From the NCBI RefSeq assembly GCF_027943725.1, contig NZ_AP025696.1:1-64000 (forward strand): DNA of 64,000 nt, given 5' to 3'. Numbering within the stretch: position 1 is the first letter of the stretch; each line of letters opens with the position of its first letter. The translations under genes and the position numbers were made by a program. The notes below the pieces were generated by a model. The model was given only the letters and a program-made list of their open reading frames with translations, searched no databases and was not told the DNA's origin. The stretch is from Nitrosophilus kaiyonis (GTDB lineage Bacteria > Campylobacterota > Campylobacteria > Campylobacterales > Nitratiruptoraceae). Below, piece by piece: positions 1 to 64,000 of this stretch.

Positions 1-1
1 G

Positions 2-364
2 GCCATTGTTGCAGCAATAGATAAGATATCAGAAATTATTCAAAGTGGAGATCTTTCTCAACTAAATCAACCAAAATTTGAAATAAATGGAAAAGATTAT
101 ACTGTTCTTGATCTATTTGATCTTGGTCATACAAAGATTTTAGAAAGCAGATCAATTCTTGGTTCCCAAGAAAAAGCATTAGATGATTTAAAAGAGCAAC
201 ATGATAATATGGCTGTTAATTTTTCAGAACTTACATCAAAACTTGAAGATTCAGAATTTTCAGAGGTAGTTATAGAGTTAGAAAAAGCAAAAACCACCTA
301 TGAAGCAACTCTTGCATCTTTTATACAAAATAAAGATCTTTCGTTATTAAACTATTTTAAATAA
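2..364 (+). CDS. flgL: Flagellar hook-filament junction protein FlgL, C-terminal part
   Basis: Only the last 120 codons are present; the gene enters from the left edge and stops at a TAA at 362-364. FlgL (HAP3) joins the hook to the flagellin filament. The tail has the flagellin-type C-terminal helix pattern: an R-S-I-L-G-S stretch, a long amphipathic helix, then an L-E-K-A-K-T-T-Y-E-A-T-L core and a terminal S-L-L-N-Y-F, which matches FlgL ends (YqASLa...sLldyL) better than flagellin, whose last residues here are L-Q-L-L-R. It converges with the fliD/fliS series, overlapping the last gene of that series by 8 bases. The N-terminus and promoter are outside the window. Confidence 0.8.
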   Translation, partial: AIVAAIDKISEIIQSGDLSQLNQPKFEINGKDYTVLDLFDLGHTKILESRSILGSQEKALDDLKEQHDNMAVNFSELTSKLEDSEFSEVVIELEKAKTTYEATLASFIQNKDLSLLNYFK

Positions 365-608
365 ACTTTTTTAAATTTTCTTTGTCACTGATAGATTTTA
401 AAATACTATTTTTTTTATCAGTGACAATTTTTTCTATCTCAATAATTGCATTAATTAAAAAATTTTTCTCTTCATTAGTTAAAGAGTTTAAATCGATACT
501 ATTTAAATCTTTTTGAAATTTTTCCAATGATTCAAATTGGTCATTTTTAATTGATATTATTATTTCATCAATTATTTTTTTTAAACTTTTGATTCTATAC
601 CCTCCCAA
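357..608 (-). CDS. Small helical protein downstream of fliS, FliT-like candidate
   Basis: An 83-residue, charged, all-helix protein with no membrane segment. I do not recognise it by sequence. Its place as last gene of flaG-fliD-fliS is where many bacteria carry fliT, which encodes the FliD chaperone, so a FliT-like export chaperone is a positional inference only. The start is uncertain: the only conventional in-frame codon is a TTG at 608, with GGGAGG-like purine stretches on both sides of it, inside the fliS 3' end (28-base overlap). Its stop lies within the flgL stop region on the other strand. Confidence 0.5.
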   Translation of the reverse strand: MGGYRIKSLKKIIDEIIISIKNDQFESLEKFQKDLNSIDLNSLTNEEKNFLINAIIEIEKIVTDKKNSILKSISDKENLKKFI

Positions 609-949
609 CCCTCTTTTAAATTTTCTAATATTTCAATAACATCATCTATAAGTTGCTTGTCATTTTTTGCATGAATTGTAAGAAGAGATCTATCAACAAA
701 ATCATATAACATATGTAAATTTTTTGCTATCTCTCCGCCTTTTTCAAAATCTAAAGAGGAATCAAGAGCTGTAATAATATTAGTTACTTTTGAAATATGT
801 TCAATTTTTGCTTTTATATCATTATTATTTATATCATCCTTTATCTGTTTTAATGTAACTATAGCTTTTTCATAAAGCAAAATAACTTGCCTTAATGGTG
901 TAGCAGTTTCAACACTATTTTTCATATAAGCATCTAATGGGTTTGCCAT
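581..949 (-). CDS. fliS: Flagellin export chaperone FliS
   Basis: 122 residues, the usual FliS length. FliS binds the C-terminus of flagellin in the cytoplasm, prevents premature polymerisation and delivers it to the export gate. The N-terminus carries the typical N-P-L-D-A-Y motif followed by the helix L-R-Q-V-I-L-L-Y-E-K-A-I, which matches FliS (TPheLilmLYegai). The later S-L-D-F-E-K-G-G-E-I-A-K-N-L stretch matches the conserved Ldx..GGeiA.NL region. It starts at an ATG preceded by AGGTTAATTAA and follows fliD by 11 bases in the same transcript. Confidence 0.93.
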   Translation of the reverse strand: MANPLDAYMKNSVETATPLRQVILLYEKAIVTLKQIKDDINNNDIKAKIEHISKVTNIITALDSSLDFEKGGEIAKNLHMLYDFVDRSLLTIHAKNDKQLIDDVIEILENLKEGWEGIESKV

Positions 950-960
950 TTAATTAACCT

Positions 961-2289
961 TTATTGAGTATTTGTTTGATTTTGTTTAGGTAATAAGGCA
1001 GATAATCTGCTTCTAATATCATTCATTTGAGCTAAAAATCTATCAAGATATACAAACTGTTTTTTTAGATTTTCTATTTCAGCTTCTACCCTTTTTGCAG
1101 TAGATTCAATTCTTTCTTCAATGCTGTTTATCTGTCTGCTATAACTTTTATCTTTTGATTTAATTGGGCCTTCAACATCTAAAACAAAATCTACATAATT
1201 TTCTAGACCAGTTTCTAATTCATCTATTTTTGTTTTTAAACTATCTTTATCATTTTCAAAATAGTCATTTAATTTTTCATTTTTCAAACTTATGTGCCCG
1301 TTTGTATGATCAACTTCTAAAATACCTGCTTCTAGCAAAGGATTAAGATTTCTAAAAATTCCAGATCTAATCTGTTGCATTGAAAACTCTCCAGAAAGAG
1401 GAGCATTTTCACTTGTTTGTTCTTTTATATAATCTACAATAGAATTATAGTTTGTAATAAGATTTTGCAATTTTTCTTCAATTTGTGAATTATTCTCTTT
1501 GACATTAATATCTACTGGGTCATTAGATATAGATTTTATTTCAATATTTAAACCTTGAATTACTTCTTTAAAACTATTTGTAGAACTCTCAACATCCTCA
1601 CCATAAATATTAATAATCGCATTTTGTGAATTTTGTACATGACTATCACTATAATTAGAACCTATTTGTAATGAATCAAGTAAATCTCCACTTCCAGTCT
1701 CATTTAATTCAATAATATTATCTTTACCTGTATCTTTTCCAGATAAAAGCAATCTATAATTATTGCCATCATAAAAAATTGATGCAATGACCTTATCTTG
1801 AGATGAGTTTATTTTATTTGCAATTTCTTGAAGAGTATCAGAATTTGTATAATCTATATTTGCTATCTCTTCTTCAGCATACTTTATTTGAAGCGTTCCA
1901 TCAGATGTTGCAACTGCATCACTATCTTTATTTGAAACACCGCTTTGTGATAGCCATACATCATTTTTTGCTAACTGTTTAGTAGTAAGTTGTATAGATG
2001 TTTCAGAAAGTTTTTGTGAATCTATAACAGAAGCACTTAATATATTTTCATTTGAAACTGATACATCTTTGTCATAAAAGATTTTATCATTAAGCAAAGA
2101 ATCTAGATTTTTTTTAAAATCATTTATCATATTACCAAAAGTTTTAAAGGCTGATTTTTTTTGACTTATCTCATCTTCTTTTTGCTGTAATAAAGATAAC
2201 TGTTTAGTCTTTAACTCTTGAAATTTTTGCAATATTCCTTGATAATCAAATTGTCCACTAAGATTACTTAAATATATTTCACCAGCCAT
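961..2289 (-). CDS. fliD: Flagellar filament cap protein FliD (HAP2)
   Basis: 442 residues. FliD forms the pentameric cap at the filament tip and promotes flagellin insertion. Seen: an N-terminal segment beginning L-S-N-L-S-G-Q-F-D-Y-Q-G-I-L-Q-K-F followed by heptad-rich helix (residues about 15-70, the D0 domain), a central beta-rich region with TLQEIANKIN typical of FliD, and a C-terminal coiled coil (about 380-430) with Y-L-D-R-F-L-A-Q-M near the end, close to the usual yvalda.ls.l ending. It is shorter than the Campylobacter FliD (about 640 residues). It lies 8 bases downstream of flaG with an AAGG-type ribosome site. Confidence 0.93.
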   Translation of the reverse strand: MAGEIYLSNLSGQFDYQGILQKFQELKTKQLSLLQQKEDEISQKKSAFKTFGNMINDFKKNLDSLLNDKIFYDKDVSVSNENILSASVIDSQKLSETSIQLTTKQLAKNDVWLSQSGVSNKDSDAVATSDGTLQIKYAEEEIANIDYTNSDTLQEIANKINSSQDKVIASIFYDGNNYRLLLSGKDTGKDNIIELNETGSGDLLDSLQIGSNYSDSHVQNSQNAIINIYGEDVESSTNSFKEVIQGLNIEIKSISNDPVDINVKENNSQIEEKLQNLITNYNSIVDYIKEQTSENAPLSGEFSMQQIRSGIFRNLNPLLEAGILEVDHTNGHISLKNEKLNDYFENDKDSLKTKIDELETGLENYVDFVLDVEGPIKSKDKSYSRQINSIEERIESTAKRVEAEIENLKKQFVYLDRFLAQMNDIRSRLSALLPKQNQTNTQ

Positions 2290-2297
2290 TTTATGCC

Positions 2298-2672
2298 TTA
2301 CGCTTTTTCATTAAAAAGTAAACCTGTTACCTCATCAATATATTTTGCAATTTTCAGTATAACATCTGGAGGCAACTGCCTAATGACCTCTTTAGTCTCT
2401 TTATCAATTATTTTTACAACCTGTATTCCAGTATCTTCATCTATTTCGATTTTGAGTTGAGAATTTAACATACTCATTTTTTTATTCAGATCTTCTATAG
2501 ACTTTTGTATTATCTCATTTTGTACTTTTTTGTCAAGATTTTTAAAAGAGTCTGCTTTATCTTGATTATTTGCAAGATTATTTTCTTGTGTTTGAATTGA
2601 TTTGTCTTGATTAACATTTTGAGATTGCATCTGCAATGCGGCACTTGTAGAGTTAACAGCTTTTACATCCAT
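2298..2672 (-). CDS. flaG: FlaG family flagellar protein
   Basis: 124 residues. The N-terminal half is Gln/Asn-rich and probably disordered. The C-terminal half has the FlaG domain: a helix, then F/I-x-I-D-E-D-T-G-x-x-V-V-K-I-I-D-K-E-T-K-E-V-I-R-Q-L-P-P, a clear family match. FlaG affects filament length in Campylobacter and Pseudomonas. It is the first gene after flagellin and heads flaG-fliD-fliS. The start has a strong AGGAG Shine-Dalgarno at 2679-2683, which directly abuts a 12-bp inverted repeat. Confidence 0.9.
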   Translation of the reverse strand: MDVKAVNSTSAALQMQSQNVNQDKSIQTQENNLANNQDKADSFKNLDKKVQNEIIQKSIEDLNKKMSMLNSQLKIEIDEDTGIQVVKIIDKETKEVIRQLPPDVILKIAKYIDEVTGLLFNEKA

Positions 2673-2683
2673 TTTAATCTCCT

Positions 2684-2730
2684 AAAAATCTTTTGATCAA
2701 GATTCTTAAAATCTTTACCAAAAGATTTTT
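2684..2730 (-). promoter_or_regulatory. Inverted repeat in the flaG leader, abutting the Shine-Dalgarno
   Basis: A perfect 12-bp inverted repeat: AAAAATCTTTTG at 2684-2695 pairs with CAAAAGATTTTT at 2719-2730, with a 23-base loop. In the minus-strand transcript the stem ends one base before the flaG AGGAG site (2679-2683), so folding could affect flaG translation or stabilise a processed flaG-fliD-fliS message. The function is inferred; the pairing is seen directly. Confidence 0.5.
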
Positions 2731-2744
2731 ATCTATTATATCAC

Positions 2745-2765
2745 AAAAGAGGCAAAGCCTCTTTT
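2745..2765 (-). terminator. Rho-independent terminator after flagellin
   Basis: Arms AAAAGAGGC (2745-2753) and GCCTCTTTT (2757-2765) with an AAA loop form a 9-bp stem that starts 7 bases after the flagellin stop. The U-tract is only the four Ts of the descending arm, so partial read-through into flaG is plausible. This would give much flagellin and less flaG-fliD-fliS message. Confidence 0.75.
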
Positions 2766-2772
2766 GAATAAA

Positions 2773-3630
2773 TTATCTCAATAATTGAAGTACTAATTGA
2801 GATTGTTGATTTGCTTGAGCTAGTATTGACATACCAGATTGCATCAAGATATTTTGTCTTGTAAATTCACTCATCTCTTTAGCAAAATCAACATTTCTAA
2901 TTCTTCCTTCTGCATCAGAAGTATTTACTCTTTGAGTTTCATTGTTTGAAATAATTTTTTCAAGCTCAATTTGAGCAGAACCAAATTTTGCAGCTTCTTT
3001 GTCAACAGCTTTTATTAATGCATCAACTACTGATACTGTATCATTTGCTTTAGTTTGTGATGTAACATCAATAGTATAAGTTGTTGTACCAATTAATACA
3101 GTTGATGCTGTAGTATCATTAGAACCTGCAGTTGCACCTGCAGTTGAAGATGTAATAGTAAGCTCTTGACCTTTTCTACCACCATAATGGATAGTAAAAG
3201 TTGTAGAAGTAGAACTACTAAATAAATTTGTACCGTTAAATTCAGTATCGCTGAAAATTTTACCTATTGCATCAACTAATTTATTGATATCTTGTTGCAA
3301 CGCTTTTTGAGAATCACTATCTACAGTGTTAGCTGCTTCAATTGATTTTGCTTTAACATCATTTAAGATATTATATATTTCACTCAAACTTCCTTGTGCA
3401 ATTTGAGCAATACTTACACCATCTTGTGCATTTCTTGTACCTTGATCTAAAGAAACTGCGTATGTTTTTAACTGATCTGCGATAAACAAACCAGCAGCAT
3501 CATCAGCAGCTCTATTGATTCTATAGCCTGTAGCTAACCTTTCCATACTTTTATTCATACTTGATTCAGTCTTTAGCAAGTTTGCATGTGTAAAGTCAGA
3601 CTGAAAGTTGTAATTGATACGAAGTGCCAT
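2773..3630 (-). CDS. flaA: Flagellin, filament subunit
   Basis: 285 residues, a compact flagellin with full D0/D1 ends and a reduced variable centre. The N-terminal signature M-A-L-R-I-N-Y-N and the block S-M-E-R-L-A-T-G-Y-R-I-N-R-A-A-D-D-A-A-G-L are conserved, as is the C-terminal end N-Q-Q-S-Q-L-V-L-Q-L-L-R. The central region (about 140-200) is very rich in Ser and Thr, many of them candidate O-glycosylation sites, which matters given the glycan genes directly upstream. It is a single copy in this window. It has a strong AGGAGGTTC ribosome site, a sigma-28 promoter at 3662-3688 and its own terminator. Confidence 0.97.
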   Translation of the reverse strand: MALRINYNFQSDFTHANLLKTESSMNKSMERLATGYRINRAADDAAGLFIADQLKTYAVSLDQGTRNAQDGVSIAQIAQGSLSEIYNILNDVKAKSIEAANTVDSDSQKALQQDINKLVDAIGKIFSDTEFNGTNLFSSSTSTTFTIHYGGRKGQELTITSSTAGATAGSNDTTASTVLIGTTTYTIDVTSQTKANDTVSVVDALIKAVDKEAAKFGSAQIELEKIISNNETQRVNTSDAEGRIRNVDFAKEMSEFTRQNILMQSGMSILAQANQQSQLVLQLLR

Positions 3631-3661
3631 TTTGAACCTCCTGATTTTTTTTACAATTTCA

Positions 3662-3688
3662 TTATCGGAGATCCAAAAAATTTTTTTA
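3662..3688 (-). promoter_or_regulatory. Sigma-28 (FliA) promoter of flagellin
   Basis: Reading the minus strand: TAAAAAAA, 11 bases, then TCCGATAA. The enterobacterial FliA consensus is TAAAGTTT-N11-GCCGATAA, so spacing is exact and 7 of 8 bases of the -10 match. The -35 TAAA overlaps the stop codon of the upstream glycosyltransferase (3686-3688), and the -10 ends 32 bases before the flaA start codon. The same architecture recurs at 42016-42042. Confidence 0.85.
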
Positions 3689-5161
3689 GAAGATTTTCAA
3701 TTTTTTTTCTATTTTTTCTGCTTCTTTTTGGAAACCTACCTTTTTTAGGGCATCTATAAATAATAGTAAATCTGTTTTTTTTATGTTTTCAATATTTAAA
3801 TTTTTAAAATATTTAACAGATTCTAAATAATTTTTTAAATTATAGCTTGAGATTCCTGCAATCTCATTAGCTGTTTGATCTTTTTTATTTAAATTTATTG
3901 ATTTTTTTGCATATTTTAATGCTTCAAAAAAATTCTCTTTTTCTAGATAATATCTTGCAGCAAAATTAAACAAAAGATAAAACTCATGAATTTTTACTAC
4001 TTTTTTTATAAGGCTTTCTAGCTTTTGTGGAAGGTATTTTTCATATAATTTTAAAAGCAGATATGCAAAGTATCTATTCTTGCTTTTTTTCCACTCTTTT
4101 TTTATTGAGTCTAAATCTTTTTCATTTAAAATTTTGGGAAGTTTATCATCTAAAATCGTTGGAATATTTACTAATTTATCAATTACCATAGCAGTATTAT
4201 TTTTTTCATCTATGGGATTTTTTTCAAAATAATCAACAGATTTTAAAAACTCTAAATAAAATATTTTTTCATTTTTATAATCTTTTAAATTTTCATATAT
4301 ATAACCTTTCATATATAATAGATCAGGAAAATCATCTTTTTTATTAAGACCTTTATCTACATAAAAAAGTGCTTTTTTGAAATCCTCTTTTTTTATAAAA
4401 AGATCGGCTATATATACGAATATATATATACTAAAAAAATTATTTAATTTATTCTCATTCTTATCTAAAAGATTCTCTACTTCAACAATTTTATTTATTC
4501 CCTTTTCAATATATTTTTTTTCAAAACTCCCTAAAATTGCATAGGTTTGAAAAAGATAAAAAAGCTTAATAAAATACTCTTTAGAATCTTTTGGATAAAT
4601 AGAGAGATCTTTATAAATTAGTTCAAGATTTCTTTTTGCTTTTTCTATCTGTGTTTTTAAATCTTCATATCCATAATGATTTATAAATAGATCTATTGCA
4701 TAAGACTCTTTAACATTTAATACTTCATGTATATTTCCTGTCCAAAAAATATCATTTGATTTTCTATGCAAAAAAGCTTGTGTAGATATAGATTTTACAT
4801 TACCATCTTTTCCAAAATTTTTTATATAAGTTGATATAACTTTTATATTTTTACCATTATTTAGTAAAGGAAAAACTTTTCTAAATTTTTCATACTCTTC
4901 TTCTTCCAATTCAAAATCGGCATCAAAATGCCAAATCCAATCTCCTTTACATTTGCTTATAGCAAAATTTCTTGCATCAGCAAAACCATTCCATTTATGC
5001 TCATATACTTCACATCCATAACTTTTTGCAATTTCTATAGTTTTATCAGTAGAACCTGTATCTACAACAATTATTTCAACAAATTTGTCTTTTAAGCTAT
5101 CAAGCAGTCTTGGAAGATTTTTTTCTTCATTTTTAACAATAACCGCTGCTGAAATATTCAA
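3686..5161 (-). CDS. GT2 glycosyltransferase with C-terminal TPR-like repeats, probable flagellin glycosyltransferase
   Basis: 491 residues. The N-terminal GT-A domain (1-230) starts S-A-A-V-I-V-K-N-E-E and has V-D-T-G-S-T-D-K-T (33-41) and the metal-binding F-D-A-D-F (Asp80, Asp82). The remainder is alpha-helical with repeated Y-x-K-G-Y-I-Y-E-N-L and A-L-K-Y-A-K-K-S-I-N-L-N type units, which look like TPRs. GT2 plus TPR is the layout of SunS and of the GT2 protein CD0240 of the Clostridioides difficile flagellin locus, which attach sugars directly to a polypeptide. It is the last gene of the glycan operon, and the flaA promoter begins inside its stop codon. Flagellin as acceptor is an inference. 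Confidence 0.75.
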   Translation of the reverse strand: MNISAAVIVKNEEKNLPRLLDSLKDKFVEIIVVDTGSTDKTIEIAKSYGCEVYEHKWNGFADARNFAISKCKGDWIWHFDADFELEEEEYEKFRKVFPLLNNGKNIKVISTYIKNFGKDGNVKSISTQAFLHRKSNDIFWTGNIHEVLNVKESYAIDLFINHYGYEDLKTQIEKAKRNLELIYKDLSIYPKDSKEYFIKLFYLFQTYAILGSFEKKYIEKGINKIVEVENLLDKNENKLNNFFSIYIFVYIADLFIKKEDFKKALFYVDKGLNKKDDFPDLLYMKGYIYENLKDYKNEKIFYLEFLKSVDYFEKNPIDEKNNTAMVIDKLVNIPTILDDKLPKILNEKDLDSIKKEWKKSKNRYFAYLLLKLYEKYLPQKLESLIKKVVKIHEFYLLFNFAARYYLEKENFFEALKYAKKSINLNKKDQTANEIAGISSYNLKNYLESVKYFKNLNIENIKKTDLLLFIDALKKVGFQKEAEKIEKKLKIF

Positions 5162-5171
5162 AATATCAACC

Positions 5172-5969
5172 TTAAAATATTTTTTCTTTGAATTGCTCGA
5201 CTTTCTTTAAATCATCCTCTCTATATAAATGAAGAGGTGGATAATAGGTATCAGCATAAAGTTCAAATCCTAAGGCTACTGCCCTAATACAAAAATGTCT
5301 ATCTTCTCCCCAGAAGCTAAGATTATAAATTTTATCAAAAGATACTCCACAATTTATTGCTTTTTTTGAAATTAATGTACAAGCTCCTAATCCTCCGACA
5401 CGATAAATACCAGGTTTTTTTAATTTTTCTATAAAATCCAAAACAGCTTTTAATTTCTCATCTTCATTAGCTTTTATTAACTCTGCTGGAAAAAGATTAT
5501 ATTCATCACATTGCCAAACTTGTGGAAGTTCAGGACCTTCTGGCGTCCATTTTGTCCAAAATACTTCAGAAATAATATCTTTATTAGCATTTATAAGATG
5601 AGATATAAGTTTTGGATGTATAAGCAAATCTGAATCAATAAGAAAAAGATAATCAAAACTATTCTCTCTTGCAAAATTAATTATTTCATTTTTATAATTA
5701 GCTACTTTCCATATAAGCTCATCATTCCATTGATGGTTAAAATTATCGCATATATACTTATCATTAGAGTAACCTTGTTTAATTATAATGAACTCTTTGT
5801 TTTTTTTATAAAATTTTTTCAATAATTTTTTACTTTCTAACAAATCGTTATCATCAATAAAATAATAAAAAATTTCATTATTATCTTTTTCAATTTTTGA
5901 AAGAAAATATAGAAATTCTTCAAGAATTTTTGGTTTTTGTTTTATTGGAGACCCAATTAAAATTTTCAT
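5172..5969 (-). CDS. GT-A glycosyltransferase, Anp1/Mnn9-like fold
   Basis: 265 residues, cytoplasmic, no membrane segment. The order of motifs matches the bacterial relatives of the Anp1/Mnn9 mannosyltransferases: N-terminal I-G-S-P-I, then Y-L-F-L-I-D-S-D-L (Asp112-Ser-Asp114, the DXD site), a late G-G-L-G-A-C-T-L-I-S-K, and W-G-E-D-R-H-F-C-I-R-A-V-A-L-G-F (Glu222-Asp223), ending with P-L-H-L-Y-R. Donor and acceptor are not predictable. It overlaps the glycerophosphotransferase gene by 4 bases and precedes the GT2-TPR gene by 10, so all three are probably co-translated. Confidence 0.7.
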   Translation of the reverse strand: MKILIGSPIKQKPKILEEFLYFLSKIEKDNNEIFYYFIDDNDLLESKKLLKKFYKKNKEFIIIKQGYSNDKYICDNFNHQWNDELIWKVANYKNEIINFARENSFDYLFLIDSDLLIHPKLISHLINANKDIISEVFWTKWTPEGPELPQVWQCDEYNLFPAELIKANEDEKLKAVLDFIEKLKKPGIYRVGGLGACTLISKKAINCGVSFDKIYNLSFWGEDRHFCIRAVALGFELYADTYYPPLHLYREDDLKKVEQFKEKIF

Positions 5970-7090
5970 ATATTTTCCTCACTCAAAATCATTTCTATTT
6001 TCACACAACTATTAGGCATATTAAATCTTTTATAAAAATCTACATCTATATATTTTTCGGATTTTTTAATTCCTTTTAATAATTCATCTAATTCTTTAAA
6101 TATTCCAAAGTTTTTAAATATTTTAAAATAATCAAAATAAAACCCTCTTATCTTTTCATACTCTTTTAAATCATAAGGATACAATAATATTGGGCGCTTT
6201 AAAATTGAATAATCAAAAATTAAAGAAGAGTAATCTGATATTAATATATCACTTATAAGTAAAAGTTCTTGAACATCATTATAATTACTTACATTTATTA
6301 TATTATTAGAATCTATTTTACCAATATTATCCAAAGAAAGAGGATGAAGTCTTAATAAAAGAAAATAGTTTGGATATTTTTTTTCAAAATTTTCTATTAT
6401 TTTAATAATTTTTTCTTTTTCATTATAGTACCCCTCTTTATCTCTAAATGTAGGTGCATATAAAACTATTTTTGAAAATTTTTTTGAATTATTGCCTAAA
6501 ATTTTCTTTTTTAAATTTGATAAAAACTCTATATCTTGACCTTTATTAAATAAAATATCATTTCTTGGTAAACCAGTTACAAGAAGTTGCTCATTTCTAA
6601 AGTGACAACAACTTGTAAATGGTTTTTTTATATTTTCATGAGCTATACAAAACTTATCCCATTTTTCCCATGGAAGAGCTACTTTTTTATTTTCAAAATC
6701 ATCTATCCATTTTTTATCTATTAAACTGTCAAATCCCATTTTTTTTAAAGGAGTACCGTGCCATAAATTGATTACTTGGGTTTGTTCATTTTTAAACATA
6801 AAGATATCATCAATATCATGAGTTATAAAATAATATTTTGCTTTTAAAAAATATTTTATACTATTTAAATCATTAGCAAAAATAACTGGATATATATCTT
6901 TGTATCTCTCATATTCATTTAAATCTTTTAATACATAATAAACTTTCTTTTGAGTATTATATAAATAGTGCAAAAAAAGATATTTTGTGTTTTCACTAAA
7001 TTTTCCAGATCTTGTACTAAACAGATACAGATCTTCATCTATTTGGGAATTTATATATCTTTTAACAATTTTTTCTATTTTTCTGTTCAT
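5966..7090 (-). CDS. CDP-glycerol glycerophosphotransferase family protein (TagB/TagF-like)
   Basis: 374 residues, which corresponds to the catalytic part of the family without an N-terminal glycosyltransferase. Characteristic motifs are present: L-W-H-G-T-P-L-K-K-M-G (110-119), V-T-G-L-P-R-N-D (171-178), Y-A-P-T-F-R-D (211-217), R-L-H-P (247-250) and I-S-D-Y-S-S-L-I-F-D-Y (284-294). The family transfers glycerol phosphate from CDP-glycerol onto a sugar or a growing poly(glycerol phosphate). It is adjacent to the gene making CDP-glycerol (4-base overlap). In Gram-positives this serves wall teichoic acid; here the likely acceptor is the glycan built by the two neighbouring glycosyltransferases. 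Confidence 0.88.
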   Translation of the reverse strand: MNRKIEKIVKRYINSQIDEDLYLFSTRSGKFSENTKYLFLHYLYNTQKKVYYVLKDLNEYERYKDIYPVIFANDLNSIKYFLKAKYYFITHDIDDIFMFKNEQTQVINLWHGTPLKKMGFDSLIDKKWIDDFENKKVALPWEKWDKFCIAHENIKKPFTSCCHFRNEQLLVTGLPRNDILFNKGQDIEFLSNLKKKILGNNSKKFSKIVLYAPTFRDKEGYYNEKEKIIKIIENFEKKYPNYFLLLRLHPLSLDNIGKIDSNNIINVSNYNDVQELLLISDILISDYSSLIFDYSILKRPILLYPYDLKEYEKIRGFYFDYFKIFKNFGIFKELDELLKGIKKSEKYIDVDFYKRFNMPNSCVKIEMILSEENI

Positions 7091-7545
7091 TTAAACTCTT
7101 CTACTATTTTTTTCAATACTTCAATAGATTCTTGAACTTTTGAAATATCAATATCAATAAGATATTTCAATTTATTTTTTAATTCTGTTGATGAAACATC
7201 TTTTGTTCTATCTAAATATATAACATCACAAAAATCTTTTAAAAAATCAAATTTTCCACTCCAATCATCACCCATAACCAATATATCAATTTTATATTTT
7301 TTAATATCTTCAATTTTTTGATCCCAACTTTTTTCTGGAATTACTTTATCTACATATTGAATTGATTTAACAATCTCTACTCTATCCTTATATGGAATAA
7401 ATGAAAATTTTCCTTTTATTGCATTAAATTCATCAGTAGATACTCCAACTATCAACTCATCTCCTAAACTTTTTGCTCTTTTTAAAAGATTTAAATGACC
7501 TATATGGAACAGATCAAAAGTACCATATGTAATAACTCTTTTCAT
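7087..7545 (-). CDS. tagD: Glycerol-3-phosphate cytidylyltransferase (TagD type)
   Basis: 152 residues. The cytidylyltransferase makes CDP-glycerol from CTP and sn-glycerol 3-phosphate. The N-terminal G-T-F-D-L-F-H-I-G-H (8-17) contains the nucleotide-binding HxGH, and V-M-G-D-D-W (about 91-96) plus R-T-K-D-V-S-S-T near the C-terminus correspond to the GDDW and RTxGISTT motifs. The C-terminal 25 residues form an extra helix. It supplies the donor for the overlapping TagB/F-like gene. A relative that uses another polyol phosphate cannot be excluded, but glycerol fits the partner gene. Confidence 0.88.
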   Translation of the reverse strand: MKRVITYGTFDLFHIGHLNLLKRAKSLGDELIVGVSTDEFNAIKGKFSFIPYKDRVEIVKSIQYVDKVIPEKSWDQKIEDIKKYKIDILVMGDDWSGKFDFLKDFCDVIYLDRTKDVSSTELKNKLKYLIDIDISKVQESIEVLKKIVEEFK

Positions 7546-7553
7546 ATCATATC

Positions 7554-8681
7554 CTAAAGAGATTTTTTTAAAAAATTTACTATTCTTAAACTTGCTTTAC
7601 CATCCCCATATGGATTATTTGCCATATAAAAAATTTTTCTATTTTTTATAATTTTCTCTGCCTCTCTTACAATATCTTCTTTCTTTGTTCCAACTAATTT
7701 TACAAAGCCAGTTTCTAAAGCTTCAGGCCTTTCTGTAGTTTCTCTCATTAACAATACTGGTTTTTTCAAACTTGGAGCTTCTTCTTGAATACCTCCACTA
7801 TCAGTAAGAATCATAAAACTTTTACTCATAAGATAAACAAATTCCGGATAATCTAAAGGTTTTAATAAATAGACATTTTTTATATCTTTTAAAATTTTAT
7901 TTACAGGATTTTGAACATTTGGATTAAGATGTACAGGATATAAAATATTTATATTTTTATTTTTTAAAGCAATCTCTTTTATTGCATTACATATATTTTG
8001 AAATCCTCTACCAAAATTTTCTCTTCTATGTCCAGTTACTAAAATAAATTTTGATTTTAATACATCCTTTGGAATCTGTATAAAAAGGTTTGATTCAATC
8101 CTTTTTTTAAAATTTTTATCTTTCTCAATTTTATTTAAAATCATTAAAAGAGCATCAACTACACTATTTCCAGTTACTATTATATTCTCTTTTTTAATTC
8201 CTTCATTGATTAAATTTTCTTTTGCCTTTTTGGTAGGTGCAAAATGATATTTTGTCAAAATAGATGTCAATCTTCTATTTGCCTCTTCTGGCCAAGGAGA
8301 ATAGATATTATATGTTCTTAAACCAGCTTCTACATGAGCTACATCAATTTTTTTATAAAAGCCAGCAAGTGTTACAGCAAATGTTGTAGTTGTATCACCA
8401 TGTACAATAACTAAGTCTGGTTCAAACTCATTTAAAATATCTTTCATTTTTATTAAAATATTAGATGTTATGTCATACAGATCTTGATCTTGTTTCATGA
8501 TATCTAAATCATAATCAGCTTTTATATTAAAAATTTTTAATACATTATCAAGCATTTCTCTATGCTGAGCTGTAATACATACCTTAACAATAAATTCATC
8601 ATTTTTATTAAGCTCTTTAATTATAGGAGCCAATTTTATAGCTTCTGGTCTTGTACCAAATGTTACTAAGATTTTTTTCAT
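7554..8681 (-). CDS. wecB: UDP-N-acetylglucosamine 2-epimerase (non-hydrolysing)
   Basis: 375 residues, full length for the WecB/MnaA family. It interconverts UDP-GlcNAc and UDP-ManNAc. Seen: G-T-R-P-E-A-I-K-L-A-P (8-18), V-H-G-D-T-T-T-T (about 93-100), V-E-A-G-L-R-T, W-P-E-E-A-N-R-R, V-T-G-H-R-R-E-N-F and L-T-D-S-G-G-I-Q-E-E. It is first in the five-gene minus-strand operon wecB-tagD-tagB/F-GT-GT2. MnaA, TagD and TagB together are the enzymes that build the ManNAc-glycerol-phosphate linkage unit in Bacillus wall teichoic acid, so the set hints at a ManNAc-phosphoglycerol product. The GGAA ribosome site is weak. Confidence 0.93.
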   Translation of the reverse strand: MKKILVTFGTRPEAIKLAPIIKELNKNDEFIVKVCITAQHREMLDNVLKIFNIKADYDLDIMKQDQDLYDITSNILIKMKDILNEFEPDLVIVHGDTTTTFAVTLAGFYKKIDVAHVEAGLRTYNIYSPWPEEANRRLTSILTKYHFAPTKKAKENLINEGIKKENIIVTGNSVVDALLMILNKIEKDKNFKKRIESNLFIQIPKDVLKSKFILVTGHRRENFGRGFQNICNAIKEIALKNKNINILYPVHLNPNVQNPVNKILKDIKNVYLLKPLDYPEFVYLMSKSFMILTDSGGIQEEAPSLKKPVLLMRETTERPEALETGFVKLVGTKKEDIVREAEKIIKNRKIFYMANNPYGDGKASLRIVNFLKKSL

Positions 8682-8720
8682 ATTTTTCCAAATCGATAAG
8701 TAAAATCTTTTTTTTAAATT

Positions 8721-8736
8721 TATTTTAGCTAAAATA
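8721..8736. promoter_or_regulatory. 16-bp palindrome carrying back-to-back -10-like elements
   Basis: A perfect 16-bp palindrome, TATTTTAGCTAAAATA, lies in the 74-base gap between the divergent wecB and the plus-strand operon. Each strand reads GC-TAAAAT, a -10-like hexamer, so the element could serve as a pair of overlapping divergent sigma-70 promoters or as an operator. No clear -35 was found, as is common in Campylobacterota. The function is inferred. Confidence 0.4.
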
Positions 8737-8755
8737 AAAAGAAAAAAGGCTTATT

Positions 8756-9964
8756 ATGCAAAAATTTTCTGCATGCATAATTGATATAAATAATCAGGAT
8801 ATTAAAAAAACTCTTGAATCTTTAGAAGAAAACAAAGATTATATATCAGAAATTATTTGCACTGGATCAAATAAAGAGTATGATAATATTAAATATTTAA
8901 ATATAAATTCCAAAAATGAAGCGATCCATAGAAATGCATGTTTGAAAGAAGCAAAAAGTGAATATATTTTGTGGCTTGCACCAAATATTGAACTTGAAGA
9001 TGAAACTTTAGAAGAGTTTAATGAAATTTTAGAAGAGTATGAAAATATTGATATCATATATCCAAATGAAGTGTTCATTGATGAAAATGAAGAGGAGAAT
9101 ATAAAAAATTTTAATGACTGGTATAAAAAAAATGATCAACTTATACAATCATTAACATTAGAAGATTATATACCAAATTTTGGTGTTGTTACTAAAAAAT
9201 CAAAATTTTTAAATATTGGGGGATTTGAAGACAAATATAACGATTATTGTTTTTATGCAACTATTTATAAAAATATTAAAAATATTAATTTTAAACATTC
9301 AGATTTGAGCTTTATAAATCACTATATTTATGAAAGTTTCATTGATACGTCATATAGAAGTAAACTTCTAAGAGATATCTTAGAGATCTACAATTTAAAA
9401 GAGATATTTAATAATTTAAATTGGGAAAATGAAAACATTGCTATAGCTACTGCTTATACAATAATTGGAGATAAACTTTTTAACTATTATGATTATTTAA
9501 ATGCCTCAAATTTTTATAGAAAAGCTCTTATAAGCTTTCATAATCAAGAAACATTAAGAAAATTAATAGAAACTTATTACCAAATGGGACTTTTTGATGA
9601 AGCACTAAAATTATTAGAAACTCAAGATGCAAATGAAAATATCAAAAAAGAGTTTATAGAAAAAATAGAAAATACAAAAAAGCTTATTCAAGAAATTGAA
9701 AAATCAGTTGAAGAAGGAAAAGCAGCGCAAATTTTAATATCAGCAAATGATATAACATCATTTTATCAAGGAGCTCCGATATATAATATTTTAGGAGTAG
9801 TATTTTTTATAAAAGCAGATCTTGAAAATGCATACAGGTTTTTTTATAAGGCTGCAACAATGAATCCTTTAGATAATGATATAATAAATAATCTTATTGA
9901 TATTGCTAAAAAACTTGGATATGAAGATGATGTAATAGGCCTTTTTGATAGATTGACTAAATAA
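8756..9964 (+). CDS. Glycosyltransferase-like TPR protein with degraded active site
   Basis: 402 residues. The N-terminus (1-190) follows a GT2 fold: A-C-I-I-D-I-N-N, then S-E-I-I-C-T-G-S-N and Y-I-L-W-L-A-P-N-I-E-L-E-D-E (70-83). In the neighbouring active-looking enzyme the equivalent segment is W-H-F-D-A-D-F; here the metal-binding D-A-D is P-N-I (76-78), so catalysis is doubtful. The C-terminal half (about 240-400) has TPR-like helices, including A-Y-R-F-F-Y-K-A-A-T-M-N-P-L. It is first in a plus-strand operon with flagellar genes, 10 bases before the PilZ gene. It may be a non-catalytic partner of the flagellin glycosyltransferase or a scaffold. Confidence 0.65.
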   Translation: MQKFSACIIDINNQDIKKTLESLEENKDYISEIICTGSNKEYDNIKYLNINSKNEAIHRNACLKEAKSEYILWLAPNIELEDETLEEFNEILEEYENIDIIYPNEVFIDENEEENIKNFNDWYKKNDQLIQSLTLEDYIPNFGVVTKKSKFLNIGGFEDKYNDYCFYATIYKNIKNINFKHSDLSFINHYIYESFIDTSYRSKLLRDILEIYNLKEIFNNLNWENENIAIATAYTIIGDKLFNYYDYLNASNFYRKALISFHNQETLRKLIETYYQMGLFDEALKLLETQDANENIKKEFIEKIENTKKLIQEIEKSVEEGKAAQILISANDITSFYQGAPIYNILGVVFFIKADLENAYRFFYKAATMNPLDNDIINNLIDIAKKLGYEDDVIGLFDRLTK

Positions 9965-9974
9965 AGGATAAGTT

Positions 9975-11039
9975 TTGACTGAAACATTATCAAGATTTGA
10001 AACATTGAAATTAGCAGCACAGCACTGGACTCAAACAGATCTGACTTCTATATTGATTATAGTATTTTTTATATTAGGAGTTATGATCATACTTGTCGGC
10101 GGAATACTTTTACAAAAATTTTTAAAATCAAAAAATGTCCACAGCTATTTTTTTAATTACGCCAAAGAGAAAGGTTTAACAAACGAAGAAGCAAAATTAC
10201 TTTGGGATTATTCTCAAAAAATGGGAAGAGATCCTCTTTTGGTTCTTGAATTCAAATCTCCATTTGAAAAAGTAGTTGATCTTTATATTAAAACTGACCC
10301 AAATCCAAAAGAAAATCTTGTACAAGATATGAGAAAAAAACTAGGATTTAATATTGTCTATAATTTTATTCCTTTGATGCTATCTAAAGATATAGAGATG
10401 TTTCAGAATGGCAAATTGATATTAAATGGTAAGCAAGCTTTTGATACTGCTTTATATGACAAAGATGAAAAATTTATGTATTGGTTATTGATAGATATAA
10501 AAAGTAGAGAAGGAATTGAACCAGGCGCTCCAGTTAAAATAACATTTTTAAGAAGGGGAGATGCAATATATAACTTTGAATCAACAATAGTAGATGTTAT
10601 ACAAGAAGGACATAATATTGTAATAAAAATTCCACATACTTTTGAAATGAATAGAATACAAAGAAGAGAATTTCCTAGAATAGAAACAGATCTTCCAGCT
10701 ATGGTAGGTATAACAAAAATTGTCGATGGAAATGAAGAAATTATTTGGCATACTGGGAGAATTCTTGATATTAGTGCCAGTGGTGCAAAATTTTGTGTTC
10801 CTGTTGAGGAAAAAAATAGTATAAAATTTTCAATAGGTGAAAATATATTGGTTAAATTTGAACTAAATGGTGAAAAATATGAAATAGAGGCAAACGTTGA
10901 AAATAAAGATGAAAGAGAAATCTCCTTATGTTATGGATTGAAATTTAAAAATATTAAAGACAAGGTAAAAGATAAAATATTTGAATATGTACAAAAAGAG
11001 CAAAGAAAAATGGCTAAACTTGCTAGGATGCAAAAATAG
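9975..11039 (+). CDS. Membrane-anchored PilZ-domain c-di-GMP receptor
   Basis: 354 residues. One membrane helix (about 25-47) is followed by a cytoplasmic linker, a YcgR-N-like beta domain (about 140-225) and a PilZ domain (226-330). The c-di-GMP motifs are intact: R230-R-E-F-P-R235 and D265-I-S-A-S-G270. The start is a TTG preceded by AAAGGATAAG. YcgR-like proteins slow or redirect the flagellar motor when c-di-GMP is high; a diguanylate cyclase lies three genes downstream in the same operon. The next gene begins one base after the stop. Confidence 0.85.
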   Translation: MTETLSRFETLKLAAQHWTQTDLTSILIIVFFILGVMIILVGGILLQKFLKSKNVHSYFFNYAKEKGLTNEEAKLLWDYSQKMGRDPLLVLEFKSPFEKVVDLYIKTDPNPKENLVQDMRKKLGFNIVYNFIPLMLSKDIEMFQNGKLILNGKQAFDTALYDKDEKFMYWLLIDIKSREGIEPGAPVKITFLRRGDAIYNFESTIVDVIQEGHNIVIKIPHTFEMNRIQRREFPRIETDLPAMVGITKIVDGNEEIIWHTGRILDISASGAKFCVPVEEKNSIKFSIGENILVKFELNGEKYEIEANVENKDEREISLCYGLKFKNIKDKVKDKIFEYVQKEQRKMAKLARMQK

Positions 11040-11447
11040 ATGAAAAAAGATATATATTTACGTAAGAAAAGTTATGAAATAAATACTCTAAAAAGTGAGA
11101 TAAAAGAGATTCAAGAAAAGATTGACATTATTGAAAAAGATATAGTTAGGAAAAAAAATCTATATAAAAAAAGAGAAAAAGAAAATTTTGATGACAGTAT
11201 GTCCTTATTGACAAAAGAGCTTTTTTTAAATTCATTGTTAAAAGAGATAAATGAACTAAGTATAAAAAAAGATCGAATTGAAGAAATTTTAAACTATAAA
11301 AAAAATATTTTATCTACTCTTTTAGGTGAAAAAAAAGCGTATGAAAGTTTTATTGAAAAAAAAGAGATAAAAGAAGAAAAAAAAGAAAACGAAAAAGAAA
11401 ACAGGCTAGCAAATGAGATTTATATTCGTAAGCATTATAATAGTTAA
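11040..11447 (+). CDS. fliJ: FliJ-like coiled-coil export protein
   Basis: 135 residues, almost entirely Lys/Glu-rich coiled coil (about 8-125) with no signal peptide. Size, composition and position next to flhB and the MotE-like gene fit FliJ, the stalk-like helical hairpin that works with the FliI ATPase in type III export. FliJ proteins are poorly conserved, so this rests on architecture and context. The start codon follows the previous stop directly, and the 3' end overlaps the next gene by 35 bases, indicating translational coupling. Confidence 0.6.
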   Translation: MKKDIYLRKKSYEINTLKSEIKEIQEKIDIIEKDIVRKKNLYKKREKENFDDSMSLLTKELFLNSLLKEINELSIKKDRIEEILNYKKNILSTLLGEKKAYESFIEKKEIKEEKKENEKENRLANEIYIRKHYNS

Positions 11448-11862
11448 TTTTTTTACAATACAGATATTTGCACAAGCAGAAAAAAAAGAGATAGAAATTG
11501 AAATAAAAAAGCTTGAAGCTTTAAAAAAAGATGTTGAATTAAAAATCAAAAAAAACGAAAAAATTCTGGAAGAGATAAAAAAAGAACAAAAAAAATTAAA
11601 TATTGCTAAAAAAGAACTTGAAAAATTACAAAAAGAGCTTAATAAAGAGAGATACAAAAAACTTGCCAAAGCTTTTGAAGGGATGGAGCCTGAAATGGCT
11701 GGAGAAAAACTTTCAAAAATTGATGATCCTGCAAAAGCTGCTTATATTTTATATAATATGAAGGCAAAAAGTGCTGGCGAAGCTTTAAACTATGTAGATC
11801 CAAAAAGAGTAAGTGAAATAGTAAAAATTTTAACAAGTTTAAAAAAACAAAATGAAAAATAA
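11413..11862 (+). CDS. MotE/FlgY-like periplasmic motor scaffold protein
   Basis: 149 residues: a signal peptide (about 1-20, ending F-A-Q-A), a Lys/Glu coiled coil (22-85) and a C-terminal MgtE-N-like helical module (90-145) with F-E-G-M-E-P-E-M-A-G-E-K-L and I-D-D-P-A-K-A-A-Y-I-L-Y-N-M. This is the architecture of MotE and of FlgY, the MotE relative that forms part of the disk and spoke scaffold of Campylobacterota motors together with PflA and PflB. A PflA-like gene is present at 24357. The exact name is uncertain. It overlaps both neighbours. Confidence 0.7.
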   Translation: MRFIFVSIIIVNFFTIQIFAQAEKKEIEIEIKKLEALKKDVELKIKKNEKILEEIKKEQKKLNIAKKELEKLQKELNKERYKKLAKAFEGMEPEMAGEKLSKIDDPAKAAYILYNMKAKSAGEALNYVDPKRVSEIVKILTSLKKQNEK

Positions 11863-13378
11863 TATTTTAAAAATAGTAGTTTTTCTTTCTATATATATTC
11901 TTTCAAACATATCTTTATATTACTATTTCAATAATGATAAAAATAACAGAATTTCTATATATTTTATTCAAAAGGTACAAAAACTTTTTTCAGAATATAA
12001 AGCTACCAAAAATGGCTTTAAAATGCTAAGTGATTTTGTTTATGACAATATTTCTCAAAATAAAGATCTTTTAAATCTCATATATACCCTTAAAAATTCT
12101 AAAACAGATAAAAAAAAGGAAATAAGAAAAAAAATATATAAAAATTTGCTAAATTTTTATAATCTTTTAAAAAAATATAAAATTTATTATATGACCTTAT
12201 ATTATCCAGATGGAAAAGTATTTTTAAGAATGCATCAACCATATAGATTTGGAGATTCTTTATATTCAAAAAATAGTTTTAAATTTATAAATAATCCATC
12301 TTTATTACTTGCTGAAATAGAAACTGGAATAATCTATAATTATCCTCTGTTTTTAAATAATAAACTTATTGCAAATATGAAAATTTCAATATCTTATGAT
12401 GTATTAAAACAGGAATTAACAAAACTTTTCAATAGTGATTATGAATATATTCTGCATAAAGATTTTATCTCAAATAGTACATTAAGAACAGGTCAAAAAC
12501 TTTTTATTCAAAGTGATATAAATGAAAACTTCTTTTATGAAGAGAGCTCAATAAAAAGAGATAGGTCAAGAGTCACAAATAAGATTATTCATAAAATAAA
12601 TCTCAAACTAAAAAATAAAATTTCTAATAAGCTAAATCTTAAAAAAAATTTTGCTGTTGCGGTAAAAATAGATGGTAAATATTATATTGTTACATTTTTA
12701 ACTATTTCACCATATCAAAAAATTGCTAAAAATATTGGTTATTTAATCTCTTATGAACAAGACGATACATTTGAAATCTTTAATAATGTATTTTGGCACA
12801 ATATAATATTAGGTAATGTTATAATTGTTTTGATTCTTCTTTTTATCTTCTACTTTTTAAGAATTAATGAAAGATTGAAACTTATTGCTGCTACCGATAA
12901 ATTAACCGGCTTATTTAATAGAAATAAATTTTATGAAATAGCAAATATAGAAATAGAAAGAGCAAATAGATATAATAGGCCGTTATCATTAATAATATTT
13001 GATATAGATTTTTTCAAAAGAATAAATGATAGATATGGTCATAATATTGGAGATTATGTTTTAAAAACACTTTCATCTATAATAAAAAAGAATACTAGAA
13101 AAAGTGATTATATTTTTAGATGGGGAGGAGAGGAATTTATTATTTTGACTCCCGAAACTGATATTTTAGGAGCTAAAAAACTTGCAGAAAAGCTAAGAAA
13201 AGCAGTTGAAAATTTTGAATTTGATACAGTAAAATATGTAACTATTAGTTTAGGGGTTGCACAATACAATAAAAAAATTGATAAAGATATTGATTCTTTA
13301 ATAAAAAGAGCAGATGATGCCCTTTATAGATCTAAAGAGTCTGGTAGAAACATGGTTACAATATATGAGGTTAATTAA
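11852..13378 (+). CDS. Membrane diguanylate cyclase with extracytoplasmic sensor
   Basis: 508 residues. Membrane helices lie at about 8-26 and 313-335 and flank a roughly 285-residue periplasmic sensor that looks Cache-like (Y-Y-M-T-L-Y-Y-P-D-G-K-V-F-L-R-M-H). The C-terminal GGDEF domain has A-T-D-K-L-T-G-L-F-N-R, F-D-I-D-F-F-K, the active-site G-G-E-E-F (425-429) and an intact product-inhibition site R-K-S-D five residues before it. It therefore probably makes c-di-GMP in response to an external ligand. Its position between flagellar genes, with a PilZ receptor upstream, suggests local control of motility. It overlaps the previous gene by 11 bases and flhB by 1. Confidence 0.9.
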   Translation: MKNNILKIVVFLSIYILSNISLYYYFNNDKNNRISIYFIQKVQKLFSEYKATKNGFKMLSDFVYDNISQNKDLLNLIYTLKNSKTDKKKEIRKKIYKNLLNFYNLLKKYKIYYMTLYYPDGKVFLRMHQPYRFGDSLYSKNSFKFINNPSLLLAEIETGIIYNYPLFLNNKLIANMKISISYDVLKQELTKLFNSDYEYILHKDFISNSTLRTGQKLFIQSDINENFFYEESSIKRDRSRVTNKIIHKINLKLKNKISNKLNLKKNFAVAVKIDGKYYIVTFLTISPYQKIAKNIGYLISYEQDDTFEIFNNVFWHNIILGNVIIVLILLFIFYFLRINERLKLIAATDKLTGLFNRNKFYEIANIEIERANRYNRPLSLIIFDIDFFKRINDRYGHNIGDYVLKTLSSIIKKNTRKSDYIFRWGGEEFIILTPETDILGAKKLAEKLRKAVENFEFDTVKYVTISLGVAQYNKKIDKDIDSLIKRADDALYRSKESGRNMVTIYEVN

Positions 13379-14433
13379 TGGCTAAAGACCCAAGTAAAAC
13401 AGAAAAGGCCACCCCCCGTAGGCGAGAAAAAGCAAGAGAAGAGGGCCAAGTTGCAAAAAGTCAAGATATTCCTATTTCAGCATCATTATTAGTAATTTTT
13501 CTTTTTTTAATTTTTTACTTTCCTTTTGCATACGATAAGCTTTATTCATATTTTACTTATATATTTTCAAATCCAATACATCTTTTAATAAGTCAAAATA
13601 AAATTACACTTCAAGAGACATTCAAAATTTTAGCAATTTTAATATTGCCTCCATTCTTGACTCTTTTACTTGTAGGTTTTATATCAAATGTTGCTCAATT
13701 TGGATTTTTATTTACACTTAAACCTTTAACACCAAAACTTGATAAATTAAATCCTATATCTGGATTGCAAAGACTATTTTCTTTAAAAACTCTTTTTGAA
13801 CTTTTAAAAAATCTTTTAAAACTTACAGTTGCAACAATTGTAGCTTATTATTTAGTTAAATCACTTTTAGAAGATGTTTTTAAATTTTCATCAGTACCAG
13901 TAAATCAAGATTTTTATTTTTTAATAAAATATACTCTTATAATGATTTTAGCCTTTGCCATTTTATCTATACCTATTTCTGTAATTGATTATTTTTTTAG
14001 AAAACATGAATATGAAGAAAATATAAAAATGAGTAAGCATGAAGTTAAAGAGGAACAAAAACTATATGAAGGAAATCCACAGATAAAATCTGCCATAAGA
14101 AAAAAACAAAGAGAGATGAGTCTAACAAGAATGATGGCAGAAGTGGCAAAAGCAGATATAGTTATCACAAACCCAACCCATTATGCTGTTGCTCTTTCAT
14201 ATAAAAAAGGGCAGATGCAGGCACCAAAAGTAGTTGCAAAAGGAAAAGACAATATTGCACTGAAAATAAAAGAAAAAGCTAAAGAGTTAAATATTCCAAT
14301 TGAAGAAAATCCACCATTAGCAAGAAGCCTTTATGAGTCGTGTGAAATAGGTGATTTTATACCAGAAAATCTTTATAAAGCTATAGCAAAAATTTTAGCA
14401 AAAATCTATATGAAAAAATCTAAAAAATTTTAA
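13378..14433 (+). CDS. flhB: Flagellar type III export switch protein FlhB
   Basis: 351 residues, full length. The N-terminal membrane domain has four hydrophobic segments (about 30-205) and is preceded by the usual K-T-E-K-A-T-P-R-R-R-E-K-A-R-E-E-G. The cytoplasmic domain contains the self-cleavage motif N265-P-T-H268, which governs the switch from rod/hook to filament export. It is the last gene of the plus-strand operon starting at 8756. Its stop codon overlaps the stop of the convergent fliR by 4 bases, and no terminator fits between them. Confidence 0.96.
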   Translation: MAKDPSKTEKATPRRREKAREEGQVAKSQDIPISASLLVIFLFLIFYFPFAYDKLYSYFTYIFSNPIHLLISQNKITLQETFKILAILILPPFLTLLLVGFISNVAQFGFLFTLKPLTPKLDKLNPISGLQRLFSLKTLFELLKNLLKLTVATIVAYYLVKSLLEDVFKFSSVPVNQDFYFLIKYTLIMILAFAILSIPISVIDYFFRKHEYEENIKMSKHEVKEEQKLYEGNPQIKSAIRKKQREMSLTRMMAEVAKADIVITNPTHYAVALSYKKGQMQAPKVVAKGKDNIALKIKEKAKELNIPIEENPPLARSLYESCEIGDFIPENLYKAIAKILAKIYMKKSKKF

Positions 14434-15206
14434 AATCCAAGCATTTTTACAAATCCTATATAATCTTCTCCCAATCTTTGAATTAAAGTAACAATTGTAT
14501 AAATAATAACACTTGCTCCAAAAGCCAGTGAAGCTAAACCTACAAAAATTTGCATCGGTAAACCTACAATAAAAACATTAATCTGAGGAATTAGTCTATT
14601 AACAAGAGCTAAAGCTACATTTATTAAAAAAAGTATCAATGCAAATGGAAAAGCAATTTGGATACCTAATATAAAAATATAAGAAGATTTTTCAATAATA
14701 AACTGCCAAATATTTTCATTTATAATTAATTTATCTAAAGGAAAATATTCAAAACTCATAATTAAAGATCCAAGAATATAGTGATATGCATCAGTAATAA
14801 AAAAAATAAGATAAAAAAGAAGTATGAAAAATCTATTTAATACAGAAATCTGACCAAATGTTGGATCAAATACATTTACAACAGTCAATCCCATAAAATA
14901 GCTTATAATTTCTGCAGCATATGAAAAAGCTGATATAAATATATTTACAAGCAGTCCTAAAGAAAAACCTATAAACAGCTCCTTTATTATTAAAAATAGT
15001 AAATTTAAGACTGAAAAATTTACCATATCAATTGACATATTAGTAAAAGTAGATATATAAAATGAGAGCATTAATACAAGAAGTATCTTAATATTGATAG
15101 GTACCATAGAAGTATTTAATAGTGGAAAACTTAAAAAAATAGCAATAACTCTTGTTAAAATCAATCCTATCTCAATTGCATCTTTTGGCGTAAGTAGTGG
15201 ATTCAT
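14430..15206 (-). CDS. fliR: Flagellar export gate protein FliR
   Basis: 258 residues with about six hydrophobic helices and the family pattern R-V-I-A-I-F-L-S-F-P-L-L-N near the N-terminus and I-P-Q-I-N-V-F-I-V-G-L-P-M-Q-I-F-V-G in the C-terminal third. FliR forms the FliPQR export gate inside the MS ring. It overlaps fliQ by 4 bases and is the last gene of the fliL-N-O-P-Q-R series. It ends against flhB, so the two export-gate series meet tail to tail. Confidence 0.95.
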   Translation of the reverse strand: MNPLLTPKDAIEIGLILTRVIAIFLSFPLLNTSMVPINIKILLVLMLSFYISTFTNMSIDMVNFSVLNLLFLIIKELFIGFSLGLLVNIFISAFSYAAEIISYFMGLTVVNVFDPTFGQISVLNRFFILLFYLIFFITDAYHYILGSLIMSFEYFPLDKLIINENIWQFIIEKSSYIFILGIQIAFPFALILFLINVALALVNRLIPQINVFIVGLPMQIFVGLASLAFGASVIIYTIVTLIQRLGEDYIGFVKMLGF

Positions 15207-15472
15207 TGCAATATTGTTAATAGATTATGAAATGTCTCTTTAAAATATTCTGTTAACATTATAAACATCCATGAACCAAATATTATCATAGCTCCAACTG
15301 TTGCAATAATTTTTGGAATAAATGTAATTGTCATTTCATGAATTTGTGTTGCTGCTTGAAATATACTTATTAAAAGCCCTACTATAAAAGCTGTTAGAAG
15401 TACAGGACCACCAACCATTAATGCAACTTTCAACATCTGTTCAACTAAAGTAATTGCTTGATCCACACTCAT
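15203..15472 (-). CDS. fliQ: Flagellar export gate protein FliQ
   Basis: 89 residues, two membrane helices, the normal FliQ size. The conserved stretch A-A-T-Q-I-H-E-M-T-I-T-F-I-P-K-I (about 40-55) corresponds to QATTQIQEQTLTFvPKi of the family. FliQ surrounds FliP and FliR in the export gate. It overlaps fliR and fliP by 4 bases each. Confidence 0.96.
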   Translation of the reverse strand: MSVDQAITLVEQMLKVALMVGGPVLLTAFIVGLLISIFQAATQIHEMTITFIPKIIATVGAMIIFGSWMFIMLTEYFKETFHNLLTILQ

Positions 15473-16203
15473 TTATAACTCACTATTAAAGCTTTTATCA
15501 AAAGTTCCCATCCATCAGCTAAAACAAATAAAATCAATTTAAATGGTAAACTAATCATCATAGGGGGTATCATCATCATACCCATTGACATTAAAATACT
15601 TGCAACTAAAAGATCTATAACTAAAAATGGAAGAAAAATTACAAATACTACTTCAAAAGCAACTTTTATCTCACTTACTAAAAATGCAGGAATTAAAGTT
15701 ATTATATCCAATTCACTTGAATTTTTCGGTCTCTTTTTTGATAAATCTATAAAAAGTTTTAAATCTTCTTTTCTTGTGTTTTTTATCAAAAACTCTTTTA
15801 TTGGCTTTTTAGCATTATTAATAGCTTCTATATCATTAATCTCTTTATTCATATAAGGAGTTATAGCATTTTTATTTATCTCAAAAAAAACCGGTTTCAT
15901 AATAAAAAAAGTTAAAAACAGAGATAGAGCAATAATTACTTGATTTGGAGGAGATTGAGGAATACCTAAAGCGTGGCGTAAAAGTGAAAGTACTATAACT
16001 ATTCTTGTAAAAGATGTAACTGTTATTAAAATTGCAGGGGCAAGAGATAAAATAGTTATCAAAAATAGAATTTTTAATGTTATATCAATATTTTTTAGCT
16101 GATTTATGGTATCTTCAACTACTCCAGCCTGTAAAAAGTTGGGTATAAATAGTAAAATAAAAAAAATAAAAAAAACTCTTTTTTTATCAAATTTTTTAAC
16201 CAT
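15469..16203 (-). CDS. fliP: Flagellar export gate protein FliP
   Basis: 244 residues with an N-terminal signal-like hydrophobic segment (10-27), as is normal for FliP, and further membrane helices. Family motifs: T-S-F-T-R-I-V-I-V-L-S-L-L-R-H-A-L-G, P-P-N-Q-V-I-I-A-L-S-L-F-L-T, and M-S-M-G-M-M-M-I-P-P-M-M-I-S-L-P-F-K. It forms the pentameric pore of the export gate. It overlaps fliO by 8 bases and fliQ by 4. Confidence 0.97.
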   Translation of the reverse strand: MVKKFDKKRVFFIFFILLFIPNFLQAGVVEDTINQLKNIDITLKILFLITILSLAPAILITVTSFTRIVIVLSLLRHALGIPQSPPNQVIIALSLFLTFFIMKPVFFEINKNAITPYMNKEINDIEAINNAKKPIKEFLIKNTRKEDLKLFIDLSKKRPKNSSELDIITLIPAFLVSEIKVAFEVVFVIFLPFLVIDLLVASILMSMGMMMIPPMMISLPFKLILFVLADGWELLIKALIVSYK

Positions 16204-16495
16204 TTTTATTATCTTTATTCAAATTATCAAAATCTTTTTTTTGCCACTCTTTTATTTTTGATATTCCCTTTTCATCTACCGATAATAAAAATATAAAATC
16301 CCCAACCTCTACTATTTGCAATGAACTGTTTTTTGAAAGATAGATTGATTCTAGGACTTTTATATTTTTCCCAGCTTTAGGAACAAATTTAAACCCTGAT
16401 TTTTTTATATAATAATAGAAAGAATAGATTAAAACTATAATAATTGAAAAAGATGCTAAAAATTTGATAATCTCACTGTTTTCAAGCAAGATCAA
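16196..16495 (-). CDS. fliO: FliO-like export gate assembly protein
   Basis: 99 residues: one membrane helix (about 8-28) and a small cytoplasmic basic domain with V-L-E-S-I-Y-L-S-K-N-S-S-L-Q-I-V-E-V-G-D, matching the FliO pattern (lgpkrslllvevgd). FliO helps FliP oligomers assemble. FliO is poorly conserved, but its place between fliN and fliP is standard. It overlaps fliN by 14 bases. Confidence 0.85.
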   Translation of the reverse strand: MILLENSEIIKFLASFSIIIVLIYSFYYYIKKSGFKFVPKAGKNIKVLESIYLSKNSSLQIVEVGDFIFLLSVDEKGISKIKEWQKKDFDNLNKDNKNG

Positions 16496-16751
16496 TTATC
16501 CTTACACCATATTTATCATTTGCAATTACCATTTCTCCAACTGCAAAAGTTTGACTATTTATATGTATTTTTATATATCCATCTAGATTAGTATCAAGTT
16601 CAATAATATCACCCTCTTTTAAAGAGACAATTTCAAGTAGCATTTTGCTTGTTTTTCCAACACTTGCACGTATCTTTAATTTTACATCATTTAAAAAATC
16701 AAGATCTAATGGAGAAACTTCATTCTCTTCAATTTTTTTATTGTTTTCCAA
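16482..16751 (-). CDS. fliN: Flagellar motor switch protein FliN (SpoA domain)
   Basis: 89 residues consisting of a short acidic leader and one SpoA domain (15-88) with L-K-E-G-D-I-I-E-L-D and G-E-M-V-I-A-N-D-K-Y-G-V-R-I. FliN forms the lower C-ring and docks FliH at the export gate. The start is a TTG with a strong AGGAG site. A second FliN-type protein, the longer FliY-like gene at 37364, is also present, so the C-ring probably contains both, as in Campylobacter and Helicobacter. Confidence 0.9.
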   Translation of the reverse strand: MENNKKIEENEVSPLDLDFLNDVKLKIRASVGKTSKMLLEIVSLKEGDIIELDTNLDGYIKIHINSQTFAVGEMVIANDKYGVRIIDLA

Positions 16752-16763
16752 AACTTCTCCTAA

Positions 16764-17279
16764 TTAAGCTGTTTGAATTACAAAATCTGTAAAATAGACA
16801 TTCTTAACACCACCAATTGGTAAAATCGCATTTATTCTTTTAATAATCTCCTCTTTTAATTTTTCTATTCCTTCAGCAGATTTTAATTCATTAGAGCTTT
16901 TTGTAAAAAGCAGTGTTGTTATAGCATCCTTTATTTGAGGTAATCTTTTTTCAAGTTCAGCTTTAATCTTTTCATCTTGAACTTCTAAAACAACAGATAT
17001 TTTTAAATATCTATCTGCATCTCTATCTTGAAGATTTACTATAAAGGTTCCAACATCAAACTGTATACCAAGCTCTTCAACATTTTTTATCTCTTCTACA
17101 ATTTTTTCAGCTTTTTTCTCTTTTTTCTGTTCCTCTTTTTGCTTATCTAAAACCAAAAATTTGTATGCTGCTCCCCCACCTGCACCTAAAAGTATCAAAA
17201 CCAATAGCAATATAATTATTAATTTCTTTTTACCGCCTTTTTTCTCTTCAACTTCTTGCTCTTTAGCCTCTTCAGCCAT
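16764..17279 (-). CDS. fliL: Flagellar basal-body protein FliL
   Basis: 171 residues: a Lys/Glu-rich cytoplasmic tail, one membrane helix (22-45) and a periplasmic stomatin-like domain with F-D-V-G-T-F-I-V-N-L, R-Y-L-K-I-S-V-V-L-E-V, P-Q-I-K-D-A-I and I-K-R-I-N-A-I-L-P ending near V-Y-F-T-D-F-V-I-Q, all family features. FliL rings the stator units. It heads fliL-N-O-P-Q-R. The 99 bases upstream hold the flgE terminator and a 16-bp inverted repeat. Confidence 0.95.
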   Translation of the reverse strand: MAEEAKEQEVEEKKGGKKKLIIILLLVLILLGAGGGAAYKFLVLDKQKEEQKKEKKAEKIVEEIKNVEELGIQFDVGTFIVNLQDRDADRYLKISVVLEVQDEKIKAELEKRLPQIKDAITTLLFTKSSNELKSAEGIEKLKEEIIKRINAILPIGGVKNVYFTDFVIQTA

Positions 17280-17294
17280 CTATTCCCTTTATAA

Positions 17295-17348
17295 TTTAAA
17301 TATTAGATATAAAATAAGCAAAAAATTATCTCATATCTAATATTTAAA
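17295..17348. repeat. 16-bp perfect inverted repeat upstream of fliL
   Basis: TTTAAATATTAGATAT at 17295-17310 pairs exactly with 17333-17348 across a 22-base spacer. It lies between the flgE terminator and the fliL start, on the leader side of the fliL-R series. It may be a regulator-binding site or a leader hairpin; nothing in the sequence decides between these. Confidence 0.55.
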
Positions 17349-17354
17349 ATAGAT

Positions 17355-17375
17355 AAAAGGGATTAAATCCCTTTT
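17355..17375 (-). terminator. Terminator after flgE
   Basis: Arms AAAAGGGAT (17355-17363) and ATCCCTTTT (17367-17375) with a 3-base loop form a 9-bp stem just after the flgE stop. In the minus-strand transcript it is followed by ATCTATTTT. It probably separates flgD-flgE from fliL-R. Confidence 0.75.
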
Positions 17376-17378
17376 ATT

Positions 17379-18977
17379 TTATCTTTTTATATCCATTGTT
17401 GTTTGCAGTATCTGGTCTGAAGTAGTTATTGTTTTTGCATTGGCTTGATATGCTCTTTGTGCAGTAATTAGATTAATAAACTCTTGTGAAATATCAACAT
17501 TACTCATCTCAAGCATACCACTTCTTATTTTACTTATAACACCACCAGGAACAATAATAGGAGTAAATGTTTGTTGATTTGGAAGATATAAGCTATCACC
17601 TTTTCTAACCAACATCTCTTTATCTTTAAATGTTGCTATTGCAAGTCTTGCTATATCTTTAACTTGTCCATTTGTATAGGTAGCTTTGATAACCCCTTCT
17701 TCACTAACAGATATGCTCATTAAATCACCTTTTCCGCTACCATTTTGTTGAGCATAAAATATAAAATCACTATCAAGTTGTGTTAAATTTACAAAATTTT
17801 CTGAAATTTGCGTATCAACTGCGCCAGTATTTAAAAATCTACTATCATCTCTTGAATAGTTAATTACTGCTGTTTGGATATTTTTCAGATCTGTTATAGA
17901 TGCTGTTGTTGTATCACTAAAGTCTTGGTAAGAAATTGCCAATGTAGTCCCACTATTTCCATCCCCAGCTGCACCTATAATAGTGATTTTTCCATCATCA
18001 TAACTTATACTTCCTTTAATTTCACCTGTGTTTATATCTACAATATTTCCTGAACCATCATCATTCCATTCTACACTATTACCATTATGGTCTTGTGTAA
18101 TATGAACGGTACCAGGTAATACAGGAGTATTGGCTACAGAAAATACACCATCATCATTATTTTCTGTCGCATTACCACTATTATCATTCGGTATTGATAC
18201 ATATTGACCAGAGGTTAGCTCGCCTTTACCATTAAAAGTCAATTCAATCGAAGAATAATTATTTGATCCATCTGAATACAATACTGCTCTATCATCAAGT
18301 TGAGTATATACTCTCCATGTATTAATACCAGTTTTTGCAAAATAGTGTTTTAAAATATGTGCTGTTCCTAAACTATCATAAGTAGTTATAGTATTTACAT
18401 AATGGTAAGTTGTTGCATCACTAGGATCAAAAGTTGCAGAAATTGCATCTACACTTGAATCAAGATTTGCTGGGTTTTCAAATTTTATTTGATCAGTATT
18501 TCTTGGCTCTATAGAGTTTGGTATATTTAAATGTCCCATAGCTCCAGCTATATTTCCTGCATCATCAAGGGCCCACCCTTGAAGTTTATATCCATTTTGA
18601 TTAATAACATCTCCATTTGCATCAATTCTAAAATCCCCGGCTCTTGTATAATAAACTAAATCTGCAGCAGGATTTTTTACCATAAAAAATCCTTCACCAT
18701 CAAGAGCTAAAGATAATGGCTGATTTGTTGCTTTGAAAGTTCCTTGAGAAAAATCTTTAACAGTTGATGCCACAAAAGAGCCTCCACCTATTTCTTTATT
18801 TTTAGGTACTCCACTTGTAGAATATGTAGTAAGTGAATTTGAAATCAAATCTTGAAAATTAACTCTTTCTTGTTTAAATCCTGTTGTATTAACATTAGCT
18901 ATATTATCACTTATAACAGATAACCAAGTTTTATTTGCATTTAATCCGGTATTTCCTGTATAAAAAGATTGTAACAT
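17379..18977 (-). CDS. flgE: Flagellar hook protein FlgE
   Basis: 532 residues. Conserved N-terminus: M-L-Q-S-F-Y-T-G-N-T-G-L with L-S-V-I-S-D-N-I-A-N-V-N-T-T-G-F-K (19-35). The central region is long, with many G, D, S and T residues (hook D1/D2 domains, W-R-V-Y-T-Q-L-D-D near 210). The C-terminus has M-L-E-M-S-N-V-D-I-S-Q-E-F-I-N-L-I-T-A-Q-R-A-Y-Q-A-N-A-K, the flagellar rod/hook signature. The protein polymerises into the hook. It starts one base after the flgD stop. It is shorter than Campylobacter hook proteins (about 840 residues). Confidence 0.96.
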   Translation of the reverse strand: MLQSFYTGNTGLNANKTWLSVISDNIANVNTTGFKQERVNFQDLISNSLTTYSTSGVPKNKEIGGGSFVASTVKDFSQGTFKATNQPLSLALDGEGFFMVKNPAADLVYYTRAGDFRIDANGDVINQNGYKLQGWALDDAGNIAGAMGHLNIPNSIEPRNTDQIKFENPANLDSSVDAISATFDPSDATTYHYVNTITTYDSLGTAHILKHYFAKTGINTWRVYTQLDDRAVLYSDGSNNYSSIELTFNGKGELTSGQYVSIPNDNSGNATENNDDGVFSVANTPVLPGTVHITQDHNGNSVEWNDDGSGNIVDINTGEIKGSISYDDGKITIIGAAGDGNSGTTLAISYQDFSDTTTASITDLKNIQTAVINYSRDDSRFLNTGAVDTQISENFVNLTQLDSDFIFYAQQNGSGKGDLMSISVSEEGVIKATYTNGQVKDIARLAIATFKDKEMLVRKGDSLYLPNQQTFTPIIVPGGVISKIRSGMLEMSNVDISQEFINLITAQRAYQANAKTITTSDQILQTTMDIKR

Positions 18978-18978
18978 T

Positions 18979-19623
18979 TTATCCTCCTATTTTAACTATA
19001 TCATTCAATTCCAATGATCCTTGTGCATAAAGCAGTTTTATTGTGTTATCATATTTTTCTACACCACTTATTTTTGCAGTTGAATAAATTGAAGTTTTTA
19101 CATCTTCTCCTGAATTTTTAGCAATAATACTTATATTATAATATCCATCATCAATATTTTCCACAAACTCTATTTTTTTCTTTGAACCAGGTTTAATATC
19201 TTTAAATTCTTGCTGATCTATAACATTACCATTTTTATCATATAGATATACATTTACAATATCAGCAGGCTCTTTCACTTCAAATTCTATTTGTGATTTT
19301 CCATTTTCAAAATATGTCTTATTTCCCAAATATTCTACTTTTTCTCCTATAAGATTTGCAGCTTTTAAAAGCATTTCATCACTACTACTTATTTTATTTA
19401 CTGCATTTTCAAAATTATTCATTACTTCTAATTCTCTAAGTTTCACAGTATTATCTATAAATTTTGAAATATCTTGAGCCTCAAAAGGATCCTGATATTT
19501 AAAAGTTGCTAAAAGAACCTTTAAAAAATCTTCTTGATTCATTTTTGAATTATCAAAATTTGCATCTACAATTTTTAAGTATTTGCCAGAAAAACCTTTA
19601 ATAGTATCAATAGGCGAAGTCAT
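18979..19623 (-). CDS. flgD: Hook-capping protein FlgD
   Basis: 214 residues from the ATG at 19623. The N-terminus has M-N-Q-E-D-F-L-K-V-L-L-A-T-F-K-Y-Q-D-P-F, the FlgD signature, followed by a beta-rich FlgD Ig-like half. It caps the growing hook. A GTG at 19632 would add three residues, but it overlaps the AAAAAAGG ribosome site that fits the ATG, so the ATG is preferred. The 100 bases upstream (19624-19723) contain no clear sigma-54 or sigma-28 site; a TAAAAT element on the minus strand is a weak promoter candidate. Confidence 0.92.
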   Translation of the reverse strand: MTSPIDTIKGFSGKYLKIVDANFDNSKMNQEDFLKVLLATFKYQDPFEAQDISKFIDNTVKLRELEVMNNFENAVNKISSSDEMLLKAANLIGEKVEYLGNKTYFENGKSQIEFEVKEPADIVNVYLYDKNGNVIDQQEFKDIKPGSKKKIEFVENIDDGYYNISIIAKNSGEDVKTSIYSTAKISGVEKYDNTIKLLYAQGSLELNDIVKIGG

Positions 19624-19723
19624 TAATAACACCTTTTTTAAATGTCAATTTTGGGGATTATTTACTTATTTTATCTAAAGAAAATTAAATAAATCTAAAG
19701 AATATACCTATTTATGGAGATTT

Positions 19724-21025
19724 TTATAAATTTATATCGATTTTTGAAACAATTTCTTTTAATTTTTCAAAACTATCTTTTAAGTTAACTTTTTCATTAA
19801 CATTTTGTCTAAGATAATCTTCCCAAATTGGATGTAATCTTATTGCAATATCTATTTTTTGTGAAGTCCCCATTTTATAAAGTCCAAGATTTATCATCTC
19901 TTCAGAATCTCTATAAATTGATTCAAGTTTTATATATTTAGATTGCATTTCCAAAATATCTTCGCTTACAATTTGTGGTGTAAGCCTACTTATACTTTTT
20001 AGTACATCTATTGCTGGGAAAATTCTTTTTTGTGCTAAACTTCTAGATAATAATATATGGCCATCTAAAAAACCTACAGCTGCATCTGCAACTGGATCCA
20101 TAGATACATCATCACCTTCAACTAAAACAGTATAAATTCCAGTTATACTTCCTTTTCCTGAAAAAGTTCCAGCCTGTTCTATTATTTTTGGTAATAAAGA
20201 AAAAACTGAAGGTGTATATCCTTTTGATGTAGGAGGCTCACCAATAGCCAATCCTATCTCTCTTTGAGCCATAGCAAGCCTTGTTAAAGAGTCTACCATA
20301 AATAAAACATCTTTTCCGCTATTTGAAAAATAGTTAGCAATTGCAATTGCAGAGTAAACTGCTCTAATTTTTGCAAGTGGAGTTTGATCAGAGGTTGCAA
20401 CTACAACTACTGATTTTTTAAGTCCCTCTTCACCCAAATTATCTTCTATAAACTCTCTTACTTCCCTTCCTCTTTCTCCAATTAATGCAATAACATTAAC
20501 ATCTGTTTCAGTAAATCTTGAAATCATACCAAGAAGGGTACTTTTCCCTATTCCAGCACCAGCAAAAATACCAATTCTTTGCCCTTTTCCAACTGTCAAA
20601 AGGCCGTTTATACTTCTTATACCCATATCAAGAGGCTCTTTTATTCTGCCTCTTTTTAAAGGATTTATAGGATCATTTTTTAAATAGTAATAATTTACAT
20701 AATCAATTTTTTCTCTGTTTAAGGGATTGCCAAATGGATCAATTACACTCCCTAAAAGATCTTCTCCAACTCCTATATTAATAGGTTCAAGTCTTGCTTC
20801 TACAAAACTTCCTACTTTTACACCTCTTGTATCATCATATGCCATAAGAAGAGTTTTGTGGTCTTTAAATCCAACAATTTCAGCTTCAATTCCATTCTCA
20901 AATACACAAGAATCACCAATAGAAACTTTAGGCAATATTGCTTCAATTATAGGTCCGCTTACACCTACAATTTTCCCTTTGACTTTATATTTAGGTAAAC
21001 TTTTTAGTCTCTCTTTTAATTTCAT
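19724..21025 (-). CDS. fliI: Flagellum-specific ATPase FliI
   Basis: 433 residues, full length. F1-beta-like ATPase with the Walker A G-A-G-I-G-K-S-T-L (about 157-165), G-E-R-G-R-E-V-R-E-F-I and Walker B D-V-L-F-M-V-D-S-L-T-R, followed by P-P-T-S-K-G-Y-T-P-S-V-F-S-L-L-P typical of FliI/YscN. It energises unloading of export substrates at the gate. It overlaps fliH by 35 bases. The minus-strand run from fliF through fliI ends here, 100 bases before flgD. Confidence 0.97.
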   Translation of the reverse strand: MKLKERLKSLPKYKVKGKIVGVSGPIIEAILPKVSIGDSCVFENGIEAEIVGFKDHKTLLMAYDDTRGVKVGSFVEARLEPINIGVGEDLLGSVIDPFGNPLNREKIDYVNYYYLKNDPINPLKRGRIKEPLDMGIRSINGLLTVGKGQRIGIFAGAGIGKSTLLGMISRFTETDVNVIALIGERGREVREFIEDNLGEEGLKKSVVVVATSDQTPLAKIRAVYSAIAIANYFSNSGKDVLFMVDSLTRLAMAQREIGLAIGEPPTSKGYTPSVFSLLPKIIEQAGTFSGKGSITGIYTVLVEGDDVSMDPVADAAVGFLDGHILLSRSLAQKRIFPAIDVLKSISRLTPQIVSEDILEMQSKYIKLESIYRDSEEMINLGLYKMGTSQKIDIAIRLHPIWEDYLRQNVNEKVNLKDSFEKLKEIVSKIDINL

Positions 21026-21659
21026 CTTTTAATACTTCTATTTTTTCTTTAAATCTGTTTTCTAATTTAAAATCATAAAACTCTATTACATAATCTCCGT
21101 TTTTAAGATTATCATCTTTTTCAATTTTAATATTTGTAAAACTTTTATTAATCTCATCATATATAGTTGGAGATACTTTTATCTCAATTGGTATTGATTC
21201 TTTAAATTCTAGTATTGTCTGGGTAATTGCATCTTTAATAATATCTTTATTTGAATTTTGAATATATAAAAATTCTAATATCTCTTCTAAATTATCTAAT
21301 AAAATATTACTTAAATCAGTTAAATATTGATCAATTTTCTCTTTTAAATCTTTTTCAATATATCTGTATTTTTGACTGATGTTATTAATCTCTTGTTCTT
21401 TCTCTTTTTCAACTTTTTCTTTTAAATCTTTTAAAATATTTTGAAACTCTTCATCTTTTTTTTTGACTGCTTCTTTAAATCCCTTTTCAAAATACTCTTT
21501 TTTTGTCTCTTCTAATTTTTTTCTATAATTTTCTTCAAGCTCCAAAATTTTTTCTTGATAAAACTCTTCAACTTCTTTTGGAGTAATCTCTTCTTGATTT
21601 TTTCTACTTTTTAAAATATTTATATCTTTTAATTTCCCAAAATCATCTAAATTAAGCAT
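20991..21659 (-). CDS. fliH: Flagellar export stator FliH
   Basis: 222 residues from the ATG at 21659, which overlaps the fliF stop as TAATG, a common coupled start. A start at 21680 would add seven residues. The middle (about 25-120) is a long Lys/Glu coiled coil with a F-E-K-G-F-x-E-A style segment; the C-terminal globular part resembles the V-ATPase E-subunit fold of FliH. FliH binds FliI and FliN and tunes ATPase activity. Placement between fliF and fliI, with no fliG between, is unusual because fliG is elsewhere (39245). Confidence 0.87.
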   Translation of the reverse strand: MLNLDDFGKLKDINILKSRKNQEEITPKEVEEFYQEKILELEENYRKKLEETKKEYFEKGFKEAVKKKDEEFQNILKDLKEKVEKEKEQEINNISQKYRYIEKDLKEKIDQYLTDLSNILLDNLEEILEFLYIQNSNKDIIKDAITQTILEFKESIPIEIKVSPTIYDEINKSFTNIKIEKDDNLKNGDYVIEFYDFKLENRFKEKIEVLKDEIKRETKKFT

Positions 21660-23251
21660 TATTTTTCTTCTTTTATCCATTTACTAATCATATTAGCGAT
21701 AAGTTCTGGATTTTCATCTACCATTTGTAAAATCTTTTGATATGCTGGTTCAGCTTCTAAATTTAATATTTCACTCTCTTTTTCATGAAGTTTTTCCATA
21801 CTCTTCATTGATTCAGCTAAGGCTTTTTCCTCCGCAAGTTTAGCAGCTTTTTTTGCCTTTGAAGCTTTTATCGCAAAAATAATTAATAACACAAATAGCA
21901 CTAAAGCCAGCCCACCAATAACTAAAAGAAGAGCCATATCTTTTTTAGATAAAACTTCTGTTTCAATTTCAACTGTTTTTGGTGCTTCAAAAGGCACACT
22001 AACAACAGTAACTACATCTCCTCTTTTTGGATCAAATCCAACAGCACTTTTAATAAGTTCTTCATAAGAAGCAAGTTCTTCTTTACTTCTTGGCACAAAT
22101 TGTTTAATTTCTGTACCATTTGAATCTTTTTTTGTTATATATTTTCCATCAACAAGAACTCCAACACTTATTTTTTTAATTTTAAAAATATTTTTTTGTG
22201 TCTGAATTAACGATTTTGATACGTTATAGTTAGTTGTAACATCTTTTTTACTTCTATCTTTTGTAATATTTTTCAAATTTGATGTATTTATAACTGGAGG
22301 TACATTTGTTGGGGTTCCAGGTGCACCCTGCTCTTTTGGTTTATAGCCTTTTTCTTTTTCTTGAATCTTTCTCTCACTTACTACTGCAACTTTTTCTGGA
22401 TCATAAACTTCATCTTGCTGATTTATTTTTGCCGTTTCTATATCAACAGTTGCTCTCACAACAACATTTTGAGGACCAATAGCTCTAGCTAGCATTGATT
22501 GAATTCTTTTTTCTAAATCTTTTTCAATTTTTTTCTTTACATCTACTGTTTCTAAAAATTTTCCATTTTCATTTTCTGCAAGTTTATCAGATAACACTCT
22601 TCCAAGATTATCTACAACTGTAACATTTTCGGGCTTTAATTTTGGTACAGCATGAGATACCAAAAAAACTATTGATTTAATTTGTTCTTTCGTTAAATCT
22701 CTTCCCGGCCACAATTTTATTACAACTGATGCTTTTGCCTCATCCTCTTCTCTAGCAAATATAGAAGTTTGTGGGAGAGCTATATTTACTTTAGCATTTT
22801 GAACAGCATCAAGCTGCTTTATTGTTCTTGTTAATTCTCCTTCTATAGCTCTTATATAATTAATATTTTCTTGAAAATGAGTAGCACCCATTTTAGGCTC
22901 TTCAAATATCTCAAAGCCAACTACTTTTGATGAAGGCAAACCTTTTGCAGCAAGCTTCAATCTTACATCATATATCTTTTTTTCTGGGACCAATATAATT
23001 GAACCATCACCTTCTATTTTATAGGGAATTCTCTCCTCTTGTAAAACACTTAATATGCTTCCAGCATCATCAGGACTTAAATTAGTATATAAAACACCAT
23101 AATCTTCTTTTGAAACATTTTTTAAAACAATTATAGAAAGTAATACAATAATAGCAGCAAAACCAAGCCCTATTAAAAGATTTTTTAAAAATTTTTCACT
23201 TTTTGTAAATTCAATTATTTTTTTACCTAACTCATTTATATCAAAAGCCAA
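21659..23251 (-). CDS. fliF: Flagellar MS-ring protein FliF
   Basis: 530 residues, full length. Membrane helices at about 25-45 and 430-455 flank the periplasmic ring-building domains with Y-G-V-L-Y-T-N-L-S-P-D-D-A, L-P-Q-T-S-I-F-A-R-E-E-D-E-A-K-A-S-V and R-A-T-V-D-I. The C-terminal cytoplasmic tail (about 490-530) ends N-P-E-L-I-A-N-M-I-S-K-W-I, the FliG-binding helix. The start is a TTG with an AGGAG site 8 bases upstream. It follows fliE in the basal-body series. Confidence 0.97.
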   Translation of the reverse strand: MAFDINELGKKIIEFTKSEKFLKNLLIGLGFAAIIVLLSIIVLKNVSKEDYGVLYTNLSPDDAGSILSVLQEERIPYKIEGDGSIILVPEKKIYDVRLKLAAKGLPSSKVVGFEIFEEPKMGATHFQENINYIRAIEGELTRTIKQLDAVQNAKVNIALPQTSIFAREEDEAKASVVIKLWPGRDLTKEQIKSIVFLVSHAVPKLKPENVTVVDNLGRVLSDKLAENENGKFLETVDVKKKIEKDLEKRIQSMLARAIGPQNVVVRATVDIETAKINQQDEVYDPEKVAVVSERKIQEKEKGYKPKEQGAPGTPTNVPPVINTSNLKNITKDRSKKDVTTNYNVSKSLIQTQKNIFKIKKISVGVLVDGKYITKKDSNGTEIKQFVPRSKEELASYEELIKSAVGFDPKRGDVVTVVSVPFEAPKTVEIETEVLSKKDMALLLVIGGLALVLFVLLIIFAIKASKAKKAAKLAEEKALAESMKSMEKLHEKESEILNLEAEPAYQKILQMVDENPELIANMISKWIKEEK

Positions 23252-23262
23252 TTAATTATCTC

Positions 23263-23553
23263 CTATACCTGCATTCTCATAATATCTTGATAACTCTCTA
23301 GAGCCTTATTTCTTATCTCTGTAATTAATCTCAAAGAGATATCAGCTTTTTCTATTTTATACATTAACTCTTCAAGATTCTTAACATCACCGCTAATCAA
23401 CTTCTCTTCAGCAACTCCAGCCTCTTTTAAATCACTATTAACTTTTCCAATAAAATCTTTTAAAATTTCATCAAAACCTTTAATATCTTCTTTTTTTTGA
23501 TTTTCTATCTTATCAAATGGTACAAAATCATTCGAAATTGAGTGAACTTTCAT
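23263..23553 (-). CDS. fliE: Rod-MS-ring adaptor FliE
   Basis: 96 residues, the usual size. The C-terminal half has the family pattern A-D-I-S-L-R-L-I-T-E-I-R-N-K-A-L-E-S-Y-Q-D-I-M-R-M-Q-V. FliE is the first exported rod component and links the MS ring to FlgB. It lies 8 bases after flgC and 11 before fliF, the classic flgBC-fliEF order. Confidence 0.95.
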   Translation of the reverse strand: MKVHSISNDFVPFDKIENQKKEDIKGFDEILKDFIGKVNSDLKEAGVAEEKLISGDVKNLEELMYKIEKADISLRLITEIRNKALESYQDIMRMQV

Positions 23554-23561
23554 AGATCACC

Positions 23562-23984
23562 TCACACTTTTATTATTTCTAAAGATTTTAAAAGCATATC
23601 TTTATGAGTATTAAAAGCAGTAATATTTGCTTCATATGTTCTCATAGCCGATATCATATCAACCATCTCTCTCATTGGATCTATATTTGGCAGCTTAACA
23701 AATCCATTCTTATCTGCTAAAGGATTTGTAGGATCATATTTTAATTTAAAAGGGGCAGGATCTTCAATAACTTTTTTAATATGAACTTTTGCTAAAGGAA
23801 TATTCTTATATTTTTCACTCTCTTGTTCATAAATTGCTTCAAAAACTGGGATTTTTCTCTTATATGGAAGACCATCTTTATCTTTTGTACTATTAATATT
23901 AGCTAAATTGCTTGATATTATATCCATTCTTGCTTTTTGTGCTGACATACCTGTTGTTGCGATTTCAAGACCTTTAAATAGCAT
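23562..23984 (-). CDS. flgC: Proximal rod protein FlgC
   Basis: 140 residues. N-terminal G-L-E-I-A-T-T-G-M-S-A-Q-K-A-R-M-D-I-I-S-S-N-L-A-N-I-N-S-T, the rod signature; then P-Y-K-R-K-I-P-V-F and C-terminal V-K-L-P-N-I-D-P-M-R-E-M-V-D-M-I-S-A-M-R-T-Y-E-A-N, typical of FlgC. It is a proximal rod subunit and follows flgB with a two-base gap. Confidence 0.96.
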   Translation of the reverse strand: MLFKGLEIATTGMSAQKARMDIISSNLANINSTKDKDGLPYKRKIPVFEAIYEQESEKYKNIPLAKVHIKKVIEDPAPFKLKYDPTNPLADKNGFVKLPNIDPMREMVDMISAMRTYEANITAFNTHKDMLLKSLEIIKV

Positions 23985-23986
23985 TT

Positions 23987-24364
23987 TTATCTCCCACTAA
24001 TAGATAATTTAAGTTTTGAAAACTCTTTTTTCATTGCTTCAACTGCTGATTTATACATTATTGAACTCTCAGCAAGTTTTGCAAGCTCTTTTTGTATATC
24101 AACCATATTTTCATCATATCCTTGATATCTTCCCTCAGTAATAAGCTTTTTTTCCATTTTATTATTAGATTTTGGATCTATATGTTTTGGATCTGTTTTT
24201 TTCAATTCAATTTGATCATCTAAAATTTTTTCAAATACTAAATCTTTAGGTTTAAAACCTGGAGTATCTGCATTAGCTATATTGCTTTGAATAACTTTTG
24301 TTCTATCAAGATAGAAGGAGGCTGTTTTTGAGAGCATTTGCGTTTTTTGAAACATTTCACTCAT
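23987..24364 (-). CDS. flgB: Proximal rod protein FlgB
   Basis: 125 residues. It contains V-I-Q-S-N-I-A-N-A-D-T-P-G-F-K-P-K-D-L-V-F, the FlgB version of the rod signature, and a C-terminal helix with M-V-D-I-Q-K-E-L-A-K-L-A. It is the rod subunit next to FliE. The start ATG has an AAGGATCGAAA leader and overlaps the upstream TPR gene by 8 bases. Confidence 0.95.
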   Translation of the reverse strand: MSEMFQKTQMLSKTASFYLDRTKVIQSNIANADTPGFKPKDLVFEKILDDQIELKKTDPKHIDPKSNNKMEKKLITEGRYQGYDENMVDIQKELAKLAESSIMYKSAVEAMKKEFSKLKLSISGR

Positions 24365-26342
24365 TTTCGATCCTTAATCTAAGTAGCTCAGATTCATATA
24401 TATTTTTTGCAATTTTTGACCAATTTTCATTACAATCTTTTATTTTATTAATTATCTCTTTTGCATAATTCATTTTACCAGTTCTTATATAAGAAATGGC
24501 TAATAAAGAATCAATATAACAACTATCTTTTAAATTTTTAGAAATAGGTTCTAATATATTTATTAAATATGTGTATTTTGACTCATTTATAAGCTTTTCA
24601 GAATATGCCTTAACAAATTTCTTAACAATCTCATCCTTTTCAAATCTTTTTGCTATCTCTTTTGAATATCTTTTTATAAACTCAATGGAGTCGCCTGATT
24701 TACTCTTAATTTGAGCAAATTTATAAATTATTAAAGATTCAAAATCTCCATATCCACAATATTTTTTGCAACTTCTCATACTGTTTAAACAAATATTATC
24801 AAAATTTTCTTTCATAATGCAATTTTTACTAAAAAGTTTGAAATATTTACAATCTTTTTTATTTATTTTATTTAAAACTTTTATGCTTTTATCAAAATCT
24901 CTACTCTCATATAAAGCCTGAGCCAATTTAAATCTATTCTCATCATTTTTCCATCTGTTAAGAATATATTCAAGCAAATCAACTCTTTTGCTATTTTCTT
25001 TACAAAATTTCAAATCATTTGCTATTTTTAATAATACCTCTTGAGAAAAAAGAGATTTAAAAAATTTTTCATTTGAGCCATAAAGTTTACACATTTTTTT
25101 TGATTCAAGTACAAGAAGATAGCTACTCCATAAATCTTTTATATACTCTTTTTGCTCATAATTTAATCTATCTACTGAAATTAAAGATAATTCCCATCCC
25201 AAACGTTTAAAAAGTTTATCACTTCCTATTTCAAAAACAATAACGCCAAAATTTCCCAATGCAAATCTACCTATATAATTCGTTCTATTTTTTACAAGTG
25301 TTTTAACAACAAATCCATCTGGATCTTTTATAAACTCTGCTTCTTTCATAATATTTTTTAATTTTTCTTTTAGAGTTTCATCTCTAATAATAAGCGAAAT
25401 TAGTTTTAATTTAGCTACTGTTGCCTCTTTTGATTTTGGATATTTAGAAATCAACTGATAATAGTAGTTAGTAGCGCTTTTTATATCCCCTTTTCTAAGC
25501 CCAATATCACCCATTCTTAAAAGAGCTTTTTTTAAAACTTCCCTATTTTTAATAAGATTTAATATTCTTCTAAAAAGCTGCTCAGCAAATTTGATATTAC
25601 CCATTCTATAAGCTGTTTCAGCCACTAAATAGTAATACTGTGGATTATCAATTAGATAAGATTCAAAATCTCTATAAGTTTTCAGAAAATATTTAAATGC
25701 ATCTTTATATTTTTCATCTACAAAAAGCTGCATTCCTCTTAAAAAAAGGATCTCTTTTTTCTGCTCTTTTTTCAGATTTTCCACATTTAATAAAACCATA
25801 TATTTTGTAACAAGATCAAGTTTATGAAGCCAAACTGCAACTCTTAATATCGCTATAACACTTTTTATCTGTTCATTTTCTTTTTTTGTTTTAAAAAGAG
25901 ATATCTTATAATTTGCCAAAGCTTTCTCATAAAACTCTAAAGTTTCATAAATATTTGCTTTTGTATAATAATAATCCCAATCAAGATTTTCCTCTTTTGC
26001 TGCATAAAGATTTAAATAGGAATCTGCAGTCCATAAATATTTTTTTATTCCTGTTCTTTTTGCTATTTGTAGATAAACTTTACCAAGCATTAATAGGCTT
26101 TTTTTATAATAAGGGGATTTTGGATTTTTTAAAATTTTTAAAAACTCATCTAAAGCTTCATAATAAGAGCCATATCTATAGTCTTTGACAGCATTTTTAA
26201 AAACAAACTCTTCTAATTTAGTTTTTTCTTTTATCGATATATTATTTTCATAAGATTTTGAACTATTTTTCTCAAGCGAAGCAAAAGAAGGATAAATGAA
26301 AACAAATAGAATAAAAAATAGAAAAATTTTATGCCAAAACAT
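24357..26342 (-). CDS. Periplasmic TPR protein, PflA-like motor scaffold candidate
   Basis: 661 residues. A signal peptide (1-20, ending Y-P-S-F-A-S) is followed by repeated TPR/SEL-like helix pairs across almost the whole length, for example Y-R-Y-G-S-Y-Y-E-A-L-D-E-F, F-Y-E-K-A-L-A-N-Y-K and M-G-N-I-K-F-A-E-Q-L-F-R-R-I-L. Several Cys residues lie between about 470 and 540. In Campylobacterota, PflA is a secreted TPR protein of similar architecture that holds stator units in the wide motor. Position between fliK and flgB, in the same transcript, supports a motor role. Identity with PflA is an inference; the sequence is not a family I can confirm by eye. Confidence 0.65.
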   Translation of the reverse strand: MFWHKIFLFFILFVFIYPSFASLEKNSSKSYENNISIKEKTKLEEFVFKNAVKDYRYGSYYEALDEFLKILKNPKSPYYKKSLLMLGKVYLQIAKRTGIKKYLWTADSYLNLYAAKEENLDWDYYYTKANIYETLEFYEKALANYKISLFKTKKENEQIKSVIAILRVAVWLHKLDLVTKYMVLLNVENLKKEQKKEILFLRGMQLFVDEKYKDAFKYFLKTYRDFESYLIDNPQYYYLVAETAYRMGNIKFAEQLFRRILNLIKNREVLKKALLRMGDIGLRKGDIKSATNYYYQLISKYPKSKEATVAKLKLISLIIRDETLKEKLKNIMKEAEFIKDPDGFVVKTLVKNRTNYIGRFALGNFGVIVFEIGSDKLFKRLGWELSLISVDRLNYEQKEYIKDLWSSYLLVLESKKMCKLYGSNEKFFKSLFSQEVLLKIANDLKFCKENSKRVDLLEYILNRWKNDENRFKLAQALYESRDFDKSIKVLNKINKKDCKYFKLFSKNCIMKENFDNICLNSMRSCKKYCGYGDFESLIIYKFAQIKSKSGDSIEFIKRYSKEIAKRFEKDEIVKKFVKAYSEKLINESKYTYLINILEPISKNLKDSCYIDSLLAISYIRTGKMNYAKEIINKIKDCNENWSKIAKNIYESELLRLRIENE

Positions 26343-27894
26343 CTATCTTGCTTTGGACTCTTTTATTTTTTACTAAATTTTTTGAAGAATCTATATATAC
26401 TCTTTTTTCTTTGTCTTTTATAACCAAATTGAAATTTTTATAACCGCTCTCTTTTAAAATATTTCTTATCTCATTTTCAAGTCCATTTACCAATAAAATA
26501 GAGTTATTAGTAGATAGATTTAGAGTTAAAAAGCGGCTTTTTATTGTAGCATTAACAATTAAATCATTTAATCTAAATGAAAAACTATTTTTATTATTTA
26601 TATCTTTAAAGTTTTTTTCATCAAATTGGTCTTTAAAATTTTGTAAATCATTAGCATTTTGTTCATTATGTTCATTTGATGAAAAATTGTTATTATTGTG
26701 GGTATTTTTATTTAATTCTTCAATATTATTGTCACTATTTAAAACCTCAATTTCAATATCCTCTTTAATCTCTTTTTGTATATTCTTTTTATCTTTAACT
26801 GTTTCTATATTGTTATAATTAACAACTCTTTCATCATTTATTAAATCATATTTTGTTTCATCTATATTTTTATATTTTTCTGTTTTTTGAATATTTATCT
26901 TAGAAATCTCTTTTTTAAAATCTTCTTTTAAATTTCTGTTGATTGTTTTTTTACTATTTTTATAATTGATTTCTATTTTTTGATGATTTTCTAATTTATC
27001 TAAATCTTTAAAATTTATTATATTCCTATCTTCATAATTCTTTTCAGCTAAATTTTTATGAGTAGATTTATTATCTATTTTTGATGAGGTAGTAATAACT
27101 TTTTTTATTTCAATAAAACTGTTTTTAGTAAGATTATTTATTTTACTCTTTTTATCTTCTGCTTTAATATTTTCAATTATTTTTTTATTTTTTGTTATCT
27201 TTACATTTTCATTATTTATATTTTTAACAGAATCGTTTATATAATATTTAACTTTAATTTCATTTGTTAGATTAGTATTAGTATTTAAATTGGTTTGTCT
27301 ATTTTCTAAAATAGATAGTTTATTAAAAGATTTATTTTTTTTGCTGTGTACTACGGTTTTATCTTTTTTTGTTTTACTATTTATTTCAATATTTTTAGAT
27401 ATTTTTTGTATCTCTAAATTATTTATATTATGAGATATATTATCTAAAATTTTTAAATTTTTATCACTTAATTTTTGGTTTTTTTCAAAATGCTCTTTTT
27501 TTTGAATATATTTCTTTTCAAAAAAATTTAAAGCTATCTCACTATTTATTCTTTTTTCAATATTTTTATTTAGTATAGAAAATTTATTAATTTTCTTAGT
27601 TTTAATATTTGGAAAAATTATAAAAGAGTTTTGTTTATCACTTTTTATATTTTTTTTATAAAAATTTATATTTTCTTTTTTTGAAAAAATAATTTGTGGT
27701 TTTTTTATAAAATTTTTATCTTTTGTTTTTAAAAAACTGTCAAATTTTATATTCTTATCCTCTTTTAAAAACATTTCATTTAAAATATTTTCAAAAGAGG
27801 ATATGTTTTTATTTATATTTTTAGTAGTGGCAAATGGATTATGGTTATTTTCTTGTTTTATATTTAAACCAAGCAAAATATCTAAAAAATTCAT
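26329..27894 (-). CDS. fliK: FliK-like hook-length control protein
   Basis: 521 residues. About 430 residues are Asn/Lys/Ile-rich low-complexity sequence, expected to be extended. The C-terminal 95 residues form a compact domain with F-S-F-R-L-N-D-L-I-V-N-A-T-I-K-S-R-F-L-T-L-N-L and I-R-N-I-L-K-E-S-G-Y, matching the pattern of the FliK C-terminal domain (LkVrL..aeV.v....l.V.l....lr..L...l...G). FliK measures the hook and triggers the FlhB switch. The call rests on this architecture and on position. It overlaps fliA by 4 bases and the TPR gene by 14. Confidence 0.7.
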   Translation of the reverse strand: MNFLDILLGLNIKQENNHNPFATTKNINKNISSFENILNEMFLKEDKNIKFDSFLKTKDKNFIKKPQIIFSKKENINFYKKNIKSDKQNSFIIFPNIKTKKINKFSILNKNIEKRINSEIALNFFEKKYIQKKEHFEKNQKLSDKNLKILDNISHNINNLEIQKISKNIEINSKTKKDKTVVHSKKNKSFNKLSILENRQTNLNTNTNLTNEIKVKYYINDSVKNINNENVKITKNKKIIENIKAEDKKSKINNLTKNSFIEIKKVITTSSKIDNKSTHKNLAEKNYEDRNIINFKDLDKLENHQKIEINYKNSKKTINRNLKEDFKKEISKINIQKTEKYKNIDETKYDLINDERVVNYNNIETVKDKKNIQKEIKEDIEIEVLNSDNNIEELNKNTHNNNNFSSNEHNEQNANDLQNFKDQFDEKNFKDINNKNSFSFRLNDLIVNATIKSRFLTLNLSTNNSILLVNGLENEIRNILKESGYKNFNLVIKDKEKRVYIDSSKNLVKNKRVQSKIDVLA

Positions 27895-28532
27895 ATCTGC
27901 TCCGCTTTTGACAAAATCTTTTTTATCTTTAAAATTGCTTGAGATTTTAGTTGTGAAACCCTTGATTGAGAAATATTCAAAATCTCTGATATCTCTTTTG
28001 GCTCCTTTTCTTCAAAATAGAAAAGCTGCAGTGCCAGCCTCTCTTTTTCATTTAATAATTCCATTGCTTCCAATAAAATTGTTCTCATTTCAGAATTTAT
28101 TGCATGCTCTTCTGGACTAATATCCTCAGAAATCAAAATATCTTTAAGCTGCAAATTTCCATCTTCACTGCTTAAAGCCTTCTCCATACTAAGCATTATA
28201 GCCAAATTTGACAAAGGAATAGCTTTATTTGGATTTTCCTCTTTCTCTTTTTTAATTTTATCACGCATTGTACGAGGAATTACATGCAATGATCTTAAAT
28301 AATCTAAAATCTCTCCTCTTATTTTAATATATGCATATGTTGAAAATTTAGCTTTTTCACTATCATATTTATCAAGAGCTTTTATTAATCCAATAATTCC
28401 AGTATTTACAAGTTCATCAAACTCAATTCCTGAGTCTTTTGGTAACTTAAAAAAAATTTTGCTTGCAACTTTTTTTACAAGCGGAGTATTATCTAAAATA
28501 ATTTTTTGTTTTTCATCTTTTGATAATCTCAT
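27891..28532 (-). CDS. fliA: RNA polymerase sigma-28 factor FliA
   Basis: 213 residues. Region 2 has F-D-E-L-V-N-T-G-I-I-G-L-I-K-A-L-D-K-Y-D and F-S-T-Y-A-Y-I-K-I-R-G-E-I-L-D-Y-L-R; region 3 starts at V-I-P-R-T-M-R-D-K-I; the region 4 helix-turn-helix is E-P-K-E-I-S-E-I-L-N-I-S-Q-S-R-V-S-Q-L. FliA drives late flagellar genes; consensus sites for it are seen upstream of flaA and of the chemotaxis operon. No FlgM-like anti-sigma gene is visible in the window. It overlaps flhG and fliK by 4 bases each. Confidence 0.96.
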   Translation of the reverse strand: MRLSKDEKQKIILDNTPLVKKVASKIFFKLPKDSGIEFDELVNTGIIGLIKALDKYDSEKAKFSTYAYIKIRGEILDYLRSLHVIPRTMRDKIKKEKEENPNKAIPLSNLAIMLSMEKALSSEDGNLQLKDILISEDISPEEHAINSEMRTILLEAMELLNEKERLALQLFYFEEKEPKEISEILNISQSRVSQLKSQAILKIKKILSKAEQI

Positions 28533-29389
28533 TTTTTACGCTTCTGCCCCAAAAAATCAAATACTTTTTCCCAAAAATTTATATTTTGTTTATCCATTGG
28601 CTCTTCAGCTTCAATAGCACTTATTTTTTTCATCTCTAAACTAAAAGGATCATTTGGAAAAAGTTTTGTTATTATCTCTTTTTTCTTAACACATTTTTTA
28701 AGATTTTGCGTTAATGGCAAATATCCAATCATTTCAAGATCAATACCTAAAAATTTATTTGCAGATATCTTTAATTTATTAAATGTATTAAAAGCCTCTT
28801 CTTTACTCTTAGCCATATTAATAACTATTTTAAAATTATTATATCCATAAATATTATAAATTGACTTAATTAGAGCATATGCATCCATTAATGCAGTAGG
28901 TTCAGGTGTGGTTATGATATAAGATCTGCTTGATGCTCTTAAAAATGAAGCTATCTTATCATCAATTCCTGCTCCAGTATCAATTATTATATAATCATAT
29001 CTATAAGAAATTTCTTCCAAAGAGTTTATTAAAGATGAAATCGAAAATTCATCCATTTGAGAGATTGAATCTATACCCGAAAAACCAAGCAATGCATCAA
29101 AGCCATATCTATTTACTAAAATATTTTCAATATTTTCCCCATTAAACAGATTTTTCAATGTTTTAGATGGATCTGTATTTAAAAGAATATGGATATTTGC
29201 CATTCCAATGTCTGCATCTATAAGCAAAACGCGTTTTTTAAAAAAATTCGCAAGTGAATAGGCAAAATTTACACTAAAATTCGTTTTTCCAACACCACCT
29301 TTTCCACTTGCAATAGTTATAAATTTACTATTTTGTAATATTTTATTTTTATTAATTAAATCTCTTAAACCTTTAGCTTGATCTTCCAT
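28529..29389 (-). CDS. flhG: MinD-like ATPase FlhG, flagellar number regulator
   Basis: 286 residues. The deviant Walker A is S-G-K-G-G-V-G-K-T-N (about 28-37), then L-L-I-D-A-D-I-G-M-A-N and the switch II-like I-I-I-D-T-G-A-G-I. The N-terminus holds the D-Q-A-x-x-L-R motif (residues 3-9, D-Q-A-K-G-L-R) that stimulates FlhF GTPase activity. FlhG with FlhF controls number and position of flagella. The usual order flhF-flhG-fliA is kept, with 1- and 4-base overlaps. Confidence 0.95.
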   Translation of the reverse strand: MEDQAKGLRDLINKNKILQNSKFITIASGKGGVGKTNFSVNFAYSLANFFKKRVLLIDADIGMANIHILLNTDPSKTLKNLFNGENIENILVNRYGFDALLGFSGIDSISQMDEFSISSLINSLEEISYRYDYIIIDTGAGIDDKIASFLRASSRSYIITTPEPTALMDAYALIKSIYNIYGYNNFKIVINMAKSKEEAFNTFNKLKISANKFLGIDLEMIGYLPLTQNLKKCVKKKEIITKLFPNDPFSLEMKKISAIEAEEPMDKQNINFWEKVFDFLGQKRKK

Positions 29390-30540
29390 TATTCACCTAT
29401 CAAATAATTTGCTACTCTTTCTGGATTTAAAAGTCTTAAATCTTCTGGCACTCTTTGTCCTGTACTTATGAATGATACTGGAATTTCTGTTTTAATAGGT
29501 AGATTTACTAATATTCCAGGTTTATATGTTTCATCAATTTTTGTAAAAAATATAGAATTTATTGGGAAAAATGTTCTATATCTATTTACTATCTCTATTG
29601 CTTCGCTATTTTTATAATTACAGCTAATAACTAAAGATATATCCATCAAATCATTTCCGCCACCTAATATCTCTTTCATCTCACCTAGTCTCCAGTAATC
29701 ATAGTGGCTCCTACCAACAGTATCAATCAATACAATATCTATATTTGACATAGAAGAGAGAGTTTTTCTTAAATTTTTGGAATCTGTTACTGCAAAAAAT
29801 GGAATATTTAAAATATTTGCATAAGCCCTTGCTTGTTGAATTGCACCTACTTTAAATGTATCTATACTAATAACTGCAACTTTTAATTTTTGATTGATAA
29901 CGAGTTCTGATGCTATTTTAAAAAGATTTGTTGTTTTACCAACTCCAGTTGGTCCAACAAAAGCTTTAACTTTCAAACCACCTTTTTGTATTTTTAATGG
30001 ACCAGTAAATCTTATCTTTTTTTGAACACCTTTTATAATTGCTTCTTTAAAAAAACTTGTATTTAAATCAAATTTATTTGTATCGATATCAAGACCACAA
30101 GCCTCTTTTACAAGAATTTTAGCAATTTTTGGCTCAACATCTTTTTTTAAAAGCAGATTTATTAAATCTAAAGCATCACCAGTAAATTCATTAAATTCTT
30201 CACTTATTGGAATTTGCTGATTTTCATTATGTGGAGGAGTAGGCAAAATTGTTTGATTTAGTTTTAAAGATTCAATCTTTTTATCAATCATTTTTTCTAT
30301 TTTTTCTAAAAATCTATCTATCTCTTCATTTTTTTCCTCTTTTGATAAAATATCCAAAAATCCCTCTTGGGCAGTTGGGACCTCTACAAAAAGAGTATAT
30401 TTTTTTCTTTTTTTAAAAGGGAAAATACCTCTTTCATCTTCTACTTCATAACTAAGTATTTTTATATCATTTCCAAGTTCTCTTTTTGCCTCTTCTATGA
30501 GGGCATCTAAATCATAACCCTCATATTTATTGATTTTCAT
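29389..30540 (-). CDS. flhF: SRP-like GTPase FlhF
   Basis: 383 residues from the ATG at 30540; a TTG one codon earlier also opens the frame. An N-terminal B domain and a linker are followed by the NG GTPase: F-V-G-P-T-G-V-G-K-T-T-N (G1, about 195), I-S-I-D-T-F-K-V-G-A-I-Q-Q (G2), V-L-I-D-T-V-G-R-S (G3) and T-K-I-D-E-T (G4, with a shortened TKxD). FlhF marks the pole for flagellum assembly and, in Campylobacter, affects flagellar transcription. It overlaps the flhA 3' end by 14 bases. Confidence 0.95.
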   Translation of the reverse strand: MKINKYEGYDLDALIEEAKRELGNDIKILSYEVEDERGIFPFKKRKKYTLFVEVPTAQEGFLDILSKEEKNEEIDRFLEKIEKMIDKKIESLKLNQTILPTPPHNENQQIPISEEFNEFTGDALDLINLLLKKDVEPKIAKILVKEACGLDIDTNKFDLNTSFFKEAIIKGVQKKIRFTGPLKIQKGGLKVKAFVGPTGVGKTTNLFKIASELVINQKLKVAVISIDTFKVGAIQQARAYANILNIPFFAVTDSKNLRKTLSSMSNIDIVLIDTVGRSHYDYWRLGEMKEILGGGNDLMDISLVISCNYKNSEAIEIVNRYRTFFPINSIFFTKIDETYKPGILVNLPIKTEIPVSFISTGQRVPEDLRLLNPERVANYLIGE

Positions 30541-32617
30541 CAATTTCTACCTTACCTAAAATATTTAGTCTAACTTTTGGATCAATTTCAGTATATGACA
30601 GCACTGCTACATTAGAAAGATATGGCTCAATTATCTTTTTTATATATCTTCTAAGATTAGCTGATGTCAAAAGAACAGGTGTTGCTTGATTTAATATAAA
30701 CTGTTCAACAAAACCCGTCATTTTATGAATAATCTGCTGTAAAATAACAGGATCTAATGGAGGGATTGACCCCTCATACTCTTTAATTTTCTCTAAAATA
30801 TGATTTTCCAATTTAGTTCCTAATGTTACAGCATATAGTTTACCATTTTTTGCATAAAGAGAAGTTATAAGTCTTGATAAAGATTGTCTTACCAACTCTG
30901 TTAATATATCTGGATCATTTGTTTTATTTATATTATCAGAAAGCGCTTCAATTATAGATAATAGATCTTTAATAGGAATCTGCTCTCTTAAAAGATTTTG
31001 CAAAACTCTATGTAAAATTGAGTATGATACCTGTTCTGGAACAATCTCTTTTACAATCGGATATTTTTTTGATAGAGCTTCTACTAAATCTTTAGTCTCG
31101 CTTCTACCCAAAATTTCATATGCATGATTTTTTATTGTTTCTGAGATATGAGTAATTACTACCGTTGGAATATCCACAACAGTGTATCCCATCATCTTTG
31201 CTTTATCTTTTTGTGATTCATCTATCCAATAAGCTTTTAATCCAAATGTTGGCTCTTTTGTTTCTATGCCTCCTATTTCTCCCTTAGTTGAACCAGTATC
31301 AATTGCTAAGACTTTTCCTGGTTCAATTTCACCTTTAGCTATTTCTATATCTCTTATTAATATTCTATACTCTCCAGGTTTTAACTCAAGATTATCTTTG
31401 ATATGAACAAGAGGTATAATAAGTCCAAGCTCTTTACTTAACTGTTTTCTTAAAGATTTTATTCTTTTTATAATTTCGCCATTTTGCGATTCATCAACAT
31501 AAGGAATAAGTGAATATCCAATCTCTAAAGTTATTGTTTCAGGTTGAGAAATAAGCTCTTCTGGCTCTTCACTCTCTTTTGTTTCTTCAATTATCTCTTT
31601 TGCTCTTTTTTCAGCCTCTTCAATCTCTTTTCTTTTAATATCTTGTTGCATCATATATCCAACTATAGCCACCATAGATGCGAGAATCATAAATGGAACA
31701 AATGGCATTCCCGGAACTATCCCCATAGCAACAAGAGCAAAAGCTCCCATATATAAAGCTTTTGGATAACCTGTAAGTTGTGCAAATATCTCTTTTCCTA
31801 AATTTGCTTCTGATACAGCTCTTGTTACCATTAGCCCCGCAGCAGTGGAAGTTATAAGAGCTGGAATCTGACTAACTAGTCCATCACCTACAGTCAATAT
31901 TGTAAAATTTGCAGCTGCAGTTGAGATATCCATATTATGCTGAAATACACCTATTGCTATACCACCTATTATATTTATAAGAGTTATTATTATTCCAGCA
32001 ATAGCGTCGCCTCTAATAAATTTACTAGCACCATCCATAGCCCCATAAAAATCAGCTTCTTTTGCTATCTCTTCTCTTCTTTTTTTTGCCTCTTTTTCAT
32101 CAATGATGCCTGCATTTAAATCTGCATCAATTGCCATCTGTTTTCCAGGCATTGCATCAAGTGTAAATCTTGCACCAACTTCAGAAATTCTCTCAGTACC
32201 TTTTGTAATCACAATAAAATTGATTGTAACTAAGACTATAAAAACAATAACTCCAACAATATAGTTTCCACCAACTACGAACTGACCAAAACTCTCTATT
32301 ACTTTACCTGCAGCTTCAGGACCTTCATGTCCATGTAACAGAATAGTTCTTGTTGTAGCAACATTCAATGAAAGCCTAAAAAGAGTTGCCAAAAGAAGTA
32401 GCGATGGAAATGATGAAATCTGCAAAGGATTTCCAATATAAACAGTTGTCATTAATATAATCAGTGATAAAGTGATACTTGTTGTTAATAAAATATCAAG
32501 TAAAAATTTTGGAATAGGTAGCACCATTGATGCTAAAATAGCAAGAATTAAAACTACAATAATTGCATCAGAGTGCTTATGAACTTTTTCAAAAAATAGA
32601 GATAAAGCTTGTGCCAT
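30527..32617 (-). CDS. flhA: Flagellar export gate protein FlhA
   Basis: 696 residues, full length. Eight hydrophobic helices in the first 320 residues, the FHIPEP-like R-F-T-L-D-A-M-P-G-K-Q-M-A-I-D-A-D-L-N-A-G loop (about 150) and a large cytoplasmic domain with D-P-D-I-L-T-E-L-V-R and V-L-S-Y-T-E-I-D-P near the end. FlhA forms the nonameric docking ring of the export gate and uses proton motive force. It lies 4 bases after flgJ. Confidence 0.98.
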   Translation of the reverse strand: MAQALSLFFEKVHKHSDAIIVVLILAILASMVLPIPKFLLDILLTTSITLSLIILMTTVYIGNPLQISSFPSLLLLATLFRLSLNVATTRTILLHGHEGPEAAGKVIESFGQFVVGGNYIVGVIVFIVLVTINFIVITKGTERISEVGARFTLDAMPGKQMAIDADLNAGIIDEKEAKKRREEIAKEADFYGAMDGASKFIRGDAIAGIIITLINIIGGIAIGVFQHNMDISTAAANFTILTVGDGLVSQIPALITSTAAGLMVTRAVSEANLGKEIFAQLTGYPKALYMGAFALVAMGIVPGMPFVPFMILASMVAIVGYMMQQDIKRKEIEEAEKRAKEIIEETKESEEPEELISQPETITLEIGYSLIPYVDESQNGEIIKRIKSLRKQLSKELGLIIPLVHIKDNLELKPGEYRILIRDIEIAKGEIEPGKVLAIDTGSTKGEIGGIETKEPTFGLKAYWIDESQKDKAKMMGYTVVDIPTVVITHISETIKNHAYEILGRSETKDLVEALSKKYPIVKEIVPEQVSYSILHRVLQNLLREQIPIKDLLSIIEALSDNINKTNDPDILTELVRQSLSRLITSLYAKNGKLYAVTLGTKLENHILEKIKEYEGSIPPLDPVILQQIIHKMTGFVEQFILNQATPVLLTSANLRRYIKKIIEPYLSNVAVLSYTEIDPKVRLNILGKVEIDENQ

Positions 32618-32621
32618 TTTT

Positions 32622-32906
32622 TTACTTCATATTTTTCTCGTAAGCTTTAATTGCTTCTAAAAAATACTCTTTTATTCCTAATTTATCACTATCGCTTATT
32701 GATTTTGCCATCTGCATATCGAACATATCAAGATACATTTTTGAAGTAAATGAGCTATTAAACATTCCTTTTTCCATACTTTTTCTTACCTCTTTTAAAA
32801 AAATATGTATAAATTCTGTTTCAAAAGCTTTAGCTGCTTCATCAAGCTTTTTTATATTTGAAATTGAATTAATATCCCAATATGTTTTTATATCTGTATT
32901 TATCAT
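32622..32906 (-). CDS. flgJ: Rod-binding FlgJ N-terminal-type protein
   Basis: 94 residues. It matches only the rod-capping half of enterobacterial FlgJ: A-A-K-A-F-E-T-E-F-I-H-I-F-L-K-E-V-R-K-S (about 26-45) and Y-L-D-M-F-D-M-Q-M-A-K-S-I-S. There is no muramidase domain, so cell-wall opening must be done by another enzyme not seen in this window. A single-domain FlgJ is usual in several phyla, including Campylobacterota. The 106 bases upstream hold an intergenic repeat element. Confidence 0.88.
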   Translation of the reverse strand: MINTDIKTYWDINSISNIKKLDEAAKAFETEFIHIFLKEVRKSMEKGMFNSSFTSKMYLDMFDMQMAKSISDSDKLGIKEYFLEAIKAYEKNMK

Positions 32907-32919
32907 TATCTTCCTTTTT

Positions 32920-33012
32920 GCAATTGGACATTAAGTTAATAGTCATTAGTCATTGGAAATTGGCCGCTTCACTGCTTCGCTCCTTACTATCTTATCTTCT
33001 AACTCATCTTAT
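32920..33012. repeat. Intergenic word-repeat element, copy 1 (flgJ-flgI gap)
   Basis: The 5' half (about 32920-32964) is built from ATTGG, TTAAG, TTAAT, AGTCATT and TTAGTCATTGG words; the 3' half (about 32965-33012) is G-poor and C-rich (CTTACTATCTTATCTTC). The G-to-C switch resembles the other copies (51340, 52788, 56156, 58010), although exact pairing is short here. No coding potential is seen. Confidence 0.55.
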
Positions 33013-34098
33013 CTACATTATAACAATCTTAGCATGAAGCTTTCCAGCATTTTTTATTGCTTGAATTATTGCTATTAAATCTCTTGGTGAAATACCAAGA
33101 TCATTTAATGCTTTAACTAAATCTTTAAGAGATGGAGAATTTATTGAAAATATTCTACCATTTTCTTCTTTTACTTTAGTTGTAACTTTTTGTGTTTTAA
33201 CTGTTTTTCCACCAGATAATGGCGGTGGTTGCGAAATAATTGGCTCTTTTTGTATAGATACATAAATATTACCATGAGATACATAAACAGGAGCATCAAT
33301 TTTAATATCTCCACTCATAATAACAGTCCCTGTTCTTTCATAAATAACAATAGTTGGCTCATTTTGAGTATCTATTTTTAAATTTAAAACTTTTGATACA
33401 AAATCTACTTTTTTCATATTTTTTGGATATTTTATTTTTATAGTAGCCGAATCAACTGCATCTGCAAGATTTTCTTTAAAATAGTTATTTATAGTAGAAG
33501 CTATATTTTTAGCTTTTGTAAAATCTGGATGTTTCAATGTTAAAGTTAAAAATGGCAAATTTTTAAAATCAAATGGCAAATCTCTCTCAATTATTCCACC
33601 ATTTGGTATAACCGCTGTTGTTGTAAAGTTTTTTTGAATTTTTCCACCTTTATTTGATTCACTAAATCCTCCACCAGTAGAAACAGGGCCTTGAGCAAAA
33701 GCATATACTTTTTTATCAGGCCCAAAAAGAGGAGTTCTTATAAGTACACCATTTCCTATATCTTTAGCGTCTCCAAGTGAAGAGACAGTTACATCAAATG
33801 TCATTCCACTTTTTGCAAAAGGTGGCATATTTGCTGTTACAATTACAGCAGCTGCATTTTTTGTTTTTACATCTTTTGGATCTATATAAATTCCCATTTT
33901 TTTAAGCATATTTGCTATACTTAAAAGTGTAAACTTTGTTGTAGTCCCATCTCCTGTACCATTTAAACCAACTACAATTCCATAACCAGTTAAATAGTTT
34001 GTTCTTACACCAACAATATTTACTTCACTTCCAATTTTTACTTCACTAGCTAATAAAATAAATGGAAAAATAAAAACTAAAAAAATCTTTTTAAGCAT
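33013..34098 (-). CDS. flgI: Flagellar P-ring protein FlgI
   Basis: 361 residues from the ATG at 34098, which has AAAAAGGCAAGAG upstream and opens directly on a signal peptide (M-L-K-K-I-F-L-V-F, cleavage after L-L-A-S). A start at 34125 would add nine residues of a different character and lies in the repeat-like gap, so it is rejected. Family motifs: V-R-T-N-Y-L-T-G-Y-G-I-V-V-G-L-N-G-T-G-D, K-N-A-A-A-V-I-V-T-A and the C-terminal L-V-K-A-L-N-D-L-G-I-S-P-R-D-L-I-A-I. FlgI forms the periplasmic P ring around the rod. Confidence 0.95.
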   Translation of the reverse strand: MLKKIFLVFIFPFILLASEVKIGSEVNIVGVRTNYLTGYGIVVGLNGTGDGTTTKFTLLSIANMLKKMGIYIDPKDVKTKNAAAVIVTANMPPFAKSGMTFDVTVSSLGDAKDIGNGVLIRTPLFGPDKKVYAFAQGPVSTGGGFSESNKGGKIQKNFTTTAVIPNGGIIERDLPFDFKNLPFLTLTLKHPDFTKAKNIASTINNYFKENLADAVDSATIKIKYPKNMKKVDFVSKVLNLKIDTQNEPTIVIYERTGTVIMSGDIKIDAPVYVSHGNIYVSIQKEPIISQPPPLSGGKTVKTQKVTTKVKEENGRIFSINSPSLKDLVKALNDLGISPRDLIAIIQAIKNAGKLHAKIVIM

Positions 34099-34109
34099 CT
34101 CTTGCCTTT

Positions 34110-34189
34110 TTATAAAATTAAACATTGGATATTAAACATTAGTGTAAAAAACCACTTACAACTCAACCTTTCAACTATTTTAACTAAAA
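34110..34189. repeat. Intergenic word-repeat element, copy 2 (flgI-flgH gap)
   Basis: A short version: ACATTGGATATTAAACATTAGTG words on the 5' side, then ACCACTTACAACTCAACC and CAACTATTTTAACT words on the 3' side, with the same G-rich to C-rich switch. Pairing is weak. It lies between flgH and flgI on the minus strand, interrupting an otherwise tightly packed operon. Confidence 0.45.
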
Positions 34190-34882
34190 TCAAAATGGCC
34201 ATATTTTCATTAAAAATTTGGCTAACCAGCCTGGACTTTGAGTATCTGCTGCAAATCCTTCTCCATTATATTCCACATACATATCTGATATTTTTGATGA
34301 ATCAATTGAGTTATCTTGAGAAATATCTAAAGGTTTAACAATTCCAGAAATTTTTAAAACCTGTATATCATCATTTATTTTTATATATTTTTTTCCTTTT
34401 ATAAAAAGATTTCCATTTGGATAAACTTTTATTACCCTTGCTGAAATGGTAGCAACAAGTTTAGCTTGCCTTTTTGTATCTCCACTACCTTTGAAACTAT
34501 TTTTTGAAGACTGTTTCAATCCAAAAACTGATGTTTTATTTGGAACTTTTTTATCCATAATAGTAGCCGATGGTAAACTAAGATCCATATCATTTGTTCT
34601 TGCAGATTTCGTGTTTGTACTACCTTGCCCGCTAATATTTTCATAAACTTTTATAGTAACTATATCTCCAATATTATGAGCTTTGTCATCACTAAAAAGA
34701 TTATCATATCCATTATATAAAGAACCGGGAGAGTTTAAAGATTGTTGCTCTTTTATATCAGGAGGAGTTATAGTAGGTGGGGTTGGATTTTCTTTTTTAC
34801 TGCACCCTCCCGTTAAAAAAATAATTAAAACAAAAAAAATTAACGAATAAATTCTACTGTAAATGGAGCAACAACTCTGCAT
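34190..34882 (-). CDS. flgH: Flagellar L-ring lipoprotein FlgH
   Basis: 230 residues. The signal peptide ends in a lipobox, L-T-G-G-C (23-27). Conserved L-F-S-D-D-K-A-H-N-I-G-D-I-V-T-I-K-V and G-N-L-F-I-K-G-K-K-Y-I-K-I-N-D-D-I-Q-V-L-K-I-S-G-I-V-K-P-L-D-I match FlgH. FlgH is the outer-membrane L ring, so the organism is Gram-negative. The start has AGGATAATTAA upstream and lies inside the 3' end of flgA (43-base overlap). Confidence 0.94.
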   Translation of the reverse strand: MQSCCSIYSRIYSLIFFVLIIFLTGGCSKKENPTPPTITPPDIKEQQSLNSPGSLYNGYDNLFSDDKAHNIGDIVTIKVYENISGQGSTNTKSARTNDMDLSLPSATIMDKKVPNKTSVFGLKQSSKNSFKGSGDTKRQAKLVATISARVIKVYPNGNLFIKGKKYIKINDDIQVLKISGIVKPLDISQDNSIDSSKISDMYVEYNGEGFAADTQSPGWLAKFLMKIWPF

Positions 34883-35817
34883 TTAATTATCCTATCTGAA
34901 GAAATATTTTTTACCCTAATAATTTGTCCCAATATTCCATTTTCAAGAGCAAGCCCTAAAAGTTCAATTTTTATAGGACCATTTTTATATATAATTTTTA
35001 CACTTTTTCTTTTTATAACTAAATAGTTAGGCTCTATAAAATATCTTTTTATTATACTATCTTTTTTAATATTTCTTTTTGCAATATTGCCAATAATTTC
35101 ATCTTTTCCCAATATATCGCTTTTTGAATAGATTTTTATTTTTTTAAAATAGATATCATTTATTGAAATTTTTTTACCTTTTGGAATATCTCTTTTTGCA
35201 AATGGAGCCATAATAAATTTTTCAATTTTTAAAGTAATTGGAATTTTTTTAAAAAGTTTTCCGTCATTATAGATAAAATAATTGATATAAATATGTGAAT
35301 TTGTAGATGATTTTATCTCTATCTTTTTTTCTGTTTTCGAAAAAGGAATAGTAAAAGATTTATTACCTATAGAGATAGATTTTATAGCAATTCTATCGCC
35401 AAATTTTTGTTGAATAAACTTTTTTATATCATTTTCTATCTCAGAGATTTCCAATTTTTTTGTTTTTAATTTAACTATGCAATTTTCGCCAATTATATTT
35501 ATCTTTGATACATCAATATAATTATTTTGTAATGTTTTTAAGATTTGCTCTTTTTTTATTTTTGCTATATTATCTTTTAAAGTAGTTATCTTGAGAGTTG
35601 ATATGAAATTTTTTAAAGTTTTTTCATTTTTATCTGATTTTATATCAGCTATATCTTTTATCAAAATATTTTTGTTAATGACCTCAACAAAAGGCTTTAA
35701 TTCTACAACAATTTTGGCATAACCAGAAAAGTTTAAAAGTAACAGTAGGAAAAAGGCCAAAATAGCCTTTTTAAAAAATTTATGATTTAAGTGTAGAAAC
35801 TGTTCTGAGCATTTCAT
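34840..35817 (-). CDS. flgA: P-ring assembly chaperone FlgA
   Basis: 325 residues, with a signal peptide (about 14-34) after a 13-residue leader. The C-terminal 130 residues have the SAF/FlgA domain: I-M-A-P-F-A-K-R-D-I-P-K-G-K-K-I, I-I-G-N-I-A-K-R-N-I-K-K-D-S-I-I and V-K-I-I-Y-K-N-G, ending V-A-P-F-T-V-E. FlgA assists FlgI assembly in the periplasm. Its start overlaps the flgG end by 38 bases; the extra leader before the hydrophobic stretch leaves the exact start somewhat open. Confidence 0.85.
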   Translation of the reverse strand: MKCSEQFLHLNHKFFKKAILAFFLLLLLNFSGYAKIVVELKPFVEVINKNILIKDIADIKSDKNEKTLKNFISTLKITTLKDNIAKIKKEQILKTLQNNYIDVSKINIIGENCIVKLKTKKLEISEIENDIKKFIQQKFGDRIAIKSISIGNKSFTIPFSKTEKKIEIKSSTNSHIYINYFIYNDGKLFKKIPITLKIEKFIMAPFAKRDIPKGKKISINDIYFKKIKIYSKSDILGKDEIIGNIAKRNIKKDSIIKRYFIEPNYLVIKRKSVKIIYKNGPIKIELLGLALENGILGQIIRVKNISSDRIIKCRVVAPFTVEFIR

Positions 35818-36580
35818 CTGCAGTAGTAATACCTTTTGAATTTATCTCATATGCTCTTTGAGCAACTATTAAATTTACCATCTCATCAACTATATTAACA
35901 TTTGAACTCTCTAAAAATCCTTGAGCAAGTTTACCAAAACCATCACTATTAGGATCTCCTTCAATAGCCTCCGCTGAAGCCTCAGTTGGAACAAATAGAT
36001 TTTGGCCAATAGATTTTAATCCAGCGGGATTTATAAATCTATACAGTTTTATATCTGCCAACTCTTCAATTGTTTGAACTCCACCCTCATTTCTCACAGC
36101 AGTTACTTTTCCATTTGGACTAATAGATAAACTAATAAGAGTTTCTGGCGAAGATACTTGAATATTTGGTGAGAGCTTATATCCTTCAGGAGTTACAATA
36201 TATCCTTCATTATCAAGTTGAAAATTTCCAGCTCTTGTATATGCTTCTCCTCCACCAGGTGTTTCTATTTTAAAAAAACCTTTTCCTTCTATCGCAACAT
36301 CAAGTTCTCTATCTGTTTTTTTTAGGCTTCCTTGAGAAAAAATTTTACTAACATCAGAAAGCTTTACACCTAGACCTATTTGAATTCCTGAAGGAACCAT
36401 ATTTTCATCTGAACTTTTTACACCTGGGTCTTTAATATTTTGATAAATCAAATCCTCAAAATTTGCCCTACTTATTTTAAATCCAACTGTATTAACATTT
36501 GCTATATTATTAGATACAACATCAAGATTTGTCTGTTGTGCCTGCATACCAGAAGCTGATGTCCAAAGAGCCCTAATCAT
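35780..36580 (-). CDS. flgG: Distal rod protein FlgG
   Basis: 266 residues. M-I-R-A-L-W-T-S-A-S-G-M-Q-A-Q-Q and D-V-V-S-N-N-I-A-N-V-N-T-V-G-F-K at the start, G-F-F-K-I-E-T-P-G-G-G-E-A-Y-T-R-A-G-N-F in the middle, and L-E-S-S-N-V-N-I-V-D-E-M-V-N-L-I-V-A-Q-R-A-Y-E-I-N-S-K-G at the end are the FlgG pattern. It forms the distal rod. The 57 bases upstream carry no recognisable promoter. Confidence 0.97.
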   Translation of the reverse strand: MIRALWTSASGMQAQQTNLDVVSNNIANVNTVGFKISRANFEDLIYQNIKDPGVKSSDENMVPSGIQIGLGVKLSDVSKIFSQGSLKKTDRELDVAIEGKGFFKIETPGGGEAYTRAGNFQLDNEGYIVTPEGYKLSPNIQVSSPETLISLSISPNGKVTAVRNEGGVQTIEELADIKLYRFINPAGLKSIGQNLFVPTEASAEAIEGDPNSDGFGKLAQGFLESSNVNIVDEMVNLIVAQRAYEINSKGITTADEMLRTVSTLKS

Positions 36581-36637
36581 TTCCTATCCTTTCTTTTATT
36601 TGGTATCTTTCTCACTTTCTAACTATTTAACTAAATT

Positions 36638-37354
36638 TTATGCTCTTCCAATCTCATTTGTTTTTTGTTCAATAGCATCTAATGATTTAATTAAATTTGA
36701 ATATATCTCAAATCTTCTTTGAGATATAATCATCTCACTCATCTCTTTTATTGGATTAACGTTTGAACTTTCTAAAAATCCTTGCCTTATAAGATATTTT
36801 GGTTTTTTTTCACTTCCATTTCCAACATAATAACTTTTGCCATAAGCCTTTACTTTTTCAAAATTGATAATTTTAAGTTTTGCAACTTCTTCGCCTTTTT
36901 GAAAAATAGCACCATTTGGACCTACATTTATTGGATATTTTGAATTAACTTCTATTTTTTTACCTGCATCATCTAAAACAGGATTACCATTTGAGTCTAC
37001 TAAAATATTTTCATTGTTTATAAAAAAATGGCCATTTCTTGTTAAAAGTTTTTCGCCTTTAACTTTAACTTGAAAAAAACCATCACCCTCTATCGCAAAA
37101 TCTAAAGGATTCTCAGTTTTTTTTAGTGAGCCTTGCTCTAATATAACTGGAGTATCTTCAAATCTTGAAAATACAAATAGATGATTGCTATCACCTCTGT
37201 TTTTATCAATTCTTTGGCTCATCTCTTTTAAAAGAAGTTTTTTAAACCCTGTAGTATTAACATTTGCAATATTATTAGTAATTGTATCAAGCTGTTCCAT
37301 AGCTCTTGAACTACCACTTGCAAGAACATATATAGATTGAAGATTTAGGGCCAT
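36638..37354 (-). CDS. flgF: Proximal rod protein FlgF
   Basis: 238 residues. It shares the rod signature T-I-T-N-N-I-A-N-V-N-T-T-G-F-K-K and the C-terminal R-Q-G-F-L-E-S-S-N-V-N-P-I-K-E-M-S-E-M-I-I-S-Q-R-R-F-E-I, which fits FlgF better than FlgG. It is paired with flgG as usual and follows the FliY-like gene by 9 bases. Confidence 0.93.
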   Translation of the reverse strand: MALNLQSIYVLASGSSRAMEQLDTITNNIANVNTTGFKKLLLKEMSQRIDKNRGDSNHLFVFSRFEDTPVILEQGSLKKTENPLDFAIEGDGFFQVKVKGEKLLTRNGHFFINNENILVDSNGNPVLDDAGKKIEVNSKYPINVGPNGAIFQKGEEVAKLKIINFEKVKAYGKSYYVGNGSEKKPKYLIRQGFLESSNVNPIKEMSEMIISQRRFEIYSNLIKSLDAIEQKTNEIGRA

Positions 37355-37363
37355 TTTTTTTCC

Positions 37364-37894
37364 TTATTCACTATCTAATATTTTCATTCTATCTTCTGGA
37401 GTAATAATATTTGTTATTTTGATACCAAAACTATTTTTTATTGTATAAAGTTCACCCTTTGCTATAAGTTTACCATTAACCTTTAAATCAACAGGTTCAC
37501 TTATCATTTTATCAAGCTCTATGACACTATTTGGATTTAATTTTAAAATCTCTTCTATGGGTAATTCAGTTGATCCTATCTCAACCGTTACTTCTAATGG
37601 AATATCCATTAAAAGAGATAATTTTGAATTTTCACTCTTTTCATAATTTTCAAAAGATTCAAGAGAACTATCAATGGGCTTTTTATCTTCATTTGCAATT
37701 TCACTTTCCCAAGATGAAGCTAAATCTTCTTGATTATTCTCTTGTGCAGCTTCAGCTTCCCATTGTGCTGCTAACTCATCTTGATCAACTTCTTGGGAAT
37801 TTTCTTGATTATCTTGTTCAGCTTGCTCAGCCCACTCTTTTGCAAGCTCTTCTTGGTCTACACTATCTTGATTATTTTTTATCTCTTCACTCAT
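37364..37894 (-). CDS. fliY: FliN/FliY-type motor switch protein with acidic repeat leader
   Basis: 176 residues. A C-terminal SpoA domain (about 98-172: L-L-M-D-I-P-L-E-V-T-V-E-I-G-S-T-E, then K-N-S-F-G-I-K-I-T-N-I) is preceded by about 90 acidic residues that include three imperfect copies of Q-x-E-L-A-x-x-W-x-x-x-A-x (near 14-27, 37-51 and 55-68). Unlike Firmicutes FliY it has no CheC domain. It overlaps fliM by 8 bases, so the two switch proteins are probably made in step. The repeats may be extra docking sites for a partner. Confidence 0.88.
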   Translation of the reverse strand: MSEEIKNNQDSVDQEELAKEWAEQAEQDNQENSQEVDQDELAAQWEAEAAQENNQEDLASSWESEIANEDKKPIDSSLESFENYEKSENSKLSLLMDIPLEVTVEIGSTELPIEEILKLNPNSVIELDKMISEPVDLKVNGKLIAKGELYTIKNSFGIKITNIITPEDRMKILDSE

Positions 37895-38846
37895 TCTCTT
37901 CCTTCAAGATTGGCTCTTTTATCAAAGCTGCATATCTCTCTTTTACTTTTCCTAACTTACATTTATATTTTGGAGTATTTTCAACAACAAGCATTAGATC
38001 ACTATCTTTATCAATATTTAATATTAAATCATCTCCCACTTTCCATTCAAGAATATCTTTTAAAAGAAATTTTTCTTTACCAAGTTCTAAAGTTATTTTT
38101 ATATTCAATGAAACTAGAGACTCTTTTAATTTTTTTTGCCATTCACTATTTTCTTCGCCTATAAATTCTGTATAAATTATATCTTTTATTGGCATAAACA
38201 TACCTTGAGGAAAACAGAAAAATATTGGAGCTTCATATCCATCAACTTCAACATTACACTCCACAACAACTACTTTTTCATTCCCTGATGTAACTCTTGC
38301 CAATGAAGGATTTAGCTCAATTGATTTTTTTTCCAAATTTATAGGATAGAAATTTTTCCAAACATCTTCAAATGTTTTTAATGCTATATCAATAAAATCT
38401 CCAATTATTTGCACTTCAAGTTTTGTAAATTCTCTGCCTTCAACTTTAAAAGGTTTAGCTGGGCCTCCAAAAAGTACACTTATTATAGTAAAAACAAGCC
38501 TTGAATCAACAACAAATAGAGCATTTTCTTTTAAAGGTTTCATAGAGATTGTAGTATAGCTAGAAGGCATAGGAATTTTTGACATAAAAGAGTTAAATCT
38601 TGAAACATATATGCTCTCTTTTGAGACCATATTTATTTTGGGGATAATCTTTCTTACTTCATCTCTAAATAGTTTTACCCATCTCTCATATATGATCTCA
38701 AGTCCAGGCAATCCACCTTTTTTAATACTTTCTATTTCACTAAAATCAAAAGGTACAATGTCACTTTTTTCTTCAATACTCTCTTCTTCGTTTCCACCTA
38801 AAAGTGCATCAATTTCATCTTGAGACAAGAAATCTTGTTCTGACAT
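37887..38846 (-). CDS. fliM: Flagellar motor switch protein FliM
   Basis: 319 residues. The N-terminal CheY-P-binding peptide L-S-Q-D-E-I-D-A-L-L (7-16) is intact, followed by the CheC-like middle domain (Y-E-R-W-V-K-L-F-R-D-E-V, then I-P-M-P-S-S-Y-T-T-I) and a C-terminal SpoA domain (about 230-305). FliM carries the switching signal from CheY. It heads the long minus-strand flagellar series, and a good sigma-70-type promoter lies at 38875-38903. Confidence 0.96.
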   Translation of the reverse strand: MSEQDFLSQDEIDALLGGNEEESIEEKSDIVPFDFSEIESIKKGGLPGLEIIYERWVKLFRDEVRKIIPKINMVSKESIYVSRFNSFMSKIPMPSSYTTISMKPLKENALFVVDSRLVFTIISVLFGGPAKPFKVEGREFTKLEVQIIGDFIDIALKTFEDVWKNFYPINLEKKSIELNPSLARVTSGNEKVVVVECNVEVDGYEAPIFFCFPQGMFMPIKDIIYTEFIGEENSEWQKKLKESLVSLNIKITLELGKEKFLLKDILEWKVGDDLILNIDKDSDLMLVVENTPKYKCKLGKVKERYAALIKEPILKEENE

Positions 38847-38874
38847 CTGTACCCTTGGATTTAATATTAAAAAT

Positions 38875-38903
38875 ATTATAGCGATATATTAGGCTTTTTG
38901 CAA
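38875..38903 (-). promoter_or_regulatory. Sigma-70-type promoter of the fliM series
   Basis: On the minus strand: TTGCAA (38903-38898), exactly 17 bases, then TATAAT (38880-38875), 29 bases before the fliM start codon. The -10 is a full match and the -35 matches 4 of 6 bases of TTGACA. This makes a housekeeping-type early promoter for the rod, ring and export genes. Confidence 0.7.
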
Positions 38904-38992
38904 CTTTTTTCACATTTTTTTCACTATTTTTCTTAAATAATAAAATTATGAGTAAATAATTAATATTTTATGTGAAAAAGAGGTGAAAAAAG
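38904..38992. repeat. 21-bp imperfect inverted repeat upstream of the fliM promoter
   Basis: 38904-38924 (C-T6-CAC-A-T7-CAC) is complementary to 38972-38992 at 19 of 21 positions; the loop is 47 bases of A/T. It sits directly upstream of the -35 of fliM. Each arm contains two GTGAAAAA units 10-11 bases apart, which would place them on one face of the helix. A regulator-binding site is possible. Confidence 0.5.
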
Positions 38993-39243
38993 ATAGTCAT
39001 TGGTATATTGGAAAATGAGGAATTAGAAGGAATTGGGAATTAGCGCTAAAAGCCAAGCGTTAAGAGCTAAATGTTAATTGTTAAGTGTATAACTACAAAT
39101 TATCACTATCCACAATCGCCAAATACTACTTACTTAAATCTTGGCTCTCACTTATCCTTTTCATCTTATTCAAGCATCATCATAAAAATTTCCACTAATA
39201 ACTTAATGACTAATGACTAATGACTTAATATCTAACAGTATGC
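38993..39243. repeat. Intergenic word-repeat element, copy 3 (fliG-fliM gap)
   Basis: This is the longest gene-free stretch of the window together with the promoter region (38847-39244). The 5' part is made of TAGTCATTGG, ATATTGG, GGAATTAG and GGGAATTAG words; the 3' part is C-rich and ends in three tandem TAATGAC units (39204-39224). TAGTCATT at 38994-39001 pairs with AATGACTA at 39205-39212. A TTAGCGCTAA palindrome lies at 39050-39059. No ORF with plausible start and codon use was seen. Confidence 0.6.
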
Positions 39244-39244
39244 T

Positions 39245-40264
39245 TTAAACATACTCTTCTCCACTTCCATAATCAATAACACCTTTATTGATTAGTGCTT
39301 TAATCTCTTCGATAATTTTCTTTTGAGCCTTTTCTACATCACTTTTTTTCATAGGCCCAAGCACTTCCATATCTTCTACAAACATCTCAGCAGCACGTTT
39401 TGACATATTTGCTAAAAATTTATTAAGTATCTCTTCTGAAGCACCTTTAAGTGCAACAAGAAGTTCATTTTTATCAACATTTTTAAGAATCTCAATAATA
39501 GCTTTATTATCAAGTTTAACAATATCTTCAAATTTAAACATTCTCTCTTCAATATTTGTAGCAAGAATTTCATTCTCTTTTTTAATATCATCCAATATCT
39601 CTTGTTGTGTCTCTTTTGGTAGAGCATTTACAATTTCAGCTGCAACATCAATACCGCTTAATGTTTCTTCTTTACCAGCCCCCATTGATGCAAGTTCCTC
39701 TTCTAAAGTGTGAGCAACAACTTTTAGCGTCTGATTTGAAATTTTCTCGATTGAGGCAATTCTTTGAATTACCTCTTCTTGAACATTTGTCACACCTGCT
39801 CTTTTTGGAATATATTGTAAAATTTCTGCTGCTTTTGAAGGATTTATCTGAGAAAGTATTAAAGCAATAACCTGAGGATGCTCATCTTTTATAATACCAG
39901 CTACTGCTTTTGCATCCATTTTTTCCAACTCTTTAAATATCTGTTTTCCCTCTTCTGAACTAAAAGTCTCTTCAAGAAGCTTTTCTAACTTATCTGGAGG
40001 CAAAGCCTGCTGTAAAATACTTTTTAAATGTTCAGGTGCCAATTTTACAGGAGATATTTCTCTCAAAAAATTATAAGCATCATCTAAGACCGATTTTAGT
40101 TGCTCTTTAGTCGGTGTTTCCACAGTTAAAAAAGCTTTTACTAGTCTTTCAATTTCATGCTCTTTTAAATTTTTGAAAATTTTTACGCTTTTTTCTTCTG
40201 GGAGTGCAGAAAGAAAAATTGCAGCTTTTTGAATTCCTTTTAGACTACTTTTTTTCTCTTCCAA
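39245..40264 (-). CDS. fliG: Flagellar motor switch protein FliG
   Basis: 339 residues. Conserved blocks: K-A-A-I-F-L-S-A-L-P-E-E-K-S-V-K-I-F (13-30), D-E-H-P-Q-V-I-A-L-I-L-S-Q-I-N (about 127-141), M-F-K-F-E-D-I-V-K-L-D and L-L-V-A-L-K-G-A-S-E in the torque-generating C-terminal domain. FliG links the MS ring to FliM and contacts the stator. The start is a TTG with AAGGAATAGAT upstream. It is separated from fliF and grouped with a PilZ-like gene and an MCP. Confidence 0.96.
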   Translation of the reverse strand: MEEKKSSLKGIQKAAIFLSALPEEKSVKIFKNLKEHEIERLVKAFLTVETPTKEQLKSVLDDAYNFLREISPVKLAPEHLKSILQQALPPDKLEKLLEETFSSEEGKQIFKELEKMDAKAVAGIIKDEHPQVIALILSQINPSKAAEILQYIPKRAGVTNVQEEVIQRIASIEKISNQTLKVVAHTLEEELASMGAGKEETLSGIDVAAEIVNALPKETQQEILDDIKKENEILATNIEERMFKFEDIVKLDNKAIIEILKNVDKNELLVALKGASEEILNKFLANMSKRAAEMFVEDMEVLGPMKKSDVEKAQKKIIEEIKALINKGVIDYGSGEEYV

Positions 40265-40266
40265 AT

Positions 40267-40923
40267 CTATTCCTTATTTTCCAATAATTTTTTTGCTATT
40301 TCAATATATCTATTTATAATAATTTTTGCAATACTCTTATTTGAATCTACTATTTTACCTCTAATTATTGTATGGTCACTATTTACTAAAGCATCAACTT
40401 TTTCTATCTCTATATTGATCTCTAAACGCTTTTGATCTCTTTTAATCATAATATTTTTAAATGTATTATTTTCTAATTTTTTTGGAACATATATTTTTAT
40501 ACCAATAACTGAAATATCTTCTATATAAACATTTTTGCATATCAATGAACCATCAATATACATATCAAAATAACCAAAATCCTCTTTGCATAAAGGAAAT
40601 CTTTCAAATACTCTTCTCTCTTCTAACTCCTCTTTAGAAATAATTTTGGTCCATATTTTACTATCTTCAATTTTTTCAATTTTTAATAAAAAGATATATT
40701 TTCTTTTATCATCTTTTATTACGATAAAAAAATCAGAAAATTTTCCAATGATAGAAAGATATTGCAAGGGATTTATTTTGTCAAATAAAATTTTATTATC
40801 ATTTATATCTAAAACTTTTAAACTAAAAAAAAGATTAAAATCTATTCTCTTTTTACTCTCTTCACATATTCTTGTTAACTTTTTATAAGCATTATATCTT
40901 TCATTTTTTTTAAATAGCATCAT
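40267..40923 (-). CDS. PilZ-like c-di-GMP receptor candidate
   Basis: 218 residues, soluble. A 95-residue N-terminal region precedes a PilZ-like domain (about 95-200) with E-R-R-V-F-E-R-F-P (RRxxxR) and [11 protein letters not shown] (DxSxxG), the c-di-GMP-binding signatures. The match is weaker than in the 9975 protein. Its position between an MCP and fliG suggests that it acts on the motor switch or on chemotaxis. It overlaps the MCP by 14 bases; fliG starts 2 bases after its stop. Confidence 0.7.
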
Positions 40924-42016
40924 TTATCCTATTATCTTTAATATATCTTTCCAATTCTTCTAAAGATTTAGCACACTCTTTTGTATCACTATGTATATTA
41001 AATATCAAATCTTTAACAAAATCCAATGAAACTTTTTGTTCATTTATTAATTTTGATATATTTTCTGTACTTTTAACGACATTATTTAATTTTGATTCTA
41101 TATTTTCAAATACATCTTTTGCTTTTTCAATATCACTTTTTACCAAAATTGAATCTTCACTCTGTTTTTGTAGCTTTATTGAAAGAGTTTTTATAGAATT
41201 TGTAATTAAATTGACAATTTTAGTAATATCTTCAGTTGTTTTTATAGTTTTATTTGCAAGTGTTCTAACTTCATCTGCTACAACTGCAAAACCTTTTCCA
41301 TGTTCACCTGCTCTTGCTGCCTCAATAGCTGCATTTAAAGCAAGTAAGTTTGTCTGGTCAGATATCTCTTTTATATCTCTTACCATCTCTTCTATTTTTA
41401 TTGATTCATTTTCAAGTTTTTCTGCATCATCTTTAATTTCAACCACTTCATTGGTAAAATTTTTAACACTTTCCATTGAGGAGATAATTAATTTCAAACC
41501 TTTATCACTCTCTTTATCTGCATCAACTATGGATTTATACACTTTAGAAGTATTGTTTGTTACTCCATCTATGGATTTTGTTAGCAATTCTACAGAAATT
41601 GAAAGGCTTAATAAATCATCAATCAATTTTTGATTTTTTGAAGAAGAACTATCAATCAAATTTTTTATTTTATTTGAAATATCTTCTATTTTTGAAGAGA
41701 TTTTTTTAATTAGAAAATCTTTTTTATTAAATTCGTCTGAAACAAATAAAATCTCTTCTTTAAGATTATTCAAATCTATATCTTTTTTTATAATATGAAA
41801 AGACTCGATAACTATATCAAATAAAGTATCAACACTTTTTCCAATATTTAAAACACCGATTAAACCAATTATAAATACAATAATAGGTATAACAATTAAT
41901 AAAACTTTTTGAAAACTATTTATATCTTTTATATCAAAAATAAGATATACAGATAAAATAAGAGCAAAAAGTGACTGCAATAAAATAATTAAAAAAAGTT
42001 TTTTTGAAATTTTCAT
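40910..42016 (-). CDS. Methyl-accepting chemotaxis protein without a periplasmic sensor
   Basis: 368 residues. Two membrane helices (about 6-26 and 37-58) are separated by only about 10 residues, so there is no periplasmic ligand domain. The cytoplasmic part is coiled coil with the signalling hairpin [32 protein letters not shown] intact, so it should couple to CheA/CheW. No HAMP domain is obvious. It diverges from the chemotaxis operon; its start codon overlaps the -35 of the sigma-28 promoter on the other strand. Confidence 0.88.
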
Positions 42017-42042
42017 AAAATAACCTTTATTTGTGCCGATAA
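42016..42042 (+). promoter_or_regulatory. Sigma-28 promoter of the chemotaxis operon
   Basis: TAAAATAA (42016-42023), 11 bases, then GCCGATAA (42035-42042): the -10 matches the FliA consensus in all 8 bases and the spacing is exact. It faces the cheZ-cheA-cheW-cheV-cheY operon, 126 bases before its first start codon. The TAAA overlaps the start codon of the divergent MCP at position 42016. Confidence 0.88.
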
Positions 42043-42167
42043 TTTTTAAAATACGATTTTATATTTTATATATTTTAATTTAAAATTAAATTTAATTATA
42101 TAATAATACTCTTAAAAATCGATATTTTGAGAATTTTGCAACTTTTATTTATTATATGGGGTATTTA

Positions 42168-42512
42168 ATGTTTAAAAATGAGGATTTTAAAATTGCTTAT
42201 GATCATCTTCAGTTATCCATAGATGAGAGTGAGAAAAATACAAAAAAGATACTCGAAATTTTATATTCTATGTCTAAAGATATAAATGAAGGAAATTTTA
42301 AAGATTTAGAAAACAAGATAGTTAAAGCCACTGAACTTTTACAGTTTCAAGACATAATTTCTCAAAGATTAAAAAAAGTTCAAAATTTTTTAAAAGAGAT
42401 TGATTCATTAATAGATTCACAAATAGATAAAGAAAAACTTTCAGACTTTGCTTGGGAAAATGAAGTTGAACAAAATGATGTGGATGATATACTTAAAAGT
42501 TATGGATTATAA
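42168..42512 (+). CDS. cheZ: Short CheZ-like CheY-P phosphatase
   Basis: 114 residues from the ATG at 42168, which has TGGGG upstream; an ATG at 42156 lacks a ribosome site. The helix L-L-Q-F-Q-D-I-I-S-Q-R-L-K-K-V carries Asp and Gln four residues apart (D-I-I-S-Q), matching the catalytic D143/Q147 pair of E. coli CheZ. The C-terminus V-D-D-I-L-K-S-Y-G-L matches the CheY-binding tail (VDDLLdSLGF). At about half the length of E. coli CheZ it is a minimal form, as in the distant CheZ relatives of Helicobacter. It is first in the che operon. Confidence 0.85.
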   Translation: MFKNEDFKIAYDHLQLSIDESEKNTKKILEILYSMSKDINEGNFKDLENKIVKATELLQFQDIISQRLKKVQNFLKEIDSLIDSQIDKEKLSDFAWENEVEQNDVDDILKSYGL

Positions 42513-42521
42513 GGATAGAAA

Positions 42522-44522
42522 ATGAGAATAGAAATCAATGAAGATATGAAAGAGATATTTGAAGAGTTTATGGTTGAAGCAGAAGAGATTTTAGAAAATC
42601 TTGATCAAGAACTTATAGAGCTTGAAAACGATCCTTCTGATAAAGAACTTCTAAATAAAATATTTAGAGGAATGCATACCCTAAAAGGTGGAGCTGGATT
42701 TTTAGGACTAACTTCGATAATAGAACTTGCCCATAAAATTGAAAGTATTTTTGATAAACTCAGAAATGATGAGATGAGTTTAAATTCAGATAAAATGGAT
42801 ATCATTTTAGAAGGTATAGATGAACTTAAAAAAAGCATATACTCATTAAAAGAAAGTTATGAAATACCTGATTTAACTGAAATAGAACCTATTTTGAAAA
42901 ATCTAGATGATCTTTTAGAAGGGAAAGCCATACCAAAAAAAGAAATTTCAAAAGAAGAATTAACACAAAATAATGAAAATGAAGAATTAATATCTGATAA
43001 TGAAAATAGTGAAGAAGAAAATGAAAATATTGAAATTGTTTTTAAAGAAGATGTTGATCCAAAAGTAAAAGAGGTTATTAAAAAATATCCAAATATGGGA
43101 TTTAAAGAGATTTTAGATGAATTAATTCTTTTGCCGCCTGATGAAAGAGACATGGATCTTATTGAAAAGATAGATGAGCTTATATCACAAGGAAAAGATG
43201 TTAATGATCTTATTTTAGAGATAAAAAAAGTTGGAAAATCAAAAGAAAAAGAGACCTTGCCTCAAGTTTCAAAAAAAGAAGAGATAAAAAAAGAGGAAAA
43301 AAAGCCTAAAAAATCGGTAAAAAAAGAGGAACATGAAACGATAAGAATCGATATTGATAGAGTTGAAGTTTTAATGAATCTTGTTGGAGAGCTTGTTCTT
43401 GATAGAAACAGAATAGTAAAACTTGCATCACGATTTTCAGGAATAGATAAAAGCTCAGAAGTGGCAGAAGAGCTAAATGAAGCAATTGCTGGAATGAGTA
43501 GATCTGTAAGTGATCTTCAAGAGGCTGTGATGAAACTAAGAATGCAGCCAGTTAAAAGAATATTTAGCAAATTTCCAAGAATTGTTAGAGATCTTGCTAA
43601 AAAGCTTGGTAAAAAAATAAATCTTGAAATGGAAGGGGAAGATACTGAAATAGATAGATCAATATTAAATAAATTAGAAGATCCTCTCATACATCTAGTT
43701 AGAAACTCTATAGATCATGGTATAGAAACTCCTGATGTAAGATCTGCTGCTGGAAAACCAGAAACTGGTACTATTAAACTTTCAGCCTTTCAAGAGGGAG
43801 ATAGGATTATAGTATCTATAGAAGATGATGGTAAAGGGATTGATCCAGATATAGTTAAGAGAAAAGCTATCGAAAAAGGATTAATCAATCCTGACCAAGC
43901 TGAAAATATGAGTGATAAAGAGATTTATGAACTTATTTTCTTACCAGGTTTTTCAACTGCTGAACAGATCAGTGATGTGTCTGGACGTGGAGTTGGAATG
44001 GATGTTGTTGCATCTACTATCCATTCGCTTAGAGGTTCAATTGAAATTGATAGCGAGCTTGGAAAAGGTACAAAGATAACTATGAAACTTCCTTTAACAG
44101 TTGCAATAATTAGAACTTTGATGGTTGGATCAAATGATAGAGTTTTTGCTATTCCAATTTTTAGTGTTTCAGAAATCATCCAATACAATCCAAATGATAT
44201 AAAAGATGTTGGACATTATAAATCACTTATGTTAAGAGATAAAGTTTACCTTCTTTTTACATTAAATGAGCTTTTTGATCTTGAAAATGATGGAAAAGAA
44301 AAATTTGTCATAATCATAAATGTTGGTGAAAAAAGTATAGCAATAGCTGTAGATGAACTATATGGGGAAGAAGAGATAGTAATCAAACCTCTTGGAAAAC
44401 TTTTAAGTGATGTCCATGGAATTGCTGGTGCTACAATTACCGGAGATGGGAGAGTCGTTCTTATTTTGGATATAAACTCTTTAATAAATGATAAAAAAAA
44501 TGAACTCACAGGAGTAATCTAA
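42522..44522 (+). CDS. cheA: Chemotaxis histidine kinase CheA
   Basis: 666 residues. The P1 phosphotransfer domain has M-H-T-L-K-G-G-A-G-F-L-G (His52); then an acidic linker (150-275), P3 dimerisation V-L-M-N-L-V-G-E-L-V-L-D-R-N-R, the P4 kinase with H-L-V-R-N-S-I-D-H-G-I-E, D-D-G-K-G-I and G-R-G-V-G-M-D-V-V, and a C-terminal CheW-like P5. There is no C-terminal receiver domain, unlike the CheAY fusion of Campylobacter and Helicobacter. It ends one base into cheW (ATG overlap TAATG). Confidence 0.97.
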   Translation: MRIEINEDMKEIFEEFMVEAEEILENLDQELIELENDPSDKELLNKIFRGMHTLKGGAGFLGLTSIIELAHKIESIFDKLRNDEMSLNSDKMDIILEGIDELKKSIYSLKESYEIPDLTEIEPILKNLDDLLEGKAIPKKEISKEELTQNNENEELISDNENSEEENENIEIVFKEDVDPKVKEVIKKYPNMGFKEILDELILLPPDERDMDLIEKIDELISQGKDVNDLILEIKKVGKSKEKETLPQVSKKEEIKKEEKKPKKSVKKEEHETIRIDIDRVEVLMNLVGELVLDRNRIVKLASRFSGIDKSSEVAEELNEAIAGMSRSVSDLQEAVMKLRMQPVKRIFSKFPRIVRDLAKKLGKKINLEMEGEDTEIDRSILNKLEDPLIHLVRNSIDHGIETPDVRSAAGKPETGTIKLSAFQEGDRIIVSIEDDGKGIDPDIVKRKAIEKGLINPDQAENMSDKEIYELIFLPGFSTAEQISDVSGRGVGMDVVASTIHSLRGSIEIDSELGKGTKITMKLPLTVAIIRTLMVGSNDRVFAIPIFSVSEIIQYNPNDIKDVGHYKSLMLRDKVYLLFTLNELFDLENDGKEKFVIIINVGEKSIAIAVDELYGEEEIVIKPLGKLLSDVHGIAGATITGDGRVVLILDINSLINDKKNELTGVI

Positions 44523-45034
44523 TGGCTGAAACAGAAGTACTAGGCGTTAAAGAAAATATTTATAAAGCTTCAAAAAATGAAGAAAGAGTCATATCATTTA
44601 AATTAAATGATGAATTAATTGGAATCGATATCAAAAAAATTATAAAAATTACAAAAAAACTTGATATTACTCCTGTACCAAAAACTAAAGATTATATACT
44701 TGGAGTTATAAATTTAAGAGGAAATATTGTTCCTGTTGTTGATCTTAAAAAAATGCTTGACCTTCCAAATAAGGATAAAGAACAAAATTTTATACTTGTA
44801 ATTGACTCTGATCTTGGAAATATTGGTTTAATGGTTGATGAAATAGAGGGAGCAAATACAATTGATCCTGAAGAGATACAACCAACACCAATAAACTCTA
44901 TAGGAATAGATTCAAAATTTATATCAGGTGTAGTTATGGCAAAAAATGAGGAAAACGGAGAAAAAAATCTACTTATTTTATTGGATATTGACAAACTTTT
45001 TGAAAATGAAGAAAAAAATCCCGAAGAGAATTAA
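44522..45034 (+). CDS. cheW: Chemotaxis coupling protein CheW
   Basis: 170 residues with one CheW domain (25-160): I-S-F-K-L-N-D-E-L-I-G-I-D, Y-I-L-G-V-I-N-L-R-G-N-I-V-P-V-V-D-L and L-L-I-L-L-D-I-D-K-L-F. It links receptors to CheA. It starts within the cheA stop codon. Confidence 0.96.
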   Translation: MAETEVLGVKENIYKASKNEERVISFKLNDELIGIDIKKIIKITKKLDITPVPKTKDYILGVINLRGNIVPVVDLKKMLDLPNKDKEQNFILVIDSDLGNIGLMVDEIEGANTIDPEEIQPTPINSIGIDSKFISGVVMAKNEENGEKNLLILLDIDKLFENEEKNPEEN

Positions 45035-45043
45035 AGGGCTGTT

Positions 45044-46006
45044 ATGAACAAAAAAGATTTTTTACCAAAAATACTTGAAACAGGAGCCAATGAATTAGAA
45101 ATTATTGACTTTAGAATGTTTGAAGAGCTTGAAGATGGCTCTATATATGAGTGGATTTTAGGCGTTAACGTAGCAAAAGTTAAAGAAGTTATACAAAAAC
45201 CAGAAAACATCTATAAAACTCCAGGCCTTCCTCCCGAAGTAGAAGGTGTTGCAAAAATAAGAGAAGATGTTATTCCAATAGTTAATCTTGCAAAATGGAT
45301 GAAGATTAAAGAGCCAAAAGATAAAACTGGAAAATATGTAATCGTTATGGAGTTTTTAAGAGAGATTATTGGTATTGTAATCCATGAAGCTAAAAGAATT
45401 AGAAGAATAAAATGGACAGATATCAATAAACCTCCCGCAAGCATAGATGAAAAACTGGGTGGCAAAGTTGTTGGTGTTATCGAAGTAGAAGATGGAAAAC
45501 TGCTTCTGCTTCTTGATTTTGAAGGTATTTTAGATGAACTTGGCATGATAAAAGTTTTTAGTGTTGATGAATCTCAACCTGAATCTCAAACGGAAGAAAA
45601 ATTTAATATTCTTATTTTGGACGATAGCCCTGTAGCTAGAAAGATAATAAGACAGATTTTAGAAAAAGATGGTCACAAAATATATGAAGTACAAAGTGGA
45701 ATCGAGGGACTTGAATTTTTAGAAAATATAAAAAAAGAAGCTCAAGAAGAAGGAGTTGACATAACTGATAAAATACAGCTTATTATAAGCGATATAGAGA
45801 TGCCAGGAATGGATGGATTGACATTTACAAAAAAAGTTAAAGAAGATCCGATTTTTTCAAAAATTCCAGTAGTTATAAATACATCACTCTCAGATAAAGC
45901 TACAGTTGACAAAGCAAAATTTGTAAAAGCAGATGCTCATTTAGTTAAATTTGATACAAAAGATTTACTGCATATTGTTCATCAATATGCAATCAAAAAA
46001 CATTAG
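45044..46006 (+). CDS. cheV: Chemotaxis protein CheV (CheW plus receiver)
   Basis: 320 residues: a CheW-like domain (15-170; I-Y-E-W-I-L-G-V-N-V-A-K-V-K-E) and a receiver domain (185-315; I-L-I-L-D-D-S-P-V-A-R and I-I-S-D-I-E-M-P-G-M-D-G-L with the phospho-Asp). CheV couples receptors to CheA and is thought to tune adaptation. CheV is typical of Campylobacterota chemotaxis systems. Confidence 0.96.
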   Translation: MNKKDFLPKILETGANELEIIDFRMFEELEDGSIYEWILGVNVAKVKEVIQKPENIYKTPGLPPEVEGVAKIREDVIPIVNLAKWMKIKEPKDKTGKYVIVMEFLREIIGIVIHEAKRIRRIKWTDINKPPASIDEKLGGKVVGVIEVEDGKLLLLLDFEGILDELGMIKVFSVDESQPESQTEEKFNILILDDSPVARKIIRQILEKDGHKIYEVQSGIEGLEFLENIKKEAQEEGVDITDKIQLIISDIEMPGMDGLTFTKKVKEDPIFSKIPVVINTSLSDKATVDKAKFVKADAHLVKFDTKDLLHIVHQYAIKKH

Positions 46007-46014
46007 GAGGAGAA

Positions 46015-46407
46015 ATGGCATTGCCAGATAAAAACATAAAAATTTTAGTTGTTGATGATATGAGTACAATGAGAAGAATAATAAAAAATCTACTCAATCA
46101 ACTTGGATATAAAAATATAGATGAAGCTGAAGATGGACTTGCTGGTTTACAAAAACTAAGAAATAATAAATATGACTTTGTAATAACTGATTGGAATATG
46201 CCAAATATGACTGGACTTGAAATGGTTCAAGAAATAAGAAAAGACCCAAATCTAAAAAATACCCCTATTTTAATGGTAACAGCGGAAGCAAAAAAAGAAA
46301 ATGTAATAATGGCTATAAAAGCAGGAGTAAATAACTATATTGTAAAACCTTTTCCAGCAGAAGTATTAAAAGAGAAAATGGAAAAAATTTTTGCCTCAAG
46401 AAAATAA
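46015..46407 (+). CDS. cheY: Chemotaxis response regulator CheY
   Basis: 130 residues, a stand-alone receiver. Acidic pocket D14-D15, phosphorylation site D59 (I-T-D-W-N-M-P), T89 and K111 (V-K-P-F) are intact. CheY-P binds the FliM N-terminal peptide seen at 38846. An AGGAG site precedes the ATG. Confidence 0.96.
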   Translation: MALPDKNIKILVVDDMSTMRRIIKNLLNQLGYKNIDEAEDGLAGLQKLRNNKYDFVITDWNMPNMTGLEMVQEIRKDPNLKNTPILMVTAEAKKENVIMAIKAGVNNYIVKPFPAEVLKEKMEKIFASRK

Positions 46408-46419
46408 TAAGGAGAAATT

Positions 46420-47751
46420 ATGGGTAAAAAAAATTCTGAATTTGAAAAAAATGAAGAGTGCTTGGAAAAATTAAAAAGTGTAAAAAAAGAGCAAAAAGAG
46501 GCTAAAAAAAGAATAGAACTAGATTGGATTGAAGCAGCTCCAAATTTAGCTCAGTCTACTTTTTATGCAGCAATTGTAAAAACTGGAATTTTTAGATTTA
46601 AAAATAGATTTGCTGAGTTAAAAAAAGGCTTGGACAATGTTACTCGTAAAAGTGAAGAAAATTTAATATATGCAAAAGATTTGCTTGATTCAATAAATAA
46701 AGTAGAAGATGCTCAAAAATTCACAAGTAACTATATTGAAGAGGGCGAAGAGACACTAAACAAAACAAATAATGATATTATAGAATCTGTAAAAGCAATG
46801 GATAATTTAACAAAAACAACTGAAGAGTTAAAAAGAAGAATTAGTGGAATTGACCATGTATTAAATGTTATTTTAGAGATTACTGAACAGACAAACCTTT
46901 TAGCATTAAACGCAGCAATTGAGGCAGCAAGAGCTGGGGAAGTTGGACGAGGATTTGCCGTAGTTGCTGATGAGGTTAGAAAACTTGCAGAAAAGACGAG
47001 TAAAAGTGCTGGCGAAATCAGAGAAGTTACAGTTTCAGTAATGGACGAGATGGATAATACTTCAAAAGTTGTAAGCCATGCAAAAAGCATTGTTGAAGAT
47101 AGCGCTGAAGGTGCTTCTAATGTTTCTAAAATATTCAAAAAGATAAAAGACAATTCAAGCAATGTTACTTCTCTTATAAAAAAACAGGTTGATCTAACAA
47201 AAAAACAAGAAGCTAATACAAATATTCTCTCTAATGAGATAGAAAATATTAATGAAGAATTAAACCAAGTTAGTGAATTAGCAGGTAGAATTGGCAGTCA
47301 AATCCTTGATGCAATTGATTATAATAAACAAGGATATGATATTTTAGCGAAAGACTTTAGTTCAACATATACTAATATATTAAATGCTATTAGTGACCAC
47401 TCAATGTTTATAACTGATGCTGCTAGAATTTTAGATGAAGTTTCAACAAAAGAGCTTAGTGATTATACATCATGCAGATTTGGAAAATGGTTCTATTCTA
47501 ATCAAGCTTTTAATGAGTTAAGAGCATATGGAGATGAGGTTATAACAATTTTAAAAGATATAGAGCCTCTTCACAAAGATGTACACAATCTCGCATTTGA
47601 AGCAATAAGATTAAAAAAAGAAAATAGAAGCGATGAGGTTTTTGAGACATTAAATAATTTAGCAAAAGTTGCCAATGAATTAATATCAAATCTTATGAAA
47701 ATTTATGTAATTGTTACTACAAAAGAAAAAGATAAACTAATCAACCAATGA
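46420..47751 (+). CDS. Soluble chemoreceptor with C-terminal CZB domain
   Basis: 443 residues with no membrane segment. The signalling hairpin is intact ([31 protein letters not shown], about 163-193). The C-terminal region (about 320-415) matches the CZB zinc-binding domain: His in I-S-D-H-S, Cys in S-C-R-F-G-K-W-F-Y and two His in L-H-K-D-V-H. CZB receptors sense cytoplasmic zinc or zinc-linked oxidants. It is sixth in the che operon. Confidence 0.9.
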
Positions 47752-47763
47752 AGGTTTTTAAAA

Positions 47764-49197
47764 ATGTATAAAAGCATTTATAATAAAAGAGAGATCGAGC
47801 CTAAAGATATTGAATCTAAATTTGATATAGATGAACTTTTTTTCTCATCAACAAACTTAAAAGGAACAATTTTAAGCGGTAATGATGTATTTGTTAGAGT
47901 CTCTAAATTTAATAAAGATGAACTTATTGGCAAACCTCACAATATTATAAGACATCCAGATATGCCAAGAGCTGTTTTTAAAGCCTTATGGCAAACTATA
48001 AAAAACAGAAAACCATTTATCGGATATGTAAAAAATATAGCTAAAGATGGAAGCTATTATTGGGTTTTAGCATGTGTATATCCTATGTTTGATGAAGAGG
48101 GTAATATAAAAAAATATCTATCTATTAGATTAAAGCCAACATCAGATATTTTTAAAATTATTCCAGAATTTTACAAAGATGTATTAAGATATGAGCATAG
48201 AGAGGGAATGGATGCTGCTTTAAATTATATGCTTGAAAAAATCAAAGAACTTGGCTTTGAAAATTATGAAGAGTTTAGTAAAAAAGCTTTCTTAGAAGAG
48301 ATGAAATCAAGAGAAGAAAAACTAAAAAATAAAGATATGCTTTTGTGCGGGATGGCAAGCAATGTTTTAAGCAAAGAAAATGAGGAATTAGCAGATACTT
48401 TATGTATTTTACAGACAAATTTTTTAAGACTTAATAGATATTTTAATGAAATATATTCAAAAGTTAATATTTTTTTGGAAATGAATAAAAATCTAAATGA
48501 AAAATCAAAATTTATTTTTCAGCTTGCTGAAGAGATTAGACTTTTATCATTAAATGCATCAATTGAAAGTTATAAAATTAAAAAAGAGGGAGTATCTTTT
48601 TCTACTCTTTCACAAGAGATGAGAAAAAATGCTGAATATAGCGAAAGAGAGATTTTAAATTTAACAAAACTTATAAACCAAACAAACAAAGATATAGAAG
48701 ATACAAGCTTTAATATTTTATCTTGTAAACTTCAAATTGATATGGTTGTCTATTTTTTAAAAGAGATGTTAGAAAAACTTGTAAATGAAAAAATATCTAT
48801 ACAAGAGGAAAAAGAGATAATAAACAATATAAAAGATCTATTTGAACTGTTAAATAGCTATGCAAAAAAACTATCAAATAACATTTATGATTCAAAAAGT
48901 AGATTAAGAAATATTTTTTATAATATAAAAGATCTAAATGTTTTGATAAATAGACTCGATTTTATCCATATAAATGGGCTTATTGAATCAGCTCATGCAG
49001 GAAATGAAGGTGGAAGTTTTACTATTATTTTCTCACAGATGCTAAAACTTGTAGAAGCAGCTAAAAACCAAATAGTTGATCTTGAAACAAATATAACTGC
49101 AGCTAATGAAGAGAATCTATCGATTGATATCTTAACAGATTTAATAGAAACTAAACTTTTAAAACTTGAAAAAAAATATGAAAATATTTTTGCTTAG
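47764..49197 (+). CDS. PAS-domain chemoreceptor-like protein with divergent signalling region
   Basis: 477 residues, soluble. The N-terminal PAS domain (about 25-135) resembles Aer/CetB: F-N-K-D-E-L-I-G-K-P-H-N-I-I-R-H-P-D-M-P and Y-V-K-N-I-A-K-D-G-S-Y-Y-W-V. The rest is coiled coil with two weak copies of the receptor hairpin: L-L-S-L-N-A-S-I-E-S (about 260) and I-H-I-N-G-L-I-E-S-A-H-A-G-N-E-G-G-S-F (about 402-420). It may be an energy-taxis sensor with altered CheA coupling or a non-signalling partner of the preceding receptor. Last gene of the operon, followed by a terminator. Confidence 0.75.
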   Translation: MYKSIYNKREIEPKDIESKFDIDELFFSSTNLKGTILSGNDVFVRVSKFNKDELIGKPHNIIRHPDMPRAVFKALWQTIKNRKPFIGYVKNIAKDGSYYWVLACVYPMFDEEGNIKKYLSIRLKPTSDIFKIIPEFYKDVLRYEHREGMDAALNYMLEKIKELGFENYEEFSKKAFLEEMKSREEKLKNKDMLLCGMASNVLSKENEELADTLCILQTNFLRLNRYFNEIYSKVNIFLEMNKNLNEKSKFIFQLAEEIRLLSLNASIESYKIKKEGVSFSTLSQEMRKNAEYSEREILNLTKLINQTNKDIEDTSFNILSCKLQIDMVVYFLKEMLEKLVNEKISIQEEKEIINNIKDLFELLNSYAKKLSNNIYDSKSRLRNIFYNIKDLNVLINRLDFIHINGLIESAHAGNEGGSFTIIFSQMLKLVEAAKNQIVDLETNITAANEENLSIDILTDLIETKLLKLEKKYENIFA

Positions 49198-49214
49198 CAT
49201 TTAGCTAAGCTTTT
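49192..49214 (+). terminator. Terminator of the chemotaxis operon
   Basis: Arms GCTTAGC (49192-49198) and GCTAAGC (49204-49210), loop ATTTA, then TTTT. The stop codon of the last gene lies inside the left arm. Confidence 0.8.
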
Positions 49215-49222
49215 ATAGCCAC

Positions 49223-50020
49223 TTATAAAATATTGTCTAGTTTTTCAAAAGCTTTTTTTAATATTTTATCTCTATAAATTTCACAATCTTTTTTAAGTGC
49301 TTTTTTAAAACTTAGCATTCTTATATAATCTTTTGATGCTCCTTCCATAATAGCCTTTTTAAGCTCTTCATCAATATTTTCTTCTTTATTTGCAAGCTCC
49401 CAAAGAGTAATGCCAAATCCTCTTGAATATTTTATAGCATCGCTATCAGCTAAAACTATATAGTTTCTATCTTTTTCATCTATATAATTTATAACACCTT
49501 TTGTATCAAAAAAACCATATTTATCACCAAGAAAAAGATCAAATTGGGACTCTATCTCTCTATTTTCATTCCATCTATTTAAAACAAAAAGAGTTTTTAT
49601 ATCAGGATTTGCTTTTTTAATATGATGATATATATTTATTGCACTAACTGCATCAAGTTCACCATCCATTAAAGGTATTACAACTAAATCAAGAGCATGA
49701 ATCATACCGCTATCAATAAGTGCATTTAATACAAAAACTGTAGTTTTATTTGCTCCAACATCCATACATATACTATTATCAAGAAGCAATATATCTCTTA
49801 ACTGCTCTCTTAAATCTGTTCCTGAAACATTGACTTTTTCAAGCCATATAAGTTTACTTTTATCAAAACTTATAGCATCTTCATTTTCATCATCAAATTC
49901 AAAATATGAAATTGGAACTTGAGTCTTTTCATATAGATAAGGAACAATTAACTGCATACTAACAGTACTTTTACCTACCCCACCCTTTGTATTTAAAATG
50001 GCAATTTTATACTTTTTCAT
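49223..50020 (-). CDS. Orphan ParA-like ATPase
   Basis: 265 residues. The deviant Walker A K-G-G-V-G-K-S-T (residues 11-18) defines the ParA/MinD superfamily; C-M-D-V-G-A-N-K-T-T replaces the usual switch D-x-P-x, and V-V-I-P-L-M-D-G-E-L-D-A follows. There is no ParB or centromere-like repeat beside it, so chromosome or plasmid partitioning is unlikely from context. It converges with the che operon and is followed upstream by mrp on the same strand. Function unknown; cargo positioning is one possibility. Confidence 0.7.
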   Translation of the reverse strand: MKKYKIAILNTKGGVGKSTVSMQLIVPYLYEKTQVPISYFEFDDENEDAISFDKSKLIWLEKVNVSGTDLREQLRDILLLDNSICMDVGANKTTVFVLNALIDSGMIHALDLVVIPLMDGELDAVSAINIYHHIKKANPDIKTLFVLNRWNENREIESQFDLFLGDKYGFFDTKGVINYIDEKDRNYIVLADSDAIKYSRGFGITLWELANKEENIDEELKKAIMEGASKDYIRMLSFKKALKKDCEIYRDKILKKAFEKLDNIL

Positions 50021-50086
50021 AATACCTTCTTTGAAAGATAGACAAATGTAGTTTTATTATAGAGAATTTGAGCTAAATGAAGTATT

Positions 50087-50108
50087 AAAGAGAGGATATC
50101 CTCTCTTT
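50087..50108 (-). terminator. Terminator after mrp
   Basis: A perfect 22-bp palindrome with arms AAAGAGAGG and CCTCTCTTT around ATAT, immediately after the mrp stop. On the minus strand the tail is CTTTAATACTT; on the plus strand T6 follows, so it could stop transcripts from either side. Confidence 0.75.
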
Positions 50109-50109
50109 T

Positions 50110-51261
50110 TTAATTACAGCCGCAACTATCACCTGAACTGTGAGAGCCGCCTCCTGTTGAGCAAGCACTTACACCTGGAGGTGTAGTAGGCTGAATTGCT
50201 TCATTTGATACACCACCCTCTTCATTTACTTTTTCGATAAATCTCCATAAATTATCAGCTGCTTTATGAAATCTTTTTGCTGTTTCACTGTCTGGATGGT
50301 GATAAACAACTGGTTTTCCAGCATCTCCACCCTCTCTAATTGCTGGCTCTATTGGAATCTCACCTAAAACAGATGTACCATACTCAAGCGCAACTTCAGC
50401 AGCTGTTCCTTTTCCAAAAATATCGCTCTCTGTTTGACAGTTTGGACATATAAATCCACTCATATTTTCTACAATTCCAGCTATTGGAATATGGAGTTTT
50501 TTAAACATATCCAAGCTTCTTCTACTATCATCTAAACTTACCATTTGAGGCGTAGTAACAGTAACTCCAGCAGTAACTGGAACACTTTGAGCAAGAGTTA
50601 ATTGTGCATCACCAGTTCCTGGAGGCATATCTATAAACAATACATCCAAATCGCTCCATAAAATATCTCTTAAAAACTGCTCAATTGCTTTCATTATCAT
50701 AGCGCCTCTCCAGATAAGAGACTGACCCTCTTCCATTAATACGCCCATACTCATAACTTCAACGCCATAAGCCATAATAGGTTTAACTTTATTTCCAACA
50801 ACTTCAGGCTGTGCTCCAACTATCCCCATCATTCTTGGAATGTTTGGACCATAAATGTCTGCATCTAAAATTCCTACTTTTTTACCTTGCATTGCCGTTG
50901 CAATTGCAAGATTTACTGTAGTGGTTGATTTACCAACTCCACCTTTTCCACTGCTTACCATTACAAAATTTTTAATTTGAGGAGCTATATTTTTTCCTCT
51001 GCTTGATGTCTCTCTTGGCATTTTTGGCTGTTTAATTGCAACAACAACCTCTTTTGCTCCTTGTATTTCAAGTTTTTTTGTAATTTCATCTCTAAGCTGT
51101 TGTGCAACTTCTGGAGCACTTGAAGTAATATCAAGCTCAATAAATACTCTATCTCCATCAATTTCAATTGCTTTAACAAATCCAAAAGTTACTATATCTT
51201 TTGTAAAACCTGGATATGTAACTGTTCCTAAAACCTCTTTTACAATCTGTTCATTTAGCAT
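50110..51261 (-). CDS. mrp: Mrp/NBP35-type iron-sulfur carrier ATPase
   Basis: 383 residues. An N-terminal DUF59-like domain (1-90) is followed by a P-loop domain with S-S-G-K-G-G-V-G-K-S-T-T (about 108-119), D-A-D-I-Y-G-P-N-I-P and I-D-M-P-P-G-T-G-D-A-Q-L-T, and the bridging-cluster motif C-P-N-C. The extra C-terminal tail is rich in Ser, Gly and Cys and ends S-C-G-C-N. Mrp proteins carry 4Fe-4S clusters to apoproteins. Its place beside ispDF matches Cj1606c-Cj1607c, although thiC lies between here. Confidence 0.93.
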   Translation of the reverse strand: MLNEQIVKEVLGTVTYPGFTKDIVTFGFVKAIEIDGDRVFIELDITSSAPEVAQQLRDEITKKLEIQGAKEVVVAIKQPKMPRETSSRGKNIAPQIKNFVMVSSGKGGVGKSTTTVNLAIATAMQGKKVGILDADIYGPNIPRMMGIVGAQPEVVGNKVKPIMAYGVEVMSMGVLMEEGQSLIWRGAMIMKAIEQFLRDILWSDLDVLFIDMPPGTGDAQLTLAQSVPVTAGVTVTTPQMVSLDDSRRSLDMFKKLHIPIAGIVENMSGFICPNCQTESDIFGKGTAAEVALEYGTSVLGEIPIEPAIREGGDAGKPVVYHHPDSETAKRFHKAADNLWRFIEKVNEEGGVSNEAIQPTTPPGVSACSTGGGSHSSGDSCGCN

Positions 51262-51339
51262 ATGTATGCTCCTTTTTTGAATTCGGACTAATTTTATCCT
51301 ATTTATTTTTAAAATTTATTGATATTTATAAAGTAATAG

Positions 51340-51437
51340 ATAAATTAGTATATTTGTTATTGGTGTATTAGTATATTGGTATACTAAATATTTAACTTTT
51401 TACCAATAACCAATTATTAATTACCAATTACCAATAA
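51340..51437. repeat. Intergenic word-repeat element, copy 4 (mrp-thiC gap)
   Basis: GTTATTGGT (51356-51364) pairs exactly with ACCAATAAC (51402-51410). The 5' half is built of ATTGGTGTATTAGTATATTGGT words and the 3' half of ACCAATAACCAATTATTAATTACC words. A small hairpin AGTATA-TTGG-TATACT lies in the left half (51370-51385). Confidence 0.7.
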
Positions 51438-51439
51438 TT

Positions 51440-52783
<1,344 letters not shown>

Positions 52784-52787
52784 TTAT

Positions 52788-52875
52788 TTAAAAGTTAGAA
52801 AGTAAAAAAGTTAGAAAGTTAGAAAGTAATTTATATTTTACTTGCTTACTTTCTCACTATCTAACTTTCTCACAT
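52788..52875. repeat. Intergenic word-repeat element, copy 5 (thiC-ispDF gap)
   Basis: The word here is GTTAGAAAGT. AGAAAGTTAG (52813-52822) pairs with CTAACTTTCT (52861-52870), and nested inside AGAAAGTAA (52821-52829) pairs with TTACTTTCT (52846-52854). It is a clear two-step hairpin with the same G-side then C-side layout as the other copies but a different core word. Confidence 0.7.
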
Positions 52876-52918
52876 CTTTTATCTGTTATGTTACATAAAA
52901 AAGATAAAAAAAAGCTTT

Positions 52919-52931
52919 TATAATGTATAAT
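52919..52931 (+). promoter_or_regulatory. Probable promoter of the ispDF operon
   Basis: Two overlapping -10-like hexamers, TATAAT at 52919-52924 and TATAAT at 52926-52931, lie 31-43 bases before the ispDF start. The upstream A/T-rich tract has no clear -35, as is normal for sigma-70 promoters in this phylum. Confidence 0.5.
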
Positions 52932-52961
52932 TTTGTAACACATTAAGAAAAAGGATTAATA

Positions 52962-54098
52962 TTGTCTGATTTAAGTCTTGTGTTACTTGGTGCAGGTGAA
53001 TCTTCAAGGTTTAAGCTTAAAACAAAAAAACAGTGGTTAAGAGTGGAAAATTGGCCTATTTGGCAATTTGTTGCAAAAAGATTTGAAAATTTTTATAAAT
53101 TTAAAAAAATAGTTATAACTGCTTCAGATTATGAACTAAAACTCATGCAAAATATGGCAGGCTTCACATTTGTCAAAGGTGGAAAAACTAGACAAGAGTC
53201 ATTAATAAATGCACTTGAGCATATTGACAGTGATTATGTTCTTGTTAGTGATATTGCAAGAGTTTGTATAAATAAAGAATTTATTGAGAAGATAACCGAG
53301 TATATTGGTAAAGCTGATTGTATTGCTCCTTATATAAATGTTAGTGATACAGTTGTGTATAAAAATGAAACAATAGATCGAGAAGAAATTAAACTTATTC
53401 AGACACCTCAGCTATCAAATACAAAAATTCTAAAAGAGGCTTTGTCAAAAAATATAATTTTTACTGATGAAAGTAGTGCAATAAAATGGTATGGGGGAAA
53501 AGTAGAATATATAGAAGGTGATAAAACATTTAAAAAATTAACTTATATAGAAGATCTTGAAGATATTAAATGTTTAAAACCACCAGCAAAAGATATATTT
53601 ACTGGAAATGGTTTTGATATCCATCCATTTGTTAAAAACAAGCCTTTAATGCTTGGAGGAGTAGAGATAACCAAAGAGTATGGTTTTAAAGGTCATTCTG
53701 ATGGAGATGTTTTAATACATTCAATAATTGATGCACTCCTTGGTGCAGCTGGATATGGAGATATAGGAGAGTTTTTTCCAGACAATGAAGAAAAATATAA
53801 AAATATAGATTCAAAAATTTTATTGAAAGAGATTGTTGAAATTATTGAAAAAACAGGCTTTGAGATAGTTAATATTGACGCAACTATAATCACCCAAAAA
53901 CCTAAAATCTCACCTTTTAAAAATGAGATAAAAAACTCTTTATCAAAAATTTTAAATCTTGATAAATCAAAAATAAATATAAAAGCAACAACAACAGAAA
54001 AAATGGGATTTATAGGAAGAGAAGAAGGTACTGCTGTTTTAAGCAGTGCAAATTTAAAATATTTTGATTGGACATCTGTCCTTGGAGGTAAAAAATGA
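52962..54098 (+). CDS. ispDF: Bifunctional IspD/IspF of the MEP isoprenoid pathway
   Basis: 378 residues. The N-terminal IspD half (1-205) has L-G-A-G-E-S-S-R-F and K-Q-W-L, a reduced nucleotide-binding loop; the C-terminal IspF half (from about 212) has G-N-G-F-D-I-H-P-F, G-F-K-G-H-S-D-G-D-V-L-I-H and A-T-T-T-E-K-M-G-F-I-G-R. It makes CDP-methylerythritol and then the 2,4-cyclodiphosphate. The fusion is typical of Campylobacterota and alpha-proteobacteria. The start is TTG with AAGGATTAAT upstream; it overlaps the next gene by 4 bases. Confidence 0.95.
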   Translation: MSDLSLVLLGAGESSRFKLKTKKQWLRVENWPIWQFVAKRFENFYKFKKIVITASDYELKLMQNMAGFTFVKGGKTRQESLINALEHIDSDYVLVSDIARVCINKEFIEKITEYIGKADCIAPYINVSDTVVYKNETIDREEIKLIQTPQLSNTKILKEALSKNIIFTDESSAIKWYGGKVEYIEGDKTFKKLTYIEDLEDIKCLKPPAKDIFTGNGFDIHPFVKNKPLMLGGVEITKEYGFKGHSDGDVLIHSIIDALLGAAGYGDIGEFFPDNEEKYKNIDSKILLKEIVEIIEKTGFEIVNIDATIITQKPKISPFKNEIKNSLSKILNLDKSKINIKATTTEKMGFIGREEGTAVLSSANLKYFDWTSVLGGKK

Positions 54099-54985
54099 AA
54101 ATTATAATTGTTGAAAATGAGATATATCTTGCTCAGAGCATAGCTGCAAAGCTTGCTGAAATTGGACATACATGTGAAGTTGCTGCAACAATAAAAGAGG
54201 CAATTAAGGATGAACATTATGATGCAGTTTTATTATCTACAAATATCAATGGTCAAGATTTCTATCCAGTAATAGAGCATTATAAAGACTCTATTATTAT
54301 ACTGTTAGTATCATATATAAGTAATGATACTGTATCTAATCCACTTAAAGCTGGAGCAAAAGATTATATTTTAAAGCCATTTATGATGGAAGAGCTTATT
54401 AGAAAAATTAACCATTTCAGAGATTATGAAAAATTAAAAAAAGAAAATGATGCATTTAAAAAATATCTTCAATTTTCATTAAAAGGTATAAACATAGATA
54501 ATATATCAACAAAAACAACTCTTCCTCTTCTTATAAAAACTAACTATCAAAAATTTGCAGATTTTTATGCATTTGAGTTTGCAAAAATATATGGAGAGCC
54601 TTTTAAATTTTACTCATTAAGCGATAGTGGCGTCTTAAATAGAATAAAAAGTGAAAAAGATACACAACTTTTATATATTACTGATTTTCAAACATTGAAA
54701 AAAAGTGAAAAAAAGAGTTTTTTTGAGATAATTGAAAATAAAAATGCACTCATTTCAACAACAGAGGCTATAGAAGAAGATATTCCATTAAATTTTATAG
54801 AACTAAAAAGTGATAATAAAATTTTTGATAGAAACGATATTTTATCAATTGATGATTATGTTAAATATATCATTTTAAATTATCAAAATAAATTTCCTGA
54901 TACCGCTTTAGCAAAAAAACTTGGAATCTCTAGAAAAAGCTTGTGGGAAAAGAGGAAAAAATATGAAATATTCAAGAAAAAATAA
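54095..54985 (+). CDS. HP1021-type orphan response regulator
   Basis: 296 residues. The N-terminal receiver-like domain (1-110) keeps the K-P-F signature but the phosphate-accepting Asp is replaced (A-V-L-L-S-T-N, Ser48), so it probably works without phosphorylation. The C-terminal helix-turn-helix is A-L-A-K-K-L-G-I-S-R-K-S-L-W. Helicobacter HP1021 and Campylobacter Cj1608 have this design and gene position; HP1021 binds oriC and many promoters and responds to redox state. Coupled to ispDF by an ATGA overlap. Confidence 0.88.
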   Translation: MKIIIVENEIYLAQSIAAKLAEIGHTCEVAATIKEAIKDEHYDAVLLSTNINGQDFYPVIEHYKDSIIILLVSYISNDTVSNPLKAGAKDYILKPFMMEELIRKINHFRDYEKLKKENDAFKKYLQFSLKGINIDNISTKTTLPLLIKTNYQKFADFYAFEFAKIYGEPFKFYSLSDSGVLNRIKSEKDTQLLYITDFQTLKKSEKKSFFEIIENKNALISTTEAIEEDIPLNFIELKSDNKIFDRNDILSIDDYVKYIILNYQNKFPDTALAKKLGISRKSLWEKRKKYEIFKKK

Positions 54986-56153
54986 AACTCTTTATATTGA
55001 TCAAGAGGCTCTTGCAACTTTAGCTTTAGCAAAAGAGGGAATATTAAATCCAGTTACACATCTTATGAACAAAGAAGAGGCTCAAGAAGTAGATAAAACG
55101 AAAACTTATAAAGGAAAAACATTCCCTTTCTCTTTTATTCTTGCTCCCAGTGGTAAAAAAAATGAAGATATTTTAAAAAATGCAAAAAAAGGCGAAATTT
55201 TAGATTTAATAGTAAATGAAAAAAAAGTTGGTGAAATAAAAATAGATGAGATATTCAAAATTAACCCAAAAGAGAGAGTGAAAAATATATACGGTACAGA
55301 CGATTTATCTCATCCAGGTGTTCAAGATACATTAAAAAGACTTGGAAATTATGCTGTTTCTGGAGAGTACGAAGTAGATTTTGAACAGATTAAAAAAACA
55401 AAAGAGATTATTAAAAAAGCAAAAAAAGAGGTTGGTGCAAAAAATATTACTGCTATTATGATGGCAGCAAAACCTCTTCATAGAGCACATGAAAGATTGA
55501 TTAGACTAAGTCTTGAAAATAGCGATCTTATCGTTATATTTTTATTAAAACCATATTCAAAAGATGAGTTTTCATATGAGCTTAGATATAAAACAGTAAA
55601 CTATTTTGTTAAAAATTATCTACCAAAAAACAGAGTAGTTATTGTCCCATTAGAAAATACATATATTTTTGCAGGTTTTAATGAGGTCATACTTGATGCA
55701 ATAGTTGCACAAAATTTTGGATGTAATAAATTAGTTGTTGGGAAAAATCATGCTGGAGTTGGACTTTATTATGATAAAAATACAATAAAAAGTGTTTTTG
55801 ATATTTTAAAGGGTATTAATATAAATATAGAAACTATTAGTGAATTTGTTTATTGTAATGAGTGCAAAACATTAGTAAGTACAAATACATGTCCCCATGG
55901 AAGCCATCACCATATTCATTACAATAGTGAATCGATACTTGAACTTTTAAAACAAGGTATTTTGCCTCCTGCAGTTTTAGTTAGAAAAGAGATAAGCGCT
56001 ATTATGCTAAGCGAACTTTTTCCAAATAGATTTAAAAATTTAGAAAAATTATATTATAACTTTATACCCTTTTCTGGCATTATGGAAGAAAATAGCGAAA
56101 AAGATTTTTATATCGAGCTAATGAAGCTATATCAGACAACATCTTTAACTTAA
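54963..56153 (+). CDS. ATP-sulfurylase-like protein with altered active site
   Basis: 396 residues from the ATG at 54963, which has AGAGG 8 bases upstream; an ATG at 54921 lies deep in the previous gene. The fold follows Sat: an N-terminal PUA-like domain, then A-A-K-P-L-H-R-A-H-E-R-L (His-x-x-His present) and a zinc-site region with C-N-E-C, C-P-H and R-K-E-I-S near the end. The catalytic Q-x-R-N of true ATP sulfurylases is M-x-A-K here, so sulfate adenylylation is doubtful. The Campylobacter neighbour Cj1609 occupies the same place. Confidence 0.8.
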   Translation: MKYSRKNKTLYIDQEALATLALAKEGILNPVTHLMNKEEAQEVDKTKTYKGKTFPFSFILAPSGKKNEDILKNAKKGEILDLIVNEKKVGEIKIDEIFKINPKERVKNIYGTDDLSHPGVQDTLKRLGNYAVSGEYEVDFEQIKKTKEIIKKAKKEVGAKNITAIMMAAKPLHRAHERLIRLSLENSDLIVIFLLKPYSKDEFSYELRYKTVNYFVKNYLPKNRVVIVPLENTYIFAGFNEVILDAIVAQNFGCNKLVVGKNHAGVGLYYDKNTIKSVFDILKGININIETISEFVYCNECKTLVSTNTCPHGSHHHIHYNSESILELLKQGILPPAVLVRKEISAIMLSELFPNRFKNLEKLYYNFIPFSGIMEENSEKDFYIELMKLYQTTSLT

Positions 56154-56155
56154 TA

Positions 56156-56283
56156 AGTGGCATTAGTAATTAGTTATTAGTAATTGGTGTATTGGTTATT
56201 AGAGTTAAGAATCAAATTATAGAGTTAGATTACTAATAACTGATAACTCATTACTGATAACCATTTACGAATCATGTATCAAA
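56156..56283. repeat. Intergenic word-repeat element, copy 6 (sat-like to pgpA gap)
   Basis: GTTATTAGTAA (56173-56183) pairs exactly with TTACTAATAAC (56230-56240). Left words: ATTAGTAATTAG, TTATTAG, TAATTGG, TATTGGTTATTAG. Right words: TACTAATAACTGATAACTCATTACTGATAACC. It lies inside an operon that is otherwise continuous. Confidence 0.72.
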
Positions 56284-56304
56284 TCGGTTAATAAAGGAAA
56301 TTTA

Positions 56305-56775
56305 ATGGATTTTCAAAAATGTTTTATAACTGGCTGTTATACAGGTCTTTTGCCAAAAGCTCCAGGTACCTGGGGAAGTATATTTGGTGCCATTTTAGCT
56401 TTTTTAATATTACAAATTTTACCTCAATCTTCTCTATTTTTATTAGCAATTCTTGTAACAATAGTTGCAATAAAAGAGATTAATAAATATGAAAGAAAAA
56501 CAAACACTCATGATGATAAAAAAATTGTAATTGATGAAATTGTTGGTATTTGGATTGCGATAAGTATATTGCCATCAATTTCAATTTTTTGGATTGTTAT
56601 AGCTTTTTTTCTTTTTAGATTTTTTGATATTACAAAAATCTCATATATAGGAAAGTTAGAAAAAAATTTAAAAGGTGCGATTGCTGTAATGGCAGATGAT
56701 ATTTTAGCCGGGATTCTTTCAGGCCTTCTTACAGGTATTTTTTATGTAATTTCTAAAAAATTTATCTTGATTTAA
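56305..56775 (+). CDS. pgpA: Phosphatidylglycerophosphatase A
   Basis: 156 residues with three to four membrane helices. The family signature A-P-G-T-W-G-S (about 19-25), I-V-I-D-E-I-V-G and F-R-F-F-D-I-T-K, plus M-A-D-D-I-L-A-G, are intact. It dephosphorylates phosphatidylglycerol phosphate in the inner membrane. Same position as Cj1610. Confidence 0.94.
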   Translation: MDFQKCFITGCYTGLLPKAPGTWGSIFGAILAFLILQILPQSSLFLLAILVTIVAIKEINKYERKTNTHDDKKIVIDEIVGIWIAISILPSISIFWIVIAFFLFRFFDITKISYIGKLEKNLKGAIAVMADDILAGILSGLLTGIFYVISKKFILI

Positions 56776-56824
56776 TTTAAATAGTTATAGACTATTTGAA
56801 AGAGGATCTTAAAAAGGAGTAAAC

Positions 56825-57529
56825 ATGAAAAAATTTTTACATATTATTTTATCTTTAATGCTACTATCATCATTATCATTTGCTTATTTTGGTATGGGAT
56901 TTGGACTTGGTGGATATACTTTTGGTGATATTAAACCTAAAAAGGGATTTTGGGCTGAACATATTGTAATTAATGAAGATGGTACAAAAACAAAAATGAA
57001 AACAGTTTTTGCAGGAGAAACAACTTATAAAGGTAAAAAAGTTTATGTTTTAGAAAATCAAGTATATTTTGATGGGCAAAATATGGCAACAATGATGCTT
57101 TATGATCCAAAAAAATATGAAGTATTAAAAGTAGCCACACAAACTCCTATGGGTCTAATGTGTCAAGATATGCAGGCACTTCAAGGAATGGCTCAAGGTG
57201 GAGAAAGCTATTCTAAGGATTCAACTCCAAAATATGAAAATCCTCATGAAATAAAAAGAAAATATCCAAAAATCAAACACTCTTCTTATACTACGCCAAC
57301 TGGTAAAAAACTTGATTGTGTTGTTTATAAAACAGATGAGGGAGAAATTTGGCTAAATAAAAAACTGGGAATAGTAAAAGTTGTTCAAAATGGCAAAAAA
57401 GTTATGTATCTTAAGGATTTTGGCGAAAATGGAACCACTATAATCCCTATAGATCAAGCTATTAGTTGTCAACCTATGCCTATGTTTCCAATGGGTGGAA
57501 TGCCACCAATGGGAGGGATGCCTCAATAA
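56825..57529 (+). CDS. Secreted protein with Met/Pro/Gly-rich tail, function unknown
   Basis: 234 residues. Signal peptide 1-20 (cleavage near S-F-A). The mature part has beta-like stretches (G-F-W-A-E-H-I-V-I-N-E-D-G-T, K-V-Y-V-L-E-N-Q-V) that resemble DUF4412-type periplasmic proteins. One Met/Gln-rich helix contains M-G-L-M-C-Q-D-M-Q-A-L-Q-G-M. The last 25 residues are C-Q-P-M-P-M-F-P-M-G-G-M-P-P, then further MGGMP units. Methionine clusters in exported proteins often bind copper(I), but that is inference. A strong AAGGAG site precedes the ATG; it has no operon partner. Confidence 0.65.
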   Translation: MKKFLHIILSLMLLSSLSFAYFGMGFGLGGYTFGDIKPKKGFWAEHIVINEDGTKTKMKTVFAGETTYKGKKVYVLENQVYFDGQNMATMMLYDPKKYEVLKVATQTPMGLMCQDMQALQGMAQGGESYSKDSTPKYENPHEIKRKYPKIKHSSYTTPTGKKLDCVVYKTDEGEIWLNKKLGIVKVVQNGKKVMYLKDFGENGTTIIPIDQAISCQPMPMFPMGGMPPMGGMPQ

Positions 57530-57552
57530 GAGGCTAAATCTCCTCCTCTTTT
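57528..57552 (+). terminator. Terminator of the 56825 gene
   Basis: AAGAGG (57528-57533) pairs with CCTCTT (57545-57550), followed by TT, giving a short 6-bp stem. It overlaps the 3' end of the convergent minus-strand gene. Stability is modest. Confidence 0.4.
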
Positions 57553-57986
57553 ATCTCTTCAAGAATTAAATCAAGTCTATTTTTTAAATTTTGTGCCTTT
57601 TCAAATCTGTTTTCAAAAATATCTTTAGATGATGGAAAATTTTCAGTAAGTTCCTTATATACAGTAAGCTTTTCATCAACACTCTCTTTTATAATATCAA
57701 AAAGTTTTTTTAAATCATCTTTTGAAGTTACTGCTTTTAAAATATCTCTTAGCATTCTTCTTCTCTCTCTAATTTGAACATCTTCGCCAAATTTTAATCC
57801 TATTACTTTTATATCTAATCTACTTAAATATACTCCACATTTTGCAGGAGCAAGAAGATATTTTTGAACTATCTCTATAAATCCACCCTCTTCTTCTGGC
57901 TCTTCGCAACTTATTTCGCAACTCTCTTCTTTTACATTTTTTAAAGCATCAAACTCTTTTTTTAAATCATCAAAATTTATATCCAT
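57534..57986 (-). CDS. Unknown cytoplasmic protein of the Mo-enzyme locus
   Basis: 150 residues, acidic and helical, no signal or membrane segment. Near the N-terminus is C-E-I-S-C-E-E-P-E-E-E, with two Cys, and another Cys follows in P-A-K-C-G-V-Y-L-S-R-L. The middle matches no family I know: G-E-D-V-Q-I-R-E-R-R-R-M-L-R-D-I-L. It lies at the end of a minus-strand series with TorD and an Fe-S protein, so a maturation role is possible. Start ATG with AAAGG upstream. Confidence 0.6.
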   Translation of the reverse strand: MDINFDDLKKEFDALKNVKEESCEISCEEPEEEGGFIEIVQKYLLAPAKCGVYLSRLDIKVIGLKFGEDVQIRERRRMLRDILKAVTSKDDLKKLFDIIKESVDEKLTVYKELTENFPSSKDIFENRFEKAQNLKNRLDLILEEIKEEEI

Positions 57987-58009
57987 TTTTTTCCTTTATT
58001 TTATATTTT

Positions 58010-58165
58010 TGACATTGGACATTAGACATTGGTTATTAGTTATTAGTAACTTGGAATTTGGAATTAGTGTTAGTAACACACCATTACTATCACTAAATCC
58101 TTTAACCTTCAACCTTAACTCCAATAACTAATAACCAATATACCAATAACCATTCACCATACTCA
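58010..58165. repeat. Intergenic word-repeat element, copy 7, best-paired
   Basis: ATTGGTTATTAGTTATT (58028-58044) pairs perfectly, 17 of 17, with 58123-58139. The 5' half (58010-58076) consists of ACATTGG, ACATTAG, TTATTAG and GGAATTAG words; the 3' half (58080-58165) of their complements, including ACCAATATACCAATAACC. Both halves vary enough that it is not a simple tandem repeat. No ORF seen. Confidence 0.78.
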
Positions 58166-58166
58166 C

Positions 58167-58523
58167 CTATCTCAACCTATTTGTTAATTCTAAAAGTTTT
58201 CTATCATCAATCATTGTCTCTTTATCATTTGTAATAAATTTTAATTTTCCATCTTTTTTATAGCAAACCAATAAATATCCATCAACTTTAAAAAAATCAG
58301 CAGCCTTTTTTTGATATTCTGGCATAAAAATTGTAATTTCAACTTTAGAATTTTCTAAATTATGTATAAAAAATCCAAAATCATCCTCATTTATATTTAT
58401 TCCAATCATTAAAAGATTTTTTGGTGCTATCTCTTTATTGACAACATTTATAAAAGATTTTCCAAAAACATCTTTCCCAGCTACAGCAATAAGCTTTTTT
58501 CCATGAATCTCTTCAGGCTTCAA
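58167..58523 (-). CDS. Small unknown protein of the Mo-enzyme locus
   Basis: 118 residues, alpha/beta, soluble. The N-terminal K-K-L-I-A-V-A-G-K-D-V-F-G resembles a beta-loop-helix, and D-G-Y-L-L-V-C-Y-K-K-D-G-K-L-K-F-I forms a beta hairpin. I do not recognise the family. The start is TTG with a good AAGGAG site. It lies between the Fe-S protein and the 57534 gene, same strand. Confidence 0.6.
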   Translation of the reverse strand: MKPEEIHGKKLIAVAGKDVFGKSFINVVNKEIAPKNLLMIGININEDDFGFFIHNLENSKVEITIFMPEYQKKAADFFKVDGYLLVCYKKDGKLKFITNDKETMIDDRKLLELTNRLR

Positions 58524-58571
58524 AAACTCTCCTTTTTGGTATTCTTACCACATTATCTCCTTCCCACCTAA

Positions 58572-59639
58572 TTAAGATATTCCCCATAAATCTTTTGCTT
58601 CTTCTTCTTCAATTTTACATCTTTGACAAAGTTTTTCACCACCAAAATAGGAAAATGGCATACCACAATCTTCGCATTTAACAATATTAAATTTAGCCAA
58701 AATTTTCTCTTCAGGCTCAAAAAACTCTTTTGTATCAAAATATTGTGAAAGTTTTATACTATTTTTTTCACACACATCATGACATAAATGGCATCTAACA
58801 CATAAAAGTGAATCAAAAAATATTTTTGAACCCTTTTTATCTGAAGACAAAGCCCCAGTTGGACATATTCTATAACAGATTGAACAGTTATCACAGCTAC
58901 TATCAATCTCTTTTTGAGAAATAAAAGTTAGATACTCATTTTCAAGATATTTGTACTCTTTTGGTTTTTCTATCTTTTTCAAAACAGTAAAGAAAATCTT
59001 TCTTTTATCTGGAATATTTTTCTCTTTTATCGCTTTTATTAGATGTGTAGGAAGTTTAACTTTTGGATTATCTAAAGCTTCTATATCTTCATTTACCTCT
59101 TTTATAGTATTGGCAACACCCTTAAGAGTAAAAATATTAAAAAACTCTCTTCTATTTTCAATCTCCTCTTTTGTAAGAGAGAGTTTTTCTTTTTTTATTT
59201 TTTTATCACTTATTGTTGATAATATATAATTTGCCTCTTCTATATTTTGTAAAATCTTATTATAACAGCTATCTTTTATTTCACAATTTTCGCAATGTCC
59301 AATATCTAAAACAACTTCTTTTAATAATCCTAAAGATACTAAATATTCAACATTCAAACCTGCTAAACAGACAAAATTTGTTTTACAGCTAATAGTTTCT
59401 TCTTCACTTTTTAAAAAATCAAAGAAAAAGTTTGTCATATTTAAACCACTTAAATTCAAAGCCTCAGTAGGACACACTCCAATACATGCTCCACAACTAA
59501 TGCACTCATCTTGGTAAATATTTAAAGAAGACTCTTCAGTTTTGATAGCATCTTTTGGGCATATTTCCTCACAAGCTTTACATTCGCTAAATTTAGAGTA
59601 ATACCTAACACAGCTACTTGGATTTAATTTTATCTTCAC
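58572..59639 (-). CDS. Cytoplasmic multi-cluster 4Fe-4S protein with C-terminal zinc ribbon
   Basis: 355 residues, no signal peptide. Two ferredoxin-type clusters near the N-terminus (C20-x2-C23-x3-C27-P and C46-x2-C-x2-C-x3-C56-P), then C-E-N-C and other Cys in the middle, a second pair of 4Fe-4S motifs (C-D-N-C-S-I-C-Y-R-I-C-P and C-V-R-C-H-L-C-H-D-V-C) at about 250-300, and a C-E-D-C ... C-Q-R-C ribbon at the end. Such proteins accompany TorD in Campylobacterota formate dehydrogenase and other Mo-enzyme loci, probably as an electron or assembly factor. Start GTG with AAGGAAATATTT upstream. Confidence 0.78.
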   Translation of the reverse strand: MKIKLNPSSCVRYYSKFSECKACEEICPKDAIKTEESSLNIYQDECISCGACIGVCPTEALNLSGLNMTNFFFDFLKSEEETISCKTNFVCLAGLNVEYLVSLGLLKEVVLDIGHCENCEIKDSCYNKILQNIEEANYILSTISDKKIKKEKLSLTKEEIENRREFFNIFTLKGVANTIKEVNEDIEALDNPKVKLPTHLIKAIKEKNIPDKRKIFFTVLKKIEKPKEYKYLENEYLTFISQKEIDSSCDNCSICYRICPTGALSSDKKGSKIFFDSLLCVRCHLCHDVCEKNSIKLSQYFDTKEFFEPEEKILAKFNIVKCEDCGMPFSYFGGEKLCQRCKIEEEEAKDLWGIS

Positions 59640-59658
59640 AAATATTTCCTTAAATCCA

Positions 59659-60264
59659 TTAACTATTTAAATATTCATAATCTTCAAGTAAAAACTCTAA
59701 AACCATCTTTGCTGCATCTTTATAAAAAGGAGTTCTTGCTTGCTCAGCAACATTTATGAGATACATTGGAGCAAACTCTAAAATATGCTCTTTTAAAAAT
59801 TTTTTTTGAGCCTCTTTTAACTCTTTTACAGCTTCTAAATCTTTGTTTTCTTCTGCTCTTTGTTGGGCATCTATTAACATTTTCATAAATTCTAATTCTA
59901 TACCAATATGGTCAGGGCTCACTGCTCTTGCTCTATCTAAATCTACTCTATAGCCATAATCATTATAGATTTGTATAACTGGATTTGCCCCACCACTTTC
60001 AATCATTGCATCTTCACGAATATAAAATGTTTCATATGGAATTAGATGTAAAATTGAAATATCTGTAAAATCCACATTTAAAACCTCATTTATCATTTTA
60101 TATCTACTGGTTTTTTGTCTTTTATCCCACTCATAATAGTTTGGAAATAGCTTATTAAAATTTGGAAGTTTTTCAATTTTTGATAGTGTATCTTCATCCA
60201 TCTCTGTTATAAAAATTCTAGATGCAAGAGAATAGATTGAACTTCTTTGCTTTGTAATACTCAT
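59659..60264 (-). CDS. TorD/DmsD-family Mo-enzyme chaperone
   Basis: 201 residues from the ATG at 60264, which has GAGG 6 bases upstream; an ATG at 60276 overlaps that site and is less likely. All-helical, with the family motifs L-I-P-Y-E-T-F-Y, then S-P-D-H-I-G-I-E-L-E-F-M and F-L-K-E-H-I-L-E-F-A-P. Such chaperones hold the catalytic subunit until cofactor loading and TAT export. The obvious client is the Mo enzyme at 60734. It heads the minus-strand accessory series. Confidence 0.88.
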   Translation of the reverse strand: MSITKQRSSIYSLASRIFITEMDEDTLSKIEKLPNFNKLFPNYYEWDKRQKTSRYKMINEVLNVDFTDISILHLIPYETFYIREDAMIESGGANPVIQIYNDYGYRVDLDRARAVSPDHIGIELEFMKMLIDAQQRAEENKDLEAVKELKEAQKKFLKEHILEFAPMYLINVAEQARTPFYKDAAKMVLEFLLEDYEYLNS

Positions 60265-60343
60265 AAACAACCTCATTAATTTAGTATAATATATATTTAT
60301 AATACCAAAAGATATCTTTAAACCTCTTAATTGGAGTGATTAA
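60265..60343. promoter_or_regulatory. Divergent promoter region torD-like / cytochrome c
   Basis: On the plus strand TATAAT lies at 60285-60290, 54 bases before the cytochrome start. On the minus strand TATACT overlaps the same stretch (60284-60289), about 20 bases before the chaperone start. Both are good -10 matches without clear -35 boxes. Confidence 0.4.
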
Positions 60344-60700
60344 ATGAAAAAAATTTTTATTGTTTTATTTTTATTATCTCTTTTTTCATATGCAGATTTA
60401 GGAGAAAAATTATATACAAAACATGGATGTTATGGCTGTCATGGGTCAAATGCTCAAGGTGGCAATGGTTTTCCAAAACTTGCTGGAAAAAGTAGCAGTT
60501 ATCTAATAAAAAAACTTCAAGGCTACAAATATGAAAAAATTAACTCAAATCGAGCAGATATGATGAAACCATTTGCCAAAAATTTATCTCAAAAGGAGAT
60601 TGAACTACTTGCAAAATATCTTGAATCATTAAAAAATAAAAAATCTGATGAAGAGAGATATTATGAAGAGTTTATAATAGGCGATAGTAGTGGTAGTTAA
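60344..60700 (+). CDS. Small periplasmic class I cytochrome c
   Basis: 118 residues. A signal peptide (1-17, cleavage after Y-A) is followed by one haem-binding C29-Y-G-C-H33, a G-x-x-F-P-K-L-A-G-K block and an axial Met candidate at 73-74 (D-M-M-K-P-F). The acidic tail after 100 is unusual. It is a likely electron carrier to or from the periplasmic Mo enzyme encoded convergently, but it could serve other enzymes. Strong GGAG site upstream. Confidence 0.9.
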   Translation: MKKIFIVLFLLSLFSYADLGEKLYTKHGCYGCHGSNAQGGNGFPKLAGKSSSYLIKKLQGYKYEKINSNRADMMKPFAKNLSQKEIELLAKYLESLKNKKSDEERYYEEFIIGDSSGS

Positions 60701-60728
60701 TTTTCCTCCGCATATGCGGAGGAAAATT
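60699..60728. terminator. Bidirectional terminator, 30-bp perfect palindrome
   Basis: 15-bp arms (AATTTTCCTCCGCAT and its complement) centred between 60713 and 60714, lying between two convergent genes. A GC-rich core of six pairs with A/T flanks gives T-tracts on both strands. The plus-strand gene stop (60698-60700) overlaps its left edge. Confidence 0.88.
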
Positions 60729-60733
60729 ATGCT

Positions 60734-63700
60734 TTATGCATTATGCATTGGGTTTTTATAAGCTCTAAGAGTAAGAGGCGTTGCTGGTCTTTTTATCCAA
60801 GGTGGTCTTCTAAACTTCATCTTTTCATTAACTGGTCTTGTTAATTTATCTCTCCATGCTTGATATGTTTTGAAGTTATTTTCATAATTTACATAAACAT
60901 CACCAAATTTATCCTCTGGTTTTGCTTTTTCAATGTAAACCATTTGATGCCAAGCATGATTTCCTGCAATTGGGTCTGGATGAACAGGAGCAACTGCATT
61001 TTGCCATGCACCAGTTAGCCCATCCCACCAGATATTATCAAGATCCTTATTTATCTCTTTAAATTGCCAGCTATCTTCTCTTTTCTTAACACCTGCATCA
61101 ATTCCCTCTTTTGCTCTCATCTTGCCAATTTTACCATCCATCTCCATTTTATAAAGCGGAGCACCAACACCCATAACACCTAGTCTGTGCTCAAAACCTG
61201 GGATTTCTACTGCATTTTTAAGTTTCCATCTTCCTGCATGGTGTGAACATGCTAAAACTCCAGGTCTTGTAGCTTCAGTAGGCACTGCCATTCCAACAAA
61301 ATATCCACTCTCAAGTCCACTTACAGTATCAACTATTTTTACTCTAATCTTATCGCCTTTTTTAATTCCAAGTTTTTTAGCATCACTAGTATGAATCCAA
61401 ACAGGATTGTGGTTTTGGCTTATCTCCATTAAATGTTTAGAGTTAACACTTCTTGTATGGATATTGTATGGCAATCTATAAATTGTATTAAGAGCAAATT
61501 GATTCTCTTTTTTAATATAATCATGATGAACTTGAGTAACTAAGTGTATCATCTCTTTTTTCTCTTTATCATCTCTTGGATAGATAGGAATAGCATATTC
61601 TGGCCATTGATAATCTTTTGCCAACCAATCAACATAGAAATCGAGTCTCTTATCAAGAGTATGAAATCCATGATATGCTTTACCATTTATCTCGATACCA
61701 AAAGGCTTTCCATCATGATGTAATACATCATACTCATCTTTTTCTACATGGTCTTTATGTATTTTTTTACCATGAATTGTATAATATTCACCATCAAAAG
61801 GGATCTCTTCCTCTTGAGGCTTATAAACATCAGTCTCTTCTGTCCACGCACCTCTATCTCTCATAAATTCATAGCAAGGATATTTACTATTTGGATATGC
61901 CGCTTTTGCTGCTTTTTTCAATTTTGGTAAATTACTAAATGCTGCATCATAAAGTTCAGCTATAGTAATTGCTCTATTTGGATCCTCTTTACTTGCCCAA
62001 TATTTTTTAACGCCATATTTTCCATCTGGGTCAACATAATGCACAAAAAGATTTGCCCAAAACTCATTCTCCTCCCAAACTTCTCCAAGACCAGCTTTCA
62101 TATGAGCTTCAAGTGTTGCTCTTGTTGGATCTTTTGGTTTCCATCCCATTTTTTCAAGTGCAACTCTTAGTGCTGGCTGTCTAAAAGCAGTCCATTGCTC
62201 AGGCTTAGTTGGAGCTGATTGCTGATCATGTCTCTCACCTGCAAGTCCAACAGGCAATACATAATCACAATACCAGTTAGTTTCACTCCAAGTTGGAGAA
62301 AGATTAAAAGTTAATTCAAATTTATCTTCTCTTTTTAGTGCTTCAATCCATCTAAATCCATCTGGATTTATCCATACTGGATTGTACATTCTTGGAACCC
62401 ATACTGCAATTTTATCAGCAACTTTAAAACCTTTTTTATTCCACTTTTCTCTCCACTCATCATCCATAATTAGATGAGGAAGTAAAAAGCTCATCTCATA
62501 TGTAGAAAGTGGATATTCAGGTGGCCAAGAGTAATCATTCCAAGTATCTACACGTTCAGGCTGTTTTCCTGCAACTGTAGCTTTGAAAAATTTACCATTT
62601 ACACTTACCTCATGCCAATGGTGCCAACTAACACCACCAATATCACCTTTAAGTGAACCTGTTAATGCAAGAAGCAAAAATCCACTTCTTGTATTCATCC
62701 ATCCACCACGGTGTCCAATAGTTCCAGCTCTCCATAAATATGTAGATATTTTATCTTCTGCATCTACTATCATTTCCCAAAGTTTTTCAAGCTTATACTC
62801 TTGACCCTCCAATTTACACTCTTTTACAACAAATTCTAAAGTATAAGGAGAGTAAAGATCTTTTAAAAGCTCGATAAAGCTCTCATAACTCTCATCATTT
62901 GGAAGTTTTGAGATATAACCTTTATCTTTTATGAAATTTAGATAATCTTTATCTTTCATGAGTTTCTTCCAGTTGATCCAATTTTTCATAAACTCATGAT
63001 CAACCAAATCTTCACCATTTCTGTTTTTTTCATTTAATACTCTATTTGCTAAATATAAATATAGAGCTGCTTCGGTACCTGGCCATACTGGTAGCCATAG
63101 ATCAGCCATACCTGCACTATTTGAAAGTCTTGGATCAATTACTACAAGTTTTGCACCTTTTTTTCTTGCATCTGCGATTAAACCTGCACTTTGTTGAAAA
63201 TAGTGCCCGGCATCTGCTGCGTGAGATGATTGTAAGAAAATAAGACGACTATTTGCCCAGTCTGGTGAGTTTCTATCATCATTTGCCCACTGAATAGATC
63301 CTTGTCTAGCACCTGCACTACATATATTTGTATGAGAATCAAATCCATCAAATCCTAAAGTATGAGGAACTTTTCCACTAAAACCGTTCTCATTTGGTCT
63401 ACCAACATGATAGATAAACATTTTTCTGCTTACTTCATCACCTTTTTCAAGAAGTTCAGCAATTTTTTTGCCGATATCTTTCATTGCCTCATCCCAGGTA
63501 ACTCTTACCCATTTTCCTTCACCTCTTTTGCTACCTGGAGCTCTTTTTAGTGGAAATGGTATTCTATCTGGGTCATACATTTGTGACCAAGTACCATAAC
63601 CTTTAGCACAGTTTCTACCTCTACTTCCTGTATGAAGTGGATTTCCCATATATTTTTTAACTGTTAAACTCTTTTTATCAACCCAAGCAGTTAAACCACA

Positions 63701-64000
63701 TCCAGCTTCACAGTTACTACATACTGTTGGGACTATAATATATTCATTAACATAGATTCCATCTGGATTATCTTTGCTTTGAACACCTTTTCTATCTATA
63801 CCACCTCTTTTCCAATCTTCACCATCAAGCTCTTTAAAATCATCCCACTGTTCAAGAGGAGGATAAAATTGCAATGTTTTTGGTGTATTTGTAAATGTTG
63901 TTTCATTTGCTAATGCTGGTGTTTCAACAATTGTACTAAAAACACCTTTAGCTACTACAGCCCCTGTTATTGTTGCTGCTGTACCTTTTAAGAAATTTCT
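60734..64000 (-). CDS. TAT-exported molybdopterin oxidoreductase catalytic subunit, 5' end outside the window
   Basis: At least 1,088 residues. The reading frame stays open from 63874 to the window edge (64000) and reads R-N-F-L-K-G-T-A-A-T-I-T-G-A-V-V, the second half of a twin-arginine signal, so the TTG at 63874 is internal. The 4Fe-4S site is V-C-S-N-C-E-A-G-C-G plus G-R-N-C-A-K-G. The presumed Mo ligand is the Cys of H-T-N-I-C-S-A-G-A-R-Q-G, as in polysulfide, thiosulfate, tetrathionate and arsenate reductases and unlike formate dehydrogenases that use Sec. Length is closest to TtrA/SreA-type enzymes. Substrate unknown. Ends at the 30-bp palindrome. Confidence 0.88.
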   Translation of the reverse strand, partial: RNFLKGTAATITGAVVAKGVFSTIVETPALANETTFTNTPKTLQFYPPLEQWDDFKELDGEDWKRGGIDRKGVQSKDNPDGIYVNEYIIVPTVCSNCEAGCGLTAWVDKKSLTVKKYMGNPLHTGSRGRNCAKGYGTWSQMYDPDRIPFPLKRAPGSKRGEGKWVRVTWDEAMKDIGKKIAELLEKGDEVSRKMFIYHVGRPNENGFSGKVPHTLGFDGFDSHTNICSAGARQGSIQWANDDRNSPDWANSRLIFLQSSHAADAGHYFQQSAGLIADARKKGAKLVVIDPRLSNSAGMADLWLPVWPGTEAALYLYLANRVLNEKNRNGEDLVDHEFMKNWINWKKLMKDKDYLNFIKDKGYISKLPNDESYESFIELLKDLYSPYTLEFVVKECKLEGQEYKLEKLWEMIVDAEDKISTYLWRAGTIGHRGGWMNTRSGFLLLALTGSLKGDIGGVSWHHWHEVSVNGKFFKATVAGKQPERVDTWNDYSWPPEYPLSTYEMSFLLPHLIMDDEWREKWNKKGFKVADKIAVWVPRMYNPVWINPDGFRWIEALKREDKFELTFNLSPTWSETNWYCDYVLPVGLAGERHDQQSAPTKPEQWTAFRQPALRVALEKMGWKPKDPTRATLEAHMKAGLGEVWEENEFWANLFVHYVDPDGKYGVKKYWASKEDPNRAITIAELYDAAFSNLPKLKKAAKAAYPNSKYPCYEFMRDRGAWTEETDVYKPQEEEIPFDGEYYTIHGKKIHKDHVEKDEYDVLHHDGKPFGIEINGKAYHGFHTLDKRLDFYVDWLAKDYQWPEYAIPIYPRDDKEKKEMIHLVTQVHHDYIKKENQFALNTIYRLPYNIHTRSVNSKHLMEISQNHNPVWIHTSDAKKLGIKKGDKIRVKIVDTVSGLESGYFVGMAVPTEATRPGVLACSHHAGRWKLKNAVEIPGFEHRLGVMGVGAPLYKMEMDGKIGKMRAKEGIDAGVKKREDSWQFKEINKDLDNIWWDGLTGAWQNAVAPVHPDPIAGNHAWHQMVYIEKAKPEDKFGDVYVNYENNFKTYQAWRDKLTRPVNEKMKFRRPPWIKRPATPLTLRAYKNPMHNA

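Follow-up and report, generated by a model that had tools for sequence, protein, structure and literature searches.

Among the closest described systems to the locus considered here is the type A flagellin locus of C. difficile (cd0240-cd0244), where a PF04464-like enzyme serves to link a modification to flagellin through a phosphodiester: in the model for that system, FliC receives a HexNAc from a glycosyltransferase, and the PF04464-like enzyme attaches a phospho-alcohol that a cytidylyltransferase has activated, the group added being N-methylphosphothreonine (PMC10714395). Among Gram-negative bacteria, tagB and tagD adjoin flagellar genes in VR1 of the enterobacterial flag-2 system and are read by the authors as genes for a teichoic-like flagellin glycan; in the accessible part of that source this is a prediction, made for another phylum and another flagellar system, and neither a GT-A gene nor slot exchange is described there (PMC6993521). 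One Geobacillus flagellin island has tagD together with pgs (PMC5109656), and the glycosyltransferase (GT) domain of GmaR is known to place GlcNAc on flagellin (PMC9638930).

We analysed a window comprising 64,000 nucleotides of the Nitrosophilus kaiyonis genome (1.77 Mb, single contig), in which five genes likely constitute a flagellin-modification cassette that occupies an exchange slot at flaA and makes a HexNAc-ManNAc-glycerol phosphate product. The first-pass annotation had described these genes as overlapping or lying within 10 bases of one another and as ending within the flaA promoter, and both the coordinates and the family profile matches bear this out: five co-directional minus-strand genes span 3686-8681 (Table 1), with an 8-base gap between wecB and tagD, 4-base overlaps of the TagB/F-like gene with tagD on one side and the GT-A gene on the other, a 10-base gap between the GT-A and GT2-TPR genes, and 55 bases from GT2-TPR to flaA, which is followed by flaG, fliD and fliS. 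The stop codon of the GT2-TPR gene (3686-3688) falls inside the -35 TAAA element (3685-3688) of the flaA promoter. Because a promoter of the same type lies at about -58 in 13 of the 16 flaA genes of the family, whatever gene precedes it, we regard this overlap as the normal architecture of the slot and not as a property of the cassette. The flagellin itself carries 25 Ser/Thr within residues 141-205.

Table 1. Features of the flaA region and the grounds for each assignment.
Feature	Position	Strand	Evidence
wecB/mnaA, UDP-GlcNAc 2-epimerase (UDP-ManNAc supply)	7554..8681	-	TIGR00236
tagD, glycerol-3-phosphate cytidylyltransferase (CDP-glycerol supply)	7087..7545	-	TIGR01518; matches to solved TagD proteins
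TagB/F-like CDP-glycerol glycerophosphotransferase, single domain, 374 aa	5966..7090	-	PF04464; alignment with TagF 3l7i
GT-A fold glycosyltransferase, DSD intact; proposed second-sugar (ManNAc) transferase	5172..5969	-	AlphaFold, Foldseek, motifs of relatives
GT2-TPR protein glycosyltransferase; proposed first-HexNAc transferase on FlaA	3686..5161	-	likeness to GmaR/SunS; DAD motif; presence in two slot types
sigma-28-like flaA promoter, TAAA-N15-TCCGATAA	3659..3688	-	-35 contains the GT2-TPR stop codon
flaA flagellin, proposed acceptor	2773..3630	-	Flagellin_N and Flagellin_C; composition
Divergent GT2-like and TPR-like protein, DxD absent in homologues read	8756..9964	+	weak PF00535/TPR matches; flanks the slot in most relatives

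The two supply enzymes are assigned at the level of function. WecB scores 487 bits against TIGR00236 (cut-off 210), the model for MnaA UDP-GlcNAc 2-epimerase, and TagD scores 175.8 bits against TIGR01518 (cut-off 165.4), the model for glycerol-3-phosphate cytidylyltransferase, aligning over its full length with TagD of B. subtilis and with another solved TagD. The TagB/F-like protein belongs clearly to PF04464 (224 bits; cut-off 22), with TarF as its best named family and the polymerase TagF as its best solved relative; its H111 and H249 align with H444 and H584 of TagF (3l7i), residues that differ in solved TagF variants. Since it falls far below the cut-offs that define TarB (104 bits against 500), the TagB/TarB primase, and TarF (161 against 550), its acceptor, and even the alditol that it transfers, could differ from theirs.

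Of the two putative sugar transferases, the GT2-TPR protein matches PF00535 (92.7 bits) along with weak TPRs, retains an intact DAD motif, and has GmaR as its best solved relative, followed by SunS. The GT-A protein gives only weak matches to named families (Anp1 and GT2, just below the cut-off) and nothing significant in a sequence search against the PDB. Its predicted structure is nonetheless a confident GT-A fold (AlphaFold pLDDT 93), for which Foldseek ranks the collagen galactosyltransferase COLGALT1 first, followed by LH3, yeast Mnn9, and the teichoic acid transferases TarP and TarS, and the DSD and WGEDRH motifs are nearly invariant among its relatives.

At the scale of the whole genome, the island contains the sole PF04464 gene, the sole gene passing the TagD cut-off, and the only intact close homologue of wecB. 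A second wecB-family match near 979930 carries stops and sits in a PglB N-glycosylation locus (L169:4817-5589; about 979.8-980.6 kb); the island wecB may cover for this broken epimerase, so that WecB could also serve the N-glycan locus. Searches of the entire genome returned no NeuB (PF03102), no Maf (PF01973), no LicD, and no member of the WecG/TagA family (PF03808), to which the ManNAc transferase TagA belongs. The earlier remark that no pseudaminic or legionaminic acid genes are seen in the window consequently extends, for NeuB, to the genome as a whole, and we reject modification of flagellin with these sugars on the absence of NeuB and Maf. The parallel that the first-pass annotation drew with the wall teichoic acid linkage unit (made with MnaA, TagD, TagA and TagB) stands in part: it holds for MnaA and TagD at the equivalog level and for the TagB/F-family transferase, but fails at TagA, as well as for the Gram-positive wall and for the proposed acceptor, which is a protein. 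Because the WecG/TagA family is missing, a ManNAc transfer step must use the GT-A protein or some other enzyme.

An established flagellin transferase of Campylobacterota is Maf, and a comparison of flaA neighbourhoods across the family places it in the position that the island takes here. The space between flaA and the divergent GT2-like gene (beyond which lies pilZ) acts as a slot with four alternative contents: Maf (G001-G005 and G020); a GT2-TPR gene with a protein of ~630 aa that has a GT2 domain (G006, G008, G010, G012, G013, G014, and probably G016, where it meets a contig edge); the five-gene island (the window genome and G018); or nothing at all (G007 and G009). This census covers genomes with a readable slot, and hence leaves out G011, G015, G017, G019 and G021. 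Maf occurs in 7 of the 22 family genomes, and all six genomes with NeuB are among those seven (one-sided Fisher p about 9e-5, calculated by hand with kinship between genomes ignored), while both are absent from the window genome and G018. The enzymes of the island are unrelated to those of the Maf system, and alternation with Maf at a single site speaks strongly for flagellin as the island's target. The island shows both marks of a flagellin cassette, namely a kept linkage to flagellin and a swap with other flagellin glycosylation genes at one site. The GT2-TPR gene occurs in two of the four types of slot, and in the GT2-TPR tree the copy from G018 falls with one from the type encoding the ~630-aa protein (support 99/96); we infer from this that the GT2-TPR protein may be the initiating transferase in both, with different modules fitted to it.

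The island and flaA recur in the same six-gene order on a contig (C94) of G018, a metagenome-assembled genome (MAG) from another genus, Nitratiruptor, with 42-76% identity between the five pairs of island proteins; this recurrence argues that the packing of the genes is not due to chance. These two are the Campylobacterota genomes in which we found the island. A wider spread in the phylum is not borne out by a GT-A profile search of a 397-genome Campylobacterota sample, to which the MAG does not belong and in which the window genome is the sole match. FlaA of N. kaiyonis is 88% identical to that of Nitratiruptor and 78% to that of its own genus, and the divergent gene likewise is closer to Nitratiruptor (65% versus 51%), whereas PilZ (9975-11039; 49% versus 77%) and FlaG (2298-2672; 54% versus 75%) are closer to their own genus. 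These identities fit a block replacement of flaA, cassette and divergent gene from a Nitratiruptor-like donor, which we treat as suggestive because, in a tree test, placing the divergent gene with the one copy from its own genus is not rejected (AU p 0.073).

Across the species set of GTDB, the GT-A profile identifies 79 loci, nearly all of them in Bacillota, and in the GT-A tree both Campylobacterota proteins form one clade (100/100) amid Bacillota relatives. Most of those relatives do not adjoin flagellin, with flagellar loci making up 10 of the 78 outside Campylobacterota. Of the 5 loci with PF04464, 4 are flagellar (Fisher p 0.0007), as are all 3 with tagD (p 0.0016), both values being calculated over these 78 loci, which are not independent of one another. 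Three flagellin loci encode a single protein uniting GT-A with PF04464, with tagD next to it: L106 in Saccharibacillus, L137 in Thermosyntropha lipolytica, and L099 in a Clostridiales MAG, where wecB is present too. In Defluviitalea (L091), a GT2-TPR gene and a separate PF04464 gene precede flaG-fliD-fliS. The three fusion loci share with the window a GT2-TPR protein, a GT-A protein of the same family (50-54% identity), a PF04464 domain, TagD (58-67%), and linkage to flaA or flaG-fliD-fliS, but join in one protein what the window encodes in separate genes. Identity between their PF04464 domains and that of the window is only about 28-30%, which leaves a single inherited origin of the window gene with the fusions unsupported and suggests that the pairing of GT-A with PF04464 was assembled more than once. 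A GT-A domain is also found without PF04464 at six further Bacillota flagellin loci (L092, L110, L114, L135, L138 and L157), several of which encode large fusions of GT-A with methyltransferase or with GT2 and TPR domains; these loci may represent a wider family of GT-A based flagellin modification.

From the genes, their families and conserved catalytic motifs, from gene order and exchange at the slot, from the fusions seen in other phyla, and from the absence of the alternative enzymes, we infer a substrate, a number and identity of sugars, an order of steps, and an extracellular effect. WecB would make UDP-ManNAc and TagD CDP-glycerol. The GT2-TPR protein, acting like GmaR, would draw on a nucleotide sugar to place the first HexNAc on Ser/Thr of cytoplasmic FlaA, which its TPRs would bind; the GT-A protein would add a second sugar, most likely ManNAc; and the TagB/F-like protein would transfer glycerol phosphate from CDP-glycerol to that second sugar as a cap. 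The product would be an O-linked glycan (HexNAc-ManNAc-glycerol phosphate) resembling the wall teichoic acid linkage, formed directly on the protein without a lipid carrier. We hold with high confidence that flagellin is the target of the cassette and, given that target, consider glycerol phosphate a well-favored candidate for the transferred group. Which of the two sugar transferases acts first is tentatively assigned, and their order could be reversed since the GT-A protein most resembles the protein-acting COLGALT1. The idea from the first-pass annotation that flagellin is decorated through CDP-glycerol chemistry survives as a prediction well supported by genomic evidence: the exchange slot at flaA, the absence of Maf and NeuB, the fusions at Bacillota flagellin loci, and the alignment of H111 and H249 with the TagF histidines.

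The same cassette could modify flagellin with its PF04464 enzyme moving some other phospho-alcohol in place of glycerol phosphate, as the C. difficile type A locus brings to mind: its PF04464-like CD0244 is proposed to be a phosphothreonine transferase (PMC10714395), its pairing of a GT2-type flagellin glycosyltransferase with a PF04464-like phosphotransferase is found in the window as well, and the TagB/F-like protein lies under both the TarB and the TarF cut-offs. We consider this unlikely given that the neighboring TagD exceeds the glycerol-3-phosphate cytidylyltransferase cut-off and matches the B. subtilis enzyme from end to end, and that the island has no counterpart of either the HAD-like CD0241 or the CD0243 methyltransferase; conversely, a TagD equivalog, WecB and a GT-A protein are not described for C. 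difficile type A. It is very unlikely that the glycan on flagellin is extended by repeated glycerol phosphate units into a teichoic-acid-like polymer and does not end in the single cap proposed above. The kinship of the TagB/F-like protein with TarF and TagF would be in keeping with a polymer, but the genome's PF04464 gene is single and short, and the bulk added to each subunit would presumably be large for a packed filament.

A different objection concerns the target, in that the five genes might act on a surface polysaccharide or an N-glycan and have come to lie at flaA by chance insertion. The broken epimerase of the window genome's PglB locus is in line with this, as are a teichoic-like capsule in C. 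jejuni HS1 (PMC7901785) and three loci in family genomes (L054 in G012, L055 in G009 and L056 in G007) that have tagD, a wecB-family gene, and CDP-alcohol transferase or LicD genes near a PglB-like ORF. Against these points, placement at flaA is kept in two genera, Maf replaces the island in the very same slot, and PF04464 and tagD accompany each other in fusions at Bacillota flagellin loci, all of which makes a chance insertion quite unlikely. The three tagD glycan loci raise the possibility that Nitratiruptor decorates its N-glycans with a phospho-alditol.

We know of no phosphoglycerol, as a negatively charged, non-sialic flagellar decoration, in Campylobacterota. A literature search of partial coverage returned no report of chemically shown glycerol phosphate on flagellin, of such a locus in Campylobacterota, or of flagellin modification in Nitratiruptor. 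The earlier statement that the modification is undescribed in this phylum agrees with that search as far as the locus goes, but the idea has precedents in flag-2 tagB/tagD (PMC6993521) and C. difficile type A (PMC10714395). If our reading is correct, flagella of a Gram-negative vent lineage bear phosphoglycerol in the Gram-positive style, and the flaA slot offers a natural experiment in which similar flagellins (mostly 75-88% identical) are served by different modification enzymes, so that effects of the modification on assembly, motility, phage escape or surface charge can be addressed directly. A GT-A gene that adjoins PF04464 or is joined to it, together with tagD, at flaA would also serve as a signature for detecting this chemistry in Bacillota that can be cultured. 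A broader account is possible, although we would not call it probable: that a HexNAc-ManNAc-glycerol phosphate is built on flagellin without a lipid carrier by a cassette that was assembled more than once (in Campylobacterota, Paenibacillaceae and Clostridia) and swapped with nonulosonic-acid cassettes at the flaA slot, perhaps taking the flagellin gene with it.

The divergent GT2/TPR-like gene that bounds the slot has homologues at L053, L068, L070, L071, L073, L077 and L079. It accompanies short flagellins (about 285-310 aa) and is missing from G002, G007 and G009, whose flagellins are long (503-528 aa); its product may act alongside the short flagellin as a non-catalytic partner.
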